This document shows, piece after piece, positions 1-60,938 of a stretch of 60,938 nucleotides of DNA. Numbering within the stretch: position 1 is the stretch's first letter; every line of letters starts with the position of its first letter. Source of the DNA: a candidate division WOR-3 bacterium (GTDB lineage Bacteria; Hydrothermota; Tepidihabitantia; Tepidihabitantales; JBDRVQ01). Location: contig JBDRVQ010000006.1 of the NCBI GenBank assembly GCA_039801905.1, positions 1 to 60,938 of the forward strand, in the 5' to 3' direction. Under the pieces are notes generated by a model. It was not told the DNA's origin and ran no database searches. It worked only from the letters and a program-made list of their open reading frames with translations. The position numbers were made by a program, and so were the translations under genes.

Positions 1-2
1 TG

Positions 3-392
3 GGAAGAGCTCCCAAAGGAAGAAAGGGATATCAAGGTAGAGTAGAAAGGTCACACAAAACCGACGATGAAGAGTTTTATATTCCTTTGATACCCACTTT
101 TAAAAATTGCTCCCATTTTCTAAAAGAAGCACAAAAATGGCAGATATATTATAATACCAAAAGACCACATTTTGGCTATGGTATGAATAATTTAACTCCT
201 TTAGAAAAACTCAAATCCTTAGGATTAACTCATTTAAATGAGAATTTTGCTAATTTTCCGGTTATTATTTTAGATTATTATTCTCCTGATTATTGCCACC
301 TTATGGCTGGTAACGATGTCTTAACCAAGTACAAAAAAAGTTTTAAGGGAAATTATAACCGATTGCGGAGAAACTTAGGAAAGGGATATTGA
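3..392 (+). CDS. IS481-like transposase, C-terminal part (cut by window edge)
   Basis: The reading frame is open from the left edge to a stop at 390-392, so this is the 3' end of a longer gene. Upstream of the first possible start the frame already reads VERSHKTDDEEFY, the stretch around the catalytic Glu of rve/DDE integrase-type transposases (IS481/IS3-like). It continues with YYNTKRPHFGYG and TPLEKLK, the usual C-terminal signature of that family. The product would cut and join DNA ends during transposition. The N-terminal DNA-binding part and most of the catalytic core lie outside the window. No terminal inverted repeat is visible just downstream. Its stop codon overlaps the -35 box of the next gene's promoter. 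The family call is firm, the subgroup less so. Confidence 0.85.
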   Translation, partial: GRAPKGRKGYQGRVERSHKTDDEEFYIPLIPTFKNCSHFLKEAQKWQIYYNTKRPHFGYGMNNLTPLEKLKSLGLTHLNENFANFPVIILDYYSPDYCHLMAGNDVLTKYKKSFKGNYNRLRRNLGKGY

Positions 393-416
393 CAAAAAGA
401 TTTTTTATTCTATACT
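389..416 (+). promoter_or_regulatory. Promoter of the GNAT-like gene
   Basis: TTGACA (389-394), a 16-bp spacer and TATACT (411-416). The ATG at 426 begins 9 bp after the -10 box, leaving room for only a few leader bases. The -35 box overlaps the transposase stop codon. Confidence 0.7.
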
Positions 417-425
417 TAAAAGAGA

Positions 426-1256
426 ATGATTAGGTTTCTTTCTAAACTTTGGCGTTCCTTATTTGCTCCTTCTCCCGTTCTTCCTAAAGACTTTTATTTT
501 TCACCCCAACCCTTAGGACCAAAATTTGAATGGATTTCTCAGGACCGGATCCACATCTTAGAAGGCTTTTTCCAAAATAAAGTCTTCCGCGTTCTTTCCG
601 AAATCGGTCCGAAAGAAGCCCATTTCTTCTTAGAATGGGAAGGCAAAATTGTTGGCAAGGTAGATTTAGAGAGGAATGCCCCGGAAGCAACTATCGTCCT
701 CTGGAATATCGTTGTGGAAAAACCCCTTCGCCATAAGGGTCTCGCTTCTCTTCTCACTTTTATCGCCTTTCGGGAACTTCTCCGCCTTCATAATCAGGCT
801 TCTTTCTTTATCCGGATGGTGCGGTTAATCAAACCTTCGGATAAAGATATCAGGGTCCAGAATGTGGGGATTGGGGTGATTGCTAAAAAGTTGGGTTTCT
901 CACCGGAATACAACCTCTCCCAACTTTTCGCCCAGAAGAATATCGTGGAAATCACTCCCCTGCCCGCTTTTGAGGATATGCCTCCGGCCTACCGGATTGT
1001 CCTCCGCTCCTACCCTTTAGTTTTGGTCTCTTTTTTATGCGACCCCAAAACCTCCCATCCCTTTGACGAACTCAACCCCATCTATAAAAGCGTCATCACC
1101 CCGGATGTCGCTCAGGTTTGGCTCTCTAATGGTATGATCATAATCGGCAATGGCAATTACCTATTAAAGAAGGAAGGTATCAACCGAATGATAAACCATT
1201 TAGCCCGCAACGAAGAGGAGGCAAAGATATTTTACCAAAAGATAAAGCCCTTATGA
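426..1256 (+). CDS. GNAT-fold acetyltransferase-like protein
   Basis: A 276-residue soluble protein. Around residues 90-125 it has a beta strand followed by [11 protein letters not shown], which resembles the acetyl-CoA pyrophosphate loop (Q/R-x-x-G-x-A) of GNAT acetyltransferases. The remaining ~150 residues match no family I recognise. If the fold is right it would move an acyl group from acyl-CoA to an unknown acceptor. Its stop overlaps the start of the next gene (ATGA at 1253-1256), so the two are probably translationally coupled and work together. It is transcribed from its own promoter just downstream of the transposase remnant. Gene reality is firm; function is tentative. Confidence 0.6.
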
Positions 1257-1759
1257 ATCCATTTGAGGAAGCACTTCATAATTTTTTAAAAACCACTTTG
1301 GTCGTTAAGTTAAAGAAAGAGGTGGAAAATATGCGCATCTTCTCCTCCGATGACTTATTGGCAATCACCTATCTCTACCTATTAAAATTTATCGGCTCTC
1401 TTCCCGAGTGGTATATAAGGGTAAAACCAAATTTTGGTAATAAAACTCCCCATCTGGTAATCTTCCAGCAAAATCTTCCGAAGTTTTTTCTTTACACAGA
1501 ATCATTTCTCATCTTAAATAATGACAACTATTTATCTCCGGAAAAGATAGAAACGGGTCTTAAAGAATTGAAAGAGATAATAAATACCTGGGCTAGTAAT
1601 GCCCGGGGCTATTATTTAGCTCTCTTTGATTATCGGGAAAAATGGTTTCTTCCCTTTCTGGAGAAAAATATATTTCTTATCACCATTAATGTCTCAGATA
1701 TCCCTGCCCACCAACAATGGCGGAAAAAATGGGACGAACTGAAAAAAATTCTTGGTTAG
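1253..1759 (+). CDS. Conserved-looking protein of unknown function
   Basis: A 168-residue soluble protein with no signal peptide or membrane segment. It is rich in aromatic and charged residues and I do not recognise its family. It overlaps the GNAT-like gene upstream by 4 bp and ends 4 bp inside the convergent nrdJ gene. Length, coupling and normal amino-acid composition support a real gene. Its partner suggests it could be a substrate or accessory of the acetyltransferase-like protein, but nothing in its sequence shows this. Confidence 0.55.
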
Positions 1760-3828
1760 GTAATACAAACCCCCTCGGGACAACCACCGGAAAACTCGCC
1801 ATTTACTGTTAAGAAGTCCTTAGTAGGCGCTTTAATGTATAAGACTTGCTCTTCTTTGGAACCATAACGATAAATCGTAATCCCCTTACATTGCAAACGC
1901 CAAGCCAAGAGGTATGCTTGGCGTACGGTCTCCGGGGATGCTTCATAAGGCAGATTAATGGTCTTTGAGACCCCATTGTCAATGTACCTTTGGAAAGCCG
2001 CCTGCATCTTAATGTGCCACTCATAAGAGATATCTAAGGCGGTAACGAAAAGCCGTTTCATCTCTTCCGGAAGTCCCGAGATATTTCGGATACTACCCCT
2101 TTCCGCCACCTCCCGAACTAAAAAGGAAGAGTATAAACCCTTCTTCTTTAAAACCTCTTCAAAATACTCGTTGGTCTCTAAGAGTCGATGGCCCCCCAGA
2201 GCCACTCGGACATAAGAGAGGGCAAAGAGTGGTTCAATACCCGAAGAGACGCCCGCGATAATACTGATGGTACCGGTTGGAGCAATGGTCGTGACCGTGG
2301 CGTTCCTTAAGGGTTCCCCATTCTTATAGATACTTTTGGGGAAATTGGGGAAAGGACCGCGCCTTTTGGCTAAGTCTTTTGATGCTTCCCTTGCCTTTTC
2401 GGTTAAAAATTGGGCAATTTTTTCTCCAAATCTTAAAGCCTCCTCGGAATCATAAGGGATATTTAATCTCAATAGGCAATCGGCAAAGCCCATTATTCCC
2501 AGACCAATCTTCCTATTTGCCTTTGTCGTCTCTTCAATTTTGGCCAAAGGGAATTTATTCACATCAATTACATTATCTAAAAAATGGACCGCCTTCTTTA
2601 TCGTCTCACCAAACTTCTCCCAATCAAACTCCCCATCTCTTACCATCTTCACTAAGTTAATTGACCCCAAATTACAAGATTCATAAGGCAAGAGTGGTTG
2701 CTCACCACAAGGGTTAGTTGACTCAATCATCCCTATCTCGGGCGTGGGGTTTTTCCGGTTGATCTCGTCAAGGAAAATCAAACCCGGATCGCCATAAGCC
2801 CAGGCGTTATAGCAAATCAGGTCAAAGACCTCTTTGGCATTCATCTTCCTCACAACCTTCCCGTTTCTGGGATTCACCAATTCGTAATCCTCACCTTTTT
2901 CCACTTTCGCCATAAAATCATCGGTTACCGCGACTGAGATATTAAAATTGTTAAGAATTCCCTTTTTGCTCTTGGCGGTGATAAACTCTAAAATATCCGG
3001 ATGCGTCACGTGTAAAATCCCCATATTCGCACCTCTTCTCCTCCCACCCTGCTTCACCACTTCGGTCGCCATATCATAGATGCGCATAAAAGAGACTGGA
3101 CCGGAGGCAATCCCCTTGGTTGATTTCACAATATCCCCTTCGGGTCTAATTTGGGAAAAGGAAAAACCGGTTCCCCCACCCGATTGGTGGATTAGAGCGG
3201 TATATTTTAGGGTATCAAAAATTCCGGGGATAGAATCCGGAACTGGTAGCACGAAACAGGCGGAAAGTTGACCGATTGGGGTGGCGGCATTCATCAAAGT
3301 TGGGGAATTGGGCAAAAATTCCAAATTGACCATCATCTCATAAAACTCTCGAAAGGATTTCTCCCAATCCTCTTGATAGAACTTATCCCCTTCGGCAATC
3401 GCCTTTGCCACCCTTTTGAACATATCCTTTGGCGTCTCAATAATCTCTCCCTGGTCATCACGAAGAAGGTAGCGGTTTCTTAAAACGGTAATGGCATTGA
3501 GACTTAACTTTAAGTCATCCTTCACCCCTAAAAGATACTTTGTCTCTCTCAACTCCTCTCTCGTCTTCCGGTATAAGATATAAGCCTTGGCAGTATCCGA
3601 AAATCCCTCGTTAATTAAAACCTTTTCTACAATATCCTGAATCTCCTCCACCGAAGGGATGCGTTCCTTAAACTTCCCTTTGAGGTTCTCTTCTACCTGT
3701 AAAGAAAGTCTTTTGGCAATCTCCCGATTATCAAGACCGGTGGCGAATAATGCCTTATAAATAGCATTCTCAATTTTAGTCCGGTCGTAGTCAACAACCC
3801 GACCGTCCCTTTTTTTGACTTTATCCAT
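1756..3828 (-). CDS. nrdJ: Adenosylcobalamin-dependent ribonucleotide reductase (class II)
   Basis: Reduces ribonucleotides to deoxyribonucleotides using a B12-generated thiyl radical, without needing oxygen. An ATP-cone spans residues ~3-90 ([11 protein letters not shown] near the start), which implies allosteric activity control. The catalytic barrel has the N372-P-C374-G-E376 motif: Cys374 is the expected thiyl radical residue and Glu376 its partner. Cys191 (LSACFVLP) and Cys385 (ESCNLGS) are the likely redox pair. The GGGTGFSFS loop (217-225) and a C-terminal CPEGVC swinging thiol pair are also present. Length (690) suits a compact NrdJ. It is the last gene behind two exported proteins, 2 bp after the preceding stop. 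The enzyme implies a cobalamin supply and an anaerobic or facultative lifestyle. Confidence 0.95.
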
Positions 3829-3830
3829 CT

Positions 3831-4400
3831 TTATTCACCAATCATCAATACCTTTCTCCTTTCTTTGGGTAAAAAGTAGATACCCCACCCTTTGGAAGAT
3901 CTAAAATATATCCGACCATCAAGGGAATAGTACCTGGGAGAGGAAGAAAAAGAAGAGAAAATTACTTTGGAAACCTCACCAATTGCCGAGCCAACCTGGG
4001 CATAAAGATTTTGTCTTCTTTCCAAGGTGGTGTCACCAAAGGAGCGACAGGAAACGGTGATTTTTGCCCGACCTTGGGTGTTACTAGTGAAGATGTGGGC
4101 AACGATTGTCGTATCAACTTCTCCTGGGGAAAGGGAAAAGACCAAAGCCGCTCCTGGTGGAACGCATCTCCCCCGGGCGCAAATCTCGTATTCCCAACCC
4201 GGCACACTCTCTATCACCTCAATCTTTAAGCGATAGGAATCGGGCAGTGTTCCGTTATTTTTCATTTGAAAGCGGTAGGAAGCAAAACTGTTCGGAAAAA
4301 GATAGCGGAAGGTGTCGTCAATACACCTTAACTCAAAACTGTACTGGGCAAAGAGTGTGGGAAAAATAAATAAAGAGAGAAAGAAAATATATCTTTTCAT
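3831..4400 (-). CDS. Secreted protein with T9SS-like C-terminal domain
   Basis: The start chosen is the ATG at 4400. It follows a GGAGG site and overlaps the upstream stop (ATGA at 4397-4400). The N-terminus MKRYIFFLSLFIFPTLFAQ is a clear signal peptide ending near Ala-Gln. The mature part is beta-rich with four cysteines, and includes a VPPGAALVFSLSPGE stretch typical of Ig-like or DUF11-type domains. The last ~35 residues (YSLDGRIYF, then GWGIYFLP and a basic end) resemble the type A sorting domain used by type IX secretion, though shorter than usual. It is co-transcribed with the thioredoxin-fold lipoprotein upstream and nrdJ downstream. Function unknown; export through the SprA system at 7-12.9 kb is an inference. 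Confidence 0.65.
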   Translation of the reverse strand: MKRYIFFLSLFIFPTLFAQYSFELRCIDDTFRYLFPNSFASYRFQMKNNGTLPDSYRLKIEVIESVPGWEYEICARGRCVPPGAALVFSLSPGEVDTTIVAHIFTSNTQGRAKITVSCRSFGDTTLERRQNLYAQVGSAIGEVSKVIFSSFSSSPRYYSLDGRIYFRSSKGWGIYFLPKERRKVLMIGE

Positions 4401-5155
4401 AAAAACCTCCGCTTCACACAAACTAACACCTCCTTACTTAATTTATCCTGAATAAAAGCCACAATCTGCATTCTCTCCTTCCGCCAAATCTCTTTCCAAG
4501 GAATGGTATATTCAACCTTTATTGTATCTTGATTTAGAAAAATCGGCATCCCATTCTCATCCGGCCAGATCATCCTCATCACTTTATTAAAGATGGAATC
4601 TGAGCCACCGGGTATATAACACCGAACCGAATCTTCAGTGAAAACAAAAAAGAACCTCAGGGAATCAAACCTTGTCGTATCTACCCTGATTAAGATTGCC
4701 TTCAGTTTTAGGATATTGGTAAAAAGCGATTCGGCAAGAAAAAGTTGCACCTTTGGTTTAATCCCTCTTTTCCTTTCTACCATCCCCTTAAAGACCTGAT
4801 AGTTTAGAACCGGATCTTCGGTACGCACTGGTCCTTCACCATCAAAAAAGGTAGTCGGTTCAATATTATCCTGATAATAGAAGGTAGCGCGGTTTTCTAC
4901 ATAATTTGGACTTAAAGTATCACCCAACCTTCGCCGATGATAGGCGATAATGGCTAGAGAATCGTGAAACTCTTTTTCTAAACTATCAAGAGTATTTGCC
5001 GCATAGGGGCAATAGGTACAGCGGATATGGGTGAAAAATTCACAGAGCACTATCCTCTCGTAGGGGGTAATTTCAAGTTTCGGCGCTTCCGAGCAAGAGA
5101 AAAAGAGAGAGAGAAGAGGAGAAAAGAGAAGAAGTTTTCCCTTTTTCGTAATCAT
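4397..5155 (-). CDS. Thioredoxin-fold lipoprotein (Omp28-like)
   Basis: The N-terminus is a lipoprotein signal: a basic start, a hydrophobic run and a lipobox ending at Cys21 (LFFSC). Residues ~35-110 form a thioredoxin-like domain with the redox pair C46-T-Y-C49 followed by Pro. A later T-T-F-F-D-G segment is where the cis-Pro loop would be expected; it keeps Pro-Thr just before. The C-terminal half is beta-rich, as in Omp28-related outer-membrane proteins. It is first in an operon with the secreted protein and nrdJ, behind a promoter whose -10 box lies 5 bp from the ATG. It is likely a periplasmic or outer-membrane thiol-disulfide protein; its partner is unknown. Confidence 0.7.
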   Translation of the reverse strand: MITKKGKLLLFSPLLSLFFSCSEAPKLEITPYERIVLCEFFTHIRCTYCPYAANTLDSLEKEFHDSLAIIAYHRRRLGDTLSPNYVENRATFYYQDNIEPTTFFDGEGPVRTEDPVLNYQVFKGMVERKRGIKPKVQLFLAESLFTNILKLKAILIRVDTTRFDSLRFFFVFTEDSVRCYIPGGSDSIFNKVMRMIWPDENGMPIFLNQDTIKVEYTIPWKEIWRKERMQIVAFIQDKLSKEVLVCVKRRFL

Positions 5156-5160
5156 TAGAT

Positions 5161-5189
5161 ATAATAGGAATTAAATAACCTTTTGTCAA
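5161..5189 (-). promoter_or_regulatory. Promoter of the Omp28-like lipoprotein/nrdJ operon
   Basis: On the minus strand: TTGACA (5184-5189), a 17-bp spacer and TATTAT (5161-5166). The ATG at 5155 lies 5 bp downstream, so the expected transcription start is at or next to the A of the ATG. No Shine-Dalgarno site fits in between. Confidence 0.7.
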
Positions 5190-5309
5190 CCATCGTCATT
5201 TTCCTAAAAATTATCACCCTCCTTTTTTATTTCATCTGTGCCAAAACCTCTGATTAAACTCTAATTATCCCTTCTCGCTCTTGGTTTCTATTCCCTCTCA
5301 GCCTAAATT

Positions 5310-6968
5310 TTAATAGACAACCACCTTCCTCATCTTCTTATCTTTTGGGAAGCGAAGGAAATAAATTCCTGGAGAAACTCTTTTTGGAAAGTTTATCCTT
5401 CTGCCATCCACAGTGAAAATTTCTACCGCTTTTTCTAAATTGACTACTCTTCTGTTTTCCGAGTAAAATTTCTCCCCCCTCTTTACTTCCTCTAATCCCG
5501 TCAAACCACAAGTAACATCGTCAACGAACCAACCTTCATCCGTGACGCTATAATCCGAAACAAACCGGAAGCGGATGCGCATTGTTGTCCCAATTAATAC
5601 GGGAAGGGAATAGATTTGATTGACCCAACCACCGCTACTACCGGTCCAATATCCCAAATTCTGCCAGCGATTGCCCGTGCTCACATCAAAGAAGACATAA
5701 TCATAACTTGGTTCTGTCGCGTAATAATGCCAGAAACTTATCTCCGGACTTCCCAAAATGAAGTAGGGGGAAACCAAATAGCCATCCGATTCGTTCACAT
5801 AATTAGAAAACCAGGAGTGGGTTGGCGAATGACTCCTCTGGGTGGTAATCTGCCAATAGTCATTTATCCCATAATGGGTCCACCTTCCCTGTCCGGATTC
5901 AATATCATCAGAAAAACCTAAACGTCGGGAGATGAGAAAAGGGAAAAGGATGGAATCAGTATAAAAATCTTCTCCGGAAATTCTCAGTTTTAAGTTGACT
6001 AAAGTCTCCGGAGCAGTAGCCGAAATAGTAATCGTATAAGGACTCTCGGATTGGCGAATTTCTCCGATTGGTATCACTCCAAAATTTGACTCATCTCTTA
6101 AAACTTGAAGGTAAGGAGTAGAGGAGGATAACCGACCGCTTACATTTGCCAAATCTTTGCTCCCGTAGTTGCCAAGCGAAATTGTCAAATTAACCGTGTC
6201 GCCCAATTCCGGAATAGAAGAAGGGATAAAACTGAGAAATTCAATCTTTCCCTTTCCAATTAAAGCAACCCGGGAAGCAGCTAAAATCTCCCGTGTAGAA
6301 TTATCTTGGAGGAAGACGATAATTTCGCAATTTCGGGCAACAATCCCTCCGGGTAAAGTAAAATTTCGGGTCCGGGTAATAGAATCCATCCCAGGGATTG
6401 TCACTGGCTCCCCCGAAGCGTCTGGCAGCATCATTCTAAGGACTGAGTGTAAAGAATCCATCCCCTGCCAGGGATAATAGATATGACTCTCGGTCAAGGC
6501 GACCTGAAGTTGGACAGAAAGAGAGGAAGATAACTCATTTTTAATTTTGATTGTCAAATTACCGTTCCTCGTGGTTGAATCATAGTTAAGGGCAAGGGAA
6601 ATACGAGCGGGACTTTCGTAATTGCGCCTACTGTCAAAATAGACCCGATATGACGGATACATCGTTCCCGTATGGAGACCACCCACAATCCGATAATTAC
6701 CATCAAGACAGACGGTCGGATAACCGCTAACGCCATAATAACTCATTCTCGCGGCGGAATATTGATTATAAAACGGGTCAGAAGAAGAAGAGTGATAGGC
6801 AATCACGACCACCGAATCAAAGGCAACCTTCTCCAATTCCTCTAAACCCCGAGCCGCGCCCGGACAATAGGTACACCAAGTAGCGGTGAAGTCCTCACAG
6901 ACCATCACCCGCCGGGCACCGAAGAGGGAGAAGGCAAGAAAAAAGAGGATAAGAAAAACTCGCTTCAT
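5310..6968 (-). CDS. Omp28-like thioredoxin-fold exported protein with T9SS sorting domain
   Basis: The start is the ATG at 6968, because the GGAGGTG site lies just upstream and inside the longer alternative frame. A signal peptide (MKRVFLILFFLAFSLFG) precedes a thioredoxin-like domain with the redox motif W-C-T-Y-C-P at about residues 31-36. The middle is made of beta-sandwich repeats. Around residues 360-480 is a MAM/jelly-roll-like segment (WFSNY, SPYFILG, WFVDDV). The last ~75 residues end with VDGRRI, GIYFLRF and a basic tail, a good type A T9SS sorting domain. The product should cross the outer membrane through SprA and be surface-anchored or released. It sits downstream of sprA but has its own promoter. 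It may carry thiol-oxidoreductase activity at the cell surface. Confidence 0.75.
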   Translation of the reverse strand: MKRVFLILFFLAFSLFGARRVMVCEDFTATWCTYCPGAARGLEELEKVAFDSVVVIAYHSSSSDPFYNQYSAARMSYYGVSGYPTVCLDGNYRIVGGLHTGTMYPSYRVYFDSRRNYESPARISLALNYDSTTRNGNLTIKIKNELSSSLSVQLQVALTESHIYYPWQGMDSLHSVLRMMLPDASGEPVTIPGMDSITRTRNFTLPGGIVARNCEIIVFLQDNSTREILAASRVALIGKGKIEFLSFIPSSIPELGDTVNLTISLGNYGSKDLANVSGRLSSSTPYLQVLRDESNFGVIPIGEIRQSESPYTITISATAPETLVNLKLRISGEDFYTDSILFPFLISRRLGFSDDIESGQGRWTHYGINDYWQITTQRSHSPTHSWFSNYVNESDGYLVSPYFILGSPEISFWHYYATEPSYDYVFFDVSTGNRWQNLGYWTGSSGGWVNQIYSLPVLIGTTMRIRFRFVSDYSVTDEGWFVDDVTCGLTGLEEVKRGEKFYSENRRVVNLEKAVEIFTVDGRRINFPKRVSPGIYFLRFPKDKKMRKVVVY

Positions 6969-6995
6969 AACCACCTCCAAAATAAATTGTCTTTC

Positions 6996-7024
6996 AATCT
7001 AATGAAAAAAAAGTAACTTGTCAA
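6996..7024 (-). promoter_or_regulatory. Promoter with normal leader for the large Omp28-like gene
   Basis: Minus strand: TTGACA (7019-7024), a 17-bp spacer and TAGATT (6996-7001). About 20 nt of leader follow, with GGAGGTG before the ATG. This contrasts with the leaderless promoters in the window. Confidence 0.6.
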
Positions 7025-7044
7025 TGGGTTAATCCGTAAGAATT

Positions 7045-10000
7045 TTAGAAGCGGAAAAGTATCCAAAAGTTTATTTCTACACTCTGCGAGCGAAGACGGG
7101 TCACGAGATTATGGAAAGAGGAATAACCGATATTAGCTCCGGCATCAAGGGCTGAAGAGACCCGATAGGAAGCAGAAAGTCGGGTGGAGATATTTTCGTC
7201 CGAGCCGATGGGAGTTCGTATCCCGACTTCAACCTTTTCGCTCTTTCTTCGGGAATAGCGGACATCCCAAGAAAGGGTCATCTCCTGGGTCAATTTTATC
7301 TTAGGTAAAAATAAGATTTTAATCCCGCGCGGAGCGGAAAAGGCATGACTAATAGAAAAGTCAAAACCGCCTTCTTTGGTCTCGGTTCGGCTGATATTTT
7401 CGGGTCCGGTGAGATAGACATTATCCGCGGTGAGAGAATAATTCAGGTTGAAATTGGTATTTATCCTTTTTTTCCAAGTTGTCTGCCAGCCGATTAAGGG
7501 AGAAAAACTATTTCTTTCTCCAAGTCTTAATCCCCTTTCCGAAAGTTTGCCCGAAGGCAATAACTGACCACTTTTATCCCGGCTCTTTTGATAGCCAAAT
7601 GATAAGTTGGAACTGGTTGCCCATTTCTTTAAAAACCTTTCCACCTTACTTAAGGTGATACTTAATGAGGGCCAAATTACTCCGTAACTACCTTGACCGG
7701 TGCCACTAGTATAACTTCTTTCTCTACTATTCTCATAAGAATAGTTAATTCCCAAATCGCCTAAATTTAACTTTGATGATAGAGAAAAACGATTATCAAT
7801 TTCCCGATTAAGAGGAGTTTTTAAAGTCTCACCCGCTTTGAATTGATCAATAAACCCCAATTGGTAAAGGAGCGGTGGGGAAGAATAGGCACTGGGAAAT
7901 TCACTGCTGCGACCGATAGAATAAGATAGGTCAAACGGTTCAAGCCGCTTAAAGAAAGAGGCGAACTTTCTAAAAAATCCCTCTTTTTCCCTTCCCGTGG
8001 TTTCGCTCCGAGACGAGCCAGATTTGCCCTCTTCTCCCAGCAACTTATTAAATAATTCCGAAAGATTTAGGTCAGTATCAATCCGGAATTCACCTTCGTT
8101 ATCAAAAGTGCGTCTTGTTAAGATTGTATCCCTCTTACGCATCCGGGATTCATTATAACCACCATTATAATCAAAATTGGGGTTTAGGATATCCCAGAGT
8201 TCTAAAGAGTAAGAAACACCAAAATTTCTTTCCCGGTCGGTTTCCAAGCCAAACCGTTTTGTCTTTCCCTCCTCGGAGACACCATAAAAATCGCGACCCT
8301 GATTCTCACTGTACTCAAAGTTTAAATCCTCAATCGGGGAATAACCGGTACTGAAAGAAAAGGCACCGTTTTTAGTCCGACTTGAATCCCTAAGGGTATC
8401 AACCTTTCCTTCTAAGCGAGGAATTTTTGTCTCTCTTCTGGTGCGAGAAGAGGCGTAACCAATTCCAAACGAGATATTCTGGGGGAAAAAGGAAATTTCC
8501 GTCTTCCCCAATTCAAAAGTGAGGTTAGGACTTATCGCATAATTAATTCCCGAACTGGTGCGGAAAGAAGTATCTGTGGAGAGCATTTGCTGACTAAAAC
8601 TTTTACTCCTTGACCAGACAAAAGAAAGGGCTTCTAAGGTATAATTCAAAAACTTGTTTCCCGACTTTCCTTTCCGAATACTTGTGCCCCAGGATTCAGA
8701 AAATCCTTTCCCTTTGGCACTTTCCGCCGCGGGTGATTCTTTGGTCAGCCGCCGATCCGGAGAGACCGGATGAAATTTGGGAATTAAAGAAGAAACATTT
8801 CGGCTATAGGTTAAGGGTAAAGAAACCTGCCAGGAAGGAGGCAAGAATCGGTCCAAATTGGCATTAAAAGAATATCCCTGATTAAAAGTATAATTGCCCG
8901 TTTTCACCCCTCCCCCCTCTGAGAGGCGAACAAAGTTCGGGTCAAGATAGGATAAGGAAAGAGAAAAATTAGCGAGGTCGGAAAGGGAAAACCGGAAATA
9001 GGACTGATATCCTAAACCTCTTTCGGCATAAGGGGATACGAGCCGGATATCATCAAACCAGATACACCCAGAAATTCTTTCCGGATAGGGATTTTCTACT
9101 CCTAAGGCGATATATTTAACCTCTGCCAGAGTGGGATTGCCAAAGAAGTTATAATCTCCTTTTATTTCCCCGCTCCTCACCAATTGGAGGGTATCAAAGG
9201 AAATCTCAAATTCGTACCAGAGACCATCCGTCCCAGGTACTCTCCTCCCACGGTCAATAAAGGAGCGGAATTCATAATAATTATTTGAGTCTTGCCCCAT
9301 CCGAATGAAAAATACCGGATTAATATTGGGGTCTTTATGTAAATAAATCTTTAACTTTTTATAATCCCGCCAATCCTCTTTGGCGTAAAAAACCTGAGGG
9401 ACAATAATCCTCCCCTGAACCCGGAGATTTTGGAAAAATAGAGCCAAGGATGCCTCTTTCTCCTTTTTGCCGAAGGCGTCTCTCTTTAATTCAAATGGCG
9501 AATTATAAGATGTGTCATTTTCCACACTAATTTGATAAACCTTAATTACTTCTTGGGTATCCGGAGAGATCTCCGGCCCTAAGGTATCCCAACCCGGACC
9601 TTCATTATTTGGTTGGCGACCCCGAATCGGACCTTCTATCTTAAACCCCCGCCACTTATTCCCGGTTAATTCCAATTGGTAAAAGTCAATCGTCTCGCCT
9701 TTGGCAAAATCTGTAAAAACCAACCGAACAACCCTAATATCTTGATCTTGGGGACTGCCTACCTTCTTTGTCCACTGCCGGAGGGGGATGCGGAAAATGC
9801 GCCAATTATTTACGAGACTAGTGAAATAGATAGTATCGGAAAGAGAAATTTCGTATTCGTAATAATGATTATCGCCGCGGGGGGAATACCCATTGCCATC
9901 AATATCTTCGGAATCAAGTCTTCGGTTCCCTTCGGTCCCTTGGGGGTTATAGTTTGGATCGTAGTCATCATTACCATCATCCCCCGGAATCCCTTGACCA

Positions 10001-12867
10001 TCAACTCCGGAAACAGTGTCAAGTCCACTATCTTCACCGAGGAGAACATCTAAAATCCCATTTCGATTTCGGTCTTCGGTATCAAAGTAGTTGTTGTAAC
10101 CAACAATTCTTCCATCCTTTGTCCTTCTTGGGATATCCTCTTCCACAGTGGTGGCGATTGCAATTTTCAGTTTTCCCAAACCGGAAGAGGAACGGAAGAT
10201 TCCTTCCAAGTATTCCAAATTTCGGATATCAACTCCACCCCGAATTCCGGTCATAAACCCCGCCCAAGAAGAAGAGTTGTCAGGTTGAAAGATAACTCTT
10301 AAAAAGTCAACCATCTCCTCTCTTTCTTCTTTTACCCTCGGACCAAAGATGGAATCCTTCCGGATCCTACGATTCGTCCAAAGGAGGGGGTTTTTAGCAA
10401 ATTTTGCGGTATCCATATCCACGGGAACTGAAGCGAAAAACCAATTTACCGCATTTAAGTCAATCTTTTCTGAAATTACTACCCCTTCAAAATCATCAAC
10501 ATAAGCCACACCAAAGGTATTAGGGTTAGGAAGTGATGTCGCAATTTCCCCAGAGAAAGAAACCTCAGTTGGTGCTTGGGCGCGGACTAAGGGAAGTCGG
10601 TTAAGGAAATCGGTAAAACCTTCATTTTTATAACTGTAACTCAAATCCCCCTCCCAAATCATCCTTTGGAAAGGTTCGGAACCTAATGTTGGTCTCTCCT
10701 GGGGACTCATCTCCGAGCGATAAAAAAGGCTCGTACCAATCTTGCCGTTCTCCAAAAACTTTCCTTCTGCCCGCAGGCCAAGTACCGAACGGGAGACCGC
10801 CATAAATAACGGCAAATACTCATAAGTCACCTTTATTTCCGCATCGGGAGGTAATGGTTTCAAAAAAGTAATTTCCCCTTTCTCGTAATCAACCCGATAA
10901 TCCACGCCCGGCTCTTGTTCCGTCCCGTTCACATAAACTTTTACTGTTCCCTCCTCTACATCCGGACCGATAGAAATTGTCTTCGTCAGGGTTGTATATT
11001 TTACCAAAATGTAATATTTACCACCCTGACCCGGCTGTAAGACATCAGTGGTGTAAATCACTGTATCGCGAACCGAAAGTTCTGAAAGGGCAAAAGGTTT
11101 TGGATATGGAAAGACTAAAAGTCCAAGAGTTGGTAAAAATTGGGGATAACCAATTTGCCCGTCACCATCCGGATCTAAACCAGTAATCTGGAGAAAGGTC
11201 TTTCCCGTTCTCGGTTCTCCTTCAATATCAATATCGGGCTCATCACGGAATATCTTCACCTCCTCTAACTTTACTTTACTCTCCCTTAATTGATAGATAT
11301 TTCTTAAAGTTAAATCCCAAGTTTTGCTCTGAGGGGTATAACGAAACGCCTTCAAAAGTTTTAAGACAATTAGGGAATCTTGAAATCTATACCCACCAAC
11401 CGTATCATCATTTCCAGTGATGTAAGTACAGGCTAACCATCCACCGCTCACATCTCGGAGCATTTCTAAAATGACTTCTCCTTCCCGAAAAGTGTGTAAA
11501 CGGTAATCCTTATTACCCTCCAAAAGGGTGAAACTTCCTTTTCGATAATCGTTCCGGAAATCGGGATTGGGTAGAGTATCCTCAGGATTCTCTGGGTTGA
11601 TCGTGGCAATCGCCCGAATTTTCCCCGTTCCGTAAGGCTGATTGTCATCGTAATAAAGATATAACTCTTTAATTCCTACACTATCACCTAAAAGAAAGAA
11701 GCGGCCCTTAACAAAATCATAATCATAAATGGTATCAGCGTAAAAAGATGCCTTCCCCTTAAACTCTTTGGTCTGAGGTTGAGATTGTTCCCGAGAGGCA
11801 ATAGCCCATAGGTCAATCCCTCCGACTTTTGCCTGGCTAGAAACACCAAAAAGACCCTTGCGCGTTGGAATATCGCCGGTAAAGGCAGTTCGGGGAATGG
11901 AAAGTTGCGTCTCTCCTAATTCCACCTTCTGGATAATATCATCTTCTCCTCCGGTATACTCCAATTTCACCTTATTTTTGGCTTCTAATTCTCTTTGCGA
12001 ACTGTGGTCAATAAAAATCTTCGTCCTTTCCCCAATACTCCCTTGAAGATTTAAGTTCAAAATCTGCTCCATTTTCAACTCCGGAAAGAGGGGCGTTCTG
12101 CGACCCGTTTCTGTCGCCCCGCTTAAAACAGTGGACCGCCCCCCAATAGTAATTCGGTTGTCACCCGAGATATTAATTCGGGATTCGCCAATTAATGGAA
12201 CTTTAGGAATCTCAATCTCCGGAATTAAACCCGCGACGCCAACCCTCCCCCTCTCTTGAATTCTCTTTGTCTCACCCTCCTGCATCAGACCACTCCGGAG
12301 ATCTTTCGTCATTTTATATGCCAGATATTCAGAAATGGTCATCACCTTCACCGTTCCCAAATAGATAGTATCTAAGTAACGGTCAAAAAATACCCAACCC
12401 AAATTATAATCAACTCTTTCCAAAATCGTCTCCCTTTTCCGAAGTTCCCAAGGGAATGGAAATAGGGTCTCAGAAAAAGTACTGGGAACTTCCTCCAAGA
12501 GGATATTCTCCCTACTTTCCCTTTCTGCCTTAAAAGGGATAGTGTCTAATTTTGATTCTTCCTTGGAAATTATCTCCGGCTTCTTTTCTGAAGGAAAAGT
12601 TTTTGCCCCTCGCCCAGATTCTTCCTGTTTGGGTGCCAATCCTATCTCCGGATAGACTATTGACTCCTTTCTCGGGGCGAACTTCTCGGTCTCCGGGGTT
12701 GGGACAATAGTTTCCAATAGTGGTTTTTCTATTTTCGGTACCGACTCTAATCTTGTCCTTTCTTTCGCCGAAGGAGTTGGTTTTGGCTTTCTAAGAAAGA
12801 TTTTCCCGAGGAAGTAAAAGAAAGTTATAAAGAGAAGAAAAAGTAAAAAGAATTTCAAACCCTTCAT
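7045..12867 (-). CDS. sprA: SprA/Sov-family T9SS outer-membrane translocon
   Basis: A 1940-residue protein, a little shorter than Bacteroidetes SprA. It forms the giant beta-barrel pore through which type IX cargo crosses the outer membrane. It starts with a hydrophobic anchor (residues ~5-24) and a Pro/Glu-rich spacer to ~130. The SprA-like region then carries the ISGDNRITIGG, IFIDHSSQ and GDIPTRKGLFG signatures. Around residues 930-990 lies an Asp/Gly/Asn-rich stretch (DRNRNGILD, DIDGNGYSP) that could bind calcium. The last ~700 residues alternate as barrel strands and end in an aromatic residue (ILFRF), as outer-membrane proteins do. It overlaps dxs by ATGA at 12864-12867 and so ends the long htrA operon. 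The three sorting-domain proteins in this window are plausible clients. PorV, PorK/L/M/N and PorU are not present here. Confidence 0.9.
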   Translation of the reverse strand: MKGLKFFLLFLLFITFFYFLGKIFLRKPKPTPSAKERTRLESVPKIEKPLLETIVPTPETEKFAPRKESIVYPEIGLAPKQEESGRGAKTFPSEKKPEIISKEESKLDTIPFKAERESRENILLEEVPSTFSETLFPFPWELRKRETILERVDYNLGWVFFDRYLDTIYLGTVKVMTISEYLAYKMTKDLRSGLMQEGETKRIQERGRVGVAGLIPEIEIPKVPLIGESRINISGDNRITIGGRSTVLSGATETGRRTPLFPELKMEQILNLNLQGSIGERTKIFIDHSSQRELEAKNKVKLEYTGGEDDIIQKVELGETQLSIPRTAFTGDIPTRKGLFGVSSQAKVGGIDLWAIASREQSQPQTKEFKGKASFYADTIYDYDFVKGRFFLLGDSVGIKELYLYYDDNQPYGTGKIRAIATINPENPEDTLPNPDFRNDYRKGSFTLLEGNKDYRLHTFREGEVILEMLRDVSGGWLACTYITGNDDTVGGYRFQDSLIVLKLLKAFRYTPQSKTWDLTLRNIYQLRESKVKLEEVKIFRDEPDIDIEGEPRTGKTFLQITGLDPDGDGQIGYPQFLPTLGLLVFPYPKPFALSELSVRDTVIYTTDVLQPGQGGKYYILVKYTTLTKTISIGPDVEEGTVKVYVNGTEQEPGVDYRVDYEKGEITFLKPLPPDAEIKVTYEYLPLFMAVSRSVLGLRAEGKFLENGKIGTSLFYRSEMSPQERPTLGSEPFQRMIWEGDLSYSYKNEGFTDFLNRLPLVRAQAPTEVSFSGEIATSLPNPNTFGVAYVDDFEGVVISEKIDLNAVNWFFASVPVDMDTAKFAKNPLLWTNRRIRKDSIFGPRVKEEREEMVDFLRVIFQPDNSSSWAGFMTGIRGGVDIRNLEYLEGIFRSSSGLGKLKIAIATTVEEDIPRRTKDGRIVGYNNYFDTEDRNRNGILDVLLGEDSGLDTVSGVDGQGIPGDDGNDDYDPNYNPQGTEGNRRLDSEDIDGNGYSPRGDNHYYEYEISLSDTIYFTSLVNNWRIFRIPLRQWTKKVGSPQDQDIRVVRLVFTDFAKGETIDFYQLELTGNKWRGFKIEGPIRGRQPNNEGPGWDTLGPEISPDTQEVIKVYQISVENDTSYNSPFELKRDAFGKKEKEASLALFFQNLRVQGRIIVPQVFYAKEDWRDYKKLKIYLHKDPNINPVFFIRMGQDSNNYYEFRSFIDRGRRVPGTDGLWYEFEISFDTLQLVRSGEIKGDYNFFGNPTLAEVKYIALGVENPYPERISGCIWFDDIRLVSPYAERGLGYQSYFRFSLSDLANFSLSLSYLDPNFVRLSEGGGVKTGNYTFNQGYSFNANLDRFLPPSWQVSLPLTYSRNVSSLIPKFHPVSPDRRLTKESPAAESAKGKGFSESWGTSIRKGKSGNKFLNYTLEALSFVWSRSKSFSQQMLSTDTSFRTSSGINYAISPNLTFELGKTEISFFPQNISFGIGYASSRTRRETKIPRLEGKVDTLRDSSRTKNGAFSFSTGYSPIEDLNFEYSENQGRDFYGVSEEGKTKRFGLETDRERNFGVSYSLELWDILNPNFDYNGGYNESRMRKRDTILTRRTFDNEGEFRIDTDLNLSELFNKLLGEEGKSGSSRSETTGREKEGFFRKFASFFKRLEPFDLSYSIGRSSEFPSAYSSPPLLYQLGFIDQFKAGETLKTPLNREIDNRFSLSSKLNLGDLGINYSYENSRERSYTSGTGQGSYGVIWPSLSITLSKVERFLKKWATSSNLSFGYQKSRDKSGQLLPSGKLSERGLRLGERNSFSPLIGWQTTWKKRINTNFNLNYSLTADNVYLTGPENISRTETKEGGFDFSISHAFSAPRGIKILFLPKIKLTQEMTLSWDVRYSRRKSEKVEVGIRTPIGSDENISTRLSASYRVSSALDAGANIGYSSFHNLVTRLRSQSVEINFWILFRF

Positions 12868-14747
12868 AAGAATAAGTGCTTTCTTATCTCCTTGACCAAT
12901 TCTTCTACCCCTAAGCCAAATTTTTTAAGGAGAATTTCTCGCTCGCCGTGTTCTATGAATAATGGAGGGAGCCCAAAACGAGTAATTTCTATCCGATAAC
13001 CCCGTTCTTGATAGAACTCTAAAAGTGCCGAGCCAAATCCACCGGGAAGCACATTTTCCTCTAATGTAAAAAGTTTTTTATATTTCCTTGCCAAATGGCC
13101 AAAAAAATCTTCGGCTAAAGGCTTCACAAATCGGGCATTAATCACACCTATTGACAATCCTTCCTCAGCCAATCTCTGCGAAACCATCTCCGCAATATTT
13201 ACCGCATAACCAATCCCGATGAGAGCAAAATCTGAACCTTCCTTCTCTATTACCCCTTTGCCCAACTCCACCGGAGGAGGAAAATTATGATGAAGAGTAT
13301 TTTTTCCTCCTCCCTTTGGATAGCGCAAGGCAATTGGGAAAGAAAGGTTCTCTACCGCCCAGATTAACATCAATCTCATCTCGGTCTCATCCTTCGGTGC
13401 CATAACGACAAGGTTCGGAAGAAAACGGAGATAAGAGAAATCAAATATTCCTTGGTGGGTTTCACCATCTTCCCCAACAATCCCTCCTCGGTCAATAGCA
13501 AAAAGAACCGGAAGGTTTTGGAGGCAAATATTATAAATCAATTGATCATACGCCCGGGGTAAAAAAGGGGAATAGATTGCCACAACCGGCTTTAAACCAG
13601 AAAGGGCGAGACCGCTCGCGAAATTTAAGGAAAATTGCTCGCAAATTCCACAGTCAAAAAAACGCTCCGGAAATTTCTCCCGAAATTCCATAAGGCCACT
13701 GCCTAAGCACATTCCGGGAGTGATGACCACCAATTTCTCATCCTTTTCCGCTAATGTCAAAAGGGTCTTGCCCAAAATTTCCGAAAAACCCTTTGGGTTT
13801 AAGTTTCCAAAATCTATTTTTTTTATCTCCTTTAACGGACCAACCCCGTGAAAAAATTCCGGGTTTCTTTCCGCTGGCGGAAATCCTTTGCCTTTTTTTG
13901 TCACGACATGGACTAAAATTGGGCCCGAAAAATTTTTAATTCGGCTAAAAGCATCAATCAAAATTTTAAGATTATGACCATCCAAAGGACCAAAATAGCG
14001 AAAACCTAATTCTTCAAAGATTAATGAGGGGACAAATAGATTTTTCAAACCCTCCTCCAATTTCTTCGCCCACTTCCTTGCCCGGGTGGTGAGGTTCTTG
14101 GGCAAATGCCCCAAAAGGTTCCAGACATCGCTTTTTAGTCGATTGTAAACCTGCCCGGTTATTACCCGATTGAGATAGGTAGCCAGTGCCCCATCACTTT
14201 TGGCGATTGACATTTCGTTATCGTTCAAAACAATAATGATATCCTTTTTCAGGGAGCCAGAAAGATTCAAACCCTCAAACCCGACCCCCGAAGAGAGAGA
14301 GCCATCCCCAATAACAACAATCACTCTCTGTTTATTAGCCAGACCCTTCTTCTCCAATGCCGTAGCAATCCCTAAACCGACCGCAATCGCATCCCCCGAA
14401 TGACCGCTGTCAAAAATATCAAAAGGACTTTCTTTCCTCTTCGGAAAACCGGAAAGCCCCTGATAGCGACGCAAGGTTGGGAAAAGAGGCCTTCGGCCAG
14501 TAACTATTTTATGGGTGTAGCACTGATGTCCAACATCCCAAATTATCTTATCCTCCGGAGCATTAAAAACATAGTGTAAAGCCAAAGTCAATTCCACAAC
14601 CCCTAAGTTAGGAGCTAAATGGCCCCCATTTTGAGAGACCACTTGGATAATCTCTTCCCTAATTTCTTCCGCTAAACTAGTAAGTTCTTTTAACGAAAGT
14701 TTTTTCAAATCGGCGACCGAATTAATCCGAGGAAGAATTTTATCCAT
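12864..14747 (-). CDS. dxs: 1-deoxy-D-xylulose-5-phosphate synthase
   Basis: Condenses pyruvate and glyceraldehyde 3-phosphate, the first step of the MEP isoprenoid pathway, with thiamine diphosphate. The thiamine site is seen as GDGSLSSG followed by Asn in FEGLNLSG. The substrate histidine region GHQCYTHK is near residue 73, and the transketolase-like second half has GICEQFSLNFASG and DRGG. The expected length is ~620; the start at 14747 gives 627 residues, whereas the longer TTG start adds seven unconserved residues. It overlaps the end of ispA by 8 bp and couples to sprA by ATGA. Placed with ispA, it supplies and uses the same isoprenoid precursors. Confidence 0.95.
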   Translation of the reverse strand: MDKILPRINSVADLKKLSLKELTSLAEEIREEIIQVVSQNGGHLAPNLGVVELTLALHYVFNAPEDKIIWDVGHQCYTHKIVTGRRPLFPTLRRYQGLSGFPKRKESPFDIFDSGHSGDAIAVGLGIATALEKKGLANKQRVIVVIGDGSLSSGVGFEGLNLSGSLKKDIIIVLNDNEMSIAKSDGALATYLNRVITGQVYNRLKSDVWNLLGHLPKNLTTRARKWAKKLEEGLKNLFVPSLIFEELGFRYFGPLDGHNLKILIDAFSRIKNFSGPILVHVVTKKGKGFPPAERNPEFFHGVGPLKEIKKIDFGNLNPKGFSEILGKTLLTLAEKDEKLVVITPGMCLGSGLMEFREKFPERFFDCGICEQFSLNFASGLALSGLKPVVAIYSPFLPRAYDQLIYNICLQNLPVLFAIDRGGIVGEDGETHQGIFDFSYLRFLPNLVVMAPKDETEMRLMLIWAVENLSFPIALRYPKGGGKNTLHHNFPPPVELGKGVIEKEGSDFALIGIGYAVNIAEMVSQRLAEEGLSIGVINARFVKPLAEDFFGHLARKYKKLFTLEENVLPGGFGSALLEFYQERGYRIEITRFGLPPLFIEHGEREILLKKFGLGVEELVKEIRKHLFL

Positions 14748-15564
14748 TTTCCAACATCTCGTTGACAATTTTTAAGACGGGAGCAAATTTCTTTCCTAAC
14801 TTCTTAAAAGAAGAAATCGCCTTCTGACGATACCGCTCTTTTAATTGGGCTGTCTTCCCCCTTCCCCAAATCCGCACCAGACCGTCATTATCCTTCAAAT
14901 CATCCGCCAGTTGAAAAGCGAACCCAAAGGCAGAAGCCCCCTCTCTCAAAAAACGGAGCCTCTCTCTTTTCAATCCCCCCAGGATCGCTCCTACCATAAG
15001 CGAGGCGGTAATTAAAGCCGCGGTCTTCCTTTCGCACACCTTCTGATAGTAGCGGAAAGCGGCTCCACCATTCGGAGTGGGTGGAGTTACCAACTCCATA
15101 ATTTGTCCAGCAACCATCCCCTCAGCCCCGCAGGCTTTTAAGATCTCCTCAATCGCCTTCTGCCAATTTTTCTCTCCCTTTGTCTTTAGGGAGCGAAAGA
15201 GAAGTTCAAAAGCCAAAGTTAATAGATAATCACCTACTAAAATCGCTACCCCTTCCCCAAATACGCGATGGAGAGTTGGTTTACCTCTTCGCATCTCATC
15301 GTCATCAATCGCCGGTAGGTCATCATGAACAAGTGAGAAGGAATGTATCATCTCCAAGGCAGCAGCGAAAGGTAAAATTTTCCTCGTTGATTTACCACCA
15401 GCAGCAAAATAGGAAAGAAGACAGAGTACCGGTCGGAGCCGTTTACCACCCGGAAAGAGAGCATATTCTACGCCCCGTTGCAATTCCTTAGGGCAATTCT
15501 TTAAGTTTTTAATTACCCCCCTTAAATAAGATTCAAACATTGACCGGCAGCGCTCAATCTTCAT
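14740..15564 (-). CDS. ispA: Farnesyl/geranylgeranyl diphosphate synthase
   Basis: Chain-elongating prenyltransferase that joins IPP to allylic diphosphates to make C15-C20 precursors of quinones and cell-wall lipid carriers. The first aspartate-rich motif is DDLPAID at 81-87, of the DDx4D form typical of bacterial FPP synthases. The second is DDLKD at 221-225. FPGGKRLRP at 37-45 binds IPP. After the second motif the sequence is slightly degenerate: the usual Lys-x-x-x-Asp-x-x-x-Gly-Lys reads WGRGKTAQL. Chain length cannot be told by eye. The ATG at 15564 has a GGGAGG site 8 bp upstream and overlaps folD by 11 bp. It sits in an operon with dxs. Confidence 0.9.
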   Translation of the reverse strand: MKIERCRSMFESYLRGVIKNLKNCPKELQRGVEYALFPGGKRLRPVLCLLSYFAAGGKSTRKILPFAAALEMIHSFSLVHDDLPAIDDDEMRRGKPTLHRVFGEGVAILVGDYLLTLAFELLFRSLKTKGEKNWQKAIEEILKACGAEGMVAGQIMELVTPPTPNGGAAFRYYQKVCERKTAALITASLMVGAILGGLKRERLRFLREGASAFGFAFQLADDLKDNDGLVRIWGRGKTAQLKERYRQKAISSFKKLGKKFAPVLKIVNEMLENG

Positions 15565-16435
15565 CTAATAATCCTCCCTGCCTTTTTGCCGCCAGTACTG
15601 TATTTTTCAAAAGCATCGTCACCGTCATCGGACCAACCCCACCGGGAACCGGCGAAATGAATCTTGCCTTTTCGGCACAACTCTCAAAATCACAATCACC
15701 AACTATCTTCTCTTCACCTTTCTCTTTCACCTTAGAAATACCACAATCAACAACCACCGCCCCTTCTTTAATCATCTCCCCTTTTAAAAATTTTGCCTTA
15801 CCCATCCCTAAAATGACGATATCCGCACGAGAGGTGTAAGAGGTTATGTCCGGCGTTAGAGTGTGACAAACTGTTACTGTGGCATCAATCCCTTTTCGTA
15901 AAAGGAGATTGGCTAAGGGTTTCCCCACCAATTCTCCTCTTCCCACAATCACCACATTCTTTCCTTTTATTTCTACTCCATAATACTGGAGAAGTTCTAA
16001 GACACCTAAAGGGGTGCAAGGGAAGAAGTACGGCTCACCAGAAAGCAAAAGACCCAAATTGGTGGGCGTAAGACCGTCCACATCCTTTTTGGGGTCAAGA
16101 ATGGCAAAAACCTCACGTTTTCTTATTCCTTCCGGTAAAGGAAGTTGGATTAAAATTCCGGAGGTCTTTTCTTCCTGATTCCACTCCCTAATTAGTGCCA
16201 AAACCTTCTCCTCGGGCACATCCGCCGGTAGTCTCTCGGTATAAGTTCTAATTCCCACCCGGGCGCAGGCATTCTCTTTATTCCTAACATAGATGAGAGA
16301 AGGGGGAAAGGAACCGACTAAAAGGACTTTGAGAAAAGGAGAAATTCCCTTTTCCTTTAAGGAAAGGATCTCTTTTATTAAATCTTCCCTTATTCTTTCC
16401 GAAACAACTCGGCCATCAAGTAATTCCGCGGACAT
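15554..16435 (-). CDS. folD: Bifunctional methylene-THF dehydrogenase/methenyl-THF cyclohydrolase
   Basis: Interconverts 5,10-methylene-THF and 10-formyl-THF, linking to Fhs encoded at 58.2-59.8 kb. The catalytic tyrosine and lysine are in YVRNKENAC (Lys at ~53), the substrate loop is DVDGLTPTN near 120, the Rossmann signature is VIVGRGELVGKP, and PVPGGVGPMT closes the family pattern. Length (293) is typical. The ATG at 16435 is the best start by alignment to the family, but the strong GAGGAGG site lies ~20 nt away, in front of a tiny ATG-GCA-ACT-TAA frame. It is within the htrA-sprA operon. Confidence 0.93.
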   Translation of the reverse strand: MSAELLDGRVVSERIREDLIKEILSLKEKGISPFLKVLLVGSFPPSLIYVRNKENACARVGIRTYTERLPADVPEEKVLALIREWNQEEKTSGILIQLPLPEGIRKREVFAILDPKKDVDGLTPTNLGLLLSGEPYFFPCTPLGVLELLQYYGVEIKGKNVVIVGRGELVGKPLANLLLRKGIDATVTVCHTLTPDITSYTSRADIVILGMGKAKFLKGEMIKEGAVVVDCGISKVKEKGEEKIVGDCDFESCAEKARFISPVPGGVGPMTVTMLLKNTVLAAKRQGGLLDED

Positions 16436-16465
16436 CAAACATTAAGTTGCCATAATCCTCCTCAT

Positions 16466-17707
16466 TCAACCGTTATTTGCTTCTTTTAATCTCTCCACCT
16501 TTAAGACCATACCCGTAACATCTACTATCCTCACTTTCTCCCCTCTCTTTAGAAAACCGGATAAAGAAATACTATCCCAATATTCCCCTCGCACAAAGAC
16601 TCGCCCCCGCTCCGAAAAATCTTCTGCCGCCTCACCAATGAGATTAACCATCCCTTCCCTCCCAGTAACTACTTTTTGCCGGTGGGCTTTAATTCCCAAA
16701 GATATTACTAAAATGAAAAAGAAAATGGTAAAAATACTAACGATTACCACCAGGGGTGGCGAAAGGGGAAAATTAGCCTTCGGAAAAAGGAGAAAAGAAC
16801 CTAAAAGAAAAGAGAGTGCCGCCCCAATAGTGAGAAGACCGTAGGAAGTAATTTTTATTTCTAAAATGAGTAAGATGAAAGAGAGGGCAATCAAAGCCAA
16901 ACCCGCATAGTTGACAGGAATAATCTGGAAGGAATAAAGCGCCAAAATTAAAAGGAACCCTCCTAACACTCCGGGGAAAATTGCCCCAGGTGATTGTAGT
17001 TCAAAGATTATGCCGTACATACCTAAAACTAATAAAATATAGGCTAAATTGGGGTCTGTCAAGTAATGGAGGAAGGTCTCGCGCGGATTCATCGGAAAAT
17101 TCTTTTTTCTTTCAATTACCATCCCTTTAGTTTTTACCTTTTCTAAAAGTTCTTCTTCGGAATTTGCTAAAAAGTCAATCACCCCTTTCTCTAAGGCTTG
17201 TTCAGCGGTTAAAGTAACGCTCTTCCGTACCGCCTGCTCGGCAAAAGTCGTATCACGCCCTCTCACTTTGGCTAAGGAGATGAGATAAGCGACCGCATCG
17301 TTTTCTACTTTTTCTTTCATCTCTTCCGAAATCTCCTTTCCCCCAATCGCTACGGGATGGGCAGCACCGATTGAAGTTCCTTTAGCCATCGCCGCAAAGT
17401 GACTCGCCATCACAATAAATGTGCCCGCGGAAGCGGCTCTCGCCCCGGGTGGATAGACAAAAGTTAAAAAAGGAACCGGGGATTGGAGGATCCCCTGGCA
17501 AATTTCCCGCATCGCCAAATCCAATCCTCCCGGGGTATCCAATTTCAAAAGGAGGAGAGAAGCCGAATCCTCTTTTGCCTCTTTGAGGGCACGACCAATA
17601 TAATCTCTACTTGCCGGTCCAATTGCTCCTTTCAAAGTTAAGATGTAGACATCACCTTTGGCCCAAAGGGCAAAAGGAAGAAAAGAAAGAAATAATAAAA
17701 ATCTCAT
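16466..17707 (-). CDS. NfeD family membrane serine protease
   Basis: A 413-residue long-form NfeD (1510-N type). After a signal peptide (to ~Ala15) comes a ClpP-like protease domain. It has the GGL oxyanion region (DTPGGLDLAM), the nucleophile in A-S-A-G-T near residue 92, and the general-base lysine in KVENDAVAY. Four to five membrane helices follow (residues ~215-340). The C-terminal ~60 residues form an OB-fold (GREGMVNLIG, VFVRGEYWD). Family members cut membrane proteins such as stomatins and are often paired with a stomatin gene, which is missing here. Its neighbours htrA and an alternative sigma factor suggest an envelope-stress role. Confidence 0.9.
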   Translation of the reverse strand: MRFLLFLSFLPFALWAKGDVYILTLKGAIGPASRDYIGRALKEAKEDSASLLLLKLDTPGGLDLAMREICQGILQSPVPFLTFVYPPGARAASAGTFIVMASHFAAMAKGTSIGAAHPVAIGGKEISEEMKEKVENDAVAYLISLAKVRGRDTTFAEQAVRKSVTLTAEQALEKGVIDFLANSEEELLEKVKTKGMVIERKKNFPMNPRETFLHYLTDPNLAYILLVLGMYGIIFELQSPGAIFPGVLGGFLLILALYSFQIIPVNYAGLALIALSFILLILEIKITSYGLLTIGAALSFLLGSFLLFPKANFPLSPPLVVIVSIFTIFFFILVISLGIKAHRQKVVTGREGMVNLIGEAAEDFSERGRVFVRGEYWDSISLSGFLKRGEKVRIVDVTGMVLKVERLKEANNG

Positions 17708-17788
17708 CGCCTTCTTTCACCGGAAGCGATTAAAATATCAATAAAGAAATGCCTAAGAACTGAAACTTCTCCTTGGGATCGCATCTCT

Positions 17789-18637
17789 TTATACCAATCC
17801 CAAGATCAAACGGATATCTTCACTTCTGATCTTCTCTCGTAACTTCTTTAAGGCGCGTTTTTTAATCTGACGGACTGATTCCCGAGAAAGTCCTAAATCT
17901 TTGCCGATCTTTTGTAAACTCTGAGTTTTGCAATCCAAAAGACCAAAGTATCTCTCAATCACTTCCCTCTCCCGCGGCTGAAGGGTATTTAAGGCGGATT
18001 GGAGTTCTTCCCGAATTTCTTTTTTCCAGAAAATTTCTTCGGGCGAAGGAAAAGAGGGATTCAATAAAACTTCCGACAATTCCCGACCCTCCTGGGAGGA
18101 GCGGTCTTCTCTCTGGTCTAAGGAGATAAAGGGATTTTCCGAAAGGACAAGTAACTCCTCCAATTCTAAGGGCGAAACTCCTAAGGCCTGAGCCAATTCC
18201 TCTCGGGTTGGTGTTCGACCCAACTTCGTCGCAATTTTGGGAAAGAGGTTCAGCATCTTTTTTATCTGAAACTTCTTCATCGGGGGGATCCGAACAATCC
18301 CTCTATCCTCTAAGACCCGGAGGAGGCGGTAGTTGATCCGAAAGCGGGCAAAAAGGGAAAAACTCATCTTCTTCTTCGGATTAAAATCTCTTATCGCCTC
18401 CATCAAAGCGATGTTCCCCTCGTTCACCAAATCGGCTAAACTGATATCCGACCTCAAATATTTCTTACTGATGCTTACCACCAATCTCTGGTAGGCAAGA
18501 ATTAGTTTCTCCCGGGCCTTAATGTCTCCGTCCTTCGCCTTCATTAGAAGTTTTTCTTCCTCTTCGGGGGTAAGCATTTCCCACTTCGCCACTTCCTTGA
18601 GATAAGGAAGAAAACTCTTTTCAATTAGTGGCCGCAT
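17789..18637 (-). CDS. Sigma-70 family factor, alternative type
   Basis: RNA polymerase specificity subunit of 282 residues containing regions 1.2, 2, 3 and 4 but no 1.1. Region 1.2 is seen as YLKEVAKWEMLTPEEEE, core-binding region 2.1-2.2 as LVNEGNIALMEAI, region 3 as LGRTPTREELAQALG, and the region 4.2 helix-turn-helix as LGLSRESVRQIKKRALKKLR. Region 2.3-2.4 is unusual: where housekeeping factors have ATWWIRQAI, this reads ARFRINYRLL, without the tryptophans that melt the -10 element. It is therefore probably not the primary factor. It lies between htrA and nfeD, fitting control of an envelope regulon. A perfect 8-bp hairpin (17772-17779 with 17797-17804) surrounds its stop codon. Confidence 0.88.
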   Translation of the reverse strand: MRPLIEKSFLPYLKEVAKWEMLTPEEEEKLLMKAKDGDIKAREKLILAYQRLVVSISKKYLRSDISLADLVNEGNIALMEAIRDFNPKKKMSFSLFARFRINYRLLRVLEDRGIVRIPPMKKFQIKKMLNLFPKIATKLGRTPTREELAQALGVSPLELEELLVLSENPFISLDQREDRSSQEGRELSEVLLNPSFPSPEEIFWKKEIREELQSALNTLQPREREVIERYFGLLDCKTQSLQKIGKDLGLSRESVRQIKKRALKKLREKIRSEDIRLILGLV

Positions 18638-18664
18638 AATAATCGGCTTCTTTCACCGTTAAAA

Positions 18665-20170
18665 TCATCCTGCCAATTCCACCGTAATAAAAGCTGTCCT
18701 CCCCTCCCTCTTTAAGCGGAAGAGGATCCTCTTCTTTCCTTTCTTAATCTCCTCCCTCAGAACTTTTGTAAAGGAGTTAACATCTTCTATCTCGTTATCC
18801 CCAATGCCCACGATCACATCCCCTCTTCTAATCCCGCTCCTTTCCGCTGGGCTATCTTGGGTAACTTCGGTGACATAAACTCCATTTTTTACTTTCAGTT
18901 CCCTTTTCTCATCCGCGGTCAAATTTCGGACTTGGACACCAATTTTATTTTCTTCTTTCGGCGCCTCCGAACTTTCTTCCGGAAATTCTTCTAAGACCGC
19001 ATAGGTCGTCTCAACTTTTTTCTTTCGGATATATTTAATTAAAACCCTTTTTCCCGGAGGGGTTTGGGCAACAATCTCTCGGAACTCTTCCACATCCTTA
19101 AACTTCTTACCATCAAATTCAATAATCACATCACCTTCCTTTAATCCCGCCTTTTCGGCTGGTGTATTTTCCAAAACCTCAGCGCAGAGAACCCCTTCTT
19201 TGGTCTCTAACTCCAATGCCTCTTTTATATCTTCCGTAATCTCCTGAGGTCTAATTCCTAAATAACCACGGATCACCTTCCCTTTTGTGATTAACTGGTC
19301 TTTCACATTCTTAACCATATTAGAAGGGATGGCAAAACCAATTCCGATATTACCACCGGCGGTCGTCTTGATCGCGGTATTTATCCCAATTACCTCTCCT
19401 TTTAAGTTGACTAATGGGCCGCCGGAATTTCCGGGATTGATTGCCGCATCGGTCTGAATAAAGTTTTGATAAATTGGGCCACCGGGTAGGTCAACTCCGT
19501 GCCGGCCTTTTGCGGAGATGACGCCAACTGTTACTGTGCCTTCCAAACCGAACGGATTACCAATCGCCATCACCCAATCACCAATCCGGATGGAATCGGA
19601 ATTTCCTAAAACGGCGTAAGGAAACTCCCTCTTCTTCTCAATTTTTAAGATGGCGACATCAGTCTTTGGGTCCTTACCAATTATTTTCACATCCTTTCCC
19701 TTGTATTCGGTACCGTCGGACAACTTAATGATGATGTCATCGTAACCACTAACCACATGGTTATTAGTGACCACATAACCATCAGGTGAAATTATTACCC
19801 CCGAACCCAAAGATTGAATCGTCTGTTTCTGGGGTAGACGAGGAAAATCTCGGAAAAAGTCCTTGAAGAAATCCTCAAAGGGCCAGAAGAAATCAAATTC
19901 TGGGCTTCTAATCCTTATCTCCTTTTTCGCCGAGATATTAACGACGGCAGGGATTACCATCTCTGCTACCTTTACGAAAGGGCTTTCCCCAGTGGGAGTA
20001 ATTGGAAAATTCCCCTTTTGGGGTATTGGATTGGAAAAACCTCCCTCCTTTGATAAAGACGGGGAGGTCTTTTGGGCATAATTTAAGTTCGCCGCCAGAA
20101 AAAAGCCGAGAAAAAAGGCAAAAACCACTCCTATTGGTAAAATGAAAAGAAAGGGATTTTTCTTATTCAT
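18665..20170 (-). CDS. degP: HtrA/DegP periplasmic serine protease and chaperone
   Basis: Degrades or refolds damaged envelope proteins. The start at 20170 is set by the GGAGGAG site just upstream (501 residues). An N-terminal hydrophobic segment (~7-30) is a signal or anchor. The trypsin-like triad is His138 (TNNHVV), Asp171 (DPKTDVAIL) and Ser249 (GNSGGPL). Two PDZ domains follow, one at about 280-370 (GYLGIRPQ, AGLKEGD) and one near 400-495 (VGIGDNEIED). It heads the long minus-strand operon behind a promoter at 20206-20233. Its partnership with a sigma factor and NfeD suggests an envelope-stress unit that also carries isoprenoid and T9SS genes. Confidence 0.95.
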   Translation of the reverse strand: MNKKNPFLFILPIGVVFAFFLGFFLAANLNYAQKTSPSLSKEGGFSNPIPQKGNFPITPTGESPFVKVAEMVIPAVVNISAKKEIRIRSPEFDFFWPFEDFFKDFFRDFPRLPQKQTIQSLGSGVIISPDGYVVTNNHVVSGYDDIIIKLSDGTEYKGKDVKIIGKDPKTDVAILKIEKKREFPYAVLGNSDSIRIGDWVMAIGNPFGLEGTVTVGVISAKGRHGVDLPGGPIYQNFIQTDAAINPGNSGGPLVNLKGEVIGINTAIKTTAGGNIGIGFAIPSNMVKNVKDQLITKGKVIRGYLGIRPQEITEDIKEALELETKEGVLCAEVLENTPAEKAGLKEGDVIIEFDGKKFKDVEEFREIVAQTPPGKRVLIKYIRKKKVETTYAVLEEFPEESSEAPKEENKIGVQVRNLTADEKRELKVKNGVYVTEVTQDSPAERSGIRRGDVIVGIGDNEIEDVNSFTKVLREEIKKGKKRILFRLKREGRTAFITVELAG

Positions 20171-20205
20171 AAACTCCTCCAAAATCCTCTTTTTATCTAA
20201 CCTAA

Positions 20206-20233
20206 ATTATACTCACCTCCTTTCTCCCGTCAA
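20206..20233 (-). promoter_or_regulatory. Promoter of the htrA-sprA operon
   Basis: Minus strand: TTGACG (20228-20233), a 16-bp spacer and a perfect TATAAT (20206-20211). About 30 nt of leader with GGAGGAG precede the ATG at 20170. A GGAGGTG lies inside the spacer. Confidence 0.75.
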
Positions 20234-20292
20234 GTTCTCGTCTTCATCTTCTATGGCAATAATTTAAACCAATGCCAAAATTTTCCTTACCA

Positions 20293-20317
20293 TCAAAAAC
20301 CGAATCCTCTCAGGATT
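20293..20317 (-). terminator. Possible intrinsic terminator after the zinc-knuckle gene
   Basis: Minus-strand hairpin AATCCT-GAG-AGGATT (20303-20317), followed by CGGTTTTTG. The stem is short, but position downstream of the crotonase-thiolase-tsaE operon is right. Confidence 0.4.
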
Positions 20318-20418
20318 AGACTCTAAAAAAGAAACCCTCTTCTCCTTGACGATGGAAATGTCACTCATTACTATCAGACCCTAAGTTTGGTCAATAGAAA
20401 CTTGATTTTGGATTTAGT

Positions 20419-20997
20419 TTAATAAAGGGTATTTATTAAGTCAAGGTAGTAAGTATTCCCTTTCCCTTCTTCCATCAACCTTTTCAAAAATTCAATCTCC
20501 CCTCTCAGAAGAAAGATTAAGGTGTCTAAATCATAAAAACTATCCTCTGCCTCCCCTAATTGCCGAGGTCCAGAAGGTGGTTTTTGTAAAAAATTGATAA
20601 CCTCCCTAATTATATCGGAAAGCATCTGCACTTTTGGATTAACCGATTTGTACTCATAGATTATCACCTTCTTTTGCAAGTTGAGATTGGCTAAATTCTG
20701 TTCCAGAGCCTCTTTCACCTCAAAATCGGTCAAATCGGTAAACCGGTTTTTCCGAAATTCAATTATCTTTCCTTCCAAATTGTGAAAGAATCCCGGAAAT
20801 GCCCTCCTTAATTTAACCTCCAATTCCGTCAATTCTTTCTCTTGGAGATAGCCCTGACTCTTTTGGAGATACCGGCAATGACTGGGGCAAGGAATAAATT
20901 TTCTTCGCTTCTTTCCGCAGCACTCATTACAAATTAAGCCGCCGAGGGCTAAACAATTTCTCTTCCCTTTTTTCCTTCCACAAATTTGGCAGACCAT
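20419..20997 (-). CDS. Zinc-knuckle protein of unknown function
   Basis: A 192-residue protein. The start is the ATG at 20997, preceded by a weak GAGAAGA. The first 42 residues hold eight cysteines: CxxC at 3-6, Cys15, CNECC at 23-27, Cys37 and Cys41. They are spaced for two zinc sites, together with a KKRRKF basic patch. The rest is helical and charged, with no membrane segment. Cys-rich N-termini of this sort (CxxC, then CCGKKR, then CPS-x-C) occur in uncharacterised bacterial proteins; I do not know a function. It is last in the operon with tsaE, 9 bp downstream of it. Confidence 0.6.
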   Translation of the reverse strand: MVCQICGRKKGKRNCLALGGLICNECCGKKRRKFIPCPSHCRYLQKSQGYLQEKELTELEVKLRRAFPGFFHNLEGKIIEFRKNRFTDLTDFEVKEALEQNLANLNLQKKVIIYEYKSVNPKVQMLSDIIREVINFLQKPPSGPRQLGEAEDSFYDLDTLIFLLRGEIEFLKRLMEEGKGNTYYLDLINTLY

Positions 20998-21006
20998 CAA
21001 TCTTCT

Positions 21007-21420
21007 CTAATTAACTACTACCTCCCTTTCTCTCTCGGAAACGATTCTTAGAATAACCCTTATTGTCTCTTTGGGCAGACTCTCCTCAACCTTCTCCGCC
21101 CATTCAATCAATTTAACTCCCGAAAAGGAAAAATAATCAAAGAGTCCAATCTCCGTTGCCTCTTTCGTATCTCGGATTCGGTAAAGGTCAATATGGTAAA
21201 CCTTCTTTTCCCCTTCCTCGTATTCCGTAATCATCACAAAACTGGGGCTGCGCACTTCTCTTTTAATTCCGAATCCAGAAACAATTCCCTTAATGAGCGT
21301 TGTCTTCCCCGCTCCCAATTCACCAAAAAGGGCAATCACCTCATTCCCCTTTAAATTCCTTCCCAATTCTTCCCCAAGTTTTACCGTCTCCTCCGGACTT
21401 TGGCTGTGAAAAATCCTCAC
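21007..21420 (-). CDS. tsaE: TsaE, ATPase of the tRNA t6A synthesis complex
   Basis: Small P-loop ATPase that works with TsaB and TsaD to put threonylcarbamoyl on A37 of ANN-decoding tRNAs. Walker A is GELGAGKTT at 33-41. The SPSFVMITEY strand (switch region) and HIDLYRI with its Walker B-like Asp follow, then LIEWAEK near 110. Length 137 is normal. It starts at GTG (21420), 10 bp after the thiolase gene. TsaB and TsaD are not in the window. Confidence 0.93.
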   Translation of the reverse strand: MRIFHSQSPEETVKLGEELGRNLKGNEVIALFGELGAGKTTLIKGIVSGFGIKREVRSPSFVMITEYEEGEKKVYHIDLYRIRDTKEATEIGLFDYFSFSGVKLIEWAEKVEESLPKETIRVILRIVSEREREVVVN

Positions 21421-21430
21421 CCTTTATTTT

Positions 21431-22624
21431 CTATATTAGGTTAATACTCATTGCCACCGCCTCGCCGCCACCGAGGCAAATGGCGGCTAAACCTTTCTTT
21501 AAATTTCGGTCCTTTAAGGCATAAATCAAAGTTGTGAGAATCCTTGCCCCGGAGGCACCAATCGGGTGTCCTAAGGCAACCGCCCCTCCATGCACATTCA
21601 CTCGCTCCCAATCCCAACCCAATTCCTTGCCATCCGCTAAAACCTGGGCGGAAAATGCCTCATTAATCTCAATCAGGTCAAAATAAGAGAGGTCAACATT
21701 CAAGGCACTTAATAGTTTCTTAATCGCCTTCACGGGAGCGTAAAAAAGATACTTTGGTTCCACACTTCCTGTCGCATAACCTGTAATCTCCGCCAGAGGT
21801 TTTAGACCACGTCTCGCCGCCTCTTTCTTCTCCATCACCACTAAGGCAGAAGCGCCATCATTGATTGAAGAGGCATTACCTGCGGTAATCGTTCCCCCTT
21901 TTTGAAATGCCGGTGGCAGGGAGGCTAATTTTTCATAAGTCGTATCCGGCCTTGGTCCCTCGTCGGTATCAACAATTATCGGCTCTCCCTTCTTCTGAGG
22001 GATTTTTACCGGGACAATCTCTTCCTTAAATTTTCCTTCCCTTATCGCCTTTACCGCTTTCATATGGCTATTTAGGGCGTAGCGGTCCTGCTCCTCCCTA
22101 CTAATTTTGGAATTCTCAGCGGTGAACTCACCCAATACCCCCATATGGACATTTTCAAAGGCACACCAGATGCCGTCATAAATCATTCCGTCAACCAATT
22201 CCACATTTCCCATCTTCGCCCCTTGCCGGAGTTTATGGAGGTAATAAGGAACATTGGACATTGACTCCTGTCCCCCGGCCACCATAATTTTACAATCGCC
22301 CGCCTTAATCGCCTGGCAAGCCAAAACCACAGAAATAAGACCGGAACCGCAGACCTTATTCACCGTCAGTGCTGGCACATCAGGGGGAATTCCGGCTTTA
22401 ATCTGAGCCTGTCGGGCTGGTGCCTGACCCAAACCCGCGGGACAGACATGCCCCATGATCACCCCTTCAACCTCCTTAGGGTCAATTCCTGCCTGTTCCA
22501 CCGCACCCTTGATTGCGATGGCACCCAAATCTGGTGCCTGTAAAGAAGCGAGAGCACCCAAATATCTTCCCACTGGTGTTCTCTTGGCACCAACGATCAC
22601 GCATTCTTTAACTAAACCGACCAT
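21431..22624 (-). CDS. atoB: Acetyl-CoA acetyltransferase (thiolase)
   Basis: Condenses two acetyl-CoA to acetoacetyl-CoA, or runs in reverse in beta-oxidation. The nucleophile is Cys92 (NKVCGSGL), the catalytic His is in GHPIGASGAR near 355, and the second Cys is in CLGGGEAVA near 387. NEAFSAQ, a family signature, is also present. Length 397 is typical. It is 8 bp downstream of the crotonase gene, so the pair forms an acyl-CoA module. With no 3-hydroxyacyl-CoA dehydrogenase here, direction and substrate cannot be fixed. Confidence 0.95.
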   Translation of the reverse strand: MVGLVKECVIVGAKRTPVGRYLGALASLQAPDLGAIAIKGAVEQAGIDPKEVEGVIMGHVCPAGLGQAPARQAQIKAGIPPDVPALTVNKVCGSGLISVVLACQAIKAGDCKIMVAGGQESMSNVPYYLHKLRQGAKMGNVELVDGMIYDGIWCAFENVHMGVLGEFTAENSKISREEQDRYALNSHMKAVKAIREGKFKEEIVPVKIPQKKGEPIIVDTDEGPRPDTTYEKLASLPPAFQKGGTITAGNASSINDGASALVVMEKKEAARRGLKPLAEITGYATGSVEPKYLFYAPVKAIKKLLSALNVDLSYFDLIEINEAFSAQVLADGKELGWDWERVNVHGGAVALGHPIGASGARILTTLIYALKDRNLKKGLAAICLGGGEAVAMSINLI

Positions 22625-22632
22625 ATCTCCTC

Positions 22633-23397
22633 CTATTTCTTCCCTTTATGCAAAAAGGCTTTCATCCTCTCTTTTGGTTCCGAGAGGGAAAAAAGTAAAG
22701 AGAAATTTTTGATTTCTACCTCCTTGGCTGTTTCCAGGTCTGTCTCTAAGCCCAAATTTATCGTCCTCTTCGCCAAACCAACGGTTTCAAAAACCTTCCC
22801 CGCAATCTTTTTAGCCATCTCTTGGCAGGTGTCTAAGAGTTTATCCCCTGGCACAACCCGATTTACCAAACCAATTCTTAAAGCCTCGGCTGCCTCAATC
22901 ATATCGCCCGTGAAAATCAATTCCGCGGCAATTCCTTTACCGACAATCCGCGGCAGACGCAGGCAACCGCCGAAGCCGGGCATAATTCCAATATTCACCT
23001 CCGGTTGGCCAATTTTTGCCCCTTCCGCCATAATCCGGATGTCACAGGCTAAGGCTAATTCGCAACCACCTCCCAGAGCGAAACCGTTAATTGCGGCAAT
23101 CACCACTTTCGGCAGGCTCTCCAACTTCCCTAAAATCCGATGCCCCCTTTCGGCAAACTCCTTTGCCTGGAAGGGAGAGAAATTGACCATCTCTGAGATA
23201 TCTGCTCCCGCCACAAATGCCCGACCGGTGCCGGTGATGATTAAAACTTTAATTTCCGGATTTTTTCCAATATCGTCAATCGCCGCTTCCAATTCCTTTA
23301 AGGTTTCGGTATTTAAAGCATTAAGAACTTGGGGACGATTGATCTGGAGAAGAGCAATTCCCTCTTCTACTTTCAGAACTAAATTCTTAAACTCCAT
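22633..23397 (-). CDS. Enoyl-CoA hydratase (crotonase family)
   Basis: Hydrates 2-enoyl-CoA, probably crotonyl-CoA given the neighbouring thiolase. It carries the crotonase oxyanion-hole segments: AFVAGADISEM near 60-70 and GFALGGGCELALACD near 105-119. The two catalytic glutamates fall at the family positions (CELA and QPEVNIG). Length 254 is typical. First gene of the operon, with a GGAGG site and its own promoter. Confidence 0.93.
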   Translation of the reverse strand: MEFKNLVLKVEEGIALLQINRPQVLNALNTETLKELEAAIDDIGKNPEIKVLIITGTGRAFVAGADISEMVNFSPFQAKEFAERGHRILGKLESLPKVVIAAINGFALGGGCELALACDIRIMAEGAKIGQPEVNIGIMPGFGGCLRLPRIVGKGIAAELIFTGDMIEAAEALRIGLVNRVVPGDKLLDTCQEMAKKIAGKVFETVGLAKRTINLGLETDLETAKEVEIKNFSLLFSLSEPKERMKAFLHKGKK

Positions 23398-23436
23398 AAA
23401 ACCTCCAACGAGATTTTTGCCCGATCATAACCTTCA

Positions 23437-23465
23437 AAAATACAAAAAAAGAAAGGAATTGTCAA
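23437..23465 (-). promoter_or_regulatory. Promoter of the crotonase-thiolase operon
   Basis: Minus strand: TTGACA (23460-23465), a 17-bp spacer and TATTTT (23437-23442). A ~35-nt leader with GGAGG precedes the ATG at 23397. Confidence 0.6.
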
Positions 23466-23649
23466 ATGCTTTTTTCACTTGGCTATAATGTTAAATCGGA
23501 AGAAGATTTTGGGTAAAATAAAGGCATTATGGACACAATTAAAGTTTATGTTAAGAAAGAGAAAAGGTTGTTCGCTCAAATTAAAGTAAGGTAGTTATGG
23601 CAATCATCCTCTCTCCATCTTATCTTTACCTCAAAAAACAGACCCCCAA
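23466..23649. other. Gene-free AT-rich stretch
   Basis: No convincing gene. A plus-strand CACTTGGCTATAATG at about 23477-23491 recurs near 60105-60119. It sits back to back with a minus-strand promoter in both places and could be a divergent promoter. Confidence 0.4.
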
Positions 23650-23830
23650 TACGCCCGACAAAAAGGTCTCTTAATTCCAGAAAGTACCACTGTAAGATAT
23701 TAAAAAGGAAGGGTTAGTTCGTGCCAAAAGGCGCGTGCGACGAGAATACCATCGGATCAAATACCAATGGAAGAGAGAGTTTTGCCTTTTTCCACCTATG
23801 AGACCGGAGGAGGATCTTGGATTAATATAG
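23650..23830 (+). pseudogene. Decayed transposase N-terminal remnant
   Basis: Translation across a one-base frameshift near 23697 reads RQKGLLIPESTTVRY, then KKEGLVRAKRRVRREY and HRIKYQWKRE. This resembles the helix-turn-helix and linker of IS481-type transposases (STTVR-x-ILKREGLV-R followed by basic residues). No full gene remains, and the end merges into the start of repeat locus A. The same transposase class is at the left edge of the window. The match is by eye only. Confidence 0.35.
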
Positions 23831-24240
23831 AACTTTCCGACTTTTGGGGTGGCGACAATATCTGTAAGCAAGAGACCTTCCCCAAAAATTCTAAATCACC
23901 ATTTTCCAAAATAGATAAGTTATTGTGAGTTAAAGACTTATAAAAAGGGAAATTTAGTGTCAGAAAATGGGGGGTATTTCCGTATTTATTATAGAGGGCT
24001 ATGAAGAGGTTAATTATTAATGATTTTGCCTTTTTGGGTGTTATAGATAAGAAGGGTTTCTTAAGTTATTGGGTTCTAATCCCAGCCCTTGTATCAGAAG
24101 AGAGATTAGGGAGGCATTATCGGGTAATTAGCACTTAACGAAAATGGCATTAAATCGCGAGATTTTTATCAAACAGGAGGGTTTTATCTTTATAAAAAGG
24201 GGTGTAGCATACAGGGGATGGTATCGGGGATTTAATAGAA
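23797..24240 (+). repeat. Repeat locus A, conserved ~440-bp head
   Basis: Matches 46229-46671 in the opposite orientation. By eye I count ~11 differences in ~444 bp, nine of them A/G on this strand. It has stops in all frames over most of its length and codes for nothing I recognise. It contains a GNRA-type hairpin (AAATC-GCGA-GATTT near 24152-24165) and a 6-bp pairing CTAATC/GATTAG near 24075-24108. It runs straight into the 12-bp array. Confidence 0.9.
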
Positions 24241-24446
24241 GTTCTAAGAAAAGGCTTAATTTTGGATTTAACTGGAGATTTAATAAAGGGTTTAATTAAA
24301 AATTTAATAAATAGTCTAAAAGAGGGTATAAAGAGAAGGATAAATAGAAGCCTAATCCAGAGTTTAATAGAAGGGATAATGAATATTCTAATTCGGAGCC
24401 TAATTAGGGGTTTAATCCGAAAGGAAAATGAGAACCTAATAGTCGG
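24231..24446 (+). repeat. Repeat locus A, 12-bp period array of 18 units
   Basis: Eighteen consecutive degenerate units of exactly 12 bp, consensus about TTTAATAGAAGG. Positions 3-5 (TAA) are almost invariant and positions 7-12 vary freely. The array aligns unit for unit with locus B, which has one extra unit near its start. The open frame it creates (Leu-Ile-x-x repeats) follows from the period and I do not call it a gene. Confidence 0.88.
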
Positions 24447-24517
24447 GTGATAAGCCTTAAAAATTCTTCTGAAAATTTGCCTAATCTCTTTTAGCCAGAT
24501 GAATGGAAAACGGTAGG

Positions 24518-24545
24518 TTGACACCATCCGAAAATTTATTAAAAT
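24518..24545 (+). promoter_or_regulatory. Promoter of etfA
   Basis: TTGACA (24518-24523), a 16-bp spacer and TAAAAT (24540-24545). The ATG at 24551 is 5 bp downstream, where transcription should begin, so the mRNA is predicted to be leaderless. Confidence 0.75.
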
Positions 24546-24550
24546 AGAAA

Positions 24551-25516
24551 ATGATTCTAATCTTTTGCGAGAAAAAAGAAGGTAGGTTAAAGAAAAGTGC
24601 CTACGAATTGAGTTGTTTAGCCTATCAATTAAGCCAAGAATTGAAAGAAGAAGTTGCCGCCTCCATCATTTCCGGCGAAGAGGGGGAAGATTTTTCTCAC
24701 TTAAAAAATTTTGGTGTTTCCGAAATCTATCTCTACCGAGATGAAGAATTAGCAAACTATTCTTTAACCGCTTACGGTAAAATCCTCTCCTCCCTCATTG
24801 ACGAGAAAAGACCTTTCCTCATTCTCTTTTCCCATAGTTCCCAAGGTTGGGATTTGGCTCCTTATCTTGCCGCCCGGTATTTATCACCCTGCCTTACGGA
24901 CATCGTCTCCTTGGAGATAAAGGAAGGAAAGATTTTGGCAAAAAAACCAATCTTTGCCGGTAAGGTGAATCAAGATTTGGAGATTACCAATAAAAGCCCT
25001 TTATTCTTCTCAATTCGCCCTAAGGCAATTACGGTTACGGAATGCGCAAGGACGGAGCCAAAAATTATTACAATGCCAAATTCCGAACCAGACCTTCGGA
25101 TTAAGGTCCGCGAGATTCTAACTGGGGTGAGGGACCTTATTGATTTAACCGAAGCTGAGGTGATCGTCTCCGGCGGCAGGGGAATGAAAGGACCGGAGAA
25201 CTTTGCTTTATTGGAAGAACTCGCCAAGGTTCTAAAAGGAGCAGTTGGAGCATCAAGGGCCGCGGTTGATGCGGGGTGGCGTGACCATTCCGCCCAAGTT
25301 GGTCAAACTGGGAAAACCGTCTCCCCCACCCTTTACATCGCCTGCGGTATCTCCGGAGCGATCCAACATCTGGTGGGGATGATAAACTCAAAAGTAATTG
25401 TTGCCATCAATAAAGACCCGGAGGCGAATATCTTTAAGGTCTGTGATTATGGAATCGTCGGTGATTTATTCACCATCGTTCCCCTCTTAACCGAGGAGTT
25501 GAAGAAAGTATTATGA
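24551..25516 (+). CDS. etfA: Electron transfer flavoprotein alpha subunit
   Basis: Carries the redox-active FAD of the EtfAB heterodimer that passes electrons from acyl-CoA dehydrogenases or similar enzymes to membrane or iron-sulfur acceptors. The C-terminal FAD domain is complete: [11 protein letters not shown] near 212-222, [11 protein letters not shown] with its conserved Arg, [11 protein letters not shown], the GISGAIQH loop and [10 protein letters not shown]. Length 321 is normal. No etfB is next to it, which is unusual; the gene upstream is replaced by repeat locus A. It overlaps the HdrBC-like gene by 4 bp, pointing to direct electron transfer between them. Confidence 0.93.
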
Positions 25517-26616
25517 ACACCAAAATCTTATCAAATTGTGTCCAGTGCGGAAGATGTTCGGGTGGTTGCCCGGTGGCGATGAAGTCAAACTTAAATGTCC
25601 GGAAAATCCTCTACTCCTTTTTAATCAATAATACCCTACCAACCGACGGAAATAAAAGTGGAGTTTGGGAATGCACAACCTGCTCTACTTGTAACCAAAG
25701 ATGCCCCAAATCTTGCGAACCACTGGAGATTATCCTATCCGCCCGGGCAAATTTTGTAGAAAGAGGGAGGATTTCCGCCTCGGTTATTAAAGCCTTAGAA
25801 AATACCCTCCTCCATGGCAACCCCTTTGGGAAACCAAAAGAGAAGCGAACCGACTGGTTAAAAAAGATAGATTCTCCAGTAAGAATTTTACAGAAAGGGG
25901 AAACTGCTGACTATCTCCTTTTTGTCTGCTGTAGCAATGCCTACGACCCGAGATTGCAGGAAGTGGCGAGAAGTGTAGTGAAAATCCTCTCGGGAATAAA
26001 AATTGATTTCGGAATTTTAGGAGAGGAAGAGAATTGCTGTGGCAGTGAGATAAAGAGAATGGGTGAGGTTGGGTTGTTTACGGAATTGAAAGAGAAAAAT
26101 TCCCAGGCGATAGAAGGGATAAAAGTAAAAGGAATTATTACCATCTCCCCCCATTGCTATAATGTCCTAAAAAATGAATATGAGTTAAATCTTCCCGTCT
26201 ACCATTACACAACCCTTCTTCTTCAAGAAAAGGAAAGATGGCAAAACCGCATAAATAGAACCGAGGAGATTGGCCTTTTTCACGACCCCTGTTTCTTAGG
26301 AAAGATGAATAAGGTTTATGACCAACCACGGCAATTATTAAAAAGTATCCTAAAGGAATTGAAGGAATTTGACCGGGCAAGGGAAAACTCTCTCTGTTGC
26401 GAAGGGGGTGGCGGGAGGATGTGGATAGAATCGGAAAGTAAAGAACGTTTGGCGGAAAAGAGAATTGAGGAGGCGTTGCGTCTTGGGATAGAGAAAATTT
26501 TTGTTGCCTGCCCCTTCTGCCTCTCTACCTTAGAGGATGCAGCAAAGGTAAAGGGGGTGGAAGAAAAAATTGGCGTCATGGATATTACGGAATTCCTCGC
26601 CCAAAATTTGAAATGA
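25513..26616 (+). CDS. HdrBC-like iron-sulfur oxidoreductase
   Basis: A fusion of an HdrC-like ferredoxin part and an HdrB-like catalytic part. Two four-cysteine motifs (C9, C12, C15, C19 and C54, C57, C60, C64) should hold two 4Fe-4S clusters. Two CCG-type domains follow: ENCCGSE with a preceding FVCCS, and HDPCFLGK, LCCEGGGGRM and CPFC. These usually build a noncubane cluster or a thiol/quinone reaction site. No membrane helices are seen. Coupling to etfA suggests it takes electrons from Etf and reduces a disulfide, quinone or partner protein, as in Etf-linked HdrD-like systems. It resembles GlpC/LdhE-type proteins; the exact substrate is unknown. Confidence 0.85.
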   Translation: MNTKILSNCVQCGRCSGGCPVAMKSNLNVRKILYSFLINNTLPTDGNKSGVWECTTCSTCNQRCPKSCEPLEIILSARANFVERGRISASVIKALENTLLHGNPFGKPKEKRTDWLKKIDSPVRILQKGETADYLLFVCCSNAYDPRLQEVARSVVKILSGIKIDFGILGEEENCCGSEIKRMGEVGLFTELKEKNSQAIEGIKVKGIITISPHCYNVLKNEYELNLPVYHYTTLLLQEKERWQNRINRTEEIGLFHDPCFLGKMNKVYDQPRQLLKSILKELKEFDRARENSLCCEGGGGRMWIESESKERLAEKRIEEALRLGIEKIFVACPFCLSTLEDAAKVKGVEEKIGVMDITEFLAQNLK

Positions 26617-28595
26617 AACGCCCCTTCCTTTGGGGACTTTTTATTGGTCTTCTTTTCTCTTTTTCCGCTATCTTCCTCCTCTTTTTCACCTTAGGTAAGG
26701 ACCTGCCAACAGGGGAGGATATTAGACGGTATAAACCCATTCTTACGAGCAAGGTATTTGATGAGGAGGGAAAATTGATTTACGAATTCGGCGGAGAGAG
26801 GAGGGTATTTATCCCCTTAGAAGAGATCCCCCCAATCGTCCGGGAATGTTTTATCGCGGTTGAGGATAAAAGGTTTTACTCCCATTGGGGAATTGATTTA
26901 ATCCGGCTCTTTGGTGCCCTATTTTACAATCTAAAAAGTCTATCCTTTCGCCAGGGGGCATCAACTATCACTCAGCAATTAGCCCGGAATATGTTCTTAA
27001 CCCCGGAAAAGAGTCTAAAAAGGAAGATAAAAGAGGCAATCTTGGCTATAAGATTAGAAATCACAGAAACGAAGGAAGAGATCTTAGAAAGGTATCTCAA
27101 CCAGGTCTGTTTTGGCCACGGAGTCTACGGCATTGAAGCAGCAGCCAATTTCTATTTCGGGAAGAAGGCAAAGGAGTTAACTTTGAGTGAAGGGGCACTT
27201 CTAGCTTCCTTAGTGAAGAGGCCCGAAACTTATTCCCCCTTGAAAAATCCGGATAAGGCATTGGAGAGGAGGAACCTCTTCTTAAAGGTTTTATTAAAGC
27301 AAAAAAAGATTAAAAAAGAAGAATACGACCGAGCGGTAAGCTCGCCCCTCTCCGATTTGGTCGGACGGAGAATCGCCAACGAAGCACCCTATGCCATGGA
27401 GATGATCCGGCTCTATATTGAAGACAAATACGGTGAAGATTTTCTATACCGGCGCGGAGCGAAAATCTACACCACCCTAAATTTAAGAATGCAGAGGGAA
27501 GCCAACATCGCCTTAGAGACGAAATTGAGGGAAATTGAGGAGAATTATAAATTAAAGGTAAAAAGGGCGGATTATAAAATCGGCGAAGGAAAGCCCTCTT
27601 ATCTCCAAGGTGCCCTTTTAGCAGTGGAGCCGAAAACTGGTTATGTCCGGGCATTGGTGGGAGGGAGAGACTTCCGCCATAGCCAATTCAACCGAGTAAC
27701 CCAAATGGTGCGCCAAGCCGGTTCGGCCTTTAAGGTATTTGTCTTCACGGCGGCGATTGATAATGGCTATTATCCATCCCAGATTGAAGTTGACGGTCCG
27801 ATTAGCATACCAATCGCTGGTCTCCAAGAACCCTACGAGCCGAAAAATTACGACCGGAATTATATTGGCCCAATAAGTTTAAGAAAGGCATTAGCCCTTT
27901 CCCGGAATGTGATTGCGGTGAAGTTAACCGAGAGGCTAAAACCAACAGTGGTGCGGGATTACGCCTACCGTTTGGGGATAAAAAGTCCACTCCGGGCTTA
28001 CCTCTCTATCGCCTTAGGTTCCTCGGAAGTTTCTCTTTGGGATATGACTTTTAGTTTTGCCACCCTCGCCAATTACGGGAAAAGGGTAAAACCGATTTTG
28101 ATTAAAAGAATTGAAACCGATGAGGGGATCATTGAAGAAAATTTACCAACCGTTCAAGAAGTTATCTCTCCGCAGACCGCCTTTCTTGTCACCAAAATGA
28201 TGGAAAGCGTTCTTGACGAAGGGACTGGTTATCTTGCCCGCCGGTTTGGTTTTGAAAGAAAAGCGGCAGGAAAAACCGGAACGACCGATGACTTCACTGA
28301 TGCCTGGTTTATCGGCTTTACCCCCCAACTCTGTTGCGGCGTCTGGGTTGGTTATGACCAAAAGAAGACCATTTTCCAAGGAGCAACGGGTGGGGTTGTT
28401 GCCTGTCCCATCTGGGCGGAATTTATGAAAAGGGCATTAAAGGACTATCCCGAAGAAGAATTCACCCCCCCGGAGAGCATCGTCCAAAGAAGGATCTGCG
28501 AGGCGACCGGTCTTTTAGCCAACCCCCGGTGTCCAGAAACGAGAGAAGAGTATTTTATCTTGGGTAAAGAACCGCCCGTCTGCGATAAACATTGA
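26613..28595 (+). CDS. Class A penicillin-binding protein (PBP1A-like)
   Basis: Bifunctional peptidoglycan synthase. A membrane anchor (residues ~5-27) is followed by a GT51 glycosyltransferase domain with catalytic Glu84 (EDKRFYSH), RQGASTITQQ and a second Glu region at KEEILERYLN. The transpeptidase domain has S371-A-F-K374, S430-R-N432 and K554-T-G556. Length 660 lies in the short PBP1A range, with no large insert or C-terminal extension. It overlaps the upstream gene by 4 bp and abuts the glycosylase gene. Shows that the cell makes a normal peptidoglycan wall. Confidence 0.95.
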   Translation: MKRPFLWGLFIGLLFSFSAIFLLFFTLGKDLPTGEDIRRYKPILTSKVFDEEGKLIYEFGGERRVFIPLEEIPPIVRECFIAVEDKRFYSHWGIDLIRLFGALFYNLKSLSFRQGASTITQQLARNMFLTPEKSLKRKIKEAILAIRLEITETKEEILERYLNQVCFGHGVYGIEAAANFYFGKKAKELTLSEGALLASLVKRPETYSPLKNPDKALERRNLFLKVLLKQKKIKKEEYDRAVSSPLSDLVGRRIANEAPYAMEMIRLYIEDKYGEDFLYRRGAKIYTTLNLRMQREANIALETKLREIEENYKLKVKRADYKIGEGKPSYLQGALLAVEPKTGYVRALVGGRDFRHSQFNRVTQMVRQAGSAFKVFVFTAAIDNGYYPSQIEVDGPISIPIAGLQEPYEPKNYDRNYIGPISLRKALALSRNVIAVKLTERLKPTVVRDYAYRLGIKSPLRAYLSIALGSSEVSLWDMTFSFATLANYGKRVKPILIKRIETDEGIIEENLPTVQEVISPQTAFLVTKMMESVLDEGTGYLARRFGFERKAAGKTGTTDDFTDAWFIGFTPQLCCGVWVGYDQKKTIFQGATGGVVACPIWAEFMKRALKDYPEEEFTPPESIVQRRICEATGLLANPRCPETREEYFILGKEPPVCDKH

Positions 28596-29267
28596 GTGTC
28601 TCTTACCAAAGAGCATACCATTTATAAAATCTACCAAATCCTTTACTCCCACTTCGGACCGCAGCACTGGTGGCCCGGTGAGACGAAATTGGAAATTGTC
28701 GTGGGGGCGGTTTTAACTCAGAATACTGCTTGGCAAAACGTGGAGAAGGCGATAAAAAACCTAAAAAAGAAAAACCTCTTAGAGATAAAGAAACTTTATA
28801 AAATAAGAGAAAATTTTTTAAGCAAATTGATTAAACCGGCTGGTTATTATAATCTCAAAACGAAAAGACTAAAAGAACTGGTTAAATTCTTATGTCAAAG
28901 GTACAATGGAAACTTAGAAAAGATGGCAAAAGAGAAAGGAGAGGTTTTAAGGGAAGAACTCCTGAGGGTGAAAGGGATTGGCAAGGAGACCGCGGATTCT
29001 ATCTTACTCTATGCCCTGAATAAACCATTCTTCGTGGTTGATGCCTACACGAAAAGAATCCTTCTCCGCCACAACCTAATCAATGAGAAGATGACTTACG
29101 ATGAAATCCAGAAACTCTTTCAGGAAAATTTACCAAAAAGGGTTAAAATCTATAACGAATTCCATGCCTTGTTAGTAAAATTGGGTAAGACCTATTGTCA
29201 GAAGAGACCAAAATGTTCTCTCTGTCCCTTAGCAAATCTTCTTCCCATTAACCGAGCAACTCCTTAA
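28596..29267 (+). CDS. EndoIII-like HhH-GPD DNA glycosylase (COG2231 type)
   Basis: Base-excision repair enzyme of 223 residues. The helix-hairpin-helix LLRVKGIGKETADS (~126-139) and the catalytic Asp in FVVDAYTKR define the family; the usual Lys of bifunctional EndoIII is not obvious. The C-terminal iron-sulfur loop shows only three cysteines (C-x5-C-x2-C in YCQKRPKCSLC), without the fourth ligand of EndoIII. It begins at GTG right after the PBP stop. The last 20 bp overlap the convergent GT28 gene. Confidence 0.88.
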   Translation: MSLTKEHTIYKIYQILYSHFGPQHWWPGETKLEIVVGAVLTQNTAWQNVEKAIKNLKKKNLLEIKKLYKIRENFLSKLIKPAGYYNLKTKRLKELVKFLCQRYNGNLEKMAKEKGEVLREELLRVKGIGKETADSILLYALNKPFFVVDAYTKRILLRHNLINEKMTYDEIQKLFQENLPKRVKIYNEFHALLVKLGKTYCQKRPKCSLCPLANLLPINRATP

Positions 29268-30354
29268 TTTTAGCGCAGATCCTCTCCGCCCCATTAAAGT
29301 ATTTAATCTTTCCCATCCTTTCTTTTATCCTTTCTCCTAACTCAGTCTCCAAAATCATTTTTGCCCGATTGAGAATATCTTTCGGTTTTATCTCGTAGAA
29401 ACCAATCTCTCTATTTTCTACCCATTGGATATTCTTCGCCTCCTGACCATAAGTGTAGTCCATTAAAATTAAAGGAACCCTTTTGGCGATCGCTTCCATA
29501 ATTATGGCAGGACCAGCCTTCGTGATGCAGAGGTCAGCAAGAGAAAGTATCTCCGGCATATTATCAACAAAACCGAATACCTTAACCCTCTCCCCGTCGT
29601 ATCTTTTATTTAAACTTTCCCATAAAAACCGATTCCGACCGGTGACAATGAGAATCTCGTAGTCAGTATTCTTTATCAAAAACTCGGCAACCTCACCAAT
29701 CCGACCGACCCCCTCTCCTCCACCGATAATTAGAATCACCTTCCTCTTACCAATTCTCAATTTTTTCCTCACCTCTTCCCGGTTAACCGTTTGAAGAAAC
29801 TCTCTCCGGATGGGAAAACCACAAACCTTCAACCTATTCCTCGGAAAACCCCTCTTTAAGAAAAGCGGTTCGCATTCCGGAAGGGGAAGGAAGATAAAAT
29901 CCGCTTCTTTGGCAAACCAGCCAGTATGTAAGGAAAGTAAATCAACCACCACAATGTAGAATGGGATGTGAGAATCATATCTCCTTAATGCCAGTAAGGG
30001 AAAATGATTAAAAAGGGCATGGCAAGAAATGACGCAGTGAAAAGGGCTATACTTCTCGTAAAAATCATGCAATCCCTGCGGCGAAAAAAATTCAACAATC
30101 CGATTCAAAAATCGGTAAAAGAATTCGGGATAAATTCCGTACCAGAGAAGGGCGTAAAAATAATCATTCTTCTTGGTCATATCGGCATAAAATTCCGGGA
30201 ATTTCCTAAAAGGTGGTTTTGTCCCTTCCTTAAAGAAATCTGGAAGGAGACACTCAAAACCATACTTTTCTTCAAATACCTCACTTAGAGCCTGAGCCGC
30301 ACTCCGATGGGTACCACCGGTGTCCGAAATGAGAAAGAGAATCCGCTTACCCAT
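29248..30354 (-). CDS. GT28 family glycosyltransferase (MGDG synthase/UgtP-like)
   Basis: Transfers a sugar from a nucleotide donor to diacylglycerol or a similar lipid. The N-terminus has ISDTGGTHRSAAQAL, matching the GGGHR-x-A signature of MGDG synthase-type enzymes. The linker domain holds HALFNHFPLLALRR. The C-terminal GT-B donor domain has IIGGGEG near 210 and ITKAGPAIIMEAIA with the donor-binding Glu. Length 368 is normal. It overlaps the end of hutI by 8 bp. It could make glycolipids for the membrane; MurG is an alternative within GT28, but the N-terminus fits the lipid type better. Confidence 0.83.
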   Translation of the reverse strand: MGKRILFLISDTGGTHRSAAQALSEVFEEKYGFECLLPDFFKEGTKPPFRKFPEFYADMTKKNDYFYALLWYGIYPEFFYRFLNRIVEFFSPQGLHDFYEKYSPFHCVISCHALFNHFPLLALRRYDSHIPFYIVVVDLLSLHTGWFAKEADFIFLPLPECEPLFLKRGFPRNRLKVCGFPIRREFLQTVNREEVRKKLRIGKRKVILIIGGGEGVGRIGEVAEFLIKNTDYEILIVTGRNRFLWESLNKRYDGERVKVFGFVDNMPEILSLADLCITKAGPAIIMEAIAKRVPLILMDYTYGQEAKNIQWVENREIGFYEIKPKDILNRAKMILETELGERIKERMGKIKYFNGAERICAKIKELLG

Positions 30355-31591
30355 TTATAATCTTACCCCTTTTTATCACCACCTTTACTGGATTAGCACC
30401 AAAATTATAAAATAAAAACCGATAATCCGGAACATTGAGAATCAGAACATCCCCATCCTTACCTTTTTCAATGGAGCCAACCCTTTTTTCCATTTTTAGC
30501 GCCTTAGCGGAATTTAAGGTCGCGCCGATTATCGCCTCCTCCATCGTTAGGTGATATAAGAAGGTGGCTAAGGCGATAACGATGGGCATCTTATTCAAGG
30601 GCGAGGTCCCCGGATTGAAATCACTTCCCAAAGCCAAAGGAATGCCCAATCTCCTCATCTCTTTGATTGGTGGTTTCGCCTCTGTTCCTAAAAATAAAGA
30701 AGTGCTTGGTAATAAGACCGCCACTATCTTCTTTTTTGCCATCCCTTCTAAACCATTTTTTGAAGGGTAAATAAGATGCTCACAGGAGATCGCACCCACT
30801 TTCACCCCAACTTCGGTCCCTCCGGATCTTTCTAACTCATCGGCATGGATTTTAGGTAAAAGTCCATATCTCTTTCCCGCCTGCAGTATCCTCTCCGCCT
30901 CCTGAGGATTAAAGACTGCCTTCTCACAAAAGACATCGCAAAAGACCGCCAATTTCTCTTTTGCTACCTTCGGCAGCATCTCTTCTAAGATCTCTTTAAT
31001 ATAATCTTCCTTCTTTTTCTCCGGTGGGATAAAATGGGCTCCCAAAAAAGTGGGAATAATTGTGATATCCTCTTCCTTTTGTAAATGTTTAATCAATCTT
31101 AAAATCTTCAACTCATTCTCCGTATCCAATCCGTAGCCGGATTTTATCTCCACAGTGGTTGTTCCCCATTTGATACATTCTTTTATCCGCTCTTTTGCTT
31201 TTGCCAAAAGTTCGGCAGAGGAACTACTTCTGGTCTTCTCTACGGTGTAGAGAATTCCCCCTTCCTTCTTCTCGGTAATCTCTTTATAACTTTTCCCCAA
31301 AAACCTCGCCTCTAATTCTTTCTCCCTGGTGCCGGCAAAGACGAGATGGGTGTGGCAGTCAACAAAACCTGGAAGAACTACGGAATTTTGCGCGGAGATC
31401 GTTTTCATCTTTTTGGCTCTGGGAAGTTTCTCTTTTCTCCCATAAGAGAATATCTTACCATCTTTAATCAAAAGAAAGGCATCCTCAATTATTCCTAAGG
31501 TTTTTCCCCTAATTGTCAATAACTGGCTAATATCTTTAATTAGGAGTGTTCGTTTAGTTTTTTCCAGAACTCCAACCTTATTGGTTTTCAT
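30347..31591 (-). CDS. hutI: Imidazolonepropionase
   Basis: Hydrolyses 4-imidazolone-5-propanoate to formiminoglutamate in histidine breakdown. Amidohydrolase fold with metal-binding DCHTHLVFAG (near 80), KSGYGLD, HADE and GSDFNPGTSP, all diagnostic for HutI. Length 414 is typical. HutH, HutU and the formimino-removing enzyme are not nearby, so the pathway would be split. The first gene of a two-gene unit with the GT28 transferase. The promoter geometry places the transcription start on the ATG. Confidence 0.93.
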   Translation of the reverse strand: MKTNKVGVLEKTKRTLLIKDISQLLTIRGKTLGIIEDAFLLIKDGKIFSYGRKEKLPRAKKMKTISAQNSVVLPGFVDCHTHLVFAGTREKELEARFLGKSYKEITEKKEGGILYTVEKTRSSSSAELLAKAKERIKECIKWGTTTVEIKSGYGLDTENELKILRLIKHLQKEEDITIIPTFLGAHFIPPEKKKEDYIKEILEEMLPKVAKEKLAVFCDVFCEKAVFNPQEAERILQAGKRYGLLPKIHADELERSGGTEVGVKVGAISCEHLIYPSKNGLEGMAKKKIVAVLLPSTSLFLGTEAKPPIKEMRRLGIPLALGSDFNPGTSPLNKMPIVIALATFLYHLTMEEAIIGATLNSAKALKMEKRVGSIEKGKDGDVLILNVPDYRFLFYNFGANPVKVVIKRGKIING

Positions 31592-31597
31592 CGCGAA

Positions 31598-31625
31598 ATT
31601 ATACTCAAAATTTAAGGTTCGTCAA
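31598..31625 (-). promoter_or_regulatory. Promoter of hutI
   Basis: Minus strand: TTGACG (31620-31625), a 16-bp spacer and a perfect TATAAT (31598-31603). The ATG at 31591 is 6 bp further, so the transcript should be leaderless. Confidence 0.75.
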
Positions 31626-31650
31626 CCAAAATCAATTTTTGTTTTTAAGG

Positions 31651-31737
31651 AGAGGTTTTGTTAACCTCTAAAATGGTAGGGGCAAGTTTTAGCCTACTTA
31701 TAAATGCGCTTTCGCATCTTGAGGGGTGCGGTTCCCC
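31651..31737. other. Hairpins between hutI and the beta-propeller lipoprotein
   Basis: Three small hairpins: AGAGGTT/AACCTCT (31651-31669), ATGCG-CTTT-CGCAT (31704-31717) and GGGG/CCCC (31723-31737). None is followed by a U-rich run on either strand, so a terminator call is weak. Confidence 0.3.
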
Positions 31738-31788
31738 ACTTCCCTTTCTTTCCGTCTTTCTCTTTAGAATATTTTTTACCCTGCGAAA

Positions 31789-32979
31789 TTAATCTGATAC
31801 AGATGCATTACCAGAATTGCGACGGTCGTGTCTGGACCTGGGCCAAGGTGAATTTGCGAGTCCCGATGATGTTCCTTTAAGGGCAAATAGACCGGTGGTA
31901 CTACAGAGGTAGATTGTTCCGTCAGAACCGATTGCCGGAGAACCGGTTGCGATTATCGGCACCGGTGAAACGGGATACCTCCAGTCAAGGGTACCGTCAG
32001 ATTTATACGCACCATCAACAGTGTAAATTATTCCTTTATCGTCAATCGCAAGGTCGTACGCCTGCTGGAGGAGTCCTGCACTCTCTTTTTTCCATCTCAA
32101 TTCGCCACCAGGACCCACAGCGCATAACCATCCTTCCGTTGAACTTGTGGCAACACCTACATATATGGTTCCATCGGTCCCGATGACCGGCGTTCCAATA
32201 CTAACACAATCGCTATCAATAAGGGTGCACATCCATTGGAAATTTCCGTCTTTATCATAGGCAAGAAGGTTACCGGCATCATTATTGCCGGTTCCGAAGA
32301 CATAGACTGTGTTATCTCCTCCTATTGCCAAACGGTCGGCAGTATAGATAGCAGGTGACATATCCACTAACCATTTGAGACTTCCCTCTTGGTTTAACGC
32401 TACCAAATCACAGTCTGCCCCAATATAAATCGTGCCATCTTTACCTACCACAGGAAAGGTAATACAAGATCCGCCGCCAACATACGCCGCCCACTCCGTA
32501 CTCCCTAAGGGAGATATAGCTAATAATGATTCAGGGGCATAAACATAGATTATACCGGTAGCGCTCAATGCCGGTGTGCCATAAATAGTGGGAAAGGAAG
32601 TTCCGATCGCCTTTTTCCATTTTAAATTCCCATTGTTACCTAATGAATATAGATTTCCATCCACGGCAAAAAGATAGATAGTTCCATCCGGGGCAATCAC
32701 CGGTGAAACAAATATATTTGAGGGATGGTACCAGATTGTATCAGGAATACCATAACGCCATTTTACACTGCCATCCGGATTTAATGCATAAAGTGTATCA
32801 TTATCACCGAAGGCATAGATTGTTCCGTCTGAACCGAGCGCGGGTGAATTCAGGAAACTGACGCCAGTAAATTGCCACTTAATCTCCCGGGATCCCGTGC
32901 CTTCATCTTTTTTGCAGGTTACAAAGGTAAGACAAAGGACCCAGATAAAGTAGATTATGGTTTTGGTATATTTGTTCAT
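31789..32979 (-). CDS. PQQ-like beta-propeller lipoprotein
   Basis: A lipoprotein signal (lipobox LTFVTC near residue 22) and then seven to eight propeller blades. Each is marked by a GSDGTIY or APDGTIY strand and a turn such as LYALNPDGSVKWRY, the PQQ/Trp-docking repeat. Cofactor residues cannot be assigned, so it could be a scaffold (as BamB is) rather than an enzyme. The C-terminus has ANSPWPRSRHDRRNSG, the motif that often ends these exported propeller proteins. It is the last gene of a three-gene envelope set. Confidence 0.85.
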   Translation of the reverse strand: MNKYTKTIIYFIWVLCLTFVTCKKDEGTGSREIKWQFTGVSFLNSPALGSDGTIYAFGDNDTLYALNPDGSVKWRYGIPDTIWYHPSNIFVSPVIAPDGTIYLFAVDGNLYSLGNNGNLKWKKAIGTSFPTIYGTPALSATGIIYVYAPESLLAISPLGSTEWAAYVGGGSCITFPVVGKDGTIYIGADCDLVALNQEGSLKWLVDMSPAIYTADRLAIGGDNTVYVFGTGNNDAGNLLAYDKDGNFQWMCTLIDSDCVSIGTPVIGTDGTIYVGVATSSTEGWLCAVGPGGELRWKKESAGLLQQAYDLAIDDKGIIYTVDGAYKSDGTLDWRYPVSPVPIIATGSPAIGSDGTIYLCSTTGLFALKGTSSGLANSPWPRSRHDRRNSGNASVSD

Positions 32980-33020
32980 TTGCTCTCCTTATTCCTAAAG
33001 ATATCCATACCAAATAATTC

Positions 33021-33653
33021 CTATTTCTTAAAGGAAACGAGAAGTTCTATCCTCTCACCTTCCTCCTTCTTCACCACCCCGATATCCGGTGCCAAAAACT
33101 CTACCCAACAACGAGGGAATGAATACCTTTCCGTGGTATCAAGAAGATTAATTAACTCCCTCTCTTCAAAGAATTCTATCTTATAGCAATCAAAATAGGA
33201 ATTGGTTGTTCCGACATAAGAGCAAATTCCTTTTAGGGTATAAAGATGTTGGAAGGAATCGCCAGCGACAACCACAGTATCTATCTCTTTCTCTTCCCAG
33301 GTCGCATTATTTACTAAGGGAAACTTATAGATTAACTTATAACCCATCTCAATGGTATCTCCGGTAAAATAGATTAAAGTATCGCAAAAGGCGATAAATT
33401 TTTTCACCTCATCCTTCCCTTTAATCCAGTATTCCTCAGTAAAATTCCGATTCACCACTGTGGCAAAATAACCATAGACATTACTGTCGCCAAAAACTTC
33501 CACATAGATTGATTCCCCGTTTACACCGTAGGTCCATAACATCCCTTTCTCCAAGGGAAAATAATCGGAACCAGCCCGCTGGAGGAGGAAATCATCAGAA
33601 CAGGAGAGGAAAAATAGAAATATTAAGAGATAGGATAAAATTTTATATCTCAT
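33021..33653 (-). CDS. Lipoprotein of unknown function
   Basis: The N-terminus MRYKILSYLLIFLFFLSC is a lipoprotein signal with Cys18 as the lipidated residue, followed by Ser-Asp-Asp. The mature part is beta-rich and starts with YFPLEKGMLWTYG, a motif I have seen at the start of many uncharacterised exported proteins in FCB-group genomes. No catalytic pattern is seen. It overlaps the upstream gene by 11 bp. Confidence 0.65.
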   Translation of the reverse strand: MRYKILSYLLIFLFFLSCSDDFLLQRAGSDYFPLEKGMLWTYGVNGESIYVEVFGDSNVYGYFATVVNRNFTEEYWIKGKDEVKKFIAFCDTLIYFTGDTIEMGYKLIYKFPLVNNATWEEKEIDTVVVAGDSFQHLYTLKGICSYVGTTNSYFDCYKIEFFEERELINLLDTTERYSFPRCWVEFLAPDIGVVKKEEGERIELLVSFKK

Positions 33654-34155
33654 AGCCCACCCCCAATTCCGCCTTGAAGAAAAGGTAGAGGTTAGTTAAA
33701 GTCCGATTATTCTTTTTTCCAGTTTCTAAAATCAAATTCGGTAAAAGATTTATCCGAAAACGCATTTTCCCCATCTTCTCCCGATAACCAACCCCCAAAT
33801 AAAAATCGGGATAATAGCGGCTTTCCTTACTAAAAGAAAGTCTTCTCTCCAAAAGAAGAATTCCGGCTCCGGGAATTAAACCAACATCACGCATCTCCCT
33901 CCGATAAAAAACCGGGAGAAAAAGGAGTAACCTTCCTCCCTTTTCCTTTAAGAAATAGGAAGAAGAGAATTTACCTGAGATGCGAGAAAAAGAGAAAGAT
34001 ATTTCAAGAGAAGGAGGTTTTGGGTAAGAGAGGTAAAGAGAGATATAAGGTGAAGGGGCGTGGTTATTTGCCAGAGAACCAAAAGGTGTCAATTCACCCA
34101 AATAGCCACCAAATTCTAAACCGCAAAATAATAAAAGACAAGGGAAAAAATTCAT
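33643..34155 (-). CDS. Small envelope protein, probably beta-barrel-like
   Basis: A signal peptide-like start (MNFFPCLLLFCGLEFGG) and alternating strands rich in Tyr, Leu and Gly (ISLYLSYPK, DFYLGVGYREK, LYLFFKAELGVGY), as in small outer-membrane barrels. 170 residues, no family recognised. It is the first of the three-gene envelope set and has a leaderless-type promoter. The gene call is good, function unknown. Confidence 0.55.
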   Translation of the reverse strand: MNFFPCLLLFCGLEFGGYLGELTPFGSLANNHAPSPYISLYLSYPKPPSLEISFSFSRISGKFSSSYFLKEKGGRLLLFLPVFYRREMRDVGLIPGAGILLLERRLSFSKESRYYPDFYLGVGYREKMGKMRFRINLLPNLILETGKKNNRTLTNLYLFFKAELGVGYEI

Positions 34156-34161
34156 AGAATA

Positions 34162-34189
34162 AACTTACTAGAAAATTAGCAATAGTCAA
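34162..34189 (-). promoter_or_regulatory. Weak promoter of the three-gene envelope set
   Basis: Minus strand: TTGACT (34184-34189), a 16-bp spacer and TAAGTT (34162-34167). The ATG at 34155 is 6 bp downstream. The -10 box is poor, but spacing matches the other leaderless promoters. Confidence 0.5.
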
Positions 34190-34261
34190 GTGAAAAAAGA
34201 TATTAAGTTGAAAATATAAATGCCGGCAAAAATTTTGGGGATAAAGCGTTTTCCGGAGATG

Positions 34262-34392
34262 AAAAAATATCTGATGAGATAACTTTTCATGAAGGGCAAA
34301 ATTATTTTAAGTTTTTCATCTCCAATAACTTAGAGCAATTTTTCAAAAAAGATAGGGGGTCAGTTCCCCCTACGGTATCCTTAGGGGATAAA
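34262..34392 (+). repeat. Repeat family 2, copy 1
   Basis: About 80% identical by eye to 60153-60292 and more distantly to 45812-45940 (minus). It starts at ATCTGATGAGATAACTTTT and ends in a G/C block. There AGGGGG (34354-34359) can pair with CCCCCT (34366-34371), or CCCCTA (34367-34372) with TAGGGG (34382-34387), but not both. Confidence 0.75.
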
Positions 34393-34626
34393 AATACCCT
34401 TTTTCCCCCTAATTTCCTCTCCTTTTTTCTTAATCTTTACCTCTCCCACCTTCCTATCCCTTTTTCTTCTCCTCTTTTCTCTTCTAAAATCCCCTCTCCT
34501 CTCTTCCCTACCTCTCACAAGAAAAAGAGCCCCTTTTTATCCCCTTCTCGGTCTCGTAAAGATTCTAAAGAGGTGGGGTACTAAAATCCTATCTCTCTAT
34601 CTCTCTATCTCTCTATTAGGTAAAAT
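34393..34626 (+). repeat. Pyrimidine-rich tract and short octamer repeat
   Basis: Positions ~34393-34520 are almost all C and T on this strand. At 34590-34616 the octamer TATCTCTC is repeated three times plus a part. No gene. The malic enzyme gene ends at 34627. Confidence 0.7.
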
Positions 34627-36057
34627 TTATTCTTTCGGTTTCGGGATAAAGCCCTTCTTCATTAAAAACTGAATCTCTTCTCTTGCCTCTTTAATTGTTG
34701 CCTCTGCTTTCTTATATAACTCATCCCGACTCATAATCTTCCTCGCTACCCCCTGTTCAATCGCCTTCATCCCAACCGCGCAAGCCTCCCGAGGAAATAC
34801 TTCCCAATCGTCCATTGTCGGAATTAGATAATCTTCTCTTAATCCCCGGTCTTCGGCTACCTTTGCCAGTTCTAATGCCGCGGCAATGCACATCTCATCG
34901 GTAATTGTCTTGGCATTGACATCCAGAGTTCCACGGAAAATTCCCGGGAAACCAAGAGAATTATTCACCTGATTGGGAAAATCGCTTCTCCCGGTAGCCA
35001 CAATCTTTGCTCCCGCTTCTTTTGCTTCCCAGGGCCAGATTTCCGGAATGGGATTGGCACAGACAAAAAGGATCGGGTCTTTTGCCATTCTTTGAATCCA
35101 TTCCTTCTTTATGGTATCCGGACCAGGTTTGGAGTAACCGATAACAATATCCATCCCTTCCATTGTCATTGGAATGGCATCTTCAATCTTTTCGGACTTT
35201 CTCCCTTCGGCATTAGTTTTTAGGATTAAATCCTTAGTATATGCAAATTGTTTATCAAAATCCGGTCGGTCCTTATGAACAATGCCGTAAACATCGCACA
35301 TCACAATCTTTGCTGGGTCAAAACCATAGGCAACCATCACTCGTAGGCAGGCGATTCCTGCGGCACCAGCCCCGATCATTCCCACCCTAACCTTTTTCAC
35401 ATCCTTACCGACAATCTTTAAGGCATTGATTAGTCCCGCCAGAGTGACCGCTGCTGTCCCCTGTTGGTCATCGTGCCAAACTGGAATATCGCATTCCTTT
35501 CGTAGAGTATCTAAGATATAGAAACACTTGGGCTGGGCAATATCCTCTAAGTTATAGCCGCCAAAAGAAGGTTCTAAAAGTTTAGCCACCTCAATAAACT
35601 TATCCGGATCTTTGGTCCTTACCGCAATTGGTACCGCATCAACTCCCCCGAGATACTTAAAGAGTAAAGACTTTCCTTCCATTACCGGTAAAGATGCTTC
35701 CGGTCCAATATCTCCCAAACCCAATACCCTTGTGCCATCAGTTAAGACCGCAATCAGATTAGCCCGATTGGTATGTTCCCAAACCTTCTCCGGGTTTTTG
35801 AAAATATCTTTACAGGGTTCGGCAACCCCTGGGGTATACCAGATGGCAAAATCATCAAAATTCCTTATGGCGCATTTGGCAGTGATTTTAACTTTCCCCT
35901 TGTAAAAGGGATGGAGCCGCAAGGCATCTTCCCCGGGCTTCTTCGCCTTGGCTAAAAGTTCTTCCTTGGTTAAGGGCTTCTCTTCTTTTCGTTTTCTCAC
36001 TATCTTCTTTTTTGTCTTTAAAGCCCTAACCGCCTTTTTCTTTTTTATCTTTTTCAT
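34627..36057 (-). CDS. NAD(P)-dependent malic enzyme
   Basis: Decarboxylates malate to pyruvate. Malic N-domain: YTPGVAEPC near 78, the Tyr and Lys active-site region, and DGTRVLGLGDIGPEA. The divalent metal site is in WHDDQQGTAAV. The C-terminal Rossmann domain has GAGAAGIAC near 238, and FPNQVNNSLGFPGIFRG follows. The first ~28 residues are an odd extension of Lys/Arg-rich sequence (KKIKKKKAV, KTKKKIVRKRK) absent from normal bacterial enzymes of ~430-450 residues. It overlaps the OFA transporter by 4 bp; together they may import a dicarboxylate or monocarboxylate and feed it to pyruvate. Confidence 0.93.
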   Translation of the reverse strand: MKKIKKKKAVRALKTKKKIVRKRKEEKPLTKEELLAKAKKPGEDALRLHPFYKGKVKITAKCAIRNFDDFAIWYTPGVAEPCKDIFKNPEKVWEHTNRANLIAVLTDGTRVLGLGDIGPEASLPVMEGKSLLFKYLGGVDAVPIAVRTKDPDKFIEVAKLLEPSFGGYNLEDIAQPKCFYILDTLRKECDIPVWHDDQQGTAAVTLAGLINALKIVGKDVKKVRVGMIGAGAAGIACLRVMVAYGFDPAKIVMCDVYGIVHKDRPDFDKQFAYTKDLILKTNAEGRKSEKIEDAIPMTMEGMDIVIGYSKPGPDTIKKEWIQRMAKDPILFVCANPIPEIWPWEAKEAGAKIVATGRSDFPNQVNNSLGFPGIFRGTLDVNAKTITDEMCIAAALELAKVAEDRGLREDYLIPTMDDWEVFPREACAVGMKAIEQGVARKIMSRDELYKKAEATIKEAREEIQFLMKKGFIPKPKE

Positions 36058-37271
36058 CTTCCCTCCTTACTTTTTGGTTGTTTAATTATCAAGGTGAGTA
36101 CCATTCCGATTAAACAGAGAAGACCGGCGACCCAAAAGGCTAAATTATAACTCTTGGTCTTTTCCAAGACCTGGGGGGCAAAGATATTTCCCAAAAGCCC
36201 ACCAATCCCGTAGGCAGTAAATACTAAACCGTAGTTCACTCCCACATTTTTTGTTCCGTAGAAATCCGCAGTGACCGCCGGAAAGACTGCCAGATAACCA
36301 CCAAAGCAGAGACCGACCAAAGAGATGCCAATCCAGTAGTAGGAGGGAAAGAGAGGAATTATGTTGTATAATAAGACCGCAACCCCACAGATGAGAAAGA
36401 TGAGAAGTAAGGTTTTCATCCGGCCCAAACTATCAGAGATTTTCCCCCACAGGATCCTTCCTAAGGCATTGAAGATCGCTAATGTGCTCACCGCTAAGGC
36501 AGCAGTCTCTTTGGAAACCTTTGCCAGTTCCTGCCCGATTGGTGAAGTCTGTCCAATTATCATTAGACCAGTAGCACAGCCAAAGAAATAAATGAGCCAA
36601 ATTAGATAGAAAGAGCCAGTGGCAAGCATCTCCCCTGGGGTATAGCCATAAGCAGTGGCGGTGGAAGATGGTGGAGGAGTCCAACCCTCTGGTTTATAAC
36701 CTTCTGGGGGATTCCTTAAAATCTGGGCACCAATTATTACTAAAATAAGGAAAATAATCCCTAAAATTACGAAGGTATTAAAAACATTGACGCTATCAAT
36801 TAAAGCCCGGGCAACTGGGGCAACGATTAAAGCCCCAGCACCAAATCCAGCCACGGAAATGCCGGTAATTAAACCGCGCATATCCGGAAACCATTTCACA
36901 CCGGTGGAAATTGGGCAGACATAAGCGAGGCCAATACCGATACCAGAGATTATGCCGTAGGAGACAACAATTCCGGGAAAGGTTTTCAGAAGACCGGAGA
37001 GAATAAGCCCTAAACCCAAAAGGATGCCACCAACTGTCGCTACCAATCTCGGTCCTTTCTTATCCTGCCATCTTCCGCCGATGATGGTGGCAATGGCAAA
37101 AGAAATTAGAACTAAGGCGAAAGGTAAAGTGGCTTGGGTTGGTGTTAATTTCAAAGGTTCGCCCTGTAACGGTTTTCTAAATACCGACCAAGCATAAATT
37201 GCCCCGAGGCAGAGTTGGATGATAATTGCCCCAACCATTATCAACCAGCGGTTAAACCCTTTATTGCTCAT
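36054..37271 (-). CDS. OFA-family MFS transporter
   Basis: A 405-residue permease with 12 predicted helices. The N-terminal half has LCLGAIYAWSVFRKPL and GGRWQDKKGPR, both characteristic of the oxalate/formate antiporter family. VCPISTGVKWFPDMRGL and the central NPPEGYKPEGW loop are also typical. Family members carry oxalate, formate, lactate or similar small acids. Coupling to malic enzyme suggests an organic-acid substrate, but the residue pattern does not say which. The ATG has a GGAGG site. Its 5' region follows the acs terminator. Confidence 0.9.
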   Translation of the reverse strand: MSNKGFNRWLIMVGAIIIQLCLGAIYAWSVFRKPLQGEPLKLTPTQATLPFALVLISFAIATIIGGRWQDKKGPRLVATVGGILLGLGLILSGLLKTFPGIVVSYGIISGIGIGLAYVCPISTGVKWFPDMRGLITGISVAGFGAGALIVAPVARALIDSVNVFNTFVILGIIFLILVIIGAQILRNPPEGYKPEGWTPPPSSTATAYGYTPGEMLATGSFYLIWLIYFFGCATGLMIIGQTSPIGQELAKVSKETAALAVSTLAIFNALGRILWGKISDSLGRMKTLLLIFLICGVAVLLYNIIPLFPSYYWIGISLVGLCFGGYLAVFPAVTADFYGTKNVGVNYGLVFTAYGIGGLLGNIFAPQVLEKTKSYNLAFWVAGLLCLIGMVLTLIIKQPKSKEGR

Positions 37272-37282
37272 CTTCCCTCCTT

Positions 37283-37339
37283 AAAAATAAAAAGGAGATA
37301 GAAAGGATAACTTCTGCTTGTCATCCCTCCTATCTCCTT
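37283..37339 (-). terminator. Intrinsic terminator of acs
   Basis: Minus strand: AAGGAGATAG (37330-37339) pairs perfectly with CTATCTCCTT (37292-37301), followed by a T-rich run (TTTATTTTT). The loop is ~28 nt. It lies between the acs stop and the OFA gene start. Confidence 0.7.
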
Positions 37340-37357
37340 CTCTAACCTCTGCGTCTC

Positions 37358-39256
37358 TTACTCCTCCAAAGTTGAGGTATCGCCAATCGGCAAACCCAAC
37401 GCTTGCGCTTTTAGGAGGCGGCGCATTATCTTGCCGGAACGAGTTTTTGGCAGTTTATCGCGAAATTCAATCTCTTCTGGACGGGCGATTGGTCCGATCT
37501 CTTTTGCCACCCATTCCTTTAACTCTTTACTCAATTCTTCAGAAGGGGTAAAACCGACCTTTAATACGACATAAGCCTTGGGCACATCCCCCTTCACTTC
37601 GTGAGGAATCCCAATCACCGCAGCCTCCGCGACCGCGGGATGAGCCACTAGGGCACTTTCCACCTCTGCGGTTCCCAAGCGATGGCCAGCGACATTTAAG
37701 ACCTCATCCGCTCGTCCCCGGAACCAGAAATACCCATCCTCATCAATTGTGGCAGAATCACCGGTGAGATAGACATTGGGAAAACGAGACCAATAAACCT
37801 GTTTATACCTTTCCGGGTCTTTATAAAGGGTTCTGAGCATTGCGGGCCAGGGTTTGGTCAAAACCGCCAAACCGTTCTCATTTGGTTTTATCGGTTTGCC
37901 TTCTGAATTATAAACGGTTGCCCCAAATCCCGGCAGGGGCTTTGTTGCCGAGCCCGGTTTTAATGGGGTAATTGGTAATGGGGAGATAACAAAGGTCCCA
38001 GTCTCAGTTTGCCACCAGGTATCCATAATTGGACAGCGCTCATTACCGATATTCTTATAATACCAACGCCAGGCTTCCGGATTGATCGGTTCACCAACCG
38101 AACCTAAAAGTCTTAAACTTGATAAATTATATTTCTTTGCCCATTCCTCTCCATAGCGCATATGCATTCTTATCGCGGTGGGCGAGGTATAAAGAATTGT
38201 CACCTTTTCCCTTTCAATCATTTTCCACCATCTTCCCGGATCCGGATAGTCGGGAGCACCTTCGTACAAAATGGAGGTAGCGCCAAGCATTAGTGGCGCA
38301 TACACAATATAACTATGACCGGTGACCCAGCCGATATCTGCAGCGCACCACCAAATATCGGAATCTTTTATATCAAAGACATATTTTAAAGTGGTATAGG
38401 TGCCAACCGCATAACCACCATGGACATGAACCACACCCTTAGGTTTACCCGTTGTGCCTGAGGTGTAAAGGAGATAAAGAATATCCTCTGAGTCCATCAC
38501 CTCTGTTGGGCACTCATCCGATTCCGAAGCGACAACTTCTGACCAGAAGACATCCCTACCGGAATGCATCGGCACTTTTCTCTTCGCCCGCTCAAAGACA
38601 ATAACCTTTTCTACGGATGGACAATCTTTCAATGCCTCATCCGCATTCTCCTTTAAGGGGACAAATTTTCCTCTCCGGAAACCACCATCCGCGGTGATCA
38701 AAACCTTTGACTCGGAGTCAATAATCCTATCCTTTAGGGAAGTAGCAGAAAATCCGGAAAAGACAACCGAGTGGATAGCACCGATTTTAGCACAAGCCAG
38801 CATCGCAATCGGTAATTGGGGAATCATCGGTAAATAGATTGTCACCCGGTCACCCTTTTTCACACCAAATCTTTTTAAGGTATTAGCCAGCCGGTTAACT
38901 TCTTTATAAAGGTCAAGATAGGTCCACCTTTCTACCTCTCCGGGTTCCCCCTCAAAAATGTAAGCGACCTTATCCTTCCGCTCGGTCTTAATGTGGCGAT
39001 CCAAAGCATTATGAGCGATATTTATCTTTCCTCCCACGAACCATTTGGCAAATGGCAGATTCCATTCCAGAACTCGCTCCCAAGGTTTAAACCATTCCAA
39101 TTCCTTTGCCATTTCGCCCCAATACCATTCTTGATCTTCCGCGCGTTTCAGGAGTTCGTCAAGGTCCCTTATTCCGAAACGGTCCATAAACTTTTTGATA
39201 TTGCTATTCTCTACTATCTCCTTCGGTGGATAGTAGAATTTCTTCTCTTCGGCCAT
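37358..39256 (-). CDS. acs: Acetyl-CoA synthetase (AMP-forming)
   Basis: Activates acetate with ATP to acetyl-CoA. ANL-superfamily motifs: [11 protein letters not shown] near 265, DTWWQTETG (acetate-CoA ligase signature) near 410, [18 protein letters not shown] near 515, and the C-terminal [10 protein letters not shown], whose Lys is catalytic and is the classic site of inhibition by acetylation. Length 632 is typical. It is flanked upstream by a CoA-transferase fused to a GNAT domain, a possible regulator of that Lys. The promoter has a normal leader with a GGGGGA site. Confidence 0.95.
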
Positions 39257-39302
39257 ATTTTAATCCCCCTTATTTTTTCTTTTTTGAAGATATAAAACTT
39301 TA

Positions 39303-39330
39303 ATTTTAATAAGCAAAGAGAAAAAGTCAA
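39303..39330 (-). promoter_or_regulatory. Promoter of acs
   Basis: Minus strand: TTGACT (39325-39330), a 16-bp spacer and TAAAAT (39303-39308). About 40 nt of leader precede the ATG. Confidence 0.6.
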
Positions 39331-39333
39331 TCT

Positions 39334-41187
39334 CTATTTCTTTTCTGTGAACTCCATCATTAGGGTATAAACCCCATCTTCCCACTGCGTCCGCACGGGA
39401 TAATTCATCGGGTTTTTGGAAAAAAGCCGATAAGCCCGAACATTGGTATCCAACACATACCCGATGAATCCCTTTATTCCTTTCATCTTGGCGACTTTAA
39501 TCAAATAATGAAATAACTCTCTTCCGATTCCTTTATTCTGCCATTCATCAGCAATGACTACTGCAAATTCCGCAAATCCAGTGGCTTTATCCTTACTATA
39601 CCGCGCCACACCGATTATCTTCTCCCCTTCCGGCTTCTTCAGCACCGCCACAATCGCCATTTCATCCTCATAATCAACATTCACAAATTTTTTCAATTTT
39701 TCGTGAGGCATAGCCGTGAGATAAGAGAAGAAACGATAATAGATCGTCTCTTGGGAGAAGGAATAGAAAAGCTCCCGCATCAACGGTTCATCGGTTGGTT
39801 TTATCGGCCGGAAGAATATCCTCTCTCCCCTTTTCGTCTCCGCCCAGAATTCCAACTCCTCCGGATAGCGGGCTTCCGCTAAAATCTCGGGTTGGTCCTT
39901 ATAAACGTAATTTAATTCCTTTGCCTTTCTTAAAAGTTCCGAACGAAATTTAGGATGGGCAATAGCGATCAGAGAAAGTGCTCTCTCCCGAATTGTTTTA
40001 CCGTGCAGATAAGCAATCCCCCATTCGGTTACTACATAATGGACATCCCCTCGGGTTGTGACAACCCCCGCGCCTTCGGAAAGGGATGGGACAATCCGGG
40101 AAATGGTTTCACCCTTTCGGGTTGAAGGAAGAACGATGATTGGCTTTCCTCCCTTAGCCCGCGCGGCGCCCCGGATGAAATCCAATTGTCCACCAATTCC
40201 CGAATAGAACTGATAACCCAAGGAATCGGCACAGACCTGACCCGTTAAATCAATCTCCAATGCAGAATTTATCGCCACCATCTTTTCGTTCTGAGCGATA
40301 ATTATCGGGTCGTTAGTATAATCTACAGGGTGGAATTCAAAGAATGGATTATTGTGAAGATAATCGTAGAGCCTTTTCGTGCCCATCGCAAAAGAGGCGA
40401 TCACCTTTCCCGGATGGAGGGTTTTCTTCTTATTGGTAATTACCCCACTCTCAATCAAATCAATGAGACTGTCCGAGAAGACTTCGGTGTGAACCCCCAA
40501 ATCCTTCTTATTTGTCAGAAACTCCAAAAGAACATTGGGCACTCCGCCGTAACCGACCTGTAAGGTTGAACCATCTTCTACCAGATCCGCCACATTCTTA
40601 GCAATCCTCCTTACAACCTCTGGGCTCGCTTTTACCGTATATTCGATTAACGGCTCTTCGGAATAGACCAATATATCAATATCATCAATATGAATAAAAG
40701 AATCACCCAAAGTTCGGGGCATATTGGGATTGATCTCCGCAATTACTAACTTCGCCACTTCACACGCGGGCTTGGTAATATCAACCGAAATCCCAAAACT
40801 GCAATACCCGTACTCATCCGGCGGAGAAAGTTGAACTAAGGCACAATCAATCGGTAGACGGCCGCTTCGAAAAAGTTGAGGAATTTCGGAAAGGAAGATG
40901 GGTGTGTAATCCGCCCTCCCCTCCCAAACCGCCTTTCGCACATTACCACTGATGAAAAAGGCATTCGCACGAAATTTACTTGATAATGTCTCCTCAGCAT
41001 AAGGGGCAACCCCTAAGGTCAAGATGTGAGCAATCTCCACATCTTCTGCCGGTGCTTGGGCTAGCGCCCGTACCAAACTCTGGGGTGTGGCGCAAGCCGA
41101 ACCAATAAAAACCCGGTAACCCGATTTTATTGCCCGAACCGCTTCTTCTGGACTCACCAATCTTTCCCGCCAATTAATCTTTCTCAT
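39334..41187 (-). CDS. Acetyl-CoA hydrolase/CoA-transferase fused to a GNAT acetyltransferase
   Basis: Residues ~1-440 are a class I-like CoA-transferase/acetyl-CoA hydrolase: VGYGGVPNVL, the ALEIDLTGQVCADS region, GIGGQLDFIRGA and the C-terminal TEWGIAYLHGK. Residues ~460-617 are a complete GNAT domain: RPIKPTDEPLM at its start and WQNKGIGRELFHYLIKVA as the acetyl-CoA loop. The first half would move CoA between acids; the second could acetylate lysines. The second ATG (41187) sits where the -10 box predicts the transcript start. It lies upstream of acs, separated by acs's own promoter. Related fusions occur in various bacteria; the substrates are not evident. Confidence 0.88.
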   Translation of the reverse strand: MRKINWRERLVSPEEAVRAIKSGYRVFIGSACATPQSLVRALAQAPAEDVEIAHILTLGVAPYAEETLSSKFRANAFFISGNVRKAVWEGRADYTPIFLSEIPQLFRSGRLPIDCALVQLSPPDEYGYCSFGISVDITKPACEVAKLVIAEINPNMPRTLGDSFIHIDDIDILVYSEEPLIEYTVKASPEVVRRIAKNVADLVEDGSTLQVGYGGVPNVLLEFLTNKKDLGVHTEVFSDSLIDLIESGVITNKKKTLHPGKVIASFAMGTKRLYDYLHNNPFFEFHPVDYTNDPIIIAQNEKMVAINSALEIDLTGQVCADSLGYQFYSGIGGQLDFIRGAARAKGGKPIIVLPSTRKGETISRIVPSLSEGAGVVTTRGDVHYVVTEWGIAYLHGKTIRERALSLIAIAHPKFRSELLRKAKELNYVYKDQPEILAEARYPEELEFWAETKRGERIFFRPIKPTDEPLMRELFYSFSQETIYYRFFSYLTAMPHEKLKKFVNVDYEDEMAIVAVLKKPEGEKIIGVARYSKDKATGFAEFAVVIADEWQNKGIGRELFHYLIKVAKMKGIKGFIGYVLDTNVRAYRLFSKNPMNYPVRTQWEDGVYTLMMEFTEKK

Positions 41188-41192
41188 CATGG

Positions 41193-41221
41193 AGTATAAA
41201 TCCTTTTCTAATTTTTGTCAA
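41193..41221 (-). promoter_or_regulatory. Promoter of the CoA-transferase/GNAT gene
   Basis: Minus strand: TTGACA (41216-41221), a 17-bp spacer and TATACT (41193-41198). The second ATG (41187) is 5 bp downstream, so the transcript should be leaderless. Confidence 0.72.
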
Positions 41222-41361
41222 CGGAAATATTCACAACGAAGGCTGGGTCATTGCCATTAATTTTGCCTTGGCATATAGGCTTTTCAAATCTTATCCTATC
41301 CCGCTCTTTTTCTCTTTCACTTTCATTTTCTAATTCTCTTCGCATTAAAAGAAAATTATGG

Positions 41362-41389
41362 TTGACTTTTTCTAAAAAGTTACTATAAT
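41362..41389 (+). promoter_or_regulatory. Promoter of tRNA-Ile and sppA
   Basis: TTGACT (41362-41367), a 16-bp spacer and a perfect TATAAT (41384-41389), 11 bp before the tRNA 5' end. Confidence 0.75.
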
Positions 41390-41400
41390 TATCTTATAAA

Positions 41401-41473
41401 GGGCCTATAGCTCAGTTGGCAGAGCATCCCGCTGATAACGGGAAGGTCAGAGGTTCGATTCCTCTTAGGCCCA
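41401..41473 (+). tRNA. tRNA-Ile (anticodon GAT)
   Basis: A 73-nt cloverleaf. Acceptor GGGCCTA pairs perfectly with TAGGCCC and is followed by discriminator A (41473). D stem GCTC/GAGC, anticodon stem TCCCG/CGGGA with loop CTGATAA (GAT), variable AGGTC, T arm AGAGG-TTCGATT-CCTCT. CCA is not encoded. sppA begins 11 bp after it and must share its transcript. Confidence 0.97.
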
Positions 41474-41484
41474 TACTCCTTTCT

Positions 41485-42327
41485 ATGGGGAATAAACCCT
41501 TAACCATCACTGCGGTAATCTTAGTAATCGCCTTCCTCCTTCTAATTTTTCTTATCGGTATTTTAATCCCAGGAAGATTTCGCCCTCCATCAGAAACAGT
41601 AGCAATTGTTGAAGTTTCGGGGATAATCCGAGATGCACGGGAGGTGGTAAGGGAAATTAAAAATTTTAGTAAAGAACCTAATGTGAAGGCAATCATAATT
41701 CGGATTGAAAGTCCCGGCGGGCTGGTAGCCCCAACCCAAGAGATCTTTGAAGAGATAAAGGAGGCGAAAAGAAAGGGGAAAAAGGTAGTTGCCTCAATGG
41801 GCTCAATCGCTACCTCCGGTGGTTTCTACATCGCTTTGCCTTGTGATAAAATTGTTGCCAACCCCGGAACTATAACCGGTTCTATCGGTGTGATTATGAA
41901 TTTTCCTATTCTGGAAAAGTTACTCCAAAAATTAGGAATTAGTTTTGAGACGATAAAGTCTGAAGAGTATAAAGATATTGGCTCCCCCTTCCGAATGATG
42001 AAAAAAGAGGAAAGGGAATTATTAAAAGAAGTAGTTGATGATGTTTACCAAGACTTTTTAGAAAAAATCGCCGAAGAGAGAAAAATCTCCCTAAAAGATA
42101 TTAAAAAGTTTGCTGACGGCCGAATATTCTCCGGAAGACAAGCGAAAGAGATTGGGTTAGTTGATACCTTAGGCGGTTTAGAAACCGCCATCAAAATTGC
42201 CTCTGCCCTCGCCCAAATTAAAAAGGAACCCAAAATTCTTAAAGAGAAAAGATTTTTCCCTTTTCGCTTAATTCTTAACTACTTAAATCGCCTATCTCTT
42301 CCCGAATTATTATATCTCCCTCAATAG
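41485..42327 (+). CDS. sppA: Signal peptide peptidase SppA
   Basis: Cleaves left-over signal peptides in the membrane. The start is MGNKPLT at 41485, because an upstream in-frame extension would read through the tRNA. A membrane helix (~8-30) is followed by a ClpP-like domain with the oxyanion loop ESPGG, nucleophile Ser111 (IATSGGFY) and general base Lys163 (EEYKDIGS). Length 280 fits the short, single-domain form. There is no Shine-Dalgarno site in the 11 bp after the tRNA, so the messenger may be released by tRNA 3' processing and translated without a leader. Confidence 0.92.
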   Translation: MGNKPLTITAVILVIAFLLLIFLIGILIPGRFRPPSETVAIVEVSGIIRDAREVVREIKNFSKEPNVKAIIIRIESPGGLVAPTQEIFEEIKEAKRKGKKVVASMGSIATSGGFYIALPCDKIVANPGTITGSIGVIMNFPILEKLLQKLGISFETIKSEEYKDIGSPFRMMKKEERELLKEVVDDVYQDFLEKIAEERKISLKDIKKFADGRIFSGRQAKEIGLVDTLGGLETAIKIASALAQIKKEPKILKEKRFFPFRLILNYLNRLSLPELLYLPQ

Positions 42328-42343
42328 ATCAATAGAGAAGAAA

Positions 42344-42754
42344 CTATTCCTCTCCTTCTTCCTCACCCATCTGGAAAATTTCCCGAAAAGCCTTCTTCAT
42401 CTCTTTGTCTGTGGCGCGACATTTTGCGTACCACTCCTTTCTCGCTTCATCAGTAGTTAAGCCATCATATTCTGCTAAATAGGTTTTTAACTGGGCAATT
42501 TTCCCGTTCACCTCGTCAATCTTCGCCTTTTGCTCTTCGGTGGGATTGGGAATCTCTCCTAATCTCCTTTGGAAGCGCTCCTCAAATTTGGCAAGTCTTT
42601 TCTCTTCCCGGATTTTGTAATTTCGGTAGTCTTCTTCCGTCATTGTCCGTTTTCCTTCCAATACCGCGGAACCACGGCGGGCGACAATAGTGAAGATGAT
42701 CGTCGCCACAACTAAAATGCCAACGATTGTCCAAACGATGGTTCGTGTCTTCAT
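42344..42754 (-). CDS. Small membrane-anchored coiled-coil protein
   Basis: 136 residues. One N-terminal helix (~6-25) is followed by a highly charged helical part (EERFQRRLGE, EEQKAKIDEVNGKIAQLKTYL) that should form a coiled coil, and an acidic tail. No family recognised. It is 15 bp downstream of secA, with a GGAGGAGG site, so it is co-transcribed. It may be a periplasmic or cytosolic accessory of secretion, but only position argues for this. It could equally be a respiratory or periplasmic heavy-metal-sensor-like (CpxP) helix bundle. Confidence 0.55.
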   Translation of the reverse strand: MKTRTIVWTIVGILVVATIIFTIVARRGSAVLEGKRTMTEEDYRNYKIREEKRLAKFEERFQRRLGEIPNPTEEQKAKIDEVNGKIAQLKTYLAEYDGLTTDEARKEWYAKCRATDKEMKKAFREIFQMGEEEGEE

Positions 42755-42769
42755 TTCCTCCTCCTCATT

Positions 42770-45739
42770 TTATATATTTTTTCCACAGCATTTTTTATAT
42801 TTCTTGCCCGAACCACAAGGGCAAGGTTCATTTCGCCCAACCCGGGGAGAAACCTTTACCGGCACCTTTTCCGGAACCGGTTGCTCCCCTGGAGTGGCAG
42901 TTAAAACTGGTTTATAAGCCCGAAGTGGTACCTTTGGTCTTCCCTTTTCTTCCGTTTCAATTTCGGCTCGGAAGAAAAGGGTTAAACTCTCTCGGTGAAA
43001 GGAGGCAAGGGTCTCCTGAAAGAGATTGAAGGACTCCTGTTTATATTCCAAAAGCGGGTCTTTCTGACCGTAGGCAACCCAATTGATCCCTTCCCGAAGC
43101 AAATCAATGCTGTAAAGATGGTCGCGCCAACGGTTGTCAATGGTGCGGAGGAAGACGAAACGGAAAAAATCGGTAAACTTCTCTTGCAACTCTTCTCGCC
43201 TCTGCTCAAACCTCGTTTCCGCGATCTGGAGTAATTTCTCCTTTAGGATCTCCCTCTTCATCTTCGGAATTTCTTCCTCCGGAATTGAAAAATCAACAAA
43301 GAAGATTAAACCAAACTCACCCCTCAGTTCATTCCAAGACCATTCCGTCGGGTCTTTTTCCGAAGTATATTTGGCCAAAAGTTCATCAATCACAAAACTG
43401 GCTGATTCCAGGAAGGCGTTTTTCAAATCCTCCCCTTTTAAATACTGATCACGGAGATGATAAATCACCTCCCTTTGCTTATTCATCACATCGTCAAACT
43501 CTAAGAGGTGCTTCCGAATTTCAAAGTTCCGCATCTCCACCCTTTTTTGGGCATTAGCGATTGCCTTCGTCACCAATGGGTGTTGAAGAGGTTCCATCTC
43601 CTTCTGGCCAAATCTCTCCATAATCTCGACCATCCGGTCCGACCCGAAAAGCCGCATTAGGTCGTCTTCTAAGGAAAGGAAGAAACGGGAAGAGCCGGGA
43701 TCACCCTGGCGGCCACTCCGACCCCGGAGTTGGTTATCAATCCTTCGCGCCTCATGCCTCTCCGTGCCGATGATATAAAGACCGCAAGGACATTCTTTTA
43801 AGCATCTCCCTGGCTCCTCTTCCCAATAAGAACATTTCCCGCCCTCCGGGCTATTGATATAGCATCTTTCTCCTTTCACCACACCCGGCTCTAATTTGAT
43901 ATCCGTACCCCGACCCGCCATATTGGTGGCAATCGTTACTGCATACTTCCGCCCCGCTTTGGCAACAATCTCCGCCTCCCTTTGGTGGTGACGAGCATTT
44001 AAGACTTCGTGGTTAATACCCCGGCGCCGAAGAAGGCGAGATAAAACCTCTGAGGTCTCAACCGAAGTCGTTCCCACCAAAATCGGTCTCCCTACTTTAT
44101 GCCACTTTTCAATCTCGTCAATAATTGCCTTAAATTTCTCGTTCTTTGTTTTATAAATGATATCGGGATAATCAATTCTCCTCACCGGCTTATTGGTGGG
44201 AATTTCAATAACATCTAACTTATAAATGTGCATAAATTCGGTGGCTTCGGTCATCGCGGTTCCGGTCATCCCGGCTAATTTCTCATACATCCGGAAATAG
44301 TTCTGTAAAGTGATGGTGGCAAAAGTTTGGGTCTCCTCCTGAACCCGAACCCCTTCCTTTGCTTCCAAAGCCTGGTGGATACCATCCGAAAACCGCCGAC
44401 CGGGCATCAACCGGCCGGTAAACTCGTCAACGATCACTACCTTCCCCTCCTGGACGATATAATCAACGTCTTTCTTGAAGTGGTCAAAGGCTTTCAATAA
44501 AGCCCGGAGGGCTTCTAATTTTTCATTCTTTTTAGCGTAATTCTCAAAGACCTTTTCCTTCTCAAAAATTTTCTCCCGTGGGGATAACTTCTCGTTACGA
44601 TCAACTTTTTTCAGTTCCGTATCCAAATCGGGGAGGAGGAAGAAGTTTGGGTCTTTAAGTCGCTCACAAATAAATTTCTCCCCAATCTCCGTTAAACGAA
44701 TCGTATGGTCCTTTTCGTCAGTCACATAATATAACTCTTCGTCAATAAGGGGGAACTTCTTATCCCGGAGAAATTCCAATTCTGTTTTCTCAATTAACCT
44801 TTTAATTTCCGTTTCCCGCTCCGCTTTTAATAGTTGGGTATTCTTTGGGGAACCTCTCTTTGCCTGGAGAAATTTTATCCCCGCCTCTTTCTCCTTTCCC
44901 TCCTTTAATAATCTTTTCGCCTCCTCTACCAACCGATTAACCAAAACCGTCTGGCGATTATACAATTCCCGCACCGCCGGGGTCAAATTGTCAAAACGCC
45001 TCTCACTAGCCGCCACCGGACCGGAGATGATTAAAGGGGTCCGGGCTTCATCAATTAGAATACTATCAACCTCATCAATGATGGCGTAGTAATGTCCTCT
45101 TTGGACCTTATCCTCCCAGCGCAAAACCATATTATCCCTTAAATAATCAAACCCAAATTCGTTATTCGTCCCATAAGTAATGTCACAACCGTATTGAACC
45201 TTTCTCTCCTCAGGGCTCATCCCCATTTGAATACAACCGACAGAAACTCCTAAAAACTCGTAGACCGGGCCCATCCACTCCCTATCCCTTCTCGCCAGAT
45301 AATCGTTAACCGTTACTAAATGGACACCTCTTTTTGTTAAGGCATTAAGGTAGAGAGGCATTGTCGCCACCAGGGTTTTTCCCTCTCCGGTCTTCATCTC
45401 CGCAATCTTCCCTTCATGGAGAACGATTGCCCCCAAAAGTTGGCAATCAAATGGGACCATATCCCAAGTTATCTCAATATCACAAACAAGCCATTTCTTC
45501 CCCAAAAGGCGCCGGCAGGCTTCTTTCACTAAGGCATAGGCTTCAATCATTAAGCCATCAAGGCTTTCCCCATCCTTCACTCTTTTGATAAAATCCTCAG
45601 TCTTTTTTGGAAAGTCTTCGTCTCTCAGATTTTTAAAAGATTCCCAGACTTCGTTTATCTTTTCCACCAAGGGCCAAAGCCTTTTCAGCTCCCGCTCGTT
45701 CTTCGTGCCACCGAATATCTTCTTAATTACCGCAAGCAT
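42770..45739 (-). CDS. secA: SecA protein-translocation ATPase
   Basis: Drives proteins through SecYEG. The start at 45739 (MLAVIKKIFGG) is preferred: the longer frame would begin inside the -35 box. Walker A KTGEGKT is near residue 116, the DEAD-type IIDEVDSILIDEARTP near 205. A long charged insert around 250-340 matches the enlarged SecA of Bacteroidetes-like bacteria. Motif VI is in IDNQLRGRSGRQGDPG. The C-terminus has a zinc SEC-C motif (PCPCGSGKKYKKCC). An extra patch with five cysteines in ~27 residues lies just before GLYIIGTERHE (nt ~43790-43880). It supplies the exported proteins of this window. Confidence 0.97.
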   Translation of the reverse strand: MLAVIKKIFGGTKNERELKRLWPLVEKINEVWESFKNLRDEDFPKKTEDFIKRVKDGESLDGLMIEAYALVKEACRRLLGKKWLVCDIEITWDMVPFDCQLLGAIVLHEGKIAEMKTGEGKTLVATMPLYLNALTKRGVHLVTVNDYLARRDREWMGPVYEFLGVSVGCIQMGMSPEERKVQYGCDITYGTNNEFGFDYLRDNMVLRWEDKVQRGHYYAIIDEVDSILIDEARTPLIISGPVAASERRFDNLTPAVRELYNRQTVLVNRLVEEAKRLLKEGKEKEAGIKFLQAKRGSPKNTQLLKAERETEIKRLIEKTELEFLRDKKFPLIDEELYYVTDEKDHTIRLTEIGEKFICERLKDPNFFLLPDLDTELKKVDRNEKLSPREKIFEKEKVFENYAKKNEKLEALRALLKAFDHFKKDVDYIVQEGKVVIVDEFTGRLMPGRRFSDGIHQALEAKEGVRVQEETQTFATITLQNYFRMYEKLAGMTGTAMTEATEFMHIYKLDVIEIPTNKPVRRIDYPDIIYKTKNEKFKAIIDEIEKWHKVGRPILVGTTSVETSEVLSRLLRRRGINHEVLNARHHQREAEIVAKAGRKYAVTIATNMAGRGTDIKLEPGVVKGERCYINSPEGGKCSYWEEEPGRCLKECPCGLYIIGTERHEARRIDNQLRGRSGRQGDPGSSRFFLSLEDDLMRLFGSDRMVEIMERFGQKEMEPLQHPLVTKAIANAQKRVEMRNFEIRKHLLEFDDVMNKQREVIYHLRDQYLKGEDLKNAFLESASFVIDELLAKYTSEKDPTEWSWNELRGEFGLIFFVDFSIPEEEIPKMKREILKEKLLQIAETRFEQRREELQEKFTDFFRFVFLRTIDNRWRDHLYSIDLLREGINWVAYGQKDPLLEYKQESFNLFQETLASFHRESLTLFFRAEIETEEKGRPKVPLRAYKPVLTATPGEQPVPEKVPVKVSPRVGRNEPCPCGSGKKYKKCCGKNI

Positions 45740-45750
45740 TTTCTGATTAA

Positions 45751-45778
45751 ATTTTAGTTGGAAAATGGTATTTGTCAA
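45751..45778 (-). promoter_or_regulatory. Promoter of secA
   Basis: Minus strand: TTGACA (45773-45778), a 16-bp spacer and TAAAAT (45751-45756). The chosen ATG (45739) is 11 bp downstream, leaving a leader of ~5 nt without a Shine-Dalgarno site. Confidence 0.7.
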
Positions 45779-45811
45779 GGAGAAGGATTAAGGGTGAGAT
45801 TGGCTAAGGAA

Positions 45812-45940
45812 TATCCCTTTTTACTCCTTAGGGATTCCGGAGAAGGAAATGGCCCTATCTTTTCGGCAAAATGGCTTTAAATTATTGAAAATTAAAAGTT
45901 TAGGGTAATTTCCCTCTAATGATTTCGTCAGATAATTTCT
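45812..45940 (-). repeat. Repeat family 2, copy 3 (diverged)
   Basis: On the minus strand it follows copies 1 and 2: AAATTATCTGACGA, then TTTCAATAATTTAAAGCC, then AAAAGATAGGG and a CT/AG-rich end. Identity is only ~65% by eye and the G/C hairpins are reduced to four base pairs (CTCC/GGAG or CCTT/AAGG). It lies ~35 bp upstream of the secA promoter, in the same direction. Confidence 0.55.
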
Positions 45941-45972
45941 CTGGGGCGGGATGACTCTCCCTTTCCTCTAAT

Positions 45973-46000
45973 AGTGGTCATAATCACTTATTAACGCTTC
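45973..46000 (+). repeat. Direct repeat flanking repeat locus B (left)
   Basis: AGTGGTCATAATCACTT followed by ATTAACGCTTC. It recurs at 46719-46745 with one indel and one mismatch, bracketing locus B. Confidence 0.7.
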
Positions 46001-46008
46001 CATCTTCT

Positions 46009-46236
46009 TCCTTTATTAGGCTCTCATTTTCCCTTCGGATTAAACCCCTAATTAGACACAAGATTAAATCCTTTATTATCCCTTCTATTAAAATCTCAAT
46101 TAGGCTTTCAATTATACCTCTGGCTATAACCTCTGTTAGACTATCTATTAAATTCTCAATTAAACAATCTATTAAATCTCCGATTGAGTCCAAAATTACG
46201 CCTCTTATTAAAACTTCTATTATCTCTTCCATTAAA
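46009..46236 (-). repeat. Repeat locus B, 12-bp period array of 19 units
   Basis: Nineteen units of exactly 12 bp read on the minus strand, same register and core as locus A. Seventeen units compared one to one with locus A show ~43 differences in 204 bp (21%). Differences are rare at unit positions 3-5 and frequent at 7-12. Unit near the head end is extra relative to A. Confidence 0.88.
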
Positions 46237-46671
46237 TCCCCGATACCATCCCCTGTATGCTACACCCCTTTTTATAAAGATAAACCCCTCCTGTTTGATA
46301 AAAATCTCGCGATTTAATGCCATTTTCGTTAAGTGCTAATTACCCGATAATGCCTCCCTAATCTCTTTTTTGATACAAGGGCTGGGATTAGAACCCAATA
46401 ACTTAAGAAACCCTTCTTATCTATAACACCCAAAAAGGCAAAATCCATTAATAATTAACTTCTTCATAGCCCTCTATAATAAATACGGAAATACCCCCCA
46501 TTTTCTGACACTAAATTTCCCTTTTTATAAGTCTTTAACTCACAATAACTTATCTATTTTGGAAAATGGTGATTTAGAATTTTTGGGGAAGGTCTCTTGT
46601 TTACAGATATTGTCGCCACCCCAAAAGTCGGAAAGTTCTATATTAACCTAAGATCCCCTTCCGGTCTCATA
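46229..46671 (-). repeat. Repeat locus B, conserved ~440-bp head
   Basis: Inverted copy of 23797-24240 with ~2.5% difference by eye. It is gene-free. The homology ends at TATGAGACC, which is also where locus A's head begins within a decayed transposase. Confidence 0.9.
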
Positions 46672-46718
46672 CCATCCTTATTTTAATGGAAGAAGGTGAT
46701 AGGTTTATTTTGGCAAAG

Positions 46719-46745
46719 AGTGGTCATAATCACTTTTAACGCTTA
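46719..46745 (+). repeat. Direct repeat flanking repeat locus B (right)
   Basis: AGTGGTCATAATCACTT followed by TTAACGCTTA, the partner of 45973-46000. It lies immediately before the V-ATPase promoter. Confidence 0.7.
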
Positions 46746-46748
46746 CGC

Positions 46749-46776
46749 TTGACGATTGATTTTTTAAGCATATAAT
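46749..46776 (+). promoter_or_regulatory. Promoter of the V-ATPase operon
   Basis: TTGACG (46749-46754), a 16-bp spacer and a perfect TATAAT (46771-46776). Two ATGs follow, at +4 and +7 from the end of the -10. The second (46783) is where transcription should begin. Confidence 0.75.
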
Positions 46777-46782
46777 GAAATG

Positions 46783-47721
46783 ATGTTGGAAACTACTTAT
46801 AGGGAAATAAAGACACCTCTAACAGAAGACCCGAATTATGGGTTTGTTTCGGGAAGAATCCGGTTTCGGGAGAAATTTTTATTGAGAGAGAGGGATTACG
46901 AAGGGCTCATCCAAGCCACTTCGGAAAAAGATTTCCTTTCCCTCCTCTCTAATACCCCTTATGCCCAGTTTAAGGGAAAAGACCCCTTGGGGGTAATCCA
47001 AGCGGCGGAATGGGAAAATCACCTCTTCTTGAAGGAATATGCCCACTCACTAGACCTATTAAAAATCCTCCTCTTCCCCTTTGACCTCCACAATCTGAAA
47101 ATCTATCGTAAGGGGTTAAAATTGAGAAAGGACCTCTCTTTATTTTCTTCCCCCTTCGGTTATTTTTCCTATCCTAATTTCCCTTCAGAGATTGCCCAAT
47201 TAGCCCAAAATCCCTCCCTCTCCGACGATCAGTTGGAGGTGGAACTCTTTTCCCGAATTTATTCCCTCGCCCAAAAATTTCCCTTTCTGGCTCAATACCT
47301 CTCCCTTCTCGCCGATGTGAGTAATCTCTTAACTCTATTAAGGGTGATGAGGTTCGCACTCTCTCCCTTTCAATTTCTCCCTCATGGTTATTTCACCGAA
47401 AAATTTCTTTCTTCCCTCACTCCCCTTCCTTTAAGGGAACTTCCGGAGAGATTCCCCTCTCCAATTTCTGAGATCTTAAAGGAGGCAATCCCCTTTATCA
47501 GCGAAGGCGATTTTGGTTTTTTGCGTTTAGAAAAAAGGCTCTACCATCTCCTCCTCTCTTTTCTCCGAACAGCCGGTCAATCTTTATTTGGTTATGAGGT
47601 TCTTTCTGCCTATTATCTCTTAAAGAGACAAGAGATTGAAAACCTCCGTCGCATTTACCTTTCTCGCTTTTTCTATCAGATCACCAATTTAACAATCCTT
47701 AAGGAATTGATAATAGTATGA
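46783..47721 (+). CDS. atpC: V/A-type ATPase subunit C
   Basis: Central-stalk collar subunit (V-type C, yeast d-like) that joins the rotor shaft to the membrane ring. It has the N-terminal YGFVSGRIRFRE and the C-terminal LLKRQEIENLRRIY motifs of the family and is almost all helical. Length 312 is a little short of the usual 330-350. The start at 46783 agrees with the promoter geometry. It overlaps the next gene by 4 bp. It is the first gene of the cluster; subunits I, K and E, which commonly precede C, are not upstream, where repeat locus B lies instead. Confidence 0.88.
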   Translation: MLETTYREIKTPLTEDPNYGFVSGRIRFREKFLLRERDYEGLIQATSEKDFLSLLSNTPYAQFKGKDPLGVIQAAEWENHLFLKEYAHSLDLLKILLFPFDLHNLKIYRKGLKLRKDLSLFSSPFGYFSYPNFPSEIAQLAQNPSLSDDQLEVELFSRIYSLAQKFPFLAQYLSLLADVSNLLTLLRVMRFALSPFQFLPHGYFTEKFLSSLTPLPLRELPERFPSPISEILKEAIPFISEGDFGFLRLEKRLYHLLLSFLRTAGQSLFGYEVLSAYYLLKRQEIENLRRIYLSRFFYQITNLTILKELIIV

Positions 47722-47960
47722 TTAAAGTTATCGGGGAAAGAAATAAGATCGCCTTCTTTTCTCTTTTCGGTTTCAAAACGATTCACTGGGTAAAAGAAGA
47801 AAAGCAGGAACTGATTGAAGGTGAAGAGAAACTTATAATTTTAGATGAGGAGATTCCAGAACTGGAAGAAATCGTAAAAAGAGGAAAAACCTTCCCTCTC
47901 CTCTTCGCCCTTTATCCAAGAAGAGGTAAGGGAATATTGGAGAAATTGCTATGGAAGTAG
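47718..47960 (+). CDS. atpF: V/A-type ATPase subunit F
   Basis: Small Rossmann-like stalk subunit of 80 residues, shorter than the usual ~100. The N-terminal MIKVIGERNKIAFFSLFG matches the family start (V-x-G-x-x-x-x-x-x-F-x-L-x-G), with LIILDEEI and a C-terminal FPLLFALYPRRGKG where most have a PxIxxIP turn. It overlaps C by 4 bp and A by 10 bp. The position between C and A is the standard one for F. Confidence 0.82.
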   Translation: MIKVIGERNKIAFFSLFGFKTIHWVKEEKQELIEGEEKLIILDEEIPELEEIVKRGKTFPLLFALYPRRGKGILEKLLWK

Positions 47961-49687
47961 GGAAGATTGTTAAAGTCTCTGGGCCTTTAGTGGTCGCTCG
48001 GGATATCCCAAATGCCCGAATGTATGATATCTGTCTGGTTGGGGAGTACAAATTGGTGGGGGAGATTATCGGTTTAAGGGGAGATTCTGTCTTTATTCAA
48101 GTCTACGAAGAAACCGGCGGCTTAGGACCGAATGACCCGGTCTTCCCTACCCACCAACCCTTAACTGTTGAGTTAGGACCGGGATTAATTGAAGCCATAT
48201 TTGATGGGATTCAAAGACCTCTCTCTCTCTTAAAAGAGAAGAAGGGAGATTTCATTGAAAGGGGAATTTCGGTCCCGGCCTTAAATCGGGAAAGAAAGTG
48301 GTATTTCAAACCAGTAGTAAGAGAGGGGGAAGAGGTAGAAGGTGGTGATATTATTGGAGAAGTTCCGGAAACAAGTCTTGTCCTCCATAAAATAATGGTT
48401 CCCCCGGGGATTAAAGGAAAGGTAATTGAGATTAAGGAGGGGGAATTTAATGTGGAAGAGACCGTTTGCCTCCTAAAAAATCCGGAAGGAAAAGAGATCA
48501 AACTCACTCTGATGCAAAGGTGGCCGGTGCGAATCCCCCGGCCGGTAAAGAGAAAACTGCCACCAAAAGAAAGTCTCCTCACCGGACAGAGGATATGTGA
48601 TACCTTCTTCCCTATCGCTAAGGGAGGAACCGCCTGTATCCCTGGACCATTCGGCTCAGGCAAAACAGTAATGCAACACCAATTTTCTAAATGGGCGGAT
48701 GCAGAAATTATCATCTTTGTCGGTTGTGGAGAAAGGGGAAATGAGATGGCATCGGTACTTTTAGAATTTCCAGAACTGAAAGACCCAAAATCCGGAGAGC
48801 CTTTAATGAAGCGAACCTGTCTCATTGCCAATACTTCCAATATGCCGGTTGCCGCCCGAGAAGCATCCGTCTATACCGGAGTGGCAATTGGGGAATATTT
48901 TCGGGATATGGGATACTCGGTTGCCTTACAAGCGGATTCCACATCAAGATGGGCAGAGGCGATGCGGGAAATCTCGGGTCGCCTGGAAGAGATGCCAGGG
49001 GAAGAGGGTTATCCCGCTTACCTTGCCGCCAAAATCGCGGAATTTTACGAAAGGGCGGGAAAGGTAATCTGCTTGGGTAAAGATAACCGGCTGGGGTACC
49101 TTTCGATTATCGGTTCTGTCTCACCCCCTGGGGGTGACCTTTCTGACCCGGTGGTTCAGGCGACATTGAGAGTGGTCAAAGTTTTCTGGAGCCTGGAAGA
49201 TAAATTGGCATTCAAAAGACACTTCCCGGCTATTAACTGGCTAAATTCCTATTCTCTTTACTTGGATGATGTGAGGGATACTTTTGATGGGGTATCTTCC
49301 GAATTCTTTGAATTATCAAGAGAAGCGATGGCGATTTTGGAGAAAGAAGCCGAATTGGAGGAGATTGTCCGACTTATTGGTAAGGATGTCCTCATCCCGG
49401 AGGACCGCTTACTTTTGGAAATCGCCCGAATGATCCGGGAAGATTTCCTCCACCAATCCGCCTTTGACCCTATTGACAGTTTTTCTTCCTTCCGGAAACA
49501 GTTCTTGATGCTTTCCACCATTATCAATTTTTATCGTCTCTCCTTGGCTAAGATAGCAAGCGGCAAAATTACCGTAGAAGAGATTGAGCGCCATCCCCTA
49601 AGGGAAAAGATTGCCCGGATGCGCTACTTTTCGGAGGAGGAATTTTCTAAATTGAAAGAGGAGATGAACCAGATCTTTTCTGAATAG
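47951..49687 (+). CDS. atpA: V/A-type ATPase catalytic subunit A
   Basis: Catalytic subunit that hydrolyses or makes ATP. P-loop GPFGSGKTV near 235, GCGERGNEM near 259, and the catalytic-arginine helper SNMPVAARE near 296. [18 protein letters not shown] and the A-subunit-specific bulge domain (residues ~120-190, PPGIKGKV) are present. Length 578 is typical. The ion (proton or sodium) cannot be read without the K ring. Confidence 0.96.
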
Positions 49688-49701
49688 GAGGAGAAAAATT
49701 T

Positions 49702-51072
49702 ATGGCAATCGTCACTCATCGGAAAATAAGTCAAATCCAAGGTCCTCTCCTTCTCGCCGAAGGGGTAGAAGGGGTAAAATATTTAGAACTGGTAGAAATC
49801 CTTTTACCCACCGGTGAGAAAAGACAAGGACAAGTTTTGGAAGTGGATAAGGACAAAGCCTTAGTTCAAGCCTTTGAAGGAACCCAGGGGTTAGAACTTG
49901 CTCAATCAAAGATTAAATTTTTGGGCCGGGGTATAACCATTCCCCTATCCCGGGAGATTCTCGGCCGGGTCTTTACCGGATTGGGTAAACCCCGGGACGG
50001 AGGAGAAGAAGTGATTCCAGAAGAATTCCGGGATATTAACGGAGCGCCAATCAATCCTTATTCGCGAGAATATCCAATTGAATTCATACAAACCGGTATC
50101 TCCACCATTGATGTTTTAAATACCTTAGTCCGGGGGCAGAAACTACCAATTTTCTCTGGTTCCGGTCTTCCCCATAATCGTTTAGCGGCCCAGATCGTGA
50201 AGCAGGCAAAGGTCTTAGGTAAAGAAGAGGAATTTGCCATTGTCTTCGGGGCAATGGGTATTACATTTGAAGAAGGAGAATTTTTCCTCTCTTCCTTTAA
50301 AGAAGAAGGTGCTTTAGAGAGAAGTGTCGTTTACTTAAACTTGGCGGATGAGCCAGCGATTGAAAGATTAGCTACTCCCCGCTGTGCCTTAACCGCAGCG
50401 GAATACTTAGCCTTTGATTGCGGAATGCATGTCCTGGTGATTCTCACCGATATGACCAATTATTGCGAGGCCTTAAGGGAAATTTCTGCAGCCCGGAAAG
50501 AGATACCAGGTCGGCGCGGATATCCAGGTTATCTCTATTCCGATTTGGCGAGTATCTATGAGCGATGCGGACGGATAAAGGGAAGAAAAGGTTCCATCAC
50601 TTTGATGCCAATTTTAACTATGCCGGAAGATGATAAGACCCATCCGATTCCGGATTTAACGGGTTATATTACCGAGGGGCAGATAATCTTATCAAGGGCC
50701 CTTTTGAAAAAAAAGATTTACCCACCAATTGATGTCCTTCCCTCTCTTTCGCGCCTTCGCGACCGGGGGATTGGGGAAGGGAAAACAAGGAAAGACCATC
50801 CGGACTTAGCCAATCAACTCTTTGCCTGTTATGCCCGAGGCAAAGAGGTTGAGGAGATAAAGACCATCTTGGGAGAGGAAGCGCTTTCGGAAATGGATAA
50901 AGTTTATCTAGAATTTGCCAATCAGTTTGAAGAAAAATTTGTTGCCCAAGGCGAAGAGGAAAACCGTGCCATTGAAGAGAGTCTCGCGATTGGTTGGGAA
51001 CTATTAAAAATCTTCCCGAGGAGTGAATTGAAAAGAATCCGAGAAGAAATCTTGGAAGAATATTTTAAGTAG
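49702..51072 (+). CDS. atpB: V/A-type ATPase regulatory subunit B
   Basis: Non-catalytic nucleotide-binding partner of A. In place of the P-loop it reads [15 protein letters not shown], as in B subunits. [35 protein letters not shown]-type blocks, quoted here only in part, are intact, as is [19 protein letters not shown]. It starts after AGGAGG 9 bp upstream. Length 456 is normal. Subunit D, which usually follows, is absent; a SIMPL protein comes next. Confidence 0.96.
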
Positions 51073-51081
51073 GGAGGGAAA

Positions 51082-51765
51082 ATGTTTGAAGAAGATAAAA
51101 GGTTTGATATCCGAAATCGCCTCTTTTATCTTTTGGCGATATTTATCGCTGGACTTCTTACCTATCTCTTCCTCTCCGTCATTTACCAATTCCAAACATT
51201 AAAAAGTCGGACCGAAAATAGAGAAATTTCCTTTTCCGGAGAGGCAAAGATAATTCCTAAACCAGAGTTTGCCCTTCTCAACTTTGCCGTTATCAGCCGG
51301 GGATTAAAAATGGAGGAAGCGCAAAGGATTAATGAAGAAAAACGGGATACCATTTTTAACGCCCTCTCCCTTTTTGAACTGCCAAAAGAAGAAATTAAAG
51401 AGATAAAATATAATATCGCAATGGTTCCGGACACCGCTCAGGGGATGCGGGTGCAAAAATTTCAGATAACAAAAGAGTATGAAGTAAAGATTAAGGAGAT
51501 AAATAAGATTCCGGAAATGATAAAAAAAATTGAAGAAAGAGGGGGAGTCTTAACTTCCGAAGTTAAATTTCTCTTGGAAGATATTGAAAAATTAAGGGAA
51601 GAAACCCGTTCCCTTCTTATCTCTAAGGTGAGAGCAAAAGCAGAAAAAAGGGCAAAAGAATTAGGGATCAGTTTAGGAGGAATAGTGGGAATGAAAGAAG
51701 AAATCATCCCCCAAGAGAATAACGAAGAACTCCTAAAAATAACCTTAACCTATACCATTAAGTGA
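51082..51765 (+). CDS. SIMPL (DUF541) domain membrane-anchored protein
   Basis: 227 residues. An N-terminal membrane helix (~12-32) is followed by the SIMPL domain: ISFSGEAKIIPKPEFALLNF, which is a typical opening (G-x-G-x-V-x-x-x-P-D), then helices and strands with KAEKRAKELGISLGG, the signature near the end. Family members (Oxidative-stress defence/BP26-like) form envelope rings of unknown activity. It lies 9 bp after atpB with a GGAGGG site, occupying the place of the missing D subunit. Confidence 0.82.
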   Translation: MFEEDKRFDIRNRLFYLLAIFIAGLLTYLFLSVIYQFQTLKSRTENREISFSGEAKIIPKPEFALLNFAVISRGLKMEEAQRINEEKRDTIFNALSLFELPKEEIKEIKYNIAMVPDTAQGMRVQKFQITKEYEVKIKEINKIPEMIKKIEERGGVLTSEVKFLLEDIEKLREETRSLLISKVRAKAEKRAKELGISLGGIVGMKEEIIPQENNEELLKITLTYTIK

Positions 51766-51775
51766 AGGAGAAGAT

Positions 51776-53638
51776 ATGAAAAAACTTTTCTTAATTTTCA
51801 CATTATTATTTATCTTTAATAGAGCATTGGCTCAGGAAGGTGAGGATAATGCCCTTTATCTCTTTGACTCTACCGAAATCTTTCTCAAACCCGATGCTTC
51901 TGGCAAAGAAATTAACCATTGTTTAATAAAGATTCTTACCCCGACCGGGGCGAAAAAATTCTCTTCTGCCTCTTTCCCTTATATCACCCTTTATGATACC
52001 GTGGTGGTGAAAAAAGCGGTTGTCATAAAACCAGATGGGAAAATAATCAAAGTAAGAAAAGAAGATATTGAAGATCTGCCAATGCCCGCTTGGCCTGGTT
52101 CAAAATTTCTCATCCCGAACCTGCGGATTGTTAAAATTACCTTCCCCGAAGTAGAAGAAGGTTGCGCGGTTGAATTCTTATTAGAAAGAATAACCCGCAA
52201 TCCACCTTATGATTCAGTTTTTGACTACTGGACCCTATTTGAAGGTTTTGAGCCGATTAAAATTAAAGTGCTAAAAATTCACTTTCCAACTAATCTCAAA
52301 CCGAAATGGGTAGTAAAAAATGGCACAATTACTGAGGAAAAGAGAGAAAAGAAAAATGAGATTGAATATATCTTCTCTGCCAACGATGTTCCAAGGATTA
52401 TTGAAGAACCGGCAATGCCGCCCTTAGAGGATATCGCCACTAAATTGGTTCTCTCTACGGCCAACTCCTGGGAAGCAATCTCCCGCTGGTATTATCAACT
52501 CTGCGAACCAAAACTTCTCCCGGATGAGGAGATAAAAGAGGAGGTAAAGAATCTCTTAAAAGATGCTCGCTCAAGAGAAGATTCTCTCCGTTTTCTTTTT
52601 GAATTTGTGAAAAGGGAAATTCGTTATGTGGAAACGAGGTTGACCGGTAGAAAAGGCGGCTACGAACCAGCACCCATCACCTTTACCCATAAAACTCGTT
52701 ACGGCGTCTGTCGGGATAAAGCCGCGCTTCTGGTCGGGTTATTAAGAGAAGCCGGGTTTAAAAACTCTTATATGGTCTTAACCAATCCCAGCAATCGGGT
52801 GGAAAAGGAAATTCCCGCCCCCAGTCAATTTAACCACGCCATTGTCGCCTTAAAAGAAGGTGAAGAATTTATCTTCTTTGACCCAACCGTAGAATGGTCG
52901 GTTGAATTCCTTTCCCCGATTGAAGATGAGAGAGAAGTTCTTATCTGCACCCCCGAAGGGAGAGATTTAGAGAAAACTCCAGAAAGACCCGGTTCGGTAA
53001 ATTTTATCCAGGTTAATTCAGAAGTTAACATTCTCTCTGATCGCACCGGCCGAATTTCTCTCCAAATTGTCGGGAGGGGGGTAATTGATATGGCATTACG
53101 CAATCTCATCAAAATGCTTCCTCGAGAAAGGCTTTCCGAAGTCTTCTTACAGTCTTTTAAGGCAAATTATCCCCAAGCGCATTGTGATTCCATAAAGACA
53201 TCGGACCCTGAGGATTACAAAAGCCCAATCACTCTAAATCTATTCTTAACCATTCCGGAATACGCAACAAAGATCAATAAGGAATGGCACATCGGTGGGG
53301 GAATGAGTAGTTTTCAATTTTGGGACGGCAATCCGTTTAGCACTGAGGAGCGAAAATATCCCATCTACTTTAATTTAAAAAACCTCTCCGAGGCGAAAAC
53401 TAAAATCACCTTTCCGAAAAACTTAAAAGTGAAATATCTTCCTAAAAACTACGAAAAGAGAACGGAAGATATGGAGGCAAAGATGACTTTGAAAGTAGAA
53501 AGAAATACTATCACCTCTACTACTATTTCGGCGATTACTTCTCGGCTCATCCCTCCCGAAAGGTATAAAGAGAATAAAAAAATGATGGAAGAGTTAGAAC
53601 AGTTCAGCCGGGAAAAGATAATTTTGGAGGAGAAATGA
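51776..53638 (+). CDS. DUF3857/transglutaminase-like exported protein
   Basis: A signal peptide (MKKLFLIFTLLFIFNRALAQ) is followed by a DUF3857 beta domain (~45-215) and a transglutaminase-like domain. Its triad is intact: Cys312 (RYGVCRDKA), His354 (FNHAIVAL) and Asp369 (FFDPT). The rest is a beta-rich C-terminal domain. Such proteins are thought to act as periplasmic proteases or crosslinking enzymes. Length 620 is typical. It overlaps the next gene, its paralogue, by 4 bp. Confidence 0.85.
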   Translation: MKKLFLIFTLLFIFNRALAQEGEDNALYLFDSTEIFLKPDASGKEINHCLIKILTPTGAKKFSSASFPYITLYDTVVVKKAVVIKPDGKIIKVRKEDIEDLPMPAWPGSKFLIPNLRIVKITFPEVEEGCAVEFLLERITRNPPYDSVFDYWTLFEGFEPIKIKVLKIHFPTNLKPKWVVKNGTITEEKREKKNEIEYIFSANDVPRIIEEPAMPPLEDIATKLVLSTANSWEAISRWYYQLCEPKLLPDEEIKEEVKNLLKDARSREDSLRFLFEFVKREIRYVETRLTGRKGGYEPAPITFTHKTRYGVCRDKAALLVGLLREAGFKNSYMVLTNPSNRVEKEIPAPSQFNHAIVALKEGEEFIFFDPTVEWSVEFLSPIEDEREVLICTPEGRDLEKTPERPGSVNFIQVNSEVNILSDRTGRISLQIVGRGVIDMALRNLIKMLPRERLSEVFLQSFKANYPQAHCDSIKTSDPEDYKSPITLNLFLTIPEYATKINKEWHIGGGMSSFQFWDGNPFSTEERKYPIYFNLKNLSEAKTKITFPKNLKVKYLPKNYEKRTEDMEAKMTLKVERNTITSTTISAITSRLIPPERYKENKKMMEELEQFSREKIILEEK

Positions 53639-55494
53639 TTAACCTCTTATTTCTCCTCACCATCATTAGTAACGATTTTCTCACCGATGCCTCCGCGGTA
53701 ATAGAGAAAGAGATCACACACCTTCAGGTGGGAAAAGATTTCTCCCATAAGGAAGAAAAGGAAATTTCCATCTTCATCCTCACCTACCGCGGAAGGGAAG
53801 TCTTTGGCAATCTCTTGGAAAAATATAACAAAGGAATTGAAGAACTAAAAATTCTGGAAGCAAAAACTAAAAAAAAGACCGGGGAGGAAATCGTCCCCGA
53901 GGAAAAGGCGATTGGTGATTTAAGTACTGTTGAGAAGTTTCTTGCTCCCAAATACGCTAACAGTCGAATAAAAAGTGTCGCTTTCTCCGCGGTGGAAGAG
54001 AGCGCGCGGTTAATTTATCGCTCCGAAAAAATCAATAAAGAAAAGAAGAAGGAATTTTTTGGCAGCAAAATTTTCCAAAAAGAGGAACCAGTACTTTACA
54101 GCGAACTTCTCTTAAAAACCCCCTTCCCGATAAAATATCAAACGATTGGCGAGGTAAAAGTAAAAGAAAAAAGGGAGGGCGATTATTTCTTTTACCAGTT
54201 CTTTTGCGAATCCCTTCCCCGAGTTAAGTTTGAACCAAACCGGGTAGCAATCAGTGAAATCTCACCCCGGGTCTATTGGACAAATCTCAAGGATTGGCAA
54301 GAAGTATGGGATTTATTGAAAAAGGATTTCTACCCCAGTGTGGTGATCAAGGGAGAGATAGAGAGAAAAGCCAAGGAATTAGCAGAAGGAAAAGGGAAAA
54401 TAGAAGCGCTTCGGGAAATTTATAATTATGTGACGAAAAATTGGCGGGATATCCCCCTAACTATCCAGGATGCCGGATTAAAGCCAACAAAGGCTTACGA
54501 TGTTTATAATCAAAAATATGCCGATAATAAAGACAAATGCCTTCTTCTCCTCTCAATGCTCAAAGCGGTGGGAATTGATGCTTACCCCGGTTATGTTGCC
54601 CAAGAGATAATAAAAGATATCCCATCTCCCACTTATTTCTTTTACTTAATTTTAGTCTTAGAAATGGGCAACCGTTATCTATTTTTAGACCCGACATTTC
54701 CGGAAAAAGTCTCTTTGAGCCTCTCTTTCCCAAGTATCCTTGCCAATTATAATGAAGGATTTCCTATCCTTCCTGATTTAATTGGCCGGGAGGTCTTTTG
54801 GGTTAAACCCGATACTTTTTTCTTCCTTTCTATTCCCTATCCCGAACCCGAAGAGATTACTTCGGAATTTTTTTATACCCTTTCCCTTGATTCCCTTGGC
54901 AACTTAGAAGGCGAAATAAAAGCCACCCTCAATGGAATTTCAGCAATTGAATTAAGGGCGAATTATAAAGATAAAACGGAAAAGGAAAAAGAGATTGCCT
55001 TAAAAGGAATTATCTCACAAATTAAGACGGGTGCCAAACTCTTGAATTGGAGTATAGAAAATCTGCGCGAACCTCAAAAGCCGGTTCAAATTTCTCTCCG
55101 CTTCGCTGCTGAAAGATACGGCATCCGAGAAGGCAAAAGGATTAATTTCCACCTTCCCCCCTATCTCTTCTTCCCTAACCTTTCTTCTTATTTTACCCTG
55201 CCAGAAAGAAAATACCCATTAGATATCAAAATCCCCACTTCCTATAAGTACTATTTACAACTTACTATTCCCGAAGGGTGTGCTATATATTACTCACCAA
55301 AGGATTTTGCCTTTGCTGATTCCCTAATCGGATTAACAATTTCTTCCCGGAAAGATATCCCAACCTTCCAGTTGAATAAAGAAATAAAATTTCCCAAAAG
55401 GCGTTACCTACCGGAAGAATATGTTAGTTTGAAAAACGCTTGGTCAGATTTTGCTAAACCGGAGAACGGATTTATCATTCTAAAAAAGATTTAA
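53635..55494 (+). CDS. DUF3857/transglutaminase-like paralogue without catalytic Cys and His
   Basis: 619 residues with a short signal sequence (LLFLLTIIS). It has the same architecture as its neighbour: a beta domain, then a transglutaminase fold at ~260-355. The catalytic Cys position reads Asn298 (KYADNKDKC), and the His position Tyr337 (FFYLILVL). Asp352 (FLDPT) is kept. The following Cys302 is not at the active-site register. It is probably a non-enzymatic partner or regulator of the active paralogue, to which it is translationally coupled (4-bp overlap). Its end overlaps the convergent gene by 4 bp. Confidence 0.75.
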   Translation: MINLLFLLTIISNDFLTDASAVIEKEITHLQVGKDFSHKEEKEISIFILTYRGREVFGNLLEKYNKGIEELKILEAKTKKKTGEEIVPEEKAIGDLSTVEKFLAPKYANSRIKSVAFSAVEESARLIYRSEKINKEKKKEFFGSKIFQKEEPVLYSELLLKTPFPIKYQTIGEVKVKEKREGDYFFYQFFCESLPRVKFEPNRVAISEISPRVYWTNLKDWQEVWDLLKKDFYPSVVIKGEIERKAKELAEGKGKIEALREIYNYVTKNWRDIPLTIQDAGLKPTKAYDVYNQKYADNKDKCLLLLSMLKAVGIDAYPGYVAQEIIKDIPSPTYFFYLILVLEMGNRYLFLDPTFPEKVSLSLSFPSILANYNEGFPILPDLIGREVFWVKPDTFFFLSIPYPEPEEITSEFFYTLSLDSLGNLEGEIKATLNGISAIELRANYKDKTEKEKEIALKGIISQIKTGAKLLNWSIENLREPQKPVQISLRFAAERYGIREGKRINFHLPPYLFFPNLSSYFTLPERKYPLDIKIPTSYKYYLQLTIPEGCAIYYSPKDFAFADSLIGLTISSRKDIPTFQLNKEIKFPKRRYLPEEYVSLKNAWSDFAKPENGFIILKKI

Positions 55495-56612
55495 TTTATT
55501 AAAAATATAAACTTTTTCTTTATTATAGTTTTATCATTCTGTCCGATTAACCAATAAAGGCCCGATCTTACCTTCTGCCCATTTTCATCTTTTCCATCCC
55601 AAATGATTTCCCTTTTATGCGAAAAGGTGCGAATTAATCTCCCTTCTGAATTGTAGATATTTACCTTCTTGACCAAAAATGAAAGCACCCAAAATTGCAC
55701 AATAGAATTCGCGGGATTGGGAAAAATTTTTATTGAAGAATAAGTTGGTAATTGTCCACTCCCTTCTATCCCGCCCATCGGTTTTCTTGTTACATAATAC
55801 ATAATAAAAATACTATCCTTTAAAATAACCGCGGGGTCTTTCACATACCGACTTTCTAAACCATTGGTAGAATCAATCTGCAGACGATAGCCAGGTTCTA
55901 AAACCCAATTTTCCCCATCCAACGAAAAGATGGAGCGGATGCCAGAACTATTGGGATTATTATTAAAACCATAAAACCGATAACCACCCTGGGGGAGAGA
56001 AATTCCATTAGCCATCATAAGGCTCTCTATAGAAAAATTTGGCCTTGGGAAAAATAATAAGCCATCAGAAGAATGGGCGTGCCAGTTCTCACCCGGTGGA
56101 GCACCACCGGCAAAATATTGTAAGGTATCACCAGTCCAGAGGAGCGAAGGGTCTAAAACTAGACTTCCAGGAATTTGAAAGCGAACCCCTTCTTCCAAGG
56201 TGAAGTTCAAACCGTCAAGAGAGATTGCCGAGTAAGTCTCTGGATTCCGATCACCAATTGGGTCACCGGTAAAGTAGAGGCGAAAGGTATCATTACGGAA
56301 AATAATATCCGGGTCACAAGGATGCCCAGGCCAAGTTTGGGTCCCAGGAATGACCACTTGGTAAAACCGCCAATTGTCAATCCCATTCGCGGAGATACCG
56401 ACCATAATTCCATCTCGGGTGTGGGTCCAAAGACCCTGAAAATAAACATAAACATTTCTATCCGGACCGACTAAGGCATCGGGCACATCTGCGGAATCAC
56501 TCATTATCAGATTTAACCTCTGCCAGTGCAAACCGTCCGATGAAATGGCAATCAAGAGCCGATTTTGCAAAGGCTGGGTGAAAATTAAACTCCAAAAAAG
56601 GAGGGAGAAAAT
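55491..56612 (-). CDS. Secreted glycosidase-like beta-propeller with T9SS sorting domain
   Basis: The mature part has repeated SxDGxxW/F units (SSDGLHWQRL, SLDGLNFTLEEG, SLDGENWVLEPG) with DP-x-hydrophobic strands (DPSLLW, DPAVIL), as in five-bladed GH43/GH130-like propellers. No catalytic set can be proved. The C-terminal ~85 residues are a FlgD-Ig-like T9SS sorting domain: IKIFPNPANS, IYNSEGRLI, WDGKDENGQKV and GLYWLI. No ATG, GTG or TTG gives a signal peptide. An ATT at 56612, 6 bp after AGGAG, would start a good one (FSLLFWSLIFTQP). The alternative is TTG at 56570, which removes the signal. It is the last gene of the ferredoxin-fhs-trxB operon, 9 bp after the previous stop. Confidence 0.65.
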   Translation of the reverse strand: MFSLLFWSLIFTQPLQNRLLIAISSDGLHWQRLNLIMSDSADVPDALVGPDRNVYVYFQGLWTHTRDGIMVGISANGIDNWRFYQVVIPGTQTWPGHPCDPDIIFRNDTFRLYFTGDPIGDRNPETYSAISLDGLNFTLEEGVRFQIPGSLVLDPSLLWTGDTLQYFAGGAPPGENWHAHSSDGLLFFPRPNFSIESLMMANGISLPQGGYRFYGFNNNPNSSGIRSIFSLDGENWVLEPGYRLQIDSTNGLESRYVKDPAVILKDSIFIMYYVTRKPMGGIEGSGQLPTYSSIKIFPNPANSIVQFWVLSFLVKKVNIYNSEGRLIRTFSHKREIIWDGKDENGQKVRSGLYWLIGQNDKTIIKKKFIFLIN

Positions 56613-56621
56613 GACCGTCTC

Positions 56622-57275
56622 CTATAAACCCGATGCCTGAGTCTTTAAGATTTCGGCTAAAAATAACTCTTCGGGTAAAGCACCCTCAAAGGAAATTGTG
56701 TCGTTAAGAACTGTCTTGGGAACTGCATAGACATCATATTTGTGAGCCAAATGGGGAAACTCCGCCGCATCAATCATGCAAGCCTGAATGAAAGAACTTT
56801 CAAAGGCGAATTGCTGAGCCAATTTCACGGCGGAAGGGCAATAGGGACAGGTAAGTGTGACAAAGACTTTAATATCTACTGGCTTATTTAAACTTCTTAA
56901 AACTTCTTTTGTCTTTTCGCTCAGTCCTGAATCCCTCAATGAGACCATCTTTATCGTCTCAATTAGCGAGTTAAACTCATAACCCCCTGGGATACCATAG
57001 AATTTTAATCCGTAATCCTTCTCTCCTTTTACAACAATCGCCGGCACCATATCCACCCAGTATTCCAAAGCCTTATCCTTATCGGTAATAAAATTATAGA
57101 CCGAAAGTTTTAATAAAGGGGAAAGGTTAGTTATTTCCTCGGCTAACTGGCGATTCTCCCGGCAGAATTGACATTCCAATTCCTGGGTGAAGACAATCAG
57201 TTCCACCGGTTCTTTTAACTCCTTAAAAACTTCCCTAACTTCATTTTCTACTTCGGGTGTTAAAATTAATCCCAT
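56622..57275 (-). CDS. Protein disulfide oxidoreductase, two thioredoxin folds
   Basis: 217 residues made of two tandem thioredoxin/glutaredoxin domains, the arrangement of the PDO proteins of thermophiles. Redox pairs are C35-Q-F-C38 and C143-P-Y-C146; the cis-Pro loops are VDMVPAIVV and YAVPKTVL. It handles cytosolic disulfides and is re-reduced by thioredoxin reductase, encoded 8 bp upstream. It starts after AGGAGGGG. Its presence supports a warm habitat. Confidence 0.9.
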   Translation of the reverse strand: MGLILTPEVENEVREVFKELKEPVELIVFTQELECQFCRENRQLAEEITNLSPLLKLSVYNFITDKDKALEYWVDMVPAIVVKGEKDYGLKFYGIPGGYEFNSLIETIKMVSLRDSGLSEKTKEVLRSLNKPVDIKVFVTLTCPYCPSAVKLAQQFAFESSFIQACMIDAAEFPHLAHKYDVYAVPKTVLNDTISFEGALPEELFLAEILKTQASGL

Positions 57276-57283
57276 AACCCCTC

Positions 57284-58204
57284 CTATTTTCTTAATAAAT
57301 AATGGTAAGCAGATAAGGCGGCTTTAGCCCCATCACCGCAGGCAATGATTATCTGTTTCCCCACCACATTTGTCACATCCCCACAGGCAAAAATCCCCTC
57401 TACCGAAGTCTCGCAGTTACAATTTATAATTATCTCCCCTAACTCATTCACTTTAACCATATCCTTTAAGAAATCGGTATTAGGGATAAGACCAATCTCC
57501 ACGAAAACCCCATCTACTTTTAATTCCATCTCCTCGCCGTTTTCCACTCGTCTGAGCAATATCCCCTCCACCCTTTCTCTCCCCTTAATCTCTTTTGGGG
57601 AAAAGCCGATTATCTTTTCCACCTTTTCCGCCTTTGCCAATTTTTCTTGAAGAATCTGGTCGGCTCTCATTTCTCTCCGCACGATAAGATAAACCTTGCT
57701 TGCGGTTTTATTTAAGTCCAAGGCGGCACTCACTGCTGAATTTCCCCCGCCAACCACCGCTACGATTTTATTGGTAAAAAGGGGGGCATCACAAGTTACA
57801 CAATAAGAAACTCCTCTCCCGGTCAACTCCTTTTCTCCGGGAATGTCCAAAGTCTTCGGTCTCTTCCCGCTAGCCACAATCACTACCCGTGCTTTATATC
57901 TCCCACCAAACTTTGTCTCAGTGATAAAGACCTCTCCCTCTTTACTTAATCCAATCACTTCATCCGGAATCCTCGTCTTTATCGGCAGGGAAGAGATTTG
58001 TTTTTGGAATCTCATCATCAAATCCGGACCAGAAACAGCAGAATAACCCATATAGTTTTCAATCATTGGCGCCCAGAGCGCCTGCCCCCCAAAATCTTTG
58101 GCAATCAGCAAGACTTTTAAATTCTTTCTTACGGCATAAAGTCCCGCAGTCATTCCCGCTGGACCACCACCGATAATTAAGATGTCATAAATTTCTTCGC
58201 TCAT
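57284..58204 (-). CDS. trxB: Thioredoxin reductase
   Basis: Flavoprotein that passes electrons from NAD(P)H to the disulfide oxidoreductase. FAD site GGGPAGMTAG (12-21), redox pair C135-V-T-C138 followed by DAP, NAD(P)H site VGGGNSAVSA near 152, and CGDVTN near 280. The pyridine-nucleotide domain has the RREMRA end often linked with NADPH. Length 306 is typical. It overlaps fhs by 4 bp. Confidence 0.95.
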   Translation of the reverse strand: MSEEIYDILIIGGGPAGMTAGLYAVRKNLKVLLIAKDFGGQALWAPMIENYMGYSAVSGPDLMMRFQKQISSLPIKTRIPDEVIGLSKEGEVFITETKFGGRYKARVVIVASGKRPKTLDIPGEKELTGRGVSYCVTCDAPLFTNKIVAVVGGGNSAVSAALDLNKTASKVYLIVRREMRADQILQEKLAKAEKVEKIIGFSPKEIKGRERVEGILLRRVENGEEMELKVDGVFVEIGLIPNTDFLKDMVKVNELGEIIINCNCETSVEGIFACGDVTNVVGKQIIIACGDGAKAALSAYHYLLRK

Positions 58205-59841
58205 CTCAAACCAACGATAAAACCTTTCTCATTTAAATCAATCCTTCGCGCATTCGGCTCCTTCGGCAGTCCCGGCATCAGGTTAATATCACCAGCCATC
58301 GGTACTAAATAGCCGGCTCCGGAAAATATAACTACCCGGGAAATCGTTATTTTAAAACCTTTAGGCACACCAAAAAGCAATGGATTATCGGAAAGGGAGA
58401 GATTGGTCTTGGCGATACAGATTGGGAGATTACTCAAATTCAATTTATTAATCCGTTCTAAATCCTTTTCCGCCTGGGAGGTATAAATGACATCATCTGC
58501 TCCGTAAATCTCTCGTGCCACCTTAAAAATCTTCTCCTTAACCCCATCGGTAAGTTGATAGATTGGGGTAAAGGAAATATCCCATTTCGTTGTCATTTTT
58601 TCCACTACCTGAGCCAATTCTATCCCCCCTTCGCTTCCCTTCTGATAGCCCTCAAAGGTTACAAAAGGCACCTCCTGAAAGTCGCAGAAGCCTTTCACAA
58701 TCTTTATCTCTTTCTCCTTATCACCTGGGAAAAGGTTCAAAACCACCGCCACGGGAAGGTTCATCTTTCTTAGATTCTCAATATGTTTTCCTAAATTTTC
58801 CAACCCCTTCCTTAACTGACTCACTGTTCCCTTATCTAACTCCTTCTCCTTTGCACCGCCGTGAAATTTCAAAGCCTTAATTGTCGCTACTAAACAGGCG
58901 AGAGCAATTGGTAAGTTGCCAAGACGAGCAAAAAGATTAACAAACTTTTCCCCTCCGAGATCAGAACCAAATCCCGCTTCCACCACCACGTATTCTGCTA
59001 ATTTTAGCGCCATCTTAATGGAAATTAGACTCGCAGTGCCGTGGGCAATATTCGCAAAACAGCCGGTATGGACAAAAGCCGGGGTATTTTCAGAAGTCTG
59101 AACTAAATTCGGTTTTAAAGCCTCCCTTAAAAGAACTGCCATACTGCCACAGGCACCAAGTTCACCCGCATAAATTGGTTTTAGGTTTTTATCATAGGCA
59201 ACGAGGATTCGGCAAAGGCGGGACTTCAAATCCGCTAAAGAAGTTGCCAAAGAGAGTATCGCCATCACCTCCGAAGCCGGGGTGATAATGAAACCATCTT
59301 CTCGGGCAGGACCGTTTGTCTTTCCACCTAAGCCAACAACGATATTCCGGAGACTCCGGTCGGACAAATCAATTGTCCTCTTGAATAAAATCTCCCTCTC
59401 GTCAATCTCCAAATCATTACCGAAATGGATATGGTTATCCAAAATGGAAGCCAAAAGGTTATGGGCACTGGCGACGGCGTGCCGGTCACCGGTAAAGTGG
59501 AGGTTAATATCCTCCTCCGGTAAGACACAACATTTGCCACCACCAGTGCCCCCACCTTTTTTCCCAAAAATTGGACCGAGCGAAGGCTCGCGGAGACAGA
59601 CAATTGCCCTCTTCCCAATTTTTTCTAAAGCCATCGCCAGACCAATCGCTACCGTTGTCTTTCCTTCACCCGAAGGGGTTGGAGTCATCGCGGTCACCAA
59701 GATTAACTTTCCATCCTTATTCTCTTTTATCTTATCGTAAAACTTCAAAGAAATCTTCCCTTTATAGATACCATAGGGGATAAAATAATCCTGCTCAATC
59801 CCTAATCGCTCCGCGATTTCCGCTACCGGAACTAAGGACAT
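58201..59841 (-). CDS. fhs: Formate-tetrahydrofolate ligase
   Basis: Activates formate to 10-formyl-THF with ATP; together with FolD it supplies or oxidises one-carbon units, as in the methyl branch of the Wood-Ljungdahl pathway. P-loop TPTPSGEGKTT (~52-62), RQPSLGP-like REPSLGPIFG, KGGGTGGGK, and the C-terminal LMPGLPKEPNA are diagnostic. Length 546 is normal. It lies 3 bp after the ferredoxin gene and overlaps trxB. Methylene-THF reductase and CODH are not in the window. Confidence 0.96.
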   Translation of the reverse strand: MSLVPVAEIAERLGIEQDYFIPYGIYKGKISLKFYDKIKENKDGKLILVTAMTPTPSGEGKTTVAIGLAMALEKIGKRAIVCLREPSLGPIFGKKGGGTGGGKCCVLPEEDINLHFTGDRHAVASAHNLLASILDNHIHFGNDLEIDEREILFKRTIDLSDRSLRNIVVGLGGKTNGPAREDGFIITPASEVMAILSLATSLADLKSRLCRILVAYDKNLKPIYAGELGACGSMAVLLREALKPNLVQTSENTPAFVHTGCFANIAHGTASLISIKMALKLAEYVVVEAGFGSDLGGEKFVNLFARLGNLPIALACLVATIKALKFHGGAKEKELDKGTVSQLRKGLENLGKHIENLRKMNLPVAVVLNLFPGDKEKEIKIVKGFCDFQEVPFVTFEGYQKGSEGGIELAQVVEKMTTKWDISFTPIYQLTDGVKEKIFKVAREIYGADDVIYTSQAEKDLERINKLNLSNLPICIAKTNLSLSDNPLLFGVPKGFKITISRVVIFSGAGYLVPMAGDINLMPGLPKEPNARRIDLNEKGFIVGLR

Positions 59842-59844
59842 CTT

Positions 59845-60033
59845 TTACTCTTCAACCTTTATCGCGTTAACCGGACAATCTTCCGCTGCTTGCCGGACAT
59901 CCGCTTCGGCGGCTTCGGGGACAACATCAACCTTTACACTAGCCACATCGCCTTTCATCTCAAATATATCCGGGCAGGAGGTGACACATAACTCGCAACC
60001 CGTGCAGAGCTCCTCATCTATGTATACCTTCAT
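59845..60033 (-). CDS. Single-cluster ferredoxin
   Basis: 62 residues, starting at the ATG at 60033 after GGGGAGG. Cysteines in CTGCELC and the distant CPVNAI hold one 4Fe-4S cluster; the extra Cys of TSCPD is the remnant of a second-cluster motif. The acidic composition suits an electron carrier. It leads the operon fhs-trxB-PDO-propeller. Confidence 0.92.
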   Translation of the reverse strand: MKVYIDEELCTGCELCVTSCPDIFEMKGDVASVKVDVVPEAAEADVRQAAEDCPVNAIKVEE

Positions 60034-60065
60034 TTTTCCTCCCCATAAATTATATTTTAACGCAA

Positions 60066-60093
60066 ATTTTAGTAAAAAAAAGAAAAATGTCAA
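60066..60093 (-). promoter_or_regulatory. Promoter of the ferredoxin-fhs-trxB operon
   Basis: Minus strand: TTGACA (60088-60093), a 16-bp spacer and TAAAAT (60066-60071), with a ~30-nt leader and a GGGGAGG site. Confidence 0.65.
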
Positions 60094-60152
60094 ATTGAAA
60101 TTTCACTTGGCTATAATGCCTCTAAAATGTTAAAAGAATTTGATACCTTTTT

Positions 60153-60292
60153 ACTCTTCACAAAAATTATCTGATGAGATAACTTTTTATTAAAGGGCAA
60201 AATGCTTTAAGTTATTTATTTTCAACAACTTAAAGCCATTTTACTTAAAAGATAGGGGTCAGTCCCCCCTACGGCATCCCTGGGGGGTAAAT
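60153..60292 (+). repeat. Repeat family 2, copy 2
   Basis: Starts ATTATCTGATGAGATAAC and follows copy 1 throughout. AGGGG (60254-60258) may pair with CCCCT (60266-60270), or CCCCCC (60264-60269) with GGGGGG (60282-60287). Compared with copy 1 the stems are kept although their sequence changed. Confidence 0.75.
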
Positions 60293-60482
60293 AAGACTAA
60301 CTCTTCCCTCATTTTCTCCCCTAATCCCTTCTCCCCTCTCTTCCCTAATTTTCCCCACCCTTCCTCCCCTCCTTTCTCTTCTATTTCCTCTACCAGTTTC
60401 TTCTTCTCTCCCTCCACCCCTCTTCTGCCCCATCCTTCTGCCCCTCACTTCTCCCCTTCCTCTTTCAATCCTCTCTCCCAAA
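60293..60482 (+). repeat. Pyrimidine-rich tract
   Basis: About 180 bp that are almost all C and T on the plus strand, directly after repeat copy 2, as at copy 1. Not a simple tandem repeat. No credible gene on either strand. Confidence 0.7.
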
Positions 60483-60685
60483 TTATTAGGGCAAAATTTA
60501 AAGAATAATTTAATGTTCTTAAATCAAGAGAAGATTTTGGCTATGTAAAATCAATTCTAAGTATGAGACCCTATTAGAAACTTATTTCCTTATGATTTTA
60601 GAACCTCTTAAAACCGTTCAGGATCATCTTAATCATGACCAAAAATTCACTACGATTAAGTTGTCTCCGGGAGCCGTCCCAAAAA
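60483..60685. other. Gene-free AT-rich stretch
   Basis: I see no gene, clear terminator or RNA in this stretch between the pyrimidine tract and the glycosyltransferase stop. Confidence 0.4.
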
Positions 60686-60937
60686 TTAGCAAAAAGTTAA
60701 TTTCAAAAACTTGGAAGCAAAGAAGCGGATAATAGCGGTAAAAAGGAAGAAGGGATATAAAAACTTACCCTTTTTGTATTTCTTAAAATATTGATACATA
60801 CTCTTATGCTGTTCAAATATCATCCTTCCCCAAAAAATCTTCGTCGTTGCCCCCCTTTTATGAATCACTTCGGCATAAGGAAAGTATAAAACCTTTAATC
60901 CCTTATCTTTTATCCTTTTTAATAAATCAACATCATT
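60686..60937 (-). CDS. GT2 family glycosyltransferase, C-terminal end (cut by window edge)
   Basis: The frame is open from the right edge. It reads NDVDLLKRIKDKG, which matches the ED-V-D-L-x-x-R-hydrophobic block of rhamnosyl-type GT2 enzymes (the catalytic-base region). FPYAEVIHKRGATTK and FEQHKSMYQYFKK follow, a pattern of Wzx-cluster/O-antigen and EPS transferases. A hydrophobic segment near the end (FFLFTAIIRFF) may touch the membrane. It probably adds sugars to a surface polysaccharide. Most of the gene is outside the window. Confidence 0.8.
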   Translation of the reverse strand, partial: NDVDLLKRIKDKGLKVLYFPYAEVIHKRGATTKIFWGRMIFEQHKSMYQYFKKYKKGKFLYPFFLFTAIIRFFASKFLKLTFC

Positions 60938-60938
60938 G

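Follow-up and report, generated by a model that had tools for sequence, protein, structure and literature searches.

A widespread pairing of an active DUF3857-transglutaminase-type protein with an inactivated paralogue in bacteria

Results

The window, which is the whole stretch of 60,938 nucleotides analysed here (contig JBDRVQ010000006.1 of a candidate division WOR-3 bacterium), contains two adjacent open reading frames, P0001 (51776..53638, 620 aa) and P0002 (53635..55494, 619 aa). Both are on the forward strand, as are all features described below. The 4-bp overlap described in the initial annotation is present as an ATGA stop/start at 53635..53638 according to the ORF coordinates, and it is likely to couple translation of the two genes. 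The proteins are 23% identical over 583 columns (BLASTP, E = 2e-20). Each has a DUF3857 domain scoring above the Pfam cut-off of 24.6 (76.3 bits, 3.8e-21, for P0001 and 41.5 bits, 1.9e-10, for P0002), and a search of the 96.6%-complete genome to which the window belongs gave no other DUF3857 matches. In NCBIfam, neither protein had a match at E 0.01, and scans for promoters and terminators gave matches at chance level. An upstream run of V-ATPase genes was considered as functional context and rejected, since no V-ATPase family appeared in the list of neighbour families most often shared, which gives the top 25; the contig of the nearest relative is too short to judge this point.

P0001 (51776..53638) comprises a signal peptide, assigned by eye, followed by DUF3857, a transglutaminase-like core, and a C-terminal region. 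Inspection of the sequence and alignments bore out the Cys-His-Asp triad claimed for it: Cys312 (52709..52711, motif YGVCRDKAA), His354 (52835..52837, motif FNHAIVA) and Asp369 (52880..52882, motif DPT). Each of the three residues was found in 64/64 active rows, most of which had been found by active-site motifs, so that the counts for Cys and His partly reflect the search. The core scored 25.3 bits in Pfam (Transglut_core, cut-off 23), and the C-terminal region resembled DUF3858 weakly (16.3 bits, below the cut-off of 27). No relatives of P0001 were found in the PDB by phmmer at E up to 1. We propose for P0001 the role of a secreted cysteine hydrolase or acyl-transferase belonging to the DUF3857-transglutaminase proteins.

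P0002 (53635..55494) has the corresponding layout of DUF3857, a degenerate transglutaminase core and a C-terminal domain, with a fold resembling PDB entry 3KD4. BLASTP and multiple alignments agreed with the earlier assignment of Asn298 (54526..54528, at the start of a predicted helix 298-311), Tyr337 (54643..54645) and Asp352 (54688..54690) to the positions of the P0001 triad, of which only the third is kept. The protein contains just three cysteines (191, 302, 549) and three histidines (29, 38, 506). None of them takes the place of a catalytic residue; Cys302 sits on the helix four residues beyond Asn298, and no His is close by. The Transglut_core score of P0002 was 17.4 bits, below the cut-off of 23, and among its inactivated ("dead") relatives 18 of 42 matched this family at E 0.01. 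DUF3858 had no Pfam match in P0002 and was matched at E 0.01 in 12 of the 42 dead proteins. A phmmer search of the PDB with P0002 at E up to 10 returned one weak, unrelated row only.

The initial annotation had asked whether the Asn/Tyr pair is conserved in orthologues. It is not: the pair is common only to P0002 and its closest relative (G001), and other dead orthologues have N/H (G029), Q/S, P/G, P/D, S/W, V/T, S/K and further combinations. Across 63 dead rows the Cys position is occupied by S, P, N, Q, V, T, C, D, A, Y, F, L, R or E, and the His position by twelve kinds of residue, His included. Judging from these alignments, the lost catalytic sites drift in dead proteins. Cys is kept without His in 3/63 rows and His in 11/63, so some dead clefts could still bind ligands. 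A re-purposed enzyme with a new chemistry carried out by other residues, for example Asn298, might be suspected from an Asp-Lys beside the site (D300, K301) that is invariant in the 16 closest dead proteins. However, the high variability of both positions over the 63 rows and the relaxed cleft columns (see below) make this very improbable, and a repurposed Asn/Tyr site was rejected because the pair is not conserved.

The model of P0002 shows a confidently predicted three-domain fold (pLDDT 91.3, pTM 0.87). Its only full-length structural match was 3KD4 (Z 33.0, 497 residues, 2.8 A, 16% identity), which is BDI_1141 of Parabacteroides distasonis, deposited as a "putative protease" and released in 2009. 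The 3KD4 chain is identical to the protein P0004 from residue 23 on, and the P0004 gene lies 13 nt downstream of P0003, an active DUF3857-transglutaminase gene. In P0004 the Cys position is Pro in two alignments, and the His and Asp positions are, depending on the alignment, Thr/Ser or gap/Lys, and never His or Asp. Thus, 3KD4 is itself the dead member of an active/dead pair. It differs from P0002 in its origin from Bacteroidota, in being about 90 residues shorter, and in a gap in the C-terminal region. LapG (4FGO/4FGQ) and 3ISR matched the P0002 model at Z 9-10 over about 130 residues; they share a transglutaminase-like cysteine protease core with P0002 and, as far as the alignment ranges show, the matched chains have no DUF3857. 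We know of no dead paralogue of LapG or 3ISR.

We examined the best 80 of 403 confirmed related loci, for which the search had used two motifs taken from the active protein; an active triad is therefore partly a matter of selection, and the state of the partner is not. A dead partner was found downstream in 44 of these loci and fused to the active protein in 31. The remaining five consist of three loci at a contig edge and two from species (G076, G087) that keep both the active and the dead gene unlinked, with the dead gene adjoining a DUF362/sorting-tail gene and a DUF6263 gene. Not one of these 75 linked partners retains all three catalytic residues. In all 44 two-gene loci the Cys-motif gene was upstream, and the downstream partner overlapped it or was at most 30 nt away in 33 of them. 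In the fused ORFs, the N-terminal half had C-H-D and scored higher with the active profile in 31/31, and the C-terminal half was without the Cys in 31/31 and scored higher with the dead profile in 30/31; the one that scored otherwise (L180) is shortened by a contig end. These natural fusions stem from Verrucomicrobiota, Lentisphaerota, Kiritimatiellota and one planctomycete; 17 of the 80 records carry no phylum name, and bin labels may be wrong. Relatives also occur in Parabacteroides and Akkermansia, which are cultivable genera. The coupling of active and inactivated paralogues is thus widely conserved and no local accident.

Another reading is that P0002 is merely co-expressed with P0001 and makes no contact with the enzyme, its task in the shared pathway being a separate one, that of a binding or scaffold protein of the periplasm. 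The species that keep both genes unlinked fit such a protein, but the fusions and the constant gene order argue against it, and we consider it unlikely. Solitary relatives exist: plasmid records of Aureibacter, Caballeronia, Sphingopyxis and Paraburkholderia contributed four stretches, each about 10-12 kb long, and within each stretch a single homologue of at least 150 aa was found. All four have C-H-D, which speaks against an obligate pairing and suggests that enzymes of this kind can in some cases do without a dead partner beside them. In Paraburkholderia, another DUF3857 gene lies about 3.7 kb upstream of the solitary homologue.

The trees of active and dead partners mirrored each other (r = 0.92 for 61 pairs, not reached in any of 999 permutations), with 44 of 58 splits in common; 11 of the 31 fused proteins are included. 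Mirrored trees and adjacency are also expected from shared operon inheritance. The dead rows of the tree come from Verrucomicrobiota, Lentisphaerota, Kiritimatiellota, Cloacimonadota, WOR-3 (Caldifarciminota) and Myxococcota, with at least three each, and from Calditrichota, Acidobacteriota, Planctomycetota and Bacteroidota as single cases. A quick tree placed six dead rows of a second subfamily on the active side, whereas in a careful tree all dead rows except L097 fell outside the active group (branch support 91/89). The trees are unrooted, have long branches and gave composition warnings, so that descent of all dead proteins from one inactivation event is only a tentative reading.

The dead protein is under purifying selection. 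Its dN/dS was 0.09 against 0.066 for the active protein in the species pair with unlinked genes and 0.24 against 0.17 in another close pair; these were the two close pairs in which the ratio was measurable, the comparison of the window with its nearest relative being saturated at synonymous sites. A decaying, functionless duplicate would account for the loss of both catalytic residues. Against it stand these ratios, the full-length ORFs and the retention of the gene across phyla, and we find this reading, rejected on dN/dS, scarcely credible. Recurrence of a working and a dead copy in many phyla, sometimes in one polypeptide, instead points to the dead copy as a required partner and not a relic.

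Comparison of the two clades column by column indicates that the constraint on the dead protein has moved to the DUF3857 domain. From active to dead proteins, the fall in conservation was largest of all 590 columns at the His position and fifth largest at the Cys position, and the mean loss per column was 0.87 bit in the transglutaminase core and only 0.17 bit in DUF3857. W227, Y272 and T354 (P0002 numbering) show little or no variation in the active clade and are among the most relaxed positions in the dead one. Two signatures of the dead clade lie in DUF3857, namely residues 58-65 of P0002 (53806..53829; G/S/A58, D/E/N59, Y/F64, N/D65) and residues 104-107 (53944..53955; Ala104, Tyr/Phe107). 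Ala104 was present in 48 of 51 dead rows, against mostly K (27) or N (19) in 51 active rows; it does not extend to the 12 dead rows of the second subfamily.

These data also bear on the possibility that the dead protein contacts P0001 as an inhibitor or substrate-like plug, with no help in catalysis, and holds the hydrolase inactive pending a signal. Regulatory partners are familiar from periplasmic proteases, LapG/LapD being an example, and pairing and mirrored trees would be expected here just as for a partner that assists the enzyme. However, the 31 fused proteins would tie the inhibitor to its enzyme permanently, and the dead cleft and the columns of W227, Y272 and T354 are among the most relaxed, which does not favour a conserved plug at the old site. 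We therefore regard inhibition as improbable.

Among the neighbours, a protein family of about 276 aa was considered as a third gene that always accompanies the pair, and was rejected since it lay within two genes of the pair or the dead gene in only 13 of 88 loci (four of the 88 duplicate others). In these 13 loci, the family matched DUF6263 above the cut-off in 10 and below it in two (L105, L114), with no match in one (L131); the window's genome had no DUF6263 match. Lipobox anchors, identified by a home-made rule, were found in 13 active and no dead partners of 38 first-family pairs, and in 12 second-subfamily pairs in the dead partner alone in five and in both partners in one. This no more than suggests that active and dead partners differ in membrane anchoring.

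Discussion

The initial annotation proposed that the dead paralogue serves as a regulator or complex partner. The recurrence of the coupling (75/80 loci), the fusions and the mirrored trees favour a complex partner and, with the purifying selection on the dead protein and its predicted fold, lend this idea strong if indirect support; contact and regulation are what we infer. We think it rather likely, on the whole, that P0001 and P0002 form one cell-envelope machine with P0002 as a dedicated dead partner, and physical association of the two proteins seems probable. They would bind each other after export, and the DUF3857 domain of P0002 (residues about 58-65 and 104-117) may serve as a face for docking or for presenting substrate. 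The transglutaminase core of P0002 would now be mainly structural, and Cys312-His354-Asp369 of P0001 would be the sole site of catalysis. If the two do associate, it seems likelier that P0002 activates the enzyme or presents its substrate than that it inhibits, because the fusions hold both halves together permanently. In a model of a fused protein, 3KD4 matched the dead C-terminal half, and the pTM of 0.72 over 1,200 residues exceeds the roughly 0.45 that we estimate for independently placed halves, pTM being an indirect measure.

In the literature searched, which did not extend to subscription papers, we found no description of an active/dead DUF3857-transglutaminase pairing, no paper on DUF3857 together with transglutaminase, and no substrate or assay for any pair member. 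One publication mentions DUF3857 in a gene adjoining lolA, and a study of vasohibin names 3KD4 as a superfamily structure. A genetic role has been described for an inactive transglutaminase domain in the bacterial protein RloB (PMC12239564, PMC12096838). RloB shares its operon with an aspartic protease and an ATP-grasp protein, in contrast to the active paralogue of P0002, and it has seven TM helices, whereas the P0002 model has no such series and only a helix 2-10 at the signal peptide. Inactive N-terminal transglutaminase domains that have lost at least one triad residue, with a proposed role in peptide binding, are found in polymorphic toxins, where they form one domain of an RHS-repeat protein; the accessible part of the source describes no active paralogue partner (PMC3482391). 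Another parallel is AdoMetDC/prozyme of trypanosomes, a functional complex of an active enzyme and a dead paralogue (PMC5201418), for which activation has been shown, whereas it is only inferred for P0001/P0002. As expected of a partner of the prozyme type, the dead protein of the pair described here accompanies its active paralogue in many lineages. The fold of AdoMetDC/prozyme is unrelated to that of P0001/P0002.

As to the origin of the pair, we tentatively suggest, at somewhat less than even confidence, that a single duplication followed by inactivation gave rise to it, either before the phyla listed above for the dead rows spread or while they did so, and that it was since inherited as a pair and fused once in the lineage of Verrucomicrobiota and allies, with the dead protein as a pseudo-subunit needed for activity via its DUF3857 domain. 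Pseudoenzymes have been studied best in eukaryotes. Here the bacterial pair is found across phyla and occurs in naturally fused form, the structure of one dead partner has been solved, and relatives live in cultivable genera, so that a direct test of what service the dead paralogue performs is within reach. The name "putative protease" is unfit for 3KD4, and the pairing gives context to what has been a domain of unknown function with a PDB structure. If the proposed history and role are correct, the pair would be, to our knowledge, among the oldest and widest bacterial enzyme-pseudoenzyme partnerships, and the PDB would have contained one such pseudo-subunit, named "putative protease", from 2009 onwards.

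Identification of the paralogous pair

The initial annotation had described two overlapping transglutaminase-like ORFs, one active and one inactivated. We found both at the positions reported, P0001 at 51776-53638 (forward strand, 620 aa) and P0002 at 53635-55494 (forward strand, 619 aa), with the four-base overlap. The Cys-His-Asp triad of P0001 (C312, H354, D369) and the corresponding residues of P0002 (N298, Y337, D352) were also read correctly. We refer to proteins with an intact triad as active and to those that have lost it as dead. P0001 and P0002 are paralogues over nearly their full length, sharing 23% identity in an alignment of 583 columns (E = 2e-20). Pfam identified a DUF3857 domain and a transglutaminase core in both, the core of P0002 scoring below the cut-off. 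No further DUF3857 match occurs in the window's genome (1.70 Mb, 58 contigs), and the closest named relatives of P0001 are WOR-3 bins, placed under Caldifarciminota in the NCBI taxonomy.

The pair lies at the end of a tight same-strand run (46780-55494, forward strand, gaps of at most 15 nt) whose first genes encode V/A-type ATPase subunits of the AC39 and ATP-synt_ab families (two proteins in the latter) and a SIMPL (DUF541) protein. V-ATPase families were absent from the 25 most shared neighbour families of related loci. Convergent to the pair, a reverse-strand gene (55491-56570) encodes a Por_Secre_tail / type IX secretion sorting domain and overlaps the 3' end of P0002 by 4 bp.

Arrangement in related genomes

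In 120 genomes, the window's own and those of relatives, P0001 had matches in 49 and P0002 in 51; of 147 genomes belonging to the phylum, 64 were matched by a dead-protein profile. Each of these figures counts the window's genome and takes hits to the two paralogues together. The window and 40 stretches from these genomes (one of them an earlier locus) contain 79 homologous ORFs, most commonly arranged as an intact-triad gene upstream of a triad-less gene. Exceptions are single-homologue stretches (e.g. L095, L098), one genome with five DUF3857-transglutaminase genes in tandem, four active and one dead (L100:5857-16400), and the genomes G076 and G087, where the active and dead genes are unlinked.

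A wider scan, with one genome per species and a profile of 13 active proteins, was evaluated for the best 80 of 403 relatives. In 44 of these 80 a homologue follows downstream in the same orientation, and 31 are single long ORFs. Of the other five, three are cut off by the end of the contig and two (L118 and L137, corresponding to G076 and G087) lack a neighbour, the dead gene being located elsewhere in the genome. The genes of the 44 two-gene loci overlapped or were at most 30 nt apart in 33 cases and at most 222 nt apart in 41; the three wide gaps (692-1,105 nt; L126, L132, L128) leave room for another ORF of 60-288 aa. The upstream gene encoded the complete triad in 43/44 loci, the downstream partner in 0/44. 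The remaining locus, L131, is identical with L074 and comes from a Stahlbacteria bin; here the active ORF is broken into two overlapping frames (L074:8853-10797 / L131:5980-7924) adjoining a full-length dead partner, reflecting either an assembly error or a true break. Half-lost sites were seen in the dead partners of L067, L068, L069 and L070, which retain Cys and Asp and have Trp (Gly in L068) in place of His; L123, L135 and L147 are copies of L070, L069 and L067, respectively.

The 31 fused ORFs range from 959 to 1,568 aa, most near 1,250, and come from Verrucomicrobiota, Lentisphaerota, Kiritimatiellota, one planctomycete and some bins for which no phylum is named. Their N-halves all scored higher with the active than with the dead profile and all carried Cys-His-Asp. 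Among the C-halves, 30 of 31 fitted the dead profile better; the exception (L180) is shortened by its contig and stops ahead of the His column. None of the 31 had the Cys. Fusion in one lineage of proteins encoded by separate neighbours in others is a classical indication that they associate physically.

Four stretches from plasmid records (Caballeronia, Sphingopyxis, Paraburkholderia, Aureibacter), with hosts from the Pseudomonadota and a Cytophagales bacterium, contained one homologue of at least 150 aa each. All four have the complete triad, so that a lone gene of this type looks active in these four. Evidently, the DUF3857-transglutaminase enzyme type can do without an adjoining dead partner.

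Co-inheritance and origin of the dead proteins

In a quick tree (127 rows, 11 of the 31 fused proteins included, catalytic columns left out), proteins of the window's type fell largely into separate active and dead families. The two sides mirrored each other, with myxobacterial, Verrucomicrobiota-group, Cloacimonadota, Calditrichota/KSB1 and WOR-3 groups on both, and the fused N-halves and C-halves each formed one clade (SH-aLRT 99 and 100). Active and dead distances correlated over 61 pairs (r = 0.92; as high in 0 of 999 permutations), 44 of 58 splits were common to the active and dead trees, and the median dead-to-dead path was 1.37 times the active-to-active path. The mirroring is evidence that the partners were inherited together, and not that they touch.

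A second WOR-3 subfamily also has active and dead pairs, and six of its dead rows fell on the active side of the quick tree. In a careful tree of 52 rows, all dead rows except L097 were outside the active group (91/89). Together, the placements in both trees make a single origin likely for most dead proteins, and at least one additional inactivation possible.

Selection and shift of constraint

The dead protein is under purifying selection, with dN/dS of 0.09 (active protein: 0.066) between the two species with unlinked genes, and 0.24 (active: 0.17) in another close pair; between the window and its nearest relative, synonymous sites were saturated. Over 590 comparable columns, the dead proteins lost most conservation in the His column, with the Cys column fifth. 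Loss per column was 0.87 bit in the transglutaminase core, 0.17 in DUF3857 and 0.32 in the rest (core vs DUF3857, Mann-Whitney p = 5e-14, with columns non-independent). DUF3857, with 178 of the 590 columns, received 16 of the 30 top dead-specific gains, the core 3 and the remaining regions 11. Ala104 (P0002 numbering) occurs in 48 of 51 dead rows (commonest in 51 active rows: Lys 27, Asn 19), and Tyr/Phe107 in all 51 (active rows mostly Leu, Asp, Ile, Asn). The 12 dead rows of the second subfamily have an aromatic 107 in part (Tyr in 8) and do not share Ala104. Because losses concentrate in the core and dead-specific gains in DUF3857, the working surface of the pseudoenzyme is more likely the N-terminal domain than the old cleft.

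Structural relatives

The predicted model of P0002 (mean pLDDT 91.3, pTM 0.87) places Asn298 at the start of the helix expected to begin with the nucleophile. Its sole full-length structural match was 3KD4 (Z 33.0, 497 residues, 2.8 A; next Z 10.8), a PDB entry deposited as a putative protease. The 3KD4 sequence is identical to Parabacteroides distasonis P0004 from residue 23 onward. The P0004 gene lies 13 nt downstream of that for P0003, an active DUF3857-transglutaminase with Cys-His-Asp; Pro replaces Cys in P0004 in both alignments, and its residues in the remaining two triad columns are never His or Asp. The careful tree placed P0003 among the active and P0004, on a long branch, among the dead proteins. 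On these grounds of identity, triad loss, active upstream neighbour and tree position, 3KD4 is a pseudoenzyme of this kind of pair, P0003/P0004 being the single Bacteroidota pair covered.

Prediction of one fused homologue, after trimming to 1,200 residues, gave pLDDT 86.8, pTM 0.72 and a low-confidence linker (604-615); 3KD4 matches the C-half of this model. Such a pTM hints at a defined placement of the two halves without proving it. The DUF3857 part of the P0002 model (residues 11-219) resembles chain E (ribophorin I) of human oligosaccharyltransferase complexes, at Z about 10-11, and, at Z about 9, the N-domain of M1 aminopeptidases.

Neighbouring DUF6263 proteins and proposed role of the pair

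A family of about 276 aa was found near the pair in 13 of 88 loci, with DUF6263 above the cut-off in 10 of the 13 members, and could be part of the pair's pathway. The window's genome has no DUF6263 match. In the two unlinked-gene species (L082:6855-11713, L084:1443-6341), the dead gene is followed by one for a DUF362 protein that carries a type IX sorting tail (scanned in L082) and then by one for a DUF6263 protein.

Inactive transglutaminase domains of bacteria have been described in RloB (PMC12239564, PMC12096838) and polymorphic toxins (PMC3482391), and trypanosome AdoMetDC is reported to be activated by a dead paralogue (PMC5201418). No description of an active/dead DUF3857 pair was found in the literature searched. 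The likeliest role for P0001 is that of a cysteine hydrolase or transferase, secreted or anchored in the membrane, that acts together with its dead paralogue P0002 or under its control. The two proteins would be in contact, with a putative docking face in the DUF3857 domain of P0002, and P0002 may act by activating P0001 or by presenting its substrate.
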